Below are positions 1 to 34,659 of a stretch of DNA of 34,659 nucleotides, piece after piece (position 1 is the first letter of the stretch; every line of letters begins with the position of its first letter). The position numbers were made by a program, and so were the translations under genes. Below the pieces are notes generated by a model that saw only the letters and a list, made by a program, of their open reading frames with translations, was not told where the DNA came from and did no database searches. Source of the DNA: Alteromonadaceae bacterium (GTDB lineage: Bacteria > Pseudomonadota > Gammaproteobacteria > Pseudomonadales > Cellvibrionaceae). Location: contig NVXL01000035.1 in NCBI GenBank assembly GCA_002746115.1, positions 1 through 34,659 of the forward strand, written 5' to 3'.

Positions 1-51
1 AATTTCAATTCTTACTGGTCTAGGCATAGGGGTTTATAGCATAGCAGTGGG

Positions 52-173
52 CATTCACAATTCAAGACCTGACCCCTATTTTTATGACCCCTATTTTTAC
101 GCCAAACTGCGCGAAGCGAGGCACAAAAGAAGCGCCGCTTTTGGGGTCATCAGTCTTGACACCTTTGTTAGAT
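52..173. other. Degenerate attC-like site at left edge of ccd cassette
   Basis: Two arms face each other. The left arm (62-76) carries TCAAGAC and TGACCCC; the right arm (143-159) carries GGGGTCA and GTCTTGA. They end at GTTAGAT (167-173), which fits the attC core consensus GTTRRRY. The outer left core is poor (CATTCAC rather than RYYYAAC), so this may instead be a REP/MITE-type hairpin. Its position, one cassette length left of the better site at 775-888, is what supports the integron reading. Confidence 0.35.
71..100. repeat. Tandem 15-bp repeat, two copies
   Basis: GACCCCTATTTTTA followed by T or C occurs twice back to back. A GGGGTCA complement lies 43 bases further right (143-149). The same kind of GGGGTCAG/CCCC hairpin is seen at 32456-32485 at the other end of the window. 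Such motifs resemble REP-like palindromes spread by IS200-type tyrosine transposases, but no transposase is present here. Confidence 0.7.
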
Positions 174-180
174 GCCCATA

Positions 181-208
181 CTCTATGCGCATACATATGC
201 GCATAGAG
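181..208. promoter_or_regulatory. Perfect palindrome before ccdA, probable operator
   Basis: Arms CTCTATGCGCATA (181-193) and TATGCGCATAGAG (196-208) are exactly complementary around a CA centre. The right arm runs into the ribosome-binding site GAGG (206-209), 8 bases before the ccdA ATG at 218. ccd operons are autoregulated by the antitoxin or the antitoxin-toxin complex, so this is the natural operator candidate. In RNA the same palindrome would fold into a hairpin covering most of the Shine-Dalgarno sequence. The binding protein is inferred. Confidence 0.6.
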
Positions 209-217
209 GCACTATAG

Positions 218-463
218 ATGCAACCTACATTTGATACAAACGCCCCCAAGAAAGCCACAAACCTTAGCATTAACAGTGACTTACTAGCAAAGTCTCGCGC
301 CCTCAACATTAACCTTTCTGCAACCCTGGAAAAAGCCCTAAAACGGGAATTATCCAAGTCTGAAGCTGAAAAATGGCAACGCGCCAATAAGGTAGCAATA
401 AAGGCCTACAACAATTTTGTGGAAGAGAATGGCTGTTTCGGCGATGAACATAGGACATTCTAA
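218..463 (+). CDS. ccdA: Type II antitoxin CcdA
   Basis: 81-residue antitoxin of the CcdA family. It should bind and neutralise the gyrase poison CcdB and, with it, bind the operator at 181-208. The N-terminal half (about residues 10-45) has the CcdA DNA-binding signature KKATNLSIN and NINLSATLE, matching a ribbon-helix-helix fold. The C-terminal half, ending VEENGCFGDEHRTF, is the flexible toxin-binding tail. Start ATG is preceded by GAGG at 8-base spacing. The stop TAA overlaps the ccdB start by one base (TAATG at 461-465), implying translational coupling. The sequence resembles the ccd type reported from Vibrio superintegron cassettes more than F-plasmid CcdA. This, with the flanking attC-like sites, suggests an integron-borne copy. 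Confidence 0.93.
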   Translation: MQPTFDTNAPKKATNLSINSDLLAKSRALNINLSATLEKALKRELSKSEAEKWQRANKVAIKAYNNFVEENGCFGDEHRTF

Positions 464-780
464 TGGCTCAATTTGATGTTTACCAAAACACGAGTAAAAC
501 AACTAGAAAAAGCTACCCTTACATCTTGGACATTCAGCACGACTTCATTTCAGAGATCTCCACCAGAATGGTATTACCGCTAGGGAAGCTTTCTCTTTTC
601 CAAAACGAAAAAATGAAGACCCTTACCCCTGTAATAGATTATGAAGGCGAAGAGCTAATCCTACTCACACCCCAAATATCATCTATACCAGCCTCAAAGC
701 TAAAAGACCCTGTCGGTTCCCTTGAACACTTCCGCTCAGAAATAATTGCGGCGGTAGATTTTGCGATTACCGGCATTTAA
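463..780 (+). CDS. ccdB: Type II toxin CcdB, DNA gyrase poison
   Basis: 105-residue CcdB toxin, which traps the GyrA subunit of DNA gyrase on cleaved DNA. Family landmarks are MAQFDVYQN at the start, YPYILDIQHD, TRMVLPL, LTPQISSIP and the tail RSEIIAAVDF...TGI. F-plasmid CcdB ends in WGI, where the Trp contributes to gyrase poisoning. Here the end is TGI, as I recall for the Vibrio-type CcdB, so the change looks lineage-specific rather than inactivating. The start overlaps the ccdA stop by one base and the length is normal, so the pair appears intact. The stop TAA (778-780) lies within the outer core of the attC-like site beginning at 775, as is common for cassette genes. Confidence 0.93.
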   Translation: MAQFDVYQNTSKTTRKSYPYILDIQHDFISEISTRMVLPLGKLSLFQNEKMKTLTPVIDYEGEELILLTPQISSIPASKLKDPVGSLEHFRSEIIAAVDFAITGI

Positions 781-888
781 CGCCGCTGTAACCTGCCCAA
801 ATTATGGAGCAGTTGTGTGCAAAAATGTGCGCAGCGCATTGCACAAAATTGCGTATTAATTTGGGTCGAGTTGACAGCATTGTTAGCT
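775..888. other. attC-like integron recombination site
   Basis: Outer core ATTTAAC (775-781) fits RYYYAAC. The inner core is GTTAGCT (882-888), one base off GTTRRRY. Between them are matched arms: GCCGCTGT (782-789) with ACAGC (874-878), and CCCAAATTA (796-804) with TAATTTGGG (857-865). A few unpaired bases in one arm are typical of folded attC sites. The middle (about 812-846) has its own short palindromes, like a variable terminal structure. Length is 114 bp. It closes a cassette of about 715 bp holding ccdA-ccdB. No integron integrase gene is visible. Confidence 0.62.
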
Positions 889-1443
889 GGCGATATTGCG
901 ACCAAACCAACTAAGAGATTTTTTATAATCCTCAAATGAAGTTGCATATAAGTCTGAATATGTTAACGCACATTCGAGACCAGACAACCAACTCCGACAA
1001 AGATCTCTACACTCAGAAAAGCTAGACTCACTTTCCAGCTCTGTCAGTTCAAGCAGAGGAAGAAATTGCCCCGGCATTACAACTCTACTTTCTAAGTCAG
1101 TAGCAAAATGAGTCCAAGATCTATCGTTAGGCAAGGCTCCCATACAAGCTATAACCGAGCTTTTTATGGAATCAGAGCCTATCACTTTAAAACCTTTAAT
1201 AAATAGAGGACCGTTACCATTATTGCGTACCTTTATTCTCAAACTATTTTCATAATCTGCCACAGTTATTTCAGGAATTGGCCTAACACTTAATATATTA
1301 TGTTTCTGCTGCCCCTTGAGAGCCTTCACAGAAACTGTTAATGAAATAATTGAGGCCATAAAGGCTAAAAAAGCCACTAGTACTCCGGAAAGCGCTGCTA
1401 TCGCATTCGCCAACCCTGTATTACTTGTTAAAAACTCAACCAC
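883..1443 (-). CDS. Hypothetical single-pass membrane protein
   Basis: I do not recognise a named family. The chosen start is GTG at 1443, because AAGGAGAG (1448-1455) sits 4-6 bases before it. An ATG at 1467 (GAGAG nearby) and one at 1527 (214 residues) are in-frame alternatives. The product, about 186 residues, opens with VVEFLTSNTG. It then has one hydrophobic segment (about residues 10-40, ANAIAALSGVLVAFLAF) followed by KALKGQQKHN. The rest is a soluble domain with beta-rich stretches such as RIKVRNNGNGPLFIKGF. This suggests an N-terminal membrane anchor with a cytoplasmic immunoglobulin-like or beta-sandwich domain (inference). Its stop TAA (883-885) lies inside the attC-like core, so it would be a cassette gene in reverse orientation. 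Confidence 0.6.
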   Translation of the reverse strand: MVEFLTSNTGLANAIAALSGVLVAFLAFMASIISLTVSVKALKGQQKHNILSVRPIPEITVADYENSLRIKVRNNGNGPLFIKGFKVIGSDSIKSSVIACMGALPNDRSWTHFATDLESRVVMPGQFLPLLELTELESESSFSECRDLCRSWLSGLECALTYSDLYATSFEDYKKSLSWFGRNIAS

Positions 1444-1903
1444 TTGACTCTCCTTGACAGTTAACATCTGATTCTCTCGCACCAAGTCCCGTTTGCACAG
1501 TCCCAGTTCCCGAAATACCATACTCATCTAATTACCCTACAAACCATATGCCACCTAACCTAAAAGCGATTGATCACATTTCAGCCACAAGCAAAAGGGT
1601 ACCTGTGCGATATATTCACATAAAAAAATAACAGGTTAAGCTACTCGGGGTACTGAATAATATGGCATTTCTCGAACCACACCAAAATAAGGGTACATAG
1701 CTCCCAAAAGCACGGACATTTTTAACCCTCAATAACCACGCAACACTTAAACACTAGAACAAAACCGTACAACATTCCAGCCTAGTAGTCCTATTTACAA
1801 CCACACCATAAAGATGTGGCGCGTATATCCCCTTATTCGCGCCCATACCACCGTTCGCCTAGTGCGCAAATGGGAAGACACCCTCGATTAATTTTTAAAC
1901 CAC

Positions 1904-1933
1904 AAAAAAACCGCCCCTAAGGGCGGCTTTTAT
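1904..1933. terminator. Bidirectional Rho-independent terminator
   Basis: Stem CCGCCC/GGGCGG around the loop CTAA (1911-1926), with seven A before it and a T-rich run after it. It works as a terminator on either strand and lies about 60 bases past the cellulase stop on the minus strand. Confidence 0.82.
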
Positions 1934-1978
1934 TTTAACAACTAGTATTTCAGTTAAGTATTTTAACTACTAGTATTT
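1932..1978. repeat. 19-bp direct repeat, two copies
   Basis: ATTTTAACAACTAGTATTT (1932-1950) and ATTTTAACTACTAGTATTT (1960-1978) differ at one base and lie 28 bases apart, between the terminator and the cellulase stop. Each contains the palindrome ACTAGT. Function unknown. Confidence 0.7.
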
Positions 1979-1988
1979 TACTTTCTAA

Positions 1989-4550
1989 TTAAGGTGCTGG
2001 ACGAGTAACACCCGTACCGGCAGTTCCGCCAATTGGAACAACTTTATCAAGTCCAACAAACTGACCGCCTTCTTGCCATAACGCAGGCTTGAGAAGTGCG
2101 TATTTCTCTTCATCCCAAGTTACCCAGTCGTTTAGAACCAAGCCGCCAGTGTCGCCAGAGTTAGGGTTAATTACCCAGAAGGTATGGTGAAGTTTAAGTG
2201 CCGCTATTTCGTCACGTAAGGCTTCCATCCACTTCTGGTTAATACCACCATCCATGAAACCACCCCACTCACCGATAAGCAGTGGTGAAATACCTTCATT
2301 GTGGATGTATAACCAGTTTGGCTCCCAAACATCAGCACGTAACGTGTCACGATCAAAGAAAGACTTGAACCAGCCCTGCATGTATACGGCCGGGCCGTAA
2401 TCATGTGGCGAATACATGATTTGATCCTGTAAGCCAGCGGGTGCTAGCACTTCGTACTCAGCAACACCTTTCAAGTTTCCGCCCCACCAGTTAAAACTAT
2501 AACAAGGCTCTGGTTGGTTGGGTACTTTTGATGGGTTAACCCACTTACCGTGCTTAGCTTGAACTTCAGTACCTTCAATAAGAATAAGCGCGTTCGGGTT
2601 AGCGTTAAGTACAGCAGCAGCGCCTAGCTCAGCAGCATATTTCCAGTTGTTGATATCGGTAGAGTCATCCCACTTAGCGAAACCATTATCGGTCGCTTCA
2701 GGTAAACGATTACAGTAATCGAAGTCAGACTCGCCGGCTTGCTGTTGTGATGCAGCGGTACCGGTAGGTACGCCATGCGGCTCATTTTCTAAGTCATAAG
2801 CAATAATCGTATCATCGCCAGCATAACGAGTGGCTAACCAACCAATGGTAGAAACCCAATCGTCAGTAGTAACGGTACCTTTGTACCATAGTGGCGCAAT
2901 GTGACCGGAGTTGTCAGCTTCAGCACCGTGAATATCCATAATAACTTTTACACCGCAAGACTTAGCTTGCAGTAAGAAGTGATCGAAGATTTCTAGGCTG
3001 TTTTTACCTTCCAAGTTAGGGTTAGCTGACAAGTTAACACTTACAGTGTCGAATTGACCCGCTTGCCATTCTAGTAGCAACTGCGTTGAAATTGGTACGC
3101 GAATTACGTTAATACCACGTTGAGCTGTCGCACTAACGAGCTCTTCCATATTCGCACTCCAAAGACCGTGGAAGACACGCTCAGTAGCGTTCATACCAAA
3201 CCAGTTCGCACCAGCAAGCCATACAGAGTTACCGTCGGAATCAACAACTTGGTTACCGTTAGTGGTTAACCAGTCATCGGTAGAAGATACCGTTGTTGGA
3301 TCAATACCACATGCGTAAGCCGCACCTGGACCGCCACCACCACCGCCAGTTTCACTTGAACAGAAGCCACCGAACGCAGTTTGAGGCGTTGGCAGTGCAC
3401 CAGCAGACTTAGTAATGATAAAGCCTACGGTTGAACTGCCACTTGGGGCGATAGTGCCATTCCAAGTGGACTCTTCGTTAGTTACCGTCACCATATCACC
3501 AGCAGTTGAGAAGGTTCCGTTCCAGCCAGAGCCGAAGGATTCACCAGCACCAAGCGCCCAAGAAAGGCTGTAGCCTTTAACAGAGCTCGCAGCGTTATTG
3601 GTAATGTTAAGCTCAACTTGGAACTGAGTATCACCAACGTTGACGATGTTGTAATCAACACCACATTCGATATCACCTACAGGACCGGAGGCTGCAACCG
3701 TAACGTTTTGAGTAATTACGTCATTAAGAACGCCATCGCTCACGGTTAAAGTTACGGGGTAAGTACCGTCTGCTGCGTACGCATGACTTGTCTGGACGCC
3801 AACACCTGATGAAAGGTCACCAAAGTCCCACGCGTAAGTTAGTACGTCGCCATCAACATCCGTTGAGCTTGCAGCATTCAATGCCGCTGAGAGTTCATTG
3901 GTGGTTGAAGTGAAAGATGCAGTAGGTGCAACATTACCGCCGCTTGAACTTGAAGAACTGCTTGAGCTTGAAGAGCTACTTGAACTTGAAGAGCTGCTTG
4001 AGCTTGAAGAACTGCTTGAGCTTGAAGAACTGCTTGAACTTGAAGAGCTGCTTGAGCTTGAAGAGCTGCTTGAGCTTGAAGAGCTACTTGAACTTGAAGA
4101 ACTGCTTGAACTTGAAGAGCTGCTTGAACTTGAAGAGCTGCTTGAACTTGAAGTAGTAGAACCGCCGCCACATACATCGCCAGTTACAGCGATAGTTATA
4201 GGAGCGCTGGCTACGTCTTTAGCGCCTTGGAAGCCAAATGCAACGCTGCTTCCGGGTTGAATTTGAGAGTTCCAGCCTAGGCTTGATGCACAGTTGCCGA
4301 CCTGATTTGCATTCCACAAGGAGGTAACTGTCGTCCCCGCGGCGGCCCAGCAGACGTCCCAGCCAGATATTGCGACAGCGGTGTCATTTGTAATTGAAAT
4401 TTCAGCTTGAAAGCCTGAGCCCCAGTCGTTTACAACGGTGCCAGTACAAGTCGCGGCATTGGCGCCAGAGCTTACGGCACCAGCGATCGATAAGATCCCG
4501 GCAGCCAGCGTATTTTGGATATAACAAGGAATCTTGTTTTTTCGAGTCAT
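1989..4550 (-). CDS. Secreted multidomain endoglucanase: CBM2, poly-Ser, PKD, CBM2-like, GH5
   Basis: 853-residue secreted cellulase that should cleave beta-1,4-glucan chains. Residues 1-32 are a signal peptide (probable cut ANA/AT). Residues 33-128 are a CBM2 cellulose-binding module, with boundary Cys35 and Cys127 and several exposed-type Trp. Residues about 130-203 are an almost pure serine linker. Residues about 205-289 are a PKD domain (YAWDFGD). Residues about 290-400 look like a second CBM2, followed by a Gly-rich hinge. The rest is GH5, close to subfamily 1 by motifs such as VFHGLWS, FNWWGGNL and NPNSGDTGG. The acid/base is Glu590 in NEPHG, the nucleophile Glu761 in IGEWGG. ATG start; the ribosome-binding site is weak. 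It is the last gene of the minus-strand run and is followed by the terminator at 1904-1933. Exact substrate preference is inferred. Confidence 0.93.
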   Translation of the reverse strand: MTRKNKIPCYIQNTLAAGILSIAGAVSSGANAATCTGTVVNDWGSGFQAEISITNDTAVAISGWDVCWAAAGTTVTSLWNANQVGNCASSLGWNSQIQPGSSVAFGFQGAKDVASAPITIAVTGDVCGGGSTTSSSSSSSSSSSSSSSSSSSSSSSSSSSSSSSSSSSSSSSSSSSSSSSSSSSSSSSSSSSSSSSSSSSSSSGGNVAPTASFTSTTNELSAALNAASSTDVDGDVLTYAWDFGDLSSGVGVQTSHAYAADGTYPVTLTVSDGVLNDVITQNVTVAASGPVGDIECGVDYNIVNVGDTQFQVELNITNNAASSVKGYSLSWALGAGESFGSGWNGTFSTAGDMVTVTNEESTWNGTIAPSGSSTVGFIITKSAGALPTPQTAFGGFCSSETGGGGGGPGAAYACGIDPTTVSSTDDWLTTNGNQVVDSDGNSVWLAGANWFGMNATERVFHGLWSANMEELVSATAQRGINVIRVPISTQLLLEWQAGQFDTVSVNLSANPNLEGKNSLEIFDHFLLQAKSCGVKVIMDIHGAEADNSGHIAPLWYKGTVTTDDWVSTIGWLATRYAGDDTIIAYDLENEPHGVPTGTAASQQQAGESDFDYCNRLPEATDNGFAKWDDSTDINNWKYAAELGAAAVLNANPNALILIEGTEVQAKHGKWVNPSKVPNQPEPCYSFNWWGGNLKGVAEYEVLAPAGLQDQIMYSPHDYGPAVYMQGWFKSFFDRDTLRADVWEPNWLYIHNEGISPLLIGEWGGFMDGGINQKWMEALRDEIAALKLHHTFWVINPNSGDTGGLVLNDWVTWDEEKYALLKPALWQEGGQFVGLDKVVPIGGTAGTGVTRPAP
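3943..4152. repeat. 18-bp tandem array encoding the poly-Ser linker
   Basis: Eleven full 18-bp units plus two thirds of a unit lie inside the cellulase gene. Each unit encodes six serines on the minus strand using mixed codons (AGC, AGT, TCA, TCT). Variation between units is confined to a few positions, consistent with expansion by unit duplication. The array creates an open plus-strand frame of Leu/Glu repeats that is an artefact. Confidence 0.9.
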
Positions 4551-4653
4551 AATTAGAATTGTCCCAGGTTCGCCATAAGGCGTTATTATTTTTTTATTAA
4601 CAAAAGCTTACAGTTCCCGAGATCCTGCTACATAAATAGAAAGGAGAACATAT

Positions 4654-4746
4654 ATGTTGGCAACTAACTCCAAGTGGTCAGCAAGTAAACTAACCAAGAT
4701 CCTTTCACAGCATCACGGGGAAACAGGTAGCAATGTCCTACATTAA
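4654..4746 (+). CDS. Possible 30-residue small protein
   Basis: ATG at 4654 is preceded by AAGGAGA (4641-4647) at 6-7 base spacing, the strongest Shine-Dalgarno match in this gap. It encodes 30 residues starting MLATNSKWSASKLTK and ends at TAA. It is polar, with no membrane segment or cysteine. It is divergent from the cellulase and has no recognised homologue. The ribosome-binding site is the only evidence, so it may be chance. Confidence 0.25.
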   Translation: MLATNSKWSASKLTKILSQHHGETGSNVLH

Positions 4747-4987
4747 TAAAAGGAACACCAATTATCATGCCTATCCCCCTCAGATAACATAGGCTTAAGC
4801 CCATCCTAAACATAAGGCAAGCAAACCATTATAAGTAAGCCATACCCTACAAGCGTCCAGAAACCAATCTCCCCTCAGACCATTTATGCGTCCGTTCTTA
4901 TTGTGCAAATGTCCACCTCAGTCCAAACAGTTACTGAATTTAACAAAAAAATAGGGCAAAACTTCAAGTATGGCAGGCACTCAAAGA

Positions 4988-5018
4988 GCCGCTAATATAG
5001 ATTGTCTATGTAAGCGGC
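4988..5018. repeat. Imperfect 14-bp hairpin
   Basis: Left arm GCCGCTAATATAGA and right arm TCTATGTAAGCGGC pair at 12 of 14 positions around a 3-base TTG loop. No T-run follows on either strand, so it is not an ordinary intrinsic terminator. It could be a REP-like element or an RNA processing or stability hairpin. Confidence 0.6.
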
Positions 5019-5116
5019 AGCCTTGATACTTACATTGACATCGATATTACGATGATCGGTTTATCTTCCGCAATAGGGCTGACTTTTGTTCACGTCAAGA
5101 CCTACAAAAATACCCA

Positions 5117-5150
5117 GGGGCTGCCATTTTTTATCATTTTGGCACTCCCC
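5117..5150 (-). terminator. Probable terminator of the ferredoxin reductase gene
   Basis: GGGG-C-TGCCA pairs with TGGCA-CT-CCCC (small bulge) about 57 bases past the stop of the reductase. On the minus strand a TATTTTTG stretch follows the stem after a few bases. The long AT-rich loop makes it a moderate rather than a strong call. Confidence 0.5.
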
Positions 5151-5206
5151 ACAGAACAAACATAAAAAGAGCTTTGGACTTCTCCTAAGGATTAAGTACC
5201 TAACGA

Positions 5207-6184
5207 TTAAGCACCAAACGCGATAAAACTATCAGCCGAGATATCCGACATTGCAGCACCAGCCAAAAAGCTGCTTTTACGCATCTTCATGACAAAACTC
5301 TGCGCACCACAAAGGTAAACCTTGGCGCCGGTTAAACTCCCCAACTGATTTTTAACAAAGCCATAAATGTCTTCACTGCGTGCGAAATCATGCTCTGCAT
5401 CCACATCCATCGCTAACCAATGGATACTGACATTTTCATGGCTCTTCTCAATTGCCAGCAAGGTTTCAACCAAATAAAAATCTGCACTGCTTCGAGCCCC
5501 AAGTAAGAGTTGAATACCGCCCGAATGCTGTTGCCGCAGGGCTTCTTTTAAAATGCCATAAATAGGTGCCAAGCCGGTACCCACTGCGGTCAAAAGTAAC
5601 TTTTGCTCTGGTTCCGCTTGATAAAAACATTCTCCTAGCGGACCTTGTAGCGATATTTCATCACCGACATTTAATGTGTCGGCAGCCCAAGCGCTAAATG
5701 CACCTTGTTGGTGTACCTGAATATGGAATTCGAGCCAGCCTTCTTGATCTGTGCTAGCAATAGAATACGATCGCCCGACCCGCTCGTCTTTCCATAAGGT
5801 GGCATACTGACCTGCACGATAGCTAAAGTCCTGATCAGGCACTTGCAAACGTAGTGCAATAATGGCCGAATTAAGCCAAAACTTTTCCAAGACCTTACTC
5901 TGCTGAGTCAGCTGTGCAGCACCGAGTCGACCAACTGTCAGGCTGCCTTCTTCAGGTAATACACACTGGCAACTCAGGAAATAATTTAGCGCCTTTTGGT
6001 TCTCATTCAAACCCAGCTGCGCTTTAGCTGGTGGGTCACCATCAATAGCCTGCATCACACAAGCCTGGCAAAGTCCGGCCTGGCAACCAAATTTTATATC
6101 CTTACCCTTTTCGTTGAGAGTCGCGAGTACAGAGTCGCCCGATTTAACGTCGAACTTTTTACCTTCAAAAATAATTGAAGCCAT
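5207..6184 (-). CDS. 2Fe-2S ferredoxin / FAD / NAD(P)H oxidoreductase
   Basis: 325-residue electron-transfer protein of the ferredoxin-NAD(P)H reductase family, like the reductase parts of multicomponent oxygenases or CDP-6-deoxy-3,4-glucoseen reductases. The N-terminal plant-type 2Fe-2S domain has Cys34, Cys39, Cys42 and Cys72 (CX4CX2CX29C). The FAD domain (about 100-200) shows RSYSIAS. The NAD-binding domain (about 210-315) starts with TAVGTGLAPI and includes YLCGAQSFV near the end. It should pass electrons from NAD(P)H through FAD and the iron-sulfur cluster to a partner. No oxygenase or other partner lies next to it, so the acceptor is unknown. It lies 206 bases downstream of the UPF0016 gene and has its own terminator candidate. 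A role in the polyketide pathway is possible but unsupported. Confidence 0.88.
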   Translation of the reverse strand: MASIIFEGKKFDVKSGDSVLATLNEKGKDIKFGCQAGLCQACVMQAIDGDPPAKAQLGLNENQKALNYFLSCQCVLPEEGSLTVGRLGAAQLTQQSKVLEKFWLNSAIIALRLQVPDQDFSYRAGQYATLWKDERVGRSYSIASTDQEGWLEFHIQVHQQGAFSAWAADTLNVGDEISLQGPLGECFYQAEPEQKLLLTAVGTGLAPIYGILKEALRQQHSGGIQLLLGARSSADFYLVETLLAIEKSHENVSIHWLAMDVDAEHDFARSEDIYGFVKNQLGSLTGAKVYLCGAQSFVMKMRKSSFLAGAAMSDISADSFIAFGA

Positions 6185-6355
6185 AAATCATTAACTCAAA
6201 TAATTTTTATGCCATTTAAATTTAAAACTAAGAAACAGTCTAAAAAATATGGGTATAAAGAAAGAGTAGCACAGGGTCACTTGCAGCAATATCACTAAAC
6301 CCTATATCAATTTCAATGATGCACTTCAGACTTGAATCCGCGATACAAATATAGA

Positions 6356-6392
6356 AGCCAAAAGAGCAGAAATAGCTTCTACTCTTTTGGCT
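6356..6392 (-). terminator. Terminator-like hairpin at the UPF0016 stop codon
   Basis: AGCCAAAAGAG and CTCTTTTGGCT pair, extended by AGAA/TTCT across one C-A mismatch. The right arm (6377-6392) overlaps the UPF0016 stop codon (6391-6393). Only a weak T-rich stretch follows on the minus strand, so termination efficiency is uncertain. Confidence 0.5.
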
Positions 6393-6666
6393 AAGCCCGG
6401 TAAAGCGTAAACACGCCGATCAGGATAAACCCAACACCGGCCACATAGGATAAGTACTTTTCGTTAATATGATTCGACAGCAAACTACCCGCCAATATAC
6501 CGATTGCTGTTGCGACTATAAGCGCTAAAGAGGCCGCAAAGAATACCGTATACTTATCAACCTCTTTGTCCGACGCAAACATCATAGTGGCTAGTTGCGT
6601 TTTATCCCCAAGCTCTGCAATAAACACAGATGCAAATATCGTAAAAAATATCTTCCACTCCATCAC
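6391..6666 (-). CDS. UPF0016 / GDT1-family cation exporter, single-repeat form
   Basis: 91-residue membrane protein of the UPF0016 (GDT1, TMEM165, MneA) family, which exports Mn2+ or Ca2+ against protons. It has three hydrophobic segments (about residues 5-19, 41-63 and 73-88) and the family motif E-x-G-D-K-T in AELGDKTQLAT (about residues 18-28). Most bacterial members carry two such repeats (about 190 residues). This one has one, so it must dimerise with itself or with another half-protein, as in split members of the family. No second half lies beside it. It starts 78 bases after the synthase stop in the same direction, so read-through is possible. No yybP-ykoY-type manganese riboswitch fits in that short gap. 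Confidence 0.88.
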   Translation of the reverse strand: MMEWKIFFTIFASVFIAELGDKTQLATMMFASDKEVDKYTVFFAASLALIVATAIGILAGSLLSNHINEKYLSYVAGVGFILIGVFTLYRA

Positions 6667-6743
6667 TTACCCCACTTTACGTAACAAGACACAGGCACAG
6701 GCAACAACTATAACACTGCACATCAAAACGGTCTAAGGCCTAA

Positions 6744-9700
6744 TCAAGAACTTTTCTTAATCGCAATAACGTTCGTACTGTCTGTGGGGTTTTCAGAACC
6801 AGCATCCAGGTCAAGCACCCTCGCCTTCTGTTTAGTAAACTGAATCCGAAACGAGCGCGTATCATCATTGTCTTCCGTAAACGCAAAATTCAATACCAAG
6901 CCGACCTCAGAAAAATGAAAGTCAATCTGTGTTAACGAAATTCCCAACAAGTTCTGACTGACATCTACATGGCAATATAGGCGATTATCGCTAGTATAAA
7001 TAATCGTTCCGCAAAAACTCATCACGCCCTGCAAACTTAATTCGATCTCCTCATCTGAGGCAACTTCAGGGCGCTTGTTATGTAATTTGTGTCGTGTTTT
7101 TTGACTTAATACCAAAGAGATCAAACCCGACGAGGTAATCAATAACACGCCACTTTCACCCTCACCCCAGCCGTCATCAACATCATTAACTAAAACCGAG
7201 TCCACGAGATAAGCACCCGCTAAAACATCATCCAAGCGTACCCCCTCAATTACAGAACCGTCAGCGCGACGGAAGGAGTGCTCATTATCCTTTAATCGAC
7301 GCCACTTTAATTGCGAGTAACTCTCCGTCGGTAACTCCTCGTTATTGCTCATATCCACAATCAACGGAGCGGGCGTCAGACATAATAAATTCTCAGAACC
7401 ACTAATAAATCGGCTCAGCTTTTTATCCTCATAATCGCGTAAAGTACTGCTAAATACATGATGATGAATTAACGAGCCGACCTGATCAAATTCACCACAA
7501 TAGGCCAAATACGTAATAAACGACTCTCGGGGGTTATTCGCCTGCCGATTGGGATGCCAAAGATGGGTCGCCATATAGCCCTCCTCCGTATAAATCACCC
7601 GCCCCTGCGCTTGATGGCCAAGCGGGTAAGAGTGCTGGTCATGCGAGCCCATTACCATAGAAACAAGTGAATATACTCCGCCCGACTCACATAGCGACAC
7701 CTCACAAGATTGGGTATTTTCACTGAGCAAAGCTTTAAAACGACGCGGCGGATTCATAAAGAACATATGTGTGCCCTCCACCTCCTCGTAACACGCTATC
7801 TCGTTACAGCATGCTTTCCAGCGTTCCAAGATACTCACGTCAGGTAGAAGTAAATCATTATTCGCCTGCACCACCACCACAGGCGTACTAATGACCTTGT
7901 CACGACCAAGCTCATACGCTTTATATAAAGCAACATCGTTGGCAAGACCCGCGTCGTCAATCGTTAAAATCCCGCTTTCTCCTGGGGGTAAAAAATGATG
8001 CTTCGCTAACAAGTCACGCGCCATATCCATAGTTGTACTTAAATCGATATCATATATCGGCGCCGAGTATTTACTTAAGGAAAATACCGAGGGCGCAGCG
8101 CATGAAGAGAAGATTGCCCGCTGCGCTTGTAACTGGCAGTACTTCTCCAAATAAGCTAATACCTCAAACCCAACAATCGCTCCCATGGAATGCCCCCACA
8201 CCACCACAGGTAAATTAAACAACGAGCGCACACGCTCCGCTAACTGCTGAGTCAAAATCTGCCACGAGCTGTAATTGGTTGACCCAACCCCCCAAACCTC
8301 GACATCATTCGGCAGCTTTTTCACCCACTGATAAGCATGCTGCCCAAAACCAAGGCAATAAAAGATTAACAAGCGCTGCTTAGGACGAGTCGACGGCTTT
8401 ATGCAGCTCACGTCACGACGATCATGGCTTTCAGCACTTAATGCTGATGTAAATGGATTAATTGCACTTGGATCTAGCTTGAGCAAACTCCCCCCGGAAG
8501 CGCTTGGCGCCGAAATAGGTGCTTGCGCCACCCCGCTTGTTGAAGATGATGAAGACGATACCGAATCAGATACAGACGAATCTTCAAGCGCATCTGCATT
8601 GCCAGCCCCCCCAACAATAGGCAAAAAATCCTTACTAAGCCCGACGTCATCCGGCTGACAATGCGGACTTATTTCTCGGCTGAGCCCTGCTATGGTGATA
8701 GACATCGGGTCGACATTGAGTGACTCAATTCCAGGGAAGGCTTTAAGCAGAATATTAATTAATTCAATCGTATTAATAGAGTCAAGACCATAGGCTGCAA
8801 TCACCTCATAATCATCAATAAGATGCTCATAAGGTAAATGCAAGACATGTGAAATAGCGGTTTTGATTGTCTCTGTAACCGGGTCATCTTTAAAATCTCG
8901 AGCCTTAGCTGAAGTATCTTGTTTGTCATCTTCCCCGGGAATTACTGCAGGCGCAGTAATTAACGCCGGTAACGATGAAGTTGCGGATGTGCTGGCGTTT
9001 GACTGCCCAGCAGAAGGCGAAGGATGCTCGGTTTTACTAAACGGATATAGAGGTAAGCCATGTAAGCGCGTGGGCGGAATCTGCCCGGATGAGGCTTGCG
9101 CATTCACGTAAAGTTCAGCCCAGTTAATACTTAGGCCATCCACCCAGAACTCCGCCAATTTGGAGAATTTTTTATTTTTCAATAACGACGATAAAAAATC
9201 CTGCCCCTCATTAGTATCGCCAATATTGGTACCGGATCGCCCGCGCCCTTGCGACACAAAACTACGGCCAGACTTATTCGCAGGCATGCCATTATCCGCT
9301 TCCTCGATTGCATGCTGAATATTTTCTAACAAATCCGCTTGTTGGTTAAAAATAATGGCAATACGTGCCGCCATTATTTCGCGACCACACTGCAAGGTGT
9401 AACACACAGCATCAAGGTGATCGATTATATTGGTACTTAAGTAAGCTTTCCAAGTTTGTAGATACGCCAATAGGCGTTCATTGGTTTGAGCCGACAATAT
9501 AAATAAATACGACTCATCTCCCGCGACTTGACCGAATTTTATTTCGCGATCCACCTCAAACTCTCGCAATACGACATGGGCATTCACACCGCCAAAACCG
9601 TAACTATTTAGACTCCAGTAACGCGGTATTTTTTCACCGTATTCGTTGATGTTTTCTGGCCAAGTGCCATGCTGCGAAGAAATCTCAAACTTCTCTTGAT

Positions 9701-12700
9701 CGAGTTTAATATCCTTATGCAGCTGTTGAAAGTTATTGATACCCGGCAACACACCATTACGCAAAGCCATAATACTTTTGATTAACGCAGCAATGCCCGA
9801 TGCAAATTCAGGATGCCCAATATCAGCTTTTAAAGTGCTAATACGAATTTTGTTTTCCTGATAACTTGCTAGCCCACCCTCACCTATATCCGCTTCCGAC
9901 TGCAAGCCACGCTGAATCCCCGCAAGCTCTGCTGCATCCCCCATGGAAGAGCCAATACCATGCGCCTCAACATATTGACAATAGCGTGGGTCAACACCAC
10001 TTTTTGACCAAGCGCGTCGGCTCGCTTCGCGGATACCGCCGGGGTTTGGTGTGATTAAAGATAAGGTTTTTCCCGCATGATAAACACCGGATCCGCAGAT
10101 AACCGCATAAATATCGTCCCCATTGGCTTGCGCATCCACCAAAGGTTTAATCACCACAGCGCCTGCACCCTCGGCGCGAATATAACCATCACTTTGATGA
10201 TCAAAACTGCGCGTACTACCAGTACCGCTAAGAAAGCCCATTTTATGAAAGCCTAAGCTGTATCCAATATCGTCGAGCACATTCACCGCTGCCACTACTG
10301 CTTGCTTTGCCTCGCCCTCGGCAAGGCTCGCTTTCGCGCGATGCAAGGCCACCAAGAAACTAGAGCAAGCCGTATCCTCGCCCTCACTTGGACCGCGTAA
10401 ATTAAATAAATACGACAAGCGGTTAACCAGTATCGACGCCGCTTGACCAGTAATTCCGTATTCATCCACCTCGACAACAGCCGCATTAATATTTTGACTA
10501 CCCGCTACGTACATGGCGGTTTCTTGTTTGCTAAATTCGGACAGCGGTGTCCCACTATCCTCAATTGCCTTCCAGACCTCTTCAATTAATAAGCGTTGCG
10601 CATATGACATAGCTGCCACTTCACGTGGCGATATTTTGAAAAAAGCGTGATCAAAGCAGGCGATATTTTCTAACAAACCCACAGTAAATACACCGTCATC
10701 CCTATTTAGATTGTCCGAGTCAAGCGCAGCCTCGCCCCAGCGATGAACTAAAGCATTATCCTTTATATCCTCATCCGGCTGGGGTCGATAATTCCGTACC
10801 GAACTCTCGCTGTTAGCTATATTTTCCCAAAACTGATTTACATCCTCAGCACCAGGGAAGCGACCACTAATGCCGACAATGGCATAACCCTGTGTCAATC
10901 GGCTTTCTTTATTATCATCAGCGCGCGCCGACGTCGCTTTCGTTTTATTGGATGAGGTAATCGGTGTTACGACTGAATCCGAAGTTGCACCCCCTCTTGA
11001 GCTACTAGCCGATACAGGTACAAACGGAATCCCAGCCTGAACCTCAGCGGCTTCGCTTATTACAGTATTCGCCAAGGAATTAGAGGGCGCATTACGCGCA
11101 GCAAAATTTGGAAATAACTCACGCTGCAACACATTACGATACTCATCGACTAAAAAATCACAAAAGTCATCGATAGTTGCATGCTCAAAAAATACCGTTG
11201 GCATTAAATCAATATCAAAATCAGAATTTAGGCGGTTACATAATTGAGTCAAACCTATCGAGTCTAAACCATATTCACTAAGGTCAGTATCGCCATCTAA
11301 ATCGGATATTGGTATTTTAAGCATTTCCGACAAATCTGTTTTAATACGATCAACCGTCGCTATCAATAAGGTTTTATCGTCGACTTGCTCTGGAGTGCCC
11401 TCTACCGGAGCCCTTTCACTCAGAACCGTACTCGCGACCACACCGGCCTCTATAAGCCTGTTGCCCGCAGGCACCTGTTCAGGCGTTTTAAGCGCCGTGC
11501 CCCCAAATATCTTTTGCCGTATTTTCGTAGTATTACCATACATTACCGCAAGCTGAGGTGTTTTATGAGAAAGTTCAAGGCTTAAACAAGACGTTAATAT
11601 TTGTAGCGCTTGTGCGCTTGGCAAAGCCTGAAAACCATAATGTTGATATTGCCACTGCTGGTTTTGAGTATCAATTTTCATCCCCCCGTCTTGCCATAGC
11701 GGCCAATTAATTGACATCGCAAGGCCTTTGCGCAAACCGGATCCTTGTAATTGATTTCGGTAATGACAAAACTGATCCAAATACGCATTCGCAGTAGCAT
11801 AATCACATTGACCGGCATTACCAAATACCGCTGACAAAGAAGAGAACAATACCACCGCTCGCAGTGGCTGCTCGACGCTCAATCGGTCAAGATGATAAAC
11901 ACCAGAAATTTTATTACTCAATACCTGCTCAAAATCGGCTTCTGATTTATTCAACAAACGCTCGTCATTATGAATGCCGGCACAGTGAAAAATGCCATTC
12001 AGTTCACCAAAGTCATTATTTATTGTATTTAACAAGTGCTGACACTGATCCGCTTGACTACAATCCGCCTGATAATAACGCAACTGACTTAGATCAGGAG
12101 TTAGCTCATTATGTAAGTTTAAACGCTGCCAAAGTGCTTGCGCAGTTTGTAACTCACCACCCGCTGAGCGGCCACAGAGCACGATACGAATTTCCGGAAC
12201 CTTACTTAACAAGTACTTAGCGATTAAAGAGCCGACTCCGCCTAAACCACCGGTAATTAACACAACATCCTGAGCTTGCCATAAAATATCCCCGGTATTA
12301 TATTGGCGCGGTAAAATCAGCTCTCGCCAGCGTAAACTCTGTCCAGATAAAGTGTTATTTACAAAACTAAAACGAATACATTCCGATTTTTGTTGCCGCC
12401 CAGCCTGTTCCAAACATTCGCTTAAGCGTCGTCCGCACTCACCCTCAAGACCCCCTAATCCAGAAGGCTCCTCACCTTGCAATAGCAGAACTTGACCAAC
12501 AAAATTATTGTGCTCAATAGATGCACTTTTCAACATCGCTTGTAGTGCAGGGTAAAACTCACTAAAGCCCTTATCATTGGTACTTAATACTAATTGCAGA
12601 AGTATTTTTTGCTTGCGCTTTTCGGGATCAGATAATAAATATTTTAACTGCCTAAACAAAGCCAAACTAAGCGCATGAAAACCTGCACAATTATCAACTT

Positions 12701-15700
12701 CCGATACCTTACCAGCTCCCACCCTTTGCAGCTCGGGCACATCGAGCAATAGCCACTGATATTTTTCAGGTAAGTTAAGCGCTACCCCAGCATCCAAAGC
12801 CTTACGGCGAGCGTCCTCAGTGGTGACACACCATAGGGACTGAAAGCCCGAAGCCCCAGCTGAAACTACCTCCTGCGCGCCTTGAGAAAAGGTTTGCCAA
12901 TACGGTTCAGAGCTAATCGTTTGCGACGGTTCTCGTGCGTAAAACCCCTGTAAAATAGCGAGCAGCTCGCCACGATCGTTAAGTAGCTGTATATCAAAAC
13001 TCAGCATAGCCTGGCTTTTTGCATTATCGCCCTGAGTTTTCGCACTGGGTCGCGCTTGGATATGCGCCCAAAGGTGATCAGTACATGGGGCTATAAACAC
13101 CATCGATTGCAAAGTAAAAGGCAGCAAGGGCGAAGGCAAGGCTAAAGCGGTATTCGAGCCCTGACTAGCCGACATATTCGCACCGGGCACCAAGCTCCCC
13201 ACAAGCGCACAGGCTTGTAATGCAGCATCAAATAAACCCGGATAAAAAGCGTAATGCCCCGCTTGCACTAAGGCCGACTCAGGCAAACGCAACTGAGCTA
13301 ATATATTCCCAGGCTCACCCGCTGCGACCGACTGTAAACATCGATGGGTATCACCATAAGATAAACCTAAATTCTCAAAGTCGCTATACAACTGGTCAAC
13401 ATCAATATTGAGTTTTTGGTAAGCGTCTCGTAAAGCGCTTAAAGGCATAGCTTCCAGCCCTTGCGCTAAAGCAAAACTACTCCCGTGTAATTCGGGCCAC
13501 TGATCTATAGAGAATGAACGAATCATGCCTTGAGCATGCAGCTTAGGGGTATCGTCAACATCGCTATAGACTTCAAAAGCACTATTATTTAAGGTACGAT
13601 TATTTACAGTGCTATCATTTGTCGCGCTATCCGATAACTGTATACTCACATTAATAGGCGTTTTATCCACTTGTAATGCTTGCGCCCATACAATATTACT
13701 TAACAATAACAATGGATGTTTTTGCAAGGCAGCCACATCGTCTTGCGCGCTTAGGTGGCGCGTCGCAGCGATTGCCATTTCCAAATAAGCCACACCAGGT
13801 AAAGTCGGGACTCCATTGACTTTATGATCCGCAAGAAAGTCCTCCTCACCATTAAAACAAGAATTAAATCCGATCAAATCCGCGCGCGGGTCGCGATGAT
13901 GTAATAACGGATGTAACTGTTGATGCGGCGGCTGATAAGGTAAGGGCTGCGGTAAAGATCCTGGCCCATTGCCTTGCACTGTGCTTTTAGACTGAGACCG
14001 TGATTTCGCTTCCGCCTCTCCAGCTAAACTGCCCCAATAATGCTCTCGGGCAAAGGGGTAAGTCGGCGCATGAATACGCGCGGGTGCAGGGTTCGGGTAA
14101 CAAGACTCCCAAACAATATGCACACCTTTTACCCAACAACGTGCCAATGCCGTCCACTGTGATCGAGCCTCGCCATTTTGCTCACATAACTGAGTGCTTA
14201 ACTCAGTAATTTCTTGTGCGCCCGCATTTTTCTCAAATGCCTGACACCAATCACGATGATCTTTTATTTTTGCACTATACAAATTAAGCGCATCATCTTC
14301 ATAATCGTGATTATAATATTGCGTTGATTTCGATTCCAGATCATCGGACTCATCACCAACGGTATCATCATCAACACTGGTACCGCCGGTTAACCAGCGA
14401 TCTAATTTGTAACGTAATTCCCCGACATTACGCGCTAACATAGCCACGCGTATCGGCATAGGTTCGCGGCCGACTTGTAGCGTATAGGCCAGTTTTAATA
14501 AATCTTGATTATTACTATCGTCGAGCTGGGGTAAATAGTCACGCAATGAGACAACATATTCATACAAGCGCTCGCTATTTTTAGCCGACAATACAAATAG
14601 CATATTACCATCAAAGAGATTATCCACAGGAATTTGTATATTATCAGCCGATGGCAAATATTGCCCAATCACAGCATGAGCATTCGTCCCACTAAACCCA
14701 AAGGAGCTAATCGCTGCACAACGAGGCTGATTTTCAGGCACCTTCCAATCATGTAATTTCTCAGCAATGTAAAATGGCGAGTCGGCAAGTTTTAACTCCG
14801 AGTTAACTTGCTGAAATCCAGCTAAAGGCGGAATTTTTTGTTCCCGGATACACAAAACTAATTTAATTACCCCCGCCACCCCCGCCGCACTAATTAGATG
14901 GCCAATATTACTTTTAACCGAACCTAAGGCACAAAAATGCGCCTTAGCACCAAGCGCTGCAAAGCTATCTTTTAGCGCCTCAACCTCTACCGGATCACCT
15001 AGTTTGGTACCAGTACCGTGCGCTTCAATTAATTGAATTTCAGTCGGTTTAACATTAAATCGATGGTAAACCTGCTGCTGCAAGCTACTTTGTGATTGCG
15101 GATTAGGGGCAGTAATACCATTGGTTTTACCATCTTGATTAACACCCCAGGCACGGATTAATCCGTGCACCGTATCACCGTCGCGTTCAGCATCAACTAA
15201 ACGCTTTAAAAGCAATACACCTACACCCTCGCCCGGAACAAAACCATCCGCACGCTGATCAAAGCTAAAACAGCGCCCATTAGGTGACAGCATGCCCGCT
15301 TGCGCTGTCATAATTTGCATTTTCGGCCCAGGCAAAACGCATACACCACCAGAGAGCGCTATATCACAATTCCCCCACAACAAACTGTCACAAGCCGATG
15401 CCAAGGCCACAAGCGAGGAAGAGCAAGCCGTATCAATCGACAAACAAGGCCCATGTAAATTGAGCTGGTAGGCAATACGAGCAGCCAAAATTGAGGTAGA
15501 AGCACCCAGCATGCCCTGGGCATTTAAAGCATCATCACCAATTAAACTATGATAATCATTATTACCACAGCCAACATAAACACCGCACTGACTACCACAT
15601 AATTGTGAAGACCGAATACCTGCAGCTTCAATGCAGCGCCAAGCACTTTGCAAAAATACCCGCTGTTGCGGATCCATTAATTCCGCCTCACGCGGGGAGA

Positions 15701-18700
15701 GCGAGAAAAATCGCGGATCAAAATCGGCAGCGCCCTCTAACATCCCCATCCACTTGCTATAACTGGTATCGGTTTGTTGACGATCATAATCAAAATACTG
15801 ATCAGGGTTCCAGCGAGTATGCGGGATCTCGCTAATACAATCACGCCCCTCGGCGATATTCTGCCAAAACTTCTCTAAGTTTTCGGATTTTGGAAATTGA
15901 CCATCCATGCCAATAATTGCAATCGGGCTCGGCGGCTCGGCTCGATTTGTTTGTGGCCGAATATGCTGCCCATGGCTCTCGCTGCCTGTCATTTTTTCAA
16001 CCGTCACAGGCGCATCCGCAGGGTAGGGAATGCCTAGCGTAATTAACTGCTGATAAACATGCTCACTCAGTGCTTTAACACTCGAATATTGAAAAATTCG
16101 CGCCGTAGAAATGGTCAATTTAAATTCATTATTAATGCTCTCGATTAAACCCACAGCCGCAGCAGAATCCACCCCAAGATCACTAAAAGCTAACTCTTCA
16201 GAGATAGTATTACTTGGCGTATCAAGTGCCAAAGCCAACATGTCCCGTAAACGTTGCTTAACCACAAGAGCGTCTGTCGCCATGGGCTGAGCTAGGGGCT
16301 GAGACTGAACGGATGCATTGCCGCCAGTACTGATATTTTCTACCCAGTGGCGCTGCCGTTCAAAAGGATATAAAGGTAGGGAAATACGGCGGCTATGAGT
16401 CCCCTCGAACAATTGAGCATAATCTAATACATCCCCTTGCGACCACCAAGAAGCTATCTCACTTAGCAATTGTCGGTAACGCGAAGGGTCGTTACGGTGC
16501 AGTACAATACTCTCGATGGTTTTATTCGCGGTATCTCGGCGCTGATACTGTTCGCGATTTAAACCACCATCAAGCACGCAATGTATTAAGTTATCACGCA
16601 CAGGCTCAGCTATCTCGCGCCCGCCCAACCAAGCGTGCAATGTTTCTTGTAATTCCGTCAAACCACTCACCACGCAAACTAAACGGTGGCTGCAATGCTT
16701 ACGCCCCATTAACAAACTAAAACTTAAATCAGCCAATGCAGGTGAATGATGATTGAGCCATTCATGCATCTGCTTAACATGCTGCTGCAATGACCACTCA
16801 GTGCCTGCGCTAAGTACCACTAAATACGCAGAGCTTACAAAACGACTCTGGTACTTACAGTGTACTTCAGAACCGCGTAATACTAAGTGTGCATTGGTAC
16901 CATTAAAACCAAAGCAATTCACCGCCGCCAAACGGGCATGATTGGTTTTTGGCCAGGGCTGCAACTCAGTATTGATATAAAATGGACTAGCGGCAAAATC
17001 AATCATAGAATTTTGCTGATTAAAATGCAGCGAAGGCGGTATTTTTTCGTGTTTTAAAGCCATTAACACCTTCACAACCCCCGCCACTCCAGCGGCACCA
17101 ATGGTGTGACCGATGTTACTTTTAACGCTGCCTAAGGCACAAAACTGTTTTTTATCTGTATAAGTCCCAAAGGCTTGGCTCAGCGCCTCATGCTCCATTG
17201 GATCACCCAAGCGTGTGCCCGTGCCGTGTGCCTCAATTAAACTAATATCCGCAGGGTCTATACCGAAACGTTGATAGACACTTTCATGTAAGCTTTGCTG
17301 AGCTTGGGCGCTGGGGGCGGTAATACCATTTGATGCACCGTCTTGATTCACGCCACTACCACAAACACTGGCATAAATTTGATCACCGTCTGCTTCAGCA
17401 TCTTGTAAGCGTTTTAATATTAATACGCCAGCCCCCTCACCCGGAACGAACCCGTCTGCTTCGGCATCAAAAGAACGGCAGCGACCACTAGCAGACAGCA
17501 TTGATGCGCCATTAGCGGCGTTAAAAAATTCCGCTGTACTTTGAACAAAAATCCCTCCCGCCAAAGCCATATCACACTCTTCAGAGCGTAAACTCTGGCA
17601 GGCCAAGTGAATTGCCACTAAGGAGCTTGCACATGCGGCATCTACTGCAATGGCCGGGCCTTTAAGGTTAAGGTAATACGCAATACGTGCGGGGATTAAC
17701 GAGGCCGCATTGCCCCAAAAAGATTGGGCAGGCGCATTTTCACCGATTAAACGCGCATAGTCACAATTGGTAACCCCGACATAGACACCGACGCTTTTAC
17801 CCTTGAGCCAGTCCCCAGCGTAGGCAGCGTCCTCTAGTGCGTGCCAACATTGCTGTAAATAAATACGCTGTTGCACGTCCATATATTGTGCTTCAGCAGG
17901 TAAAATATTAAAAAATCCCGCATCAAAGCAATCGATATCGCTAAGAAAGCTACCATGTTCACAGCTTTTTGCTTTATTTTGTGCAGGATCTGTACCCGGT
18001 GTCGGGTCGGTGTTCTCCGAGCTAGAACCCGCCAACGGCCAACGACTAACGCTCTCAACTAAATCATCGCCATCCAATAAGTGCTGCCAAAAGGTATCCA
18101 CATCCGGTGACTTAGCAAAACATGCGCTCAAGCCTACAATCGCAATCGGCTCCTTAAAATGATTGCGTGCCTGCAAGCTCTCCCCTTTAGATGGCTCTCC
18201 TCCAGACAAGCGCTCTATTGCTTGGCCTTGATTAAGATTATCAGAATCGTTACCAAACGAGGCCACCGCTTTTTGCACATGCTCCGGAACCTGTACAACG
18301 ACTTTACCAATATTACTGCGGTTTTCCAGCATACGGTAGGCTTGCTGTATATCCTCTAGCGGCAGCGTTTGAGCTACGGTGGCTTGAATTATGCCTTTAT
18401 CGACGAGGGCTAAAACCTCTTTAAAATATGTACGTAGACGCTTAGGTTGACGCAGAGCCAGTTTACGAAGGTCGCTTGCGAAAAAACTTTGGTTATCGGA
18501 TAACACTGATAAATCCACTTGATTGGCACTTTTTAACGCCGTCATCGCCAATTCAATATAACGCCCACCAGGCGCCAAACAGCGTAAGCCTTTAGCGATC
18601 GCATCACCAGAGAGGGTATTAATAACAACGTCTACACCCTGCCCTTGAGTTAAATCCATAACGGCTTGCTCAAAGTCTTGCTCTAAATACGCGATGCCAT

Positions 18701-21700
18701 GGTCAACGCCGAGCGCTTCAAGGTAGGCGAGTTTTTCTGCTGAACCGGCAGTGGCATAAATTTCTGCTCCATAATGCTTGGCTAGCTGCACGGCGATTAA
18801 ACCGATGCCACCTGCTGCAGTTTGAATTAAAATTCGCTCCCCGGGACATAGATCGGCTTTGCGAAAAGCATCAATCATAGTGACTCCCGCAGCGGGCAAA
18901 GCGCAGGCTTGCTCGAAATCGAGTTTTTCAGGCTTCGCTAATACATGCTGCTGATCACAGGTAATTACGCTAGCTTGGCCGCCTAGGGTTTCGGTCAAGG
19001 TAAGCGCAATCACTGCGTCGCCGAGTGCAAAGTCGCTCACGCCTTCACCTATTTCCAATACCGTACCTGCGGCTTCAAAACCCGGAACAAACGGGTAAGG
19101 CGGCATACTTGGGTACAAGCCTTTAACGCAGAGTAAATCCCCAAAGTTTAATGCAAACGCTTTCACCCCTATACGTATTTGACCGGCTCTTAGCGGCTCT
19201 AGCTTGAAGGTACTTAATTGTAACTGCTCTATTTGACCCGGCCCGTTTAGGCGTAAACACTGATGAGGTGAATTAGGCTCTGCTTTTGAGGGAATATTAT
19301 GATCGGCATTGGCCGTGCTTTGAACACTTGTTTCTAGGTTCTGTTCCGCTGTTCTCTTCTCCTCGCTGTCTTCAGTATTTATTTTCAATTCATGCTGTGA
19401 TTCGTGCTCGGATTCATACTGGGGTTCATGTTCGGGCTCTCCCAGCGGTAAATTTACCTCTTTGCATAAGGTCTGCGATTTTTCCTCATCAGCATATTTG
19501 TGAAAATATTTTTTTAAAGTCTCTTCATGTTCACCCAATAAATATTCACTTAAACTTTCAACATTATTGTAGTCGAACAAAACGGTGCTGCTCAAAACCA
19601 AGCCAAGCAGTTGATTAATTTCATTCACAAGCTTAACAATTAAAATTGAATCAATACCATAATCAACAAATGCTGTAGTCTCATTAATCGACGCAATATC
19701 TAAGCCGGTGGCATTCGCGACGCTTTGTTTAAGTGTTTGATGTAATAATTCTCGTAACTCATGAGGATCGACGCACTCATATTCAGACTCATATTCAGAC
19801 TCAGATTCAGACTCAGAGCTTGGATCTGATATTATCTCATCAGAAATTTCAAGCCCTTCGGCCTCTATCTCTGTTGTATGCTTAGGCTCGGAGTTAGACA
19901 CTTGCTCAAGCTCACGCCCTAGCTCAGAGATGGAACTCGGAACATGCTGAGGCGCTTGATGTCCACTATTATCAGAAACCTCATGCCGACTGGACGGTAT
20001 TGGCGTTTGCGTAAGCCCCGGCACGCTTGCGTTTGCGGTGTTAATAAAGCCATCACTTAGCGCGCTAATTATTTGACATCCATGATGATGCAAAGCCTCA
20101 CCAGGAAAGGCTAAATCATAAAACCCCTCCTGCTCCAACAAACAACGCCAGCTCAACATGCTCAATGCTGGGCTGCTTTCTAAGCGTAACCACGGATCTT
20201 GCGCCAACCACCAACCATCGAGCAAGCCAAAGGTTAAATGACTAAACAAACTCTCTCGGCTAAGCTCATTTAATAACAGCATGGCACCGGGCCGCATTTG
20301 CGTTTTCACATTACGCAAGGTTTGGCGCATATTACGAGTAGCGTGCAATACGTTAGCCGCAATCACCACATCAAAATCGCCCTGAGGCGAATTGTCCGCC
20401 CCCGGTCTTATCTGTTCGACATCAAATAATTGTGTTTTTAAATAAGGCGCTTTTTCTCTAAAGTGTTTTTGTGCATGATTTAGAAAAGCCGTGGAAACAT
20501 CGGTATAGCAATATTCATCAATATGCTCAGCAAAAGGCGTCAAAGCTTGCAGCACCGACGCACTCGTGCCACCCGTACCAGCGCCTATTTCTAAAATCCG
20601 AAGCTTAGTACCGGGTCTAACGCTCAGGACGCACTGTAAATAATCCACTAAATTTGCGCACAAACGCGTATTAAACCAATCCGCAGCAGGGTTGTTTTTG
20701 TAAATATTCTCCACTAAAGTATTTTCACCCTGCGGGAAGATCACACTCGGTGCACTGCAATTACCAAGCACAATATCACTCAACGCGCTCAGGCATGCAT
20801 CCGCCAAGGCAACATGTGCCGCCAATGCCGGATACCGCTCTGCAAAACACTGTAGCTGCTCGCGCTGAGCTTGCGCGTCTGGGGTCACGCTCGCCATTTT
20901 CGGTATTACCGTTTGAGGGCTTTCAGCATGCTCGGTAAGGTCTTCTGGTGAGTCGGTATCCGGCAAATAACCCCGAGTTTGTAAATACCGCAAACTCGCT
21001 TGAAACCATAATAAACTGCGCTCACTAATATTACCGGCGTTCTGCATGAGTGGTAATAATTCCGCTAACAACCAGCCCTCAAGTAAACGCTCAAATTCAG
21101 GGTGGCATAAACCACTATGAGGCTCTTGTAATTCTGCAGGTATTTGTAAAACACTATGCGGCATTAACGAACGCGATATACGTCGCCACTGGCGCATTAA
21201 GGCATGGTCGTCCGCGACGCGATACAAGCAAATATCCCCGGGCACAAACGCGGGAAAGCGTAAACGGCAATCACTTTCATGTAAATACGGATCAGTAGAT
21301 TTTAAAATTGCAAACTGCGTTAACGGTGTTGCTAATAACGTTTCTAATTGCGCAAAACTCTCATCCGGCGTTAACGAGGCCAAACCCATTTGCGCCATCC
21401 GCTGTCGATAATGCGGCTGCGCCACCACACCAATGCCGCCCCAATATCCCCAGTTAACGGTTTTAACCGGGCAAGACAAGCGCTCAGTAAGCTGTAATGC
21501 GTAACTATCAATAAAAGTACACCCGGCGGCATAATTACTTTGCCCTGCGGACTGTAAACTTGACTGAATAGAAGAAAAGAATAAAACAAAATCGAGGTTT
21601 TGCTCCGAGAATACTTCAGCCAAACAAGTAGCGACTTTTACTTTTGCATCAAGGCTTTGGTGAAACTGAGTCTCGTCCATTTGGGCGATACTCGCGTCTT

Positions 21701-24700
21701 GTAATACAATAGTGGCGTGCACAACGGCGTGAATCGGACCAAACTGATCCGTAATAGTTTGCTGAGCGGCGTATAAAGCATGTACTTTACTCGCATCCGC
21801 TTGTAGATACATGGGCCGAATGCCAAGTTCAGCTAATCGATCAATATCCGCTTTAATACGCTCATCCAGGGGCCGCCGCCCTAGCCACACTACCTGAGTT
21901 TGGTAATGGTTAATTAACCATTCACTCCACGCCACACCCAGTCCGCCAGCACCGCCAATAATTAAATACACCCCGCCTTTACGAATCACCGGTGGTTTAT
22001 TACCTTTGTGCGATGAGGGAATACGTAAAACTTGCCAAGATTTACTGAGCCATTCGCCATTACGATAAATACGCGTTTGCGCTTGTGGGTGAAAAGGAAA
22101 GCGTAGCATTTGAATTAATGGCCAGCGCTCGGCTTCGCCCATATCTAAAATGCGCAACTTCCAAGCGGGGAATTCTTTTGCCATGGCGCCTGCAAATCCA
22201 TGCACACTTGCATGCGCGGCTCGCACCCGATCACCAAAATGTACGCCCTGGGTAAAGCTCGTAATTAGGGTCCATTCCAGAGGGCGCTGGTCTTGCCCCA
22301 GCTCGCATAAAGCTTTTACCAGGTTAAATAACTGCACAACACCGTAGGACTGCGCACTTGCGGTGGTGCTAGGCCCACGATTAGTTTTAGGCTCTTCAGG
22401 TGCAACCCAGACAATATGCTCAAGCGAGTCGCAATGATTAAGCCACTGCTGAATTTCATCGTCGGCAAGATCCGTCGGCGACATGCCGTCAATGTTGGTG
22501 TAATAGGTAAGGTTTTCAAAATAGAAGCAAAATAATTGACGGGCTCTCTCGCTAGTACTAATAATCACACTAGGCATGATTAGTTCGGCGTCGTCGTCAA
22601 TTTCATGTTGTGCGCTATGCCACGCGGGTATTAACGTTTGTAAATAAGCGCTTTGCTCGGACTTGGTAAGATTTTGTGCCTCTGTTTGAGCCGTCATGGG
22701 GCTCAGGTTGGCAGCTACGGCTCCGACGGGTGCGCGTTCATTCGAGCCTTGAGCAAGCGGCGGCTGAGGTTTGGCTTTACTCTGGTCTTTCTCGAGCACA
22801 CTTTGAGGAATATAAGCATCCACCCAACAATAATCTTTGGCAAATGCATAACTCGGTAAATGAATTCTCTGAGGCTGAAGTGAGCTATCTTCACCCCAGG
22901 CCGCTTGCCAATCAATCTCCTCGCCATTTAACCATTCCAATGCCGCTTGATGAGCTGCATCATCCACGTGCCATTTAGACGAGTCATGCAGCAAGGCCTG
23001 CTTATCAACGGATTTTGCTCCACCCCTACCAATCACATCTCTAAGCGCCGCTTGCAGGGTTTGACAACTACACGCCACAAAGGCAATACGCTCTACCATG
23101 GCATCTCGCCCGACTTGCAAGGTATAAGCTAGGTTCTTGCGACACACGGGCTCACTTGCTACAAAATCAGCCAATTGTTGAAGTTGCGCATCTAAGCGCG
23201 CAGGGGTTTTAGCCGATACGATAATAACGCTAGCAAGGCCACCTACATATTTATCACATTTCACATCCGGTGATTTTAAAAGCGACAGCTCGCCTTGAGC
23301 GCTTGCGGCATCGGGGTACTCCTCCAACACAACATGGGCATTGGTGCCACCAAAGCCAAATGAGCTAACCCCTGCCCGCCGAATATCCTCGGTTTGCCAA
23401 ACTCGCCCTTGCTGTAAAATATCAAAAGGCACGTCGCCAAAATCAATATATGGGTTAAGTTTATCGCAGTGCAAACTGCGCAATAAATAACGGTGTTTTA
23501 GCTGCAATACACTTTTAATCACACCCGCCATACCTGCGGCAATTTCGAGATGGCCAATATTGCTTTTTATTGAACCTAAGGCACAAACATTCGCTAGCTC
23601 CTCTGTGGGGGTTTGGCATAGCTGTTGATAGGCTTTTTTCAAGCCGTTAATTTCAATCGGGTCACCCAGTGCGGTTCCGGTGCCATGAGTTTCAATATAG
23701 CCAACGCTGGAAAAATCAATACCCGCTTTACGGTAGACGTCCACCAGTAAGGCGCTTTGTGCCTGGGGATTGGGCGAGGTAAGGGAATTAGCACGCCCAC
23801 CGTGATTAACCCCGCTGCTAAGAATAACGGCGTCAATCACATCACCATCGTGTTGGGCATTTTTAAGCGGCTTGAGTAAAATTACCGCTACGCCCTCGCC
23901 TCTTACATAACCGTCGGCATCGGCTGCAAAGGTTTTACAGCGCCCATCTTCACTTAGCATGCCCGCTTTATTAAAGCCAATATGTAGGTCTGGCGTGAGC
24001 ATGGTGTTCACGCCGCCAACTAGAGCCTGCTCGCACTCGCCGTTTTTAATGGCGTTAATGGCACGGTGCATTGCGACTAAAGAGGAGGAGCAGGCTGTCT
24101 CGATGGCTTCACTTGGACCATGTAAATCTAATAAATAGCTAATCCGGTTAGGTGCGACAGAGGGTACGTTACCGGTCGCACTAAAACCTTCAATCGCCGC
24201 ACCAAGGGATGCTGCAACGCCACTATAACCGCTGTCTTTAATCGCGAGAAAAACGCCGGTACGGCTGCCCGCTAGGGATTTACCGGCGTAGCCTGCATTT
24301 TCGATGGCGGCCCAGCAATGCTGCAATAACAAACGCTGCTGGGGGTCTATCCATTGGGCTTCTCGTGGTGAGATACCAAAAAATGTGGGATCAAAATCGG
24401 CCATGCCGTCGATAAATCCGCCCCATTTAATATTGCACTGATTATTCTGCTGTTGCGGGTCTCCGTAGTAGTCTCGCCAATCCCAACGGCTGATTGGAAT
24501 TTCATCAATACTGTGTTTTTCATTACGCAAGTTCTGCCATAAGCTATCGATATCCGGCGCATGAGGGAAGGCTCCGCTCATGCCGATAATGGCGATTTTG
24601 TTTTCTATATTTTTCCGGATTTCTGGATTTTCCGTACTGTCTGAGCTGTTATCTAAATAGCTGTCTGAACTGGTGTCTGAATTGGAGTCTAAATAGCTGT

Positions 24701-27700
24701 CTGAATTTGATTCTGAGTCGGCTTGTACGCTTGCTGCGGGGTTTTCATCTTCTGGCTTCGCTTGCGTAGCGCAGACAAGATCATAATATTCCTCAAGTAA
24801 ATACGCGCTAAAACTACTGATATTCGGGTATTCAAAAAATAACGGCGGACTAACATCGAGATGCCAACGCTCGTTAAGATCGATAGCAAATTCAGTAAAT
24901 GTAATCGAGTCAAAACCAAAATCACCAAAATCTGAGTCCAGATCCAGATCATGCTCGTCAATGTGCAAAATCTCGCTCGCCATCGCTGTTAATATCTGTT
25001 GCACTTGGCGTTTATCCGCGTCACTTGCGGTAATATTTGGCTGATTTTCTGGATCCGTATTATCAGTAATTTTGCTCACATCGTTATTTTCCGATTCTGT
25101 TTTTTTACTAGTCACTCCGCCAGTAACTACATCAGTAACAACACCAGCACCACCAGCAACACCCGTAAGGTCATCATCGACCTCTATTTCTGACGCCGAC
25201 AAATCGTAATTAATTAGGCGCTGAAGCACCTCGTCCTTATCCCCAACAGCCACCACCAACTGCGCCAATCCACTGTGATAACAATGGTATAGAGCCGACA
25301 ATCCCTGATCAGTCGTCATCGGCTGAATGCCCATTTGTCGGCGTAACCATCGCTCAGCACTAGCATCAACTTGCATGCCGCCATCGCGCCATAAAGGCCA
25401 ATTAATCGCTAAGGTGTGCCCACAACACTCACCGCGCTGACATCGCAGTTGACGCTGTTTTGCAAAGGCATCCATAAAAGCATTAGCGGCGGCATAATCG
25501 CACTGCCCGACGTTGCCATTTAAGGCGCTGACCGAGGAGAATAAAATAAAGAACTGTAAAGTATGCTGCTCTGCCAAAGCCCTATCGAGGTTAAGTGTGC
25601 CGCGAACTTTGGGTGCCAATACTTGGGTAAGACTGTCTGCGGTTTTTGCTTGTAAATAAGTATCATCAAGTAAACCCGCACTATGAATCACGCCGTCAAT
25701 GGCTCCTTGCCAAGATGGGATTCCCTTGAGTGCAGCGTACTGCTGATTCAGTTGCGTAATTAGCGTTTGCAGTGCTTCACCATCGCTCACGTCCACGCGG
25801 TAATAACGTACATTTACCCCTAGCGCCTGCACACTCGCCTGCTGTTGCGTTGGTAGCTCCGAGCGCCCGAGCAGCACTAAGTGGGCTTGCGGGGCATGAC
25901 GAAGGGCTTCTTTAGCGATAACTAAACCTAAACCTTTGGCGCCACCGGTAATAAGGTAGACACCATTATTTTTCCATAGTGGTTGATTAGCTTGTGTTGT
26001 TTTAAGTTTATCGAGTGTTTTTGGTTTATCTAGAGCTTGAAGTTTATCAAGTGACTGGAACCTTGCGACTTGCCTTTGGCCGTTTAAATAGCGAATATCT
26101 GTGTCGTGTTGCTGAGTTGCGTTTTGGTAAATACGCGCCGCAATCACTGGGGCATTGTCTTCCGGGGCAAGTAAAATAATCTGTGTGTGTAACTGTTTTT
26201 GCTCTTGCATAGCCGTTTTAAGCAGGGCGCTTAAACCTGCGAGCAATACATTGTCCCCCTGATCGACGATTAGAACCTGAATTAATCTAGGGCGATTTTT
26301 GGCTGTGCTATTTTTGGCTGTGCTATCTGTTACTGATGTTTTTTTCAAATAAGTTAACAAGCTCTGCGCATGCTGAGTAAAACTATCAGCAATATCGCCG
26401 CCACCGACTGTCGCTCGCCATGCCTGTATATCGACCGGTTCTTGCCTAGGGATTTCAGACAAGTTGTCAGTCGAATTGTCCGCGGCTAAATACGCCGCTA
26501 AATCGTGAGCGCGATGAACGGGGAAATCCAACAATATAACTTGATGCTGTAAATCCTCGGCCTTCGAAATTGACCTATTATCGTCCAACTCCGTGGCATC
26601 TACCCACTGAGGAGAAAAGTATAAACAAGGTACATCACTCGCCTTAGACATTAATTCTTCTCCTTTAAGTAAACTTTCATGCTTAGCATTGATATTTTTC
26701 TGTATTTTCACAGGTGAATTTTTTTGCAATAAATATTTCACGCTCACGGCACGGGCACAAAATCCGCGCAAGCTCACTAAGATTTTTCCATCGGCATCAC
26801 ACACGTCCATATCGGCACGGTAACTGCCGCCCTCTTGGCCGGGCACGCTCACTAAGCGCGTCCAAACCCAAGCAGCATTTTCTAGCCCTGCGTGCAATTG
26901 CATTTGTGTTAATGCAAATGGCAGCAATGCTTGTGGAGCCTGATTATTTTGTTGCGGCTGGGCATGTTGATATATGGCGAGTAAGGTTTGCAATGCGGCG
27001 TCGAGTAAGCCGGGATGTAGATCTACACCGATGGCGCTTGTCAAATCAGTCGATAATTGTAATTGCGCTATAGACTCTCCGGCTCCAAGCGCTAAGTGCT
27101 GAATACAGCGAAAATTTGGGCCATAATTCAAGCCCATTTTCGCAAAGGTTTGGTAGCACTGCTCGCCCGGCCAAACACCCTCAGTACAGCGAGATTTAAT
27201 TTCCTGTAGCATGACGGGAGCGAGTGGCGCCGCCCTAGGCTCACTAGGTAGATAACAAATATTTCCTTGTGAATATTCATTCGCATCAGTCTCGCCATCT
27301 AATATTTTCCAATGCAAGAACTCAGAGTCAGAGTCAGAGTCAGAGTCAGAGTCAGTCGAGCTTAGACACAATTGTAGGTCTGCGGGCGCCTCAGGGTGAA
27401 AAATACAAGGGCGAGACCACACTATATGTTTCCAGCAGACGGCACGAAAACTACCATCATCTGGATCTGGTGCTTTTACAGATAATTTCAGTGCCGCCAG
27501 CGCCATTTCTAAATAGGCCACTCCGGGTAACACCGGGCTAGCCTCTAATAAATGATCACGAAAAAAGAATTCATCACCGTTAAATTGACTGCTAAAACGT
27601 AAAGCCCCTAAAATCGATACATTGCGATGAAGCATTGGGTGTAAAAACGGATACGAAGCTAACGGCGACTGAGCTTCGGGGCTTTTATTCTCAGAAGACA

Positions 27701-29702
27701 GCTCAGCCTCAGAGAGTTCATCTTCAGCCTGGTCTAGTTCAGAGGAGAGCTCTTGCTGCACACCCGCCTTATTAAACGACAACCATTGACGATTCCCAGC
27801 AAAAGGATAAGTCGGCGCGCTAATACGTTGGGCATGCCAAGATTGACTGACTTCAGACCAATCTACGTCATAGCCATTGACCCAAGCTTTTGCGACGCGA
27901 TTAATGTCAGATGTTTCTAACCATTGCGTGATTTGTGTTTCGGCGTCGGCATCATCATTAAACCAGGTAAAAGTATCGCTATCCCCTTCTCGTAAAAAAA
28001 TTCGCTCATGCATCGCAGCCGCTTTTGCAGCAAACTTTTCACGGCTATATTCTTTTACGCGCAAAAACAACGTTATCTGTTCAAACAAGGTATCCGTATC
28101 ATGTGCGATAAAAACCACGCGCCTTCGCATAGGGTCACGTGCACATAAAAACGTGTAGGCCAAATCTGTGACAGTATTTAGAAAAACGTCGCTATTTTCA
28201 CGATGCTCTTGCAAAAAGGTGGCGATATCGCCCAGATAACGCAATAAACACTTATCGCTTTTGGCGCTAACAGGTAAGACCAATACAGAACCAAAAGAAC
28301 GATTATCACTCGGCAAGGGTGTGTATTCTTGTAATACGGCATGTGAATTAACACCGCCAAAACCAAAGCTGCTCACCCCGGCGCTACGCGGTAAGGGCTG
28401 CCCGTCGCTATCATAAGGTAGGGGCCAAGCTTGGTTTTTAGTCACTAAATAAAATGGACTACCTTTGATACTGATTTTTTTATTTAGCTGATTAAAGTTC
28501 TTAAGCCCCGGCAACTGCTGCGTTTTAAGCGCCATTAATACTTTGATTAGCCCGGCTATGCCAGCAGCCGCTTCTAGGTGGCCTATATGTGTTTTTACAG
28601 AACCAATACCGCAACTGACGGCACTTTGATTGGGGGCAGTTTGATTAGGAGAGTGAGGGGGTTTAGCCAAACGTGAGAAGGCACGTTTTAAGGCGTGAAT
28701 TTCAATCGGGTCACCTAAGGGTGTGCCGGTGCCATGTGCCTCAATATAATTTAACGAGGCTAAGGGCACTTGAGCTCGCTCAAAGGCGTCACATATTACC
28801 TGTGTTTGCGCATAGGTATTGGGCGAGGTAATTGTGCGTGCACTGCCGCCGTGATTCACACTGACGCTTTTAACAAGGCCGTAGATATTGTCTTCATCAC
28901 GCAAAGCCGAGGCTAGAGGTTTGATGTAGATCAAACCCGCACCTTCGCCACGTACATAACCGTCGGCGCTATCATCAAAGGTTTTACAGCGCCCGTCGGG
29001 CGAGAGCATGCCTTGTTTTGCAAAGGAGATATAACTTGTGGGTGTGCATAAAATACTAATTCCGCCCACTAAAGCGGCTTCACACTGGCCGCTGTTAATC
29101 GCTTGCTCGGCTTGCTGCAAGGCCATCAGTGAGCTTGCACAAGCGGAGTCTACTAGTACACTTGGTCCACGTAAATTTAAGCAGTATGATATACGGTTGG
29201 GTATAACGGTATTGTAAGTGCCGGTTGCCGTGTGCCCTTCGATGGAAACGGAATATTTATCTTGTAGCTCTTTATAATCGAAGTTACAGGCTCCGATAAA
29301 GACGCCAATGGGTAGATTTGACAGGGAGGAGGCTTTAATGCCTGCATCTTCAATACAGCGCCAAGCTAACTCCAGCATAATACGCTGCTGAGGATCCATA
29401 AATGCCGCTTCACGCGGGGAGATTTTAAAAAAAGCCGCATCGAACTTATCTACATCGCTAATAAAACCGCCCCATTTGCTATTGGTTTTATTTTTCTCTT
29501 TCTTAGGGTCACCGTGGTAATCTTGCCAACACCAACGGTCTTCTGGGATTTCACTAATACATTCGTCGCCGCGCCACTGGCTACTTAAGAAGTCACGCGC
29601 GGTTGGCGCGCCGGGAAAGCGGCAGGCAAGGCCTACGATGGCTAAATCATTTTCTTTATGATGTGCAAGTAAACTGTGCTTTTTTTTGGAACTCATAATC
29701 AC
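6744..29702 (-). CDS. Giant trans-AT polyketide synthase, five modules with TE and lipocalin tail
   Basis: 7652-residue modular synthase. Order: KS1-DH1-KR1-ACP1 / KS2-KR2-cMT-ACP2-ER / KS3-ACP3 / KS4-DH4-KR4-ACP4 / KS5-ACP5-TE-lipocalin-lipocalin. No AT domain (no GHSxG of AT type) lies after any KS. Instead each KS is followed by a short region ending in a motif such as YPFAREHYW, the mark of trans-AT enzymes, so malonyl units must come from the AT-ER protein 111 bp upstream. All five KS keep Cys-His-His and all five ACPs keep the Ser for phosphopantetheine. There is no loading module, so the starter is unknown. Start GTG 29702 is used for numbering; ATG 29696 is equally plausible, and both have poor ribosome-binding sites. 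Linkers between modules are rich in Ser, Asp and Glu. The product is not predictable with confidence. Confidence 0.96.
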   Translation of the reverse strand: MIMSSKKKHSLLAHHKENDLAIVGLACRFPGAPTARDFLSSQWRGDECISEIPEDRWCWQDYHGDPKKEKNKTNSKWGGFISDVDKFDAAFFKISPREAAFMDPQQRIMLELAWRCIEDAGIKASSLSNLPIGVFIGACNFDYKELQDKYSVSIEGHTATGTYNTVIPNRISYCLNLRGPSVLVDSACASSLMALQQAEQAINSGQCEAALVGGISILCTPTSYISFAKQGMLSPDGRCKTFDDSADGYVRGEGAGLIYIKPLASALRDEDNIYGLVKSVSVNHGGSARTITSPNTYAQTQVICDAFERAQVPLASLNYIEAHGTGTPLGDPIEIHALKRAFSRLAKPPHSPNQTAPNQSAVSCGIGSVKTHIGHLEAAAGIAGLIKVLMALKTQQLPGLKNFNQLNKKISIKGSPFYLVTKNQAWPLPYDSDGQPLPRSAGVSSFGFGGVNSHAVLQEYTPLPSDNRSFGSVLVLPVSAKSDKCLLRYLGDIATFLQEHRENSDVFLNTVTDLAYTFLCARDPMRRRVVFIAHDTDTLFEQITLFLRVKEYSREKFAAKAAAMHERIFLREGDSDTFTWFNDDADAETQITQWLETSDINRVAKAWVNGYDVDWSEVSQSWHAQRISAPTYPFAGNRQWLSFNKAGVQQELSSELDQAEDELSEAELSSENKSPEAQSPLASYPFLHPMLHRNVSILGALRFSSQFNGDEFFFRDHLLEASPVLPGVAYLEMALAALKLSVKAPDPDDGSFRAVCWKHIVWSRPCIFHPEAPADLQLCLSSTDSDSDSDSDSEFLHWKILDGETDANEYSQGNICYLPSEPRAAPLAPVMLQEIKSRCTEGVWPGEQCYQTFAKMGLNYGPNFRCIQHLALGAGESIAQLQLSTDLTSAIGVDLHPGLLDAALQTLLAIYQHAQPQQNNQAPQALLPFALTQMQLHAGLENAAWVWTRLVSVPGQEGGSYRADMDVCDADGKILVSLRGFCARAVSVKYLLQKNSPVKIQKNINAKHESLLKGEELMSKASDVPCLYFSPQWVDATELDDNRSISKAEDLQHQVILLDFPVHRAHDLAAYLAADNSTDNLSEIPRQEPVDIQAWRATVGGGDIADSFTQHAQSLLTYLKKTSVTDSTAKNSTAKNRPRLIQVLIVDQGDNVLLAGLSALLKTAMQEQKQLHTQIILLAPEDNAPVIAARIYQNATQQHDTDIRYLNGQRQVARFQSLDKLQALDKPKTLDKLKTTQANQPLWKNNGVYLITGGAKGLGLVIAKEALRHAPQAHLVLLGRSELPTQQQASVQALGVNVRYYRVDVSDGEALQTLITQLNQQYAALKGIPSWQGAIDGVIHSAGLLDDTYLQAKTADSLTQVLAPKVRGTLNLDRALAEQHTLQFFILFSSVSALNGNVGQCDYAAANAFMDAFAKQRQLRCQRGECCGHTLAINWPLWRDGGMQVDASAERWLRRQMGIQPMTTDQGLSALYHCYHSGLAQLVVAVGDKDEVLQRLINYDLSASEIEVDDDLTGVAGGAGVVTDVVTGGVTSKKTESENNDVSKITDNTDPENQPNITASDADKRQVQQILTAMASEILHIDEHDLDLDSDFGDFGFDSITFTEFAIDLNERWHLDVSPPLFFEYPNISSFSAYLLEEYYDLVCATQAKPEDENPAASVQADSESNSDSYLDSNSDTSSDSYLDNSSDSTENPEIRKNIENKIAIIGMSGAFPHAPDIDSLWQNLRNEKHSIDEIPISRWDWRDYYGDPQQQNNQCNIKWGGFIDGMADFDPTFFGISPREAQWIDPQQRLLLQHCWAAIENAGYAGKSLAGSRTGVFLAIKDSGYSGVAASLGAAIEGFSATGNVPSVAPNRISYLLDLHGPSEAIETACSSSLVAMHRAINAIKNGECEQALVGGVNTMLTPDLHIGFNKAGMLSEDGRCKTFAADADGYVRGEGVAVILLKPLKNAQHDGDVIDAVILSSGVNHGGRANSLTSPNPQAQSALLVDVYRKAGIDFSSVGYIETHGTGTALGDPIEINGLKKAYQQLCQTPTEELANVCALGSIKSNIGHLEIAAGMAGVIKSVLQLKHRYLLRSLHCDKLNPYIDFGDVPFDILQQGRVWQTEDIRRAGVSSFGFGGTNAHVVLEEYPDAASAQGELSLLKSPDVKCDKYVGGLASVIIVSAKTPARLDAQLQQLADFVASEPVCRKNLAYTLQVGRDAMVERIAFVACSCQTLQAALRDVIGRGGAKSVDKQALLHDSSKWHVDDAAHQAALEWLNGEEIDWQAAWGEDSSLQPQRIHLPSYAFAKDYCWVDAYIPQSVLEKDQSKAKPQPPLAQGSNERAPVGAVAANLSPMTAQTEAQNLTKSEQSAYLQTLIPAWHSAQHEIDDDAELIMPSVIISTSERARQLFCFYFENLTYYTNIDGMSPTDLADDEIQQWLNHCDSLEHIVWVAPEEPKTNRGPSTTASAQSYGVVQLFNLVKALCELGQDQRPLEWTLITSFTQGVHFGDRVRAAHASVHGFAGAMAKEFPAWKLRILDMGEAERWPLIQMLRFPFHPQAQTRIYRNGEWLSKSWQVLRIPSSHKGNKPPVIRKGGVYLIIGGAGGLGVAWSEWLINHYQTQVVWLGRRPLDERIKADIDRLAELGIRPMYLQADASKVHALYAAQQTITDQFGPIHAVVHATIVLQDASIAQMDETQFHQSLDAKVKVATCLAEVFSEQNLDFVLFFSSIQSSLQSAGQSNYAAGCTFIDSYALQLTERLSCPVKTVNWGYWGGIGVVAQPHYRQRMAQMGLASLTPDESFAQLETLLATPLTQFAILKSTDPYLHESDCRLRFPAFVPGDICLYRVADDHALMRQWRRISRSLMPHSVLQIPAELQEPHSGLCHPEFERLLEGWLLAELLPLMQNAGNISERSLLWFQASLRYLQTRGYLPDTDSPEDLTEHAESPQTVIPKMASVTPDAQAQREQLQCFAERYPALAAHVALADACLSALSDIVLGNCSAPSVIFPQGENTLVENIYKNNPAADWFNTRLCANLVDYLQCVLSVRPGTKLRILEIGAGTGGTSASVLQALTPFAEHIDEYCYTDVSTAFLNHAQKHFREKAPYLKTQLFDVEQIRPGADNSPQGDFDVVIAANVLHATRNMRQTLRNVKTQMRPGAMLLLNELSRESLFSHLTFGLLDGWWLAQDPWLRLESSPALSMLSWRCLLEQEGFYDLAFPGEALHHHGCQIISALSDGFINTANASVPGLTQTPIPSSRHEVSDNSGHQAPQHVPSSISELGRELEQVSNSEPKHTTEIEAEGLEISDEIISDPSSESESESEYESEYECVDPHELRELLHQTLKQSVANATGLDIASINETTAFVDYGIDSILIVKLVNEINQLLGLVLSSTVLFDYNNVESLSEYLLGEHEETLKKYFHKYADEEKSQTLCKEVNLPLGEPEHEPQYESEHESQHELKINTEDSEEKRTAEQNLETSVQSTANADHNIPSKAEPNSPHQCLRLNGPGQIEQLQLSTFKLEPLRAGQIRIGVKAFALNFGDLLCVKGLYPSMPPYPFVPGFEAAGTVLEIGEGVSDFALGDAVIALTLTETLGGQASVITCDQQHVLAKPEKLDFEQACALPAAGVTMIDAFRKADLCPGERILIQTAAGGIGLIAVQLAKHYGAEIYATAGSAEKLAYLEALGVDHGIAYLEQDFEQAVMDLTQGQGVDVVINTLSGDAIAKGLRCLAPGGRYIELAMTALKSANQVDLSVLSDNQSFFASDLRKLALRQPKRLRTYFKEVLALVDKGIIQATVAQTLPLEDIQQAYRMLENRSNIGKVVVQVPEHVQKAVASFGNDSDNLNQGQAIERLSGGEPSKGESLQARNHFKEPIAIVGLSACFAKSPDVDTFWQHLLDGDDLVESVSRWPLAGSSSENTDPTPGTDPAQNKAKSCEHGSFLSDIDCFDAGFFNILPAEAQYMDVQQRIYLQQCWHALEDAAYAGDWLKGKSVGVYVGVTNCDYARLIGENAPAQSFWGNAASLIPARIAYYLNLKGPAIAVDAACASSLVAIHLACQSLRSEECDMALAGGIFVQSTAEFFNAANGASMLSASGRCRSFDAEADGFVPGEGAGVLILKRLQDAEADGDQIYASVCGSGVNQDGASNGITAPSAQAQQSLHESVYQRFGIDPADISLIEAHGTGTRLGDPMEHEALSQAFGTYTDKKQFCALGSVKSNIGHTIGAAGVAGVVKVLMALKHEKIPPSLHFNQQNSMIDFAASPFYINTELQPWPKTNHARLAAVNCFGFNGTNAHLVLRGSEVHCKYQSRFVSSAYLVVLSAGTEWSLQQHVKQMHEWLNHHSPALADLSFSLLMGRKHCSHRLVCVVSGLTELQETLHAWLGGREIAEPVRDNLIHCVLDGGLNREQYQRRDTANKTIESIVLHRNDPSRYRQLLSEIASWWSQGDVLDYAQLFEGTHSRRISLPLYPFERQRHWVENISTGGNASVQSQPLAQPMATDALVVKQRLRDMLALALDTPSNTISEELAFSDLGVDSAAAVGLIESINNEFKLTISTARIFQYSSVKALSEHVYQQLITLGIPYPADAPVTVEKMTGSESHGQHIRPQTNRAEPPSPIAIIGMDGQFPKSENLEKFWQNIAEGRDCISEIPHTRWNPDQYFDYDRQQTDTSYSKWMGMLEGAADFDPRFFSLSPREAELMDPQQRVFLQSAWRCIEAAGIRSSQLCGSQCGVYVGCGNNDYHSLIGDDALNAQGMLGASTSILAARIAYQLNLHGPCLSIDTACSSSLVALASACDSLLWGNCDIALSGGVCVLPGPKMQIMTAQAGMLSPNGRCFSFDQRADGFVPGEGVGVLLLKRLVDAERDGDTVHGLIRAWGVNQDGKTNGITAPNPQSQSSLQQQVYHRFNVKPTEIQLIEAHGTGTKLGDPVEVEALKDSFAALGAKAHFCALGSVKSNIGHLISAAGVAGVIKLVLCIREQKIPPLAGFQQVNSELKLADSPFYIAEKLHDWKVPENQPRCAAISSFGFSGTNAHAVIGQYLPSADNIQIPVDNLFDGNMLFVLSAKNSERLYEYVVSLRDYLPQLDDSNNQDLLKLAYTLQVGREPMPIRVAMLARNVGELRYKLDRWLTGGTSVDDDTVGDESDDLESKSTQYYNHDYEDDALNLYSAKIKDHRDWCQAFEKNAGAQEITELSTQLCEQNGEARSQWTALARCWVKGVHIVWESCYPNPAPARIHAPTYPFAREHYWGSLAGEAEAKSRSQSKSTVQGNGPGSLPQPLPYQPPHQQLHPLLHHRDPRADLIGFNSCFNGEEDFLADHKVNGVPTLPGVAYLEMAIAATRHLSAQDDVAALQKHPLLLLSNIVWAQALQVDKTPINVSIQLSDSATNDSTVNNRTLNNSAFEVYSDVDDTPKLHAQGMIRSFSIDQWPELHGSSFALAQGLEAMPLSALRDAYQKLNIDVDQLYSDFENLGLSYGDTHRCLQSVAAGEPGNILAQLRLPESALVQAGHYAFYPGLFDAALQACALVGSLVPGANMSASQGSNTALALPSPLLPFTLQSMVFIAPCTDHLWAHIQARPSAKTQGDNAKSQAMLSFDIQLLNDRGELLAILQGFYAREPSQTISSEPYWQTFSQGAQEVVSAGASGFQSLWCVTTEDARRKALDAGVALNLPEKYQWLLLDVPELQRVGAGKVSEVDNCAGFHALSLALFRQLKYLLSDPEKRKQKILLQLVLSTNDKGFSEFYPALQAMLKSASIEHNNFVGQVLLLQGEEPSGLGGLEGECGRRLSECLEQAGRQQKSECIRFSFVNNTLSGQSLRWRELILPRQYNTGDILWQAQDVVLITGGLGGVGSLIAKYLLSKVPEIRIVLCGRSAGGELQTAQALWQRLNLHNELTPDLSQLRYYQADCSQADQCQHLLNTINNDFGELNGIFHCAGIHNDERLLNKSEADFEQVLSNKISGVYHLDRLSVEQPLRAVVLFSSLSAVFGNAGQCDYATANAYLDQFCHYRNQLQGSGLRKGLAMSINWPLWQDGGMKIDTQNQQWQYQHYGFQALPSAQALQILTSCLSLELSHKTPQLAVMYGNTTKIRQKIFGGTALKTPEQVPAGNRLIEAGVVASTVLSERAPVEGTPEQVDDKTLLIATVDRIKTDLSEMLKIPISDLDGDTDLSEYGLDSIGLTQLCNRLNSDFDIDLMPTVFFEHATIDDFCDFLVDEYRNVLQRELFPNFAARNAPSNSLANTVISEAAEVQAGIPFVPVSASSSRGGATSDSVVTPITSSNKTKATSARADDNKESRLTQGYAIVGISGRFPGAEDVNQFWENIANSESSVRNYRPQPDEDIKDNALVHRWGEAALDSDNLNRDDGVFTVGLLENIACFDHAFFKISPREVAAMSYAQRLLIEEVWKAIEDSGTPLSEFSKQETAMYVAGSQNINAAVVEVDEYGITGQAASILVNRLSYLFNLRGPSEGEDTACSSFLVALHRAKASLAEGEAKQAVVAAVNVLDDIGYSLGFHKMGFLSGTGSTRSFDHQSDGYIRAEGAGAVVIKPLVDAQANGDDIYAVICGSGVYHAGKTLSLITPNPGGIREASRRAWSKSGVDPRYCQYVEAHGIGSSMGDAAELAGIQRGLQSEADIGEGGLASYQENKIRISTLKADIGHPEFASGIAALIKSIMALRNGVLPGINNFQQLHKDIKLDQEKFEISSQHGTWPENINEYGEKIPRYWSLNSYGFGGVNAHVVLREFEVDREIKFGQVAGDESYLFILSAQTNERLLAYLQTWKAYLSTNIIDHLDAVCYTLQCGREIMAARIAIIFNQQADLLENIQHAIEEADNGMPANKSGRSFVSQGRGRSGTNIGDTNEGQDFLSSLLKNKKFSKLAEFWVDGLSINWAELYVNAQASSGQIPPTRLHGLPLYPFSKTEHPSPSAGQSNASTSATSSLPALITAPAVIPGEDDKQDTSAKARDFKDDPVTETIKTAISHVLHLPYEHLIDDYEVIAAYGLDSINTIELINILLKAFPGIESLNVDPMSITIAGLSREISPHCQPDDVGLSKDFLPIVGGAGNADALEDSSVSDSVSSSSSSTSGVAQAPISAPSASGGSLLKLDPSAINPFTSALSAESHDRRDVSCIKPSTRPKQRLLIFYCLGFGQHAYQWVKKLPNDVEVWGVGSTNYSSWQILTQQLAERVRSLFNLPVVVWGHSMGAIVGFEVLAYLEKYCQLQAQRAIFSSCAAPSVFSLSKYSAPIYDIDLSTTMDMARDLLAKHHFLPPGESGILTIDDAGLANDVALYKAYELGRDKVISTPVVVVQANNDLLLPDVSILERWKACCNEIACYEEVEGTHMFFMNPPRRFKALLSENTQSCEVSLCESGGVYSLVSMVMGSHDQHSYPLGHQAQGRVIYTEEGYMATHLWHPNRQANNPRESFITYLAYCGEFDQVGSLIHHHVFSSTLRDYEDKKLSRFISGSENLLCLTPAPLIVDMSNNEELPTESYSQLKWRRLKDNEHSFRRADGSVIEGVRLDDVLAGAYLVDSVLVNDVDDGWGEGESGVLLITSSGLISLVLSQKTRHKLHNKRPEVASDEEIELSLQGVMSFCGTIIYTSDNRLYCHVDVSQNLLGISLTQIDFHFSEVGLVLNFAFTEDNDDTRSFRIQFTKQKARVLDLDAGSENPTDSTNVIAIKKSS
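6800..7690 (-). other. Two lipocalin-like domains at the PKS C-terminus
   Basis: About 300 residues lie after the thioesterase. The first part (7365-7690) matches the Lipocalin_5 pattern: YSLVSMVMG, YPLG, GRVIYTEEGYM, FITYLAYCGEF and HHHVFSS in the right order. The second part (6800-7240) repeats it more weakly: LAGAYLVDSVLV, SGVLLITSSG, GVMSFCGTIIY and LYCHVDVS. The fold implies a small-molecule-binding beta-barrel. Role unknown; product binding or cyclisation after release is a guess. Confidence 0.72.
7695..8395 (-). other. Thioesterase domain of the PKS, type-II-like
   Basis: Alpha/beta-hydrolase thioesterase at residues about 7103-7336. The triad is Ser7172 in WGHSMGA, Asp7283 in NNDLLLPD and His7312 in GTHMFF. 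The spacing and the motifs LPNDVEVWGV and FEVLAYLE resemble stand-alone type II thioesterases more than classical macrolactonising type I domains. It follows a Ser-rich linker after ACP5 and should release the chain by hydrolysis or cyclisation. Confidence 0.85.
8690..10895 (-). other. PKS module 5: divergent KS and ACP
   Basis: KS5 (residues about 6270-6718) is clearly set apart from the other four. DPQQRL is replaced by SYAQRL, the active site is EDTACSSFL (Cys6446), HGTGT becomes HGIGS (His6581) and KxNIGH becomes KADIGH (His6630). The catalytic triad is therefore kept and condensation remains possible. After the post-KS region comes ACP5, centred on Ser6975 (YGLDSI). No reductive domain follows, so a terminal beta-keto thioester would be handed to the thioesterase. 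Confidence 0.85.
11120..15933 (-). other. PKS module 4: KS-DH-KR-ACP
   Basis: KS4 is residues about 4590-5015, with Cys4760 in IDTACSSSL, EAHGTGT and SNIGH. DH4 is about 5261-5588, with His5293 in the canonical DHKVNGVPTLPG and Asp5492 in LFDAALQ. KR4 is about 5591-6071, with GGLGGVG and Tyr5968 in CDYATANAY; Asp in HND at the LDD position suggests B-type. ACP4 centres on Ser6148 (YGLDSI). The module should install an E double bond, like module 1. Confidence 0.88.
16050..18155 (-). other. PKS module 3: KS-ACP only
   Basis: KS3 (residues about 3850-4278) has Cys4024 in VDAACASSL, EAHGTGT and SNIGH, with DVQQR in place of the common DPQQR. After the post-KS region (YPFERQRHW) comes ACP3, centred on Ser4513 (LGVDSAAAV). 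There is no ketoreductase or other processing domain. If KS3 condenses, a beta-keto group should remain, unless enzymes acting in trans or the neighbouring ER/DH domains process it. Confidence 0.87.
18280..24610 (-). other. PKS module 2: KS-KR-cMT-ACP-ER (ER after ACP, no DH)
   Basis: KS2 is residues about 1698-2131, with Cys1871 in IETACSSSL. KR2 is about 2355-2805, with GGAGGLG and Tyr2724 in NYAAGCTF; the usual Asn four residues later is Cys, a form I recall from other trans-AT KRs, and LQD suggests B-type. cMT is about 2908-3208, with the SAM loop EIGAGTGGT near 3038, predicting an alpha-methyl branch. ACP2 centres on Ser3352 (YGIDSI). A zinc-free MDR-type ER follows at about 3480-3808, with TAAGGIGLIAVQLAK for NADPH. 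I see no DH-like HxxxGxxxxP in this module, so the ER has no obvious local substrate. Confidence 0.85.
19777..19818. repeat. In-frame hexanucleotide repeat before ACP2
   Basis: Seven 6-bp units of TCAKAN type (TCATAT, TCAGAC, TCAGAT, TCAGAG) encode a Ser/Glu/Tyr-rich acidic linker between cMT and ACP2. Six-base units can expand or contract without breaking the frame. Confidence 0.85.
24652..24705. repeat. 18-bp direct repeat in the ACP1-KS2 linker
   Basis: TCTAAATAGCTGTCTGAA occurs at 24652-24669 and again at 24688-24705, 36 bases apart, within a wider Ser/Asp-rich linker (SDSYLDSNSD and similar). It looks like an in-frame duplication. Confidence 0.85.
24780..29657 (-). other. PKS module 1: KS-DH-KR-ACP
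   Basis: KS1 is residues about 16-458, with Cys188 in VDSACASSL, EAHGTGT and KTHIGH. DH1 is about 683-991, with His717 in DHLLEASPVLPG (Ala replaces the usual Gly of HxxxG) and Asp901 in LLDAALQ. KR1 is about 1021-1508, with GGAKGLG and Tyr1403 in CDYAAANAF. LLDD before the lid predicts a B-type (D-hydroxyl) product, so DH1 should give an E double bond. ACP1 centres on Ser1599 (GFDSI). KS1 is essentially the first thing in the protein, so it must take its starter from a free acyl donor or from a partner encoded elsewhere. Confidence 0.88.
27322..27355. repeat. In-frame TCAGAG repeat inside DH1
   Basis: Five and two-thirds perfect copies of TCAGAG encode alternating Ser-Asp on the minus strand. 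The array lies inside dehydratase DH1, between its two catalytic residues, so it must form a surface loop. Confidence 0.9.
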
Positions 29703-29813
29703 GATACTTCATGGATTAACGTCACGGTTCAACAATTGCTATTACGCTAGCGTTCAACATTTGAGTCTAAATATCTAACTCTAAGCACTTAGCTCTAAGC
29801 TTAAATACAGCCC

Positions 29814-32138
29814 CTAGTTTTTCTTCGCATAAAACCCCATCTCTTGAGCTTGGTAGCGTAATAGCGCTTCGGTTTCGTCCATAAGTTTTGAGGCGATTTG
29901 ATCGACATGGCGATACCGCCAATCCTCTAAAGCGCTACCTTTCACCCACTGATTAAACGCGCCTAAAGCGGGGCCTGTGTGTATTTGGTAGTTCACCCGC
30001 TGTTCTTCATTCCCTTGCATGGCCATCCGCATTGAATGGCCAAAGTAGGAACGAAACACCAAAGCCATTTTGTATTTTGGTTTCGAGAATGCGCGGTCAA
30101 TTTCTTTTTGTCGGCCATTTGAGACAAAATATTCACAGGTTTCCTGCCAAACTAATTCAAGCGATTTACCAAAGTACTTGTCCTCTAACTGATGCCGTAC
30201 TTTCGTCGGGATATCTTCTAAGCAATCGTATTGAATATAAAGCTGGTAAAGTTTATTCGCTCGCGCCGGGAACAAGACACCTTTTTTAAGTACTTGCACT
30301 TTTACGCCTAATTCAAACATATCGCCTGCGGGCGCATAATCGGTATCTTGCACATCAATATCTTGAAGCAGGTTTTTGGCTGAATCACTAATGCCCGCCT
30401 CAACCGTGCATTGGTTAATCGACCCGGTTAAAATAAAATCGGCTCCCATAATAAATGCCGTCGCCGCCGCCTGTGGCGTTCCGATACCGCCTCCCTGACC
30501 GACACGTAAAGCCGTTTTATAGTTGTACTCGCGTTGGACTCTGCGAGAGGTGCAAACAATTGACGGGTATAATACCGTGGGAATACCCATATCGGTGTGA
30601 CCGGCGGAATCCGCCTCCACGCAGATGTCGTGGCTCATCGGTACACTCGTGGCAAGCTTGGCTTGCTCCGCTGTGACTTTACCCTGCTCCAACAGTTTTT
30701 TAACAATGCGCTCCGGCGCCGGCTCCATGAAGGTCTCTGCCACTTCTGGGCGCGATATCTTTGCCAGTATGTGGTTGTCACACTGAGTATCCCCTTGTGC
30801 GTCACGACTCAAACCACGCAGCCTGAACAGTACTAAGGCTGGCGTCACCGTCATGAAGGCCGCGGCCTCAATACGTTTTATCCCTAGCCCCAAAAACAAT
30901 TCAACTGTTTTCATTTCTATTTCAGGCTGAATTAGATTACATAATAAGTTCGCACCAAAACTTTGACCTTCAGGCAACTGGTCGATAATGGAGAGTAAGT
31001 GCTCTTGTATACTGCTAAGGCTTAAACCTCCGGTGCCAAAAAAACTCAGCATCCCAGCTTTTGCCAAACGTACTACCATTGCCTCTGATGCAATTCCGCG
31101 ATACATACCACCCGCAACGTAAGCACTGCGTAAATTATGATCGCGGCAAAAGGCCTTATTCCCTAAAATTGAGATAGGTAGACCGGCAGAATCGCCAGAA
31201 GCCTTCAGCGCCGCAACATTTGCACTCGCGGCTTTTTCGGCGATACTCGATTCGCGAATTTCTCCGACCATTTTGCTCAAGGTCGTGCCGACAATCTCAT
31301 CAAACTCGCGACAGCCCATCTCAATCGCTTTACGAACACTGCCCACCCAGTGAACGGGGTTTGAAATTTGAGAGGCTAAAATCTGACCCACTTCACCGGT
31401 AACGTAGGGTTTGGCGGTAGCATTGGCGAGCACGGTCGCGCTAAGCGGGTGAAATTGATAGTCTTTAAGGAAATCCTCAAAAGCTTGCTGTGCTGACACC
31501 ATATAACGAGAATGAAATGCGGAGCTGACTTTTAGACGAACGCTGCGAATATTCTGGCTATCAAATATTTTTTCCGCATAGCAAATATCATTTTTGTTGC
31601 CTGAGAGAACCACTTGCTTAGGGGTATTAATATTGGCAAAATCAATGCCGTCCAGTTGATGAGCCTCTAATAAATCTTCGATCTTTTTTATATCTGCCCC
31701 AAGTATCGCAGACATAGCACCAGCACCGGCGCTGGCCATCAATTCTCCGCGTTTTTTTACCAGTCTCAACCCGGTGGAAAAATCGAATGCACCAGCAGCC
31801 AATAAGGCGTTATATTCACCTAAACTATGCCCCAAATAGATTTTGTCACTTTTAGGCGAGCCGCTTTTGGCTGTGGCGATGTTTATGTCAGAAAAATCGT
31901 AACTATCATAAATGTCAGGATACCTATCAAAAAATGATAAGGCATTGACTACATACAATGCAGGCTGAGTATATTCAGTTTGATTTAAGCGATTATCTCG
32001 ATCAGACAGACATAACTCGTCAATAGCATAACCCAGCACATCGTTAGCCTTTTGCGTGTATTGCGGGTAACGAGAGAACAAGCTTCGCCCCATCCCCTTG
32101 TATTGCGAACCCTGACCGGGGAACATTATAGCTTTCAT
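29814..32138 (-). CDS. Trans-acting malonyltransferase fused to PfaD-type enoylreductase
   Basis: 774 residues from the chosen ATG at 32138, which is preceded by GAGGGG at 9-base spacing and opens with the normal AT start MKAIMFPGQGSQ. A GTG at 32198 would add 20 residues that do not look like AT. The acyltransferase half (about 1-310) has Ser105 in GHSLGEY, KKRGELM with the carboxylate-binding Arg, and His209 in AFHSR, predicting malonyl-CoA use. The second half (about 325-760) is a PfaD-like FMN TIM-barrel enoylreductase, with VGQGGGIGTP and FILTGSINQC. Such fusions serve AT-less synthases in trans. It is 111 bp upstream of the synthase on the same strand, surely co-transcribed. It supplies all five modules, and its ER could act on modules 1 or 4, or the half may be vestigial. 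Confidence 0.95.
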   Translation of the reverse strand: MKAIMFPGQGSQYKGMGRSLFSRYPQYTQKANDVLGYAIDELCLSDRDNRLNQTEYTQPALYVVNALSFFDRYPDIYDSYDFSDINIATAKSGSPKSDKIYLGHSLGEYNALLAAGAFDFSTGLRLVKKRGELMASAGAGAMSAILGADIKKIEDLLEAHQLDGIDFANINTPKQVVLSGNKNDICYAEKIFDSQNIRSVRLKVSSAFHSRYMVSAQQAFEDFLKDYQFHPLSATVLANATAKPYVTGEVGQILASQISNPVHWVGSVRKAIEMGCREFDEIVGTTLSKMVGEIRESSIAEKAASANVAALKASGDSAGLPISILGNKAFCRDHNLRSAYVAGGMYRGIASEAMVVRLAKAGMLSFFGTGGLSLSSIQEHLLSIIDQLPEGQSFGANLLCNLIQPEIEMKTVELFLGLGIKRIEAAAFMTVTPALVLFRLRGLSRDAQGDTQCDNHILAKISRPEVAETFMEPAPERIVKKLLEQGKVTAEQAKLATSVPMSHDICVEADSAGHTDMGIPTVLYPSIVCTSRRVQREYNYKTALRVGQGGGIGTPQAAATAFIMGADFILTGSINQCTVEAGISDSAKNLLQDIDVQDTDYAPAGDMFELGVKVQVLKKGVLFPARANKLYQLYIQYDCLEDIPTKVRHQLEDKYFGKSLELVWQETCEYFVSNGRQKEIDRAFSKPKYKMALVFRSYFGHSMRMAMQGNEEQRVNYQIHTGPALGAFNQWVKGSALEDWRYRHVDQIASKLMDETEALLRYQAQEMGFYAKKN

Positions 32139-32380
32139 TTCAAAATACCCCTCTGCGTCAAGGCAGTGGCTCACCAAATCAAAAAAGCGACCCCCCACCC
32201 TAAGTACAATAATTAAATGGTCTGATACTAGTTTGTTTTTATAAGCAAACGCTCTAGCGACATCACCAAACGTTGCTCAGGGCTCGCTACTTGAGAAAAG
32301 CGGCATTAATCTTTTGATATTATCTAGCCCTGCTTATTTAAGATATAGTCTAAATATACGCTGGGATAGAATATTTACTG

Positions 32381-32413
32381 ATTACCTAGGGGCAATAAAA
32401 CTTATTAGGTAAT
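32381..32413. promoter_or_regulatory. Inverted repeat upstream of AT-ER, possible operator
   Basis: ATTACCTA (32381-32388) and TAGGTAAT (32406-32413) are exact 8-bp inverted arms with a 17-base spacer, about 245 bases before the AT-ER start. The layout fits a dimeric regulator site, but no regulator gene lies in the cluster. Confidence 0.35.
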
Positions 32414-32455
32414 ATTTAGGGCTTTAAATAACGATATTTTCTATAGATAAATTTT

Positions 32456-32485
32456 GGGGTCAGCTCGCATAAAAACACTGCCCCC
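32456..32485. repeat. REP-like GGGGTCAG/CTGCCCC hairpin
   Basis: GGGG-T-CAG (32456-32463) pairs with CTG-CCCC (32478-32484) with one bulged T. The bulged stem with a GGGGTCAG foot resembles REP palindromes mobilised by RAYT transposases and echoes the GACCCC repeats at 71-100. Confidence 0.45.
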
Positions 32486-32834
32486 TATCCATTCTGCGTA
32501 TAGATTTGAACAAAAAAATATACGTGTAGTAGCAGATAAAAACGGAGCAAGACGGGGAAATACGGAAAAAACAAGAAGGAAGTGCTAAAAAGACAAGGTT
32601 AGAATAGATTATCCATCACAGTATCGATAACCATATAGCCATAAAGAGCTATAACCAAACCTAAACACTCAAGAGCAAACTAAAAACACGCACCAAAAAG
32701 ATTCAATGCAATAGTCTTAGACCTGTAAATTTAAGCGATAAATAGGCGATAAATAAGCGCTCAATTATCAATCATCGAGCGCCACCGGCCTAATCACCAG
32801 TGCGTTACACCGCAAGGCCTTAGTCAAAATAGAT

Positions 32835-33005
32835 CTAAAGATCAAAGTCGAACTCACGCACCTCCTTCATCAAACGCATCGCTTCGATTTTAGCCTCCAA
32901 GCGGCGCCGAGTATCGGTACCATTGAGCGGCTCATCTATCAGTAAATCGTCATCATCCTGGGATACTAAGGGTTCAAAGTTGCCACCAAAGTCATCTAAA
33001 CTCAT
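32835..33005 (-). CDS. PA3496-family small acidic protein
   Basis: 56-residue protein. The N-terminal half is acidic (SQDDDDLLIDEPL) and the C-terminal half is a short charged helix (TRRRLEAKIEAMRLMKEVREFDF). This layout of an acidic stretch followed by RRRLExxxE...RLxKE...FDF matches the small conserved proteins of the PA3496 family, described as putative envelope integrity proteins, whose function is not established. ATG at 33005 is preceded by GGAGAG at about 7-base spacing, so this is a real start. It lies downstream of fleR on the same strand, about 295 bases away, and upstream of the PKS operon. It has no signal peptide or membrane segment. Confidence 0.75.
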   Translation of the reverse strand: MSLDDFGGNFEPLVSQDDDDLLIDEPLNGTDTRRRLEAKIEAMRLMKEVREFDFDL

Positions 33006-33300
33006 ATTTAACTCTCCGTAAGCAGAACATCAACAACAAGGTATTAAGCAAGTAAAAATCCGAATCCATAGAGTCGGAAAATGCATTCGCGTCAAGAACT
33101 TTATTCCGTCAGACTAACTAAGAGGTTAATACGCCAACCCATTTAAAATCAACGAATAATTACACGTTTTTATAGAATTGCGTTATAAAAATTTCCAACC
33201 TTTACCTCATCGATCTAAAGGAGTTTAGACACTCGATTCGACGACATCTTATCTATAATTATTAGTCGTTTTTGAAGGTTGTGTTAACTTTTATTCGTAC

Positions 33301-34659
33301 TTAGCCACAACTGTGATTCAAGTCAAAGCCTTCCTCTTTGAGACGTGCAATTTTGTAACGTAATGTCCGTGGACTGATACCTAAACGTTCAGCGGTGTTC
33401 TTTTTACTACCATTTTCTTCACGCAATGTTCTTACGATAATTTCATGTTCATGCTTTTTCATGCCGTCGCCTAACTGAGCAGCATTAGTGGCACCTCCAG
33501 CTTCACTCCAGGCCACGCCCTCCGCAGCTTGTACGGGCATTTCTGCGGCATTTTCAAGAGGTAAGATGGGACTTGCAACAGCCGCAATATTTGCCGCCGC
33601 TGACGCCTGAAAACCTTGGGGCTGGGCGGGCTCTTGCGCTTGGAAAATTTGGTTCACTTGTGCATACACTTCACTAGTGGTTTGCTGAGCTACAACGTCT
33701 AGCAGCGAAGGTTTTTCACTATATACTTGCTGCGCTTGCAAGCCTAGATCCGGAGCGCTGATTTGGCTCCCCGGTTGTAATATCAAAGCACGTTGCATCA
33801 CGTTATCTAACTCGCGCACATTACCGGGCCACGGGTAGCTCAACAACATCTGCTCTGCACTAGCGTCTAGCTCCACATTGGGGCGACGCTGCTTAAGCGC
33901 ATGTTTGTTGAGTAGCTTTTTAGCTAAGGGAATCACATCTTCTTTGCGGTCACGCAAGGGCGCCCACTGTAAAGGTAATACGCTTAGACGAAAATATAAA
34001 TCCTCTCGGAATTTACCCGCAGCGACTTCCCTGCGCATATCGCGGTTGGAGGTTGCGATCACACGCACATCCAACTTAATACTCTTCCGCCCGCCTAGGC
34101 GTTCAACTTCACGCTCCTGCAATACGCGTAAAAGCTTCGCTTGTACACCAACCTCCATTTCAGATATTTCATCGAGTAACAAGGTGCCGCCATTCGCCTG
34201 CTCAAACTTACCGGGCGCTGAAGTGTGCGCACCGGTATAAGCCCCTTTTTCATGACCAAAGAGCATAGCTTCAAGCATATTCTCAGGAATGGCCGCGCAG
34301 TTTATTGCGATAAAAGGCTGCTCTGAGCGGTTAGATTTTTGATGGATATATTTGGCTAATACCTCTTTACCGGTGCCAGACTCACCGATTAATAATACCG
34401 TAGAATCAGACTGAGCAAGACGCGCCGCAAGTGCCAGCAGTTGTTTACTCGACTCAGATACCGCAACGGGCTGATCGTCGTCACCACTGTTGTTACCGAC
34501 AAATTTACCCACCGTTTCGAGTAGCATTTTAGGCTCAAAAGGCTTAACAAGGTAATCTATCGCGCCATCTTTAATCGCTTTAACCGAGTCACTAATACTG
34601 GCGTAAGCGGTAATAAGCAGCATGGGGATATGAGGGTATAAGCTTCTCACACGCTTTAA
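33301..34659 (-). CDS. fleR: FleR-type sigma-54 response regulator, 5' end cut by window
   Basis: About 452 residues of an NtrC-class regulator that activates sigma-54 flagellar promoters. The reading frame stays open to the window edge, so the N-terminus with the phosphorylated Asp lies outside. Visible parts: the end of the receiver domain (LLITAY, then DGAIDYLVKPFEP with the conserved Lys); an AAA+ domain with Walker A GESGTGKE, the sigma-54 contact loop GAYTGA, Walker B GGTLLLDEIS and the arginine-finger region FREDLYFRL; a Gln/Ala-rich linker; and a Fis-type helix-turn-helix ending NTAERLGISPRTLRYKIARL. The passage from VAVSESSKQLL through YIH matches FleR closely. The GTG at 34650 is internal, not a start. 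In Pseudomonas fleR follows fleS; here the downstream neighbour is a PA3496-like gene, then the PKS. Confidence 0.88.
   Translation of the reverse strand, partial: LKRVRSLYPHIPMLLITAYASISDSVKAIKDGAIDYLVKPFEPKMLLETVGKFVGNNSGDDDQPVAVSESSKQLLALAARLAQSDSTVLLIGESGTGKEVLAKYIHQKSNRSEQPFIAINCAAIPENMLEAMLFGHEKGAYTGAHTSAPGKFEQANGGTLLLDEISEMEVGVQAKLLRVLQEREVERLGGRKSIKLDVRVIATSNRDMRREVAAGKFREDLYFRLSVLPLQWAPLRDRKEDVIPLAKKLLNKHALKQRRPNVELDASAEQMLLSYPWPGNVRELDNVMQRALILQPGSQISAPDLGLQAQQVYSEKPSLLDVVAQQTTSEVYAQVNQIFQAQEPAQPQGFQASAAANIAAVASPILPLENAAEMPVQAAEGVAWSEAGGATNAAQLGDGMKKHEHEIIVRTLREENGSKKNTAERLGISPRTLRYKIARLKEEGFDLNHSCG

Follow-up and report, generated by a model that had tools for sequence, protein, structure and literature searches.

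A thioesterase with a tandem lipocalin-like tail at the end of a trans-AT polyketide synthase: a rare, recurring candidate release unit

The synthase and its neighbouring genes

The DNA analyzed here, a stretch of 34,659 nucleotides that we call the window, comes from the assembly of an Alteromonadaceae bacterium (GCA_002746115.1, contig NVXL01000035.1) and carries a polyketide synthase (PKS) gene of 7652 codons in one uninterrupted frame (Table 1). Pfam and domain profiles resolved five modules in this gene. Modules 1 to 3 read KS-DH-KR-ACP, KS-KR-MT-ACP-ER, and KS-ACP, and modules 4 and 5 read KS-DH-KR-ACP and KS-ACP-TE-Lip-Lip, the latter ending in a thioesterase (TE) followed by two lipocalin-like domains (Lip1 and Lip2). 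Neither method reported an AT domain within the 7652-residue protein, and the gene upstream encodes a fusion of AT and PfaD-type enoyl reductase, which is likely the trans-acting AT of the pathway. On both grounds, we assign the synthase to the trans-AT lines.

Table 1. Features of the window, with their positions in the window and, where applicable, in the synthase
Feature	Position	Strand	Synthase residues	Basis
CcdA/CcdB toxin-antitoxin pair	218..780	+		PF07362, 101.9 bits; PF01845, 114.6 bits
Secreted cellulase-like protein	1989..4550	-		By eye
GDT1-type cation antiporter, 91 aa	6391..6666	-		PF01169, 79.6 bits
Trans-AT PKS, 7652 aa	6744..29702	-		Frame, Pfam, and domain profiles
Lip2, second, degenerate Lipocalin_5 domain	6957..7214	-		28.6 bits, E 5.0e-6, cut-off 25 (genome search)
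Lip1, first Lipocalin_5 domain	7296..7679	-		44.4 bits, E 6.6e-11, cut-off 25 (genome search)
Thioesterase, type II kind	7704..8420	-	about 7095-7333
Terminal ACP	8673..8894	-	serine at 6975	PP-binding, 16.9 bits, below cut-off 20.8
Terminal KS (module 5)	9633..10883, bounds approximate	-	6274-6690
Module 2 ER-like domain	about 18290-19190		about 3506-3803
AT-enoyl reductase (PfaD-type) fusion, 794 aa	29814..32198	-		TIGR02814, 651.7 bits; Acyl_transf_1, 81.7 bits

Two domains of the synthase are unusual. The ER-like domain of module 2, a zinc-type dehydrogenase, sits past the ACP and ahead of the next KS, and the terminal KS has odd active-site surroundings (EDTACSSFL, EAHGIGSSMGD, and KADIGHPE), with the Cys and both His residues retained. 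Between this KS and the last ACP, neither a KR nor a DH was found by Pfam or domain profiles.

The first-pass annotation had placed a TE fused to two lipocalin-like domains, the second of them weaker, at positions 6800 to 8395. Both the fusion and the ranking of the two copies are borne out. The tail, about 320 residues C-terminal to the TE, matches PF13924 (Lipocalin_5) in Pfam with 71.4 bits (E 9.7e-20) in two stretches, and each copy alone clears the gathering cut-off of 25 bits; the second has the lower score and has lost most of the conserved family residues. The proposed span was slightly narrow, as TE to stop codon extends from about 8420 to 6744. A frame or assembly artefact is ruled out by the 7652 open codons and by the repetition of the block, described below, both on another contig and in a genome assembled as one contig.

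Other genes lie around the cluster. A CcdA/CcdB pair occupies the window edge, and a secreted cellulase-like protein contains a very long poly-serine linker whose shadow frames produce long spurious open reading frames (ORFs). Next to the stop codon of the synthase lies a single-domain GDT1-type cation antiporter; the usual form of this family has two domains and twice the size. On the same contig, past the window (L006:4297-6471, minus strand), three successive short ORFs appear by eye to be tandem FliS-type flagellar chaperone paralogues, near a sigma-54-type regulator. Rfam and tRNA scans reported no Rfam families or tRNAs in the window.

Recurrence of the thioesterase-lipocalin block

A second TE-Lip-Lip (C249) is encoded elsewhere in the genome of the window, on another contig directly behind a trans-AT PKS, as a free protein of 590 residues. 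It is 29% identical to the window copy over 546 alignment columns. A third copy (G464), a separate protein of 598 residues, comes from the one further genome with the block among 369 of the class in a profile search. The same type of search found none outside the own genome among 390 genomes of the order, and only the own genome and G464 among 398 of the phylum, a set that overlaps with those of class and order. Among 149 relatives of G464, G464 itself was the only one with the whole block; in G1250 and G1198, the matches were confined to the TE part and lay in frames of 263 and 262 residues.

A pattern search over 84,980 named species returned 18 TE-related loci, of which 2 extend beyond the TE and 16 are TE-only. 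Of the former, L044, from a gammaproteobacterial metagenome-assembled genome, is a complete TE-Lip-Lip fused to a PKS. The other, L045 from Methyloglobulus morosus, is a separate TE protein behind a PKS, on a contig that ends a few residues into Lip1. We counted L052 as TE-only because a stop codon precedes the end of its match, which spans query residues 37 to 281 and so runs beyond the TE. No record of the whole block was found among 72,556 plasmids. Our tally is thus at least four complete copies and one partial copy, obtained with narrow search patterns. Both Lipocalin_5 domains were detected in all four complete copies.

Lipocalin_5 domains by themselves are more widespread. Leaving the own genome aside, 13 of 145 relatives have matches, every one in an open frame of 149 to 274 residues. 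Of the 369 class genomes, 16 have them in addition to the own genome and G464; a profile search of 14 control genomes found none. The stand-alone proteins are too variable to give a pattern for scanning viral contigs. The sole long frame among these class genomes, an apparent fusion of 559 residues (L028), was rejected, since we read its translation as a Lipocalin_5 protein behind what looks like a long GC-rich shadow frame.

A lone accidental fusion of Lipocalin_5 domains to a TE is ruled out by the five related copies (the fifth cut early in Lip1), whose barrels seem older than the split of the family. TE-Lip-Lip is one small inherited unit, and its recurrence as a block in separate pathways marks it as a dedicated terminal unit. 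Given this recurrence, the three-part ending is probably a genuine device for release and shaping and not a remnant. To this extent the earlier proposal of a release-plus-cyclization or product-binding unit is partly supported. In the sequences searched, TE-Lip-Lip is real, conserved, and rare, and its function we infer. Our literature search, which took in neither subscription papers nor preprints, turned up no account of a PKS that carries a TE-lipocalin fusion.

Relatives without a tail also exist. On a plasmid of Eleftheria terrae (NZ_CP106953.1; L065:20001-20747), a TE that lacks the tail closes a trans-AT PKS. This TE is 39.6% identical over the TE and has the motif GHCMG, with Cys rather than Ser as nucleophile. 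In a TE tree for which 10 TE-only loci were taken from the 16 of the pattern search, and from which L069 and L070 were excluded, it nests within the tailed family, grouping with the window TE with support of 87/90, and may have lost a tail, though the AU test does not reject a tree in which all tailed TEs form one clade (P = 0.18). The terminal PKS protein of an Agrobacterium vitis line (1140 residues) ends in a hydrolase with the motif GHSSG that lacks a tail and, judged by eye, resembles type II enzymes.

In favour of the release reading set out below, a Polyketide_cyc2 (SRPBCC) gene (64.6 bits; L005:6512-7090, minus strand) lies directly behind the C249 TE-Lip-Lip.

The thioesterase and its barrels

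The TE matches PF00975 in Pfam (32.6 bits; cut-off, 26.4), and its motifs assign a catalytic triad of Ser7172 (GHSMG), Asp7283 (QANND), and His7312 (EGTH) that is kept in all five copies. A profile of the TE family run against solved structures matched 7e3z (5.1e-14), SrfTEII (1.3e-10), BorB (2.0e-10), RifR (1.4e-8), and TesA (1e-6), whereas TEs of type I PKSs scored 0.039 or worse. The predicted structure of the TE aligned best to BorB (Z 23.6, rmsd 2.7 over 225 residues), followed by 7e3z, ClbQ, RedJ, and RifR, and these type II matches span Z 22.7 to 23.6. TEs of nonribosomal peptide synthetases (NRPSs) and type I TEs are close behind in fold (Z 19-21 versus 21-24 for type II), a margin of about 2 to 4 Z units. 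The Ser-Asp and Asp-His spacings are about 105 and about 28 residues in RifR and SrfTEII; those of the window TE, 111 and 29, fit this type II pattern. By sequence and fold, the window TE is of the type II kind, and it resembles BorB, RifR, ClbQ, RedJ, and 7e3z in fold, in sequence, and in the order and spacing of the triad.

It differs from these enzymes in its place at the end of the synthase, in line or docked, and in its tandem barrel tail. Unlike separate, freely acting type II TEs, the copies of the window and L044 are fused to the PKS, while those of C249, G464, and L045 begin with a short segment, MxxxIxxxLxxVxxGELSExEA. The PKSs that precede these three TEs end in a similar-looking segment (by eye), and we infer that the two are docking segments. 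With two copies fused and three carrying a docking-like segment right behind the last PKS gene, the evidence suggests that the TE acts in line as a release enzyme. This bears on the first-pass view of the TE as similar to type II editing enzymes: the similarity to type II enzymes stands, and the editing role is weakened by the fusion, the docking-like segments, and the position. A fused proof-reading hydrolase, with the product freed by another enzyme, would agree with the type II fold and sequence of the TE. Yet, by Pfam, the window PKS contains no further domain for terminal release, the TE either follows the last ACP in line or starts with a docking-like segment, and the Agrobacterium vitis protein likewise closes with a hydrolase that looks type II-like. 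We therefore regard proof-reading as very improbable.

The two barrels are not alike. Lip1 retains the family residues His7414, Arg7431, and Trp7467 and has in addition a His and a Trp that go with the TE, His7380 and Trp7382 (MATHLW). Among 28 usable stand-alone Lipocalin_5 proteins (30 loci minus L036, which is short, and L039, in the wrong frame), the family His is conserved in 22, the Arg in 25, and the Trp in 24; an earlier count on 19 of the 30 loci, with L035 dropped for its wrong frame, agrees, with these residues somewhat less conserved in the full set. All four complete Lip1 copies have each of the three, while Lip2 has the His and the Arg in none of four copies and the Trp in one (in the window, Lip2 has a His one alignment column further on). 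The TE-linked residues show the reverse distribution, with the His in 4/4 Lip1 copies versus 2/28 stand-alone proteins and the Trp in 4/4 versus 0/28. Overall, Lip1 keeps all conserved Lipocalin_5 residues, save for a Gly-to-Ser change in L044, and Lip2 only the general pattern. The first barrel thus seems to have been kept functional and the second to have been relaxed. Compared with the stand-alone proteins, the tail has two copies, fused to a TE, and its Lip1 carries one His and one Trp more.

A tree that included 15 stand-alone proteins places the Lip1 copies in a single clade (support, 97/99) and groups the Lip2 copies apart, on long branches flagged by the tree program. Since the Lip1 copies form a single clade, the tandem was probably built once, and to judge from these sequences it seems to predate the split of the TE-Lip-Lip family. 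Barrels that merely join synthase copies or partner enzymes, with no ligand, would be compatible with the loss of the family His and Arg from Lip2 and with the tail-less relative in Eleftheria terrae. Such a purely structural role accounts poorly for Lip1, which in all four copies follows the pattern of the free family and adds two new residues, and we find it quite improbable for the tail as a whole.

Structure prediction only partly answered the earlier call for a structural check of the tail. An AlphaFold model built on a two-row alignment shows two groups of beta strands, but at low confidence (mean pLDDT, 58.7; pTM, 0.62), and the first barrel was barely probed. This low-confidence model aligned across both barrels with 3rby, yeast YLR301w (Z 10.8, rmsd 4.8, 203 residues), and its second barrel with nitrophorin lipocalins (Z up to 8.9). 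Foldseek returned three matches below E 0.001, each with a TM score below 0.3 and an rmsd above 17, and among weaker rows nitrobindin as well as nitrophorin 4 (E 0.004, rmsd 4.6, TM score by target 0.41). As the fold search barely probed the first barrel alone, the barrel fold of Lip1 rests mainly on its sequence family. With a profile of 10 stand-alone members, we found no solved Lipocalin_5 structure, only a single unrelated match (E 0.86).

Barrel-fold cyclases of spirotetronates and decalins had been brought in as analogues of the tail. Close kinship with them finds no support by sequence, as phmmer, run with the tail on solved structures, returned a single unrelated match (E 0.67) up to E 10. 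The fungal decalin lipocalin-type Diels-Alderases Fsa2 and CghA, which act on polyketide chains (PMC9055775), are stand-alone proteins that the tail did not match in this search; they offer a functional parallel only. No lipocalin-type Diels-Alderase appeared among the fold matches listed for the tail by Foldseek or in a second look, and a likeness in fold may still exist.

A parallel in layout comes from SurE, PenA, and Ulm16, PBP-type thioesterases of non-ribosomal peptide pathways in which a Ser hydrolase-type domain is followed by a C-terminal lipocalin-like domain bordering the substrate cleft (PMC11735501). The order of hydrolase and lipocalin-like domain is shared with TE-Lip-Lip. Those enzymes, however, use a Ser/His/Asn/Lys tetrad and act on peptides, whereas TE-Lip-Lip has a PF00975 Ser/Asp/His set, a polyketide line, and two barrels. 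Within the TE part, Pfam found only PF00975 and alpha/beta hydrolase families and, up to E 1, no PBP-type (beta-lactamase-type) family; the catalytic set GHSMG/NND/GTH is likewise unlike the tetrad. The PBP-type thioesterases are a parallel to TE-Lip-Lip, not a family tie. By analogy to them, the barrels might cover the TE cleft as a wall or lid without catalytic activity, selecting chains and excluding water, as the position of the tail directly after the TE would allow. Against this, the hydrolase differs in family and in catalytic set (it is a PF00975 enzyme of the type II kind), the barrels number two, and Lip1 has conserved residues in common with the stand-alone proteins that a pure lid would not obviously need. 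We judge a mere lid unlikely, although worth keeping in mind.

The last module and a possible mode of release

Sequence is a poor guide to how trans-AT lines release unreduced (beta-keto) chains while avoiding uncontrolled decarboxylation or cyclization. The recurrence of a unit of TE and lipocalin domains at that point offers a handle for mining, excision, and assay with and without the barrels. In the window, G464, and L045, the last module is KS-ACP, with no reducing domain found between KS and ACP. The last module of C249 has a DH whose active His is replaced by Ala and that still scores 77.5 bits on Pfam, and that of L044 has a KR that lacks GGxGxLG and still scores 59.8 bits (cut-off, 22.6); judging from these motifs, both domains look inactive. 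With reductive domains absent or damaged in every case, the last module would deliver a beta-ketoacyl chain.

We compared the last modules of these lines with those of other PKSs that end in a TE. A beta-ketoacyl chain is predicted in six of six lines, namely, the five with TE-Lip-Lip and that of Eleftheria terrae, whose TE follows a KS-ACP module. Among 11 PKS-ending TE frames of relatives, the last module is unreduced in 4 (L117, L130, L134, and L140) and reducing in 7 (L104, L105, L109, L115, L127, L136, and L138). These controls come from 40 stretches hand-picked among the TE-frame matches listed that exceed 1000 residues, with the TE position taken as listed for each frame; 27 others were read as NRPS-ending, and L118 and L120 were set aside as ambiguous. 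L127 and L138 each yielded a KR and no KS, and L104 and L105 are probably orthologues. The comparison is biased, as catalytic residues were examined in the TE-Lip-Lip set and the controls were classed by domain presence only. Given this stricter check on the test set and the relatedness of C249, G464, and L045, the contrast of 6/6 with 4/11 is suggestive only, and so is the tie that it would imply between TE-Lip-Lip and unreduced last modules. The tail-less Eleftheria terrae line indicates that release from an unreduced module can do without the tail.

Our leading reading, held tentatively, is that TE-Lip-Lip is an in-line release unit in which Lip1 holds the beta-ketoacyl chain and steers its release, plausibly toward ring closure. 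The last module would pass on a beta-ketoacyl chain, and the TE serine would take it from the last ACP. Lip1 would then receive and fold the chain beside the TE, thereby steering release, which would most plausibly proceed by attack within the chain (ring closure) rather than by plain hydrolysis; Lip2 would serve mainly as a scaffold. If the barrel does steer or make the ring, TE-Lip-Lip would be an unusual release domain with its own shaping chamber, parallel to the PBP-type peptide cyclases.

Alternatively, the barrels could capture the freed hydrophobic product for export or self-protection, as classical lipocalins do; to bind hydrophobic ligands for transport is a typical role of lipocalins (PMC9055775). 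The covalent link to the TE, however, provides at most one binding unit per synthase, which makes the tail poor for sequestration, and no drug-exporter-type match was found among the window genes scanned with Pfam. Product capture thus appears improbable.

For the window, release steered by Lip1 can be put in more concrete terms. If the line is co-linear, modules 3, 4, and 5 would leave keto, enoyl, and keto groups, and a C2-C7 aldol reaction of such an intermediate followed by loss of water would give a 6-substituted salicylate. The final modules of the necroxime, oximidine, and lobatamide trans-AT lines would set up a salicylate whose ring is proposed to form via a PT-like DH in the last module (PMC7318616); we take the Agrobacterium vitis line to be akin to that of lobatamide from a mention there of Allorhizobium clusters. 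The window PKS resembles these benzolactone lines in being a trans-AT PKS with final modules that would suit a salicylate and differs from them in its last module, where they have a PT-like DH and it has no DH match and barrels instead. A cyclase role of the tail is attractive for this reason, as the domain credited elsewhere with the salicylate ring was not found in the last module of the window.

Taken further, Lip1 might represent a new class of in-line polyketide cyclase that closes a C-C or C-O bond in the terminal beta-ketoacyl intermediate before or during release. His7380, His7414, and Arg7431 would then be catalytic or anion-holding residues, and Lip1 would replace the PT-like dehydratase of other bacterial salicylate lines. 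We consider catalysis by the barrel itself rather doubtful. The salicylate logic cannot hold for all members, since in G464 the two modules before the last are reducing and the line lacks the keto pattern.

The DH in the last module of C249, which has lost its active His, was also considered as a candidate PT-like DH. Plasmid matches in Rhizobium and Agrobacterium vitis fell on other DHs of those lines, and the DH in the terminal proteins of these lines matched only in part and with divergent sequence. Finally, the own genome (G000) has 14 PF00975 matches at E 1e-8 or better among the matches listed and is thus probably rich in assembly-line clusters.
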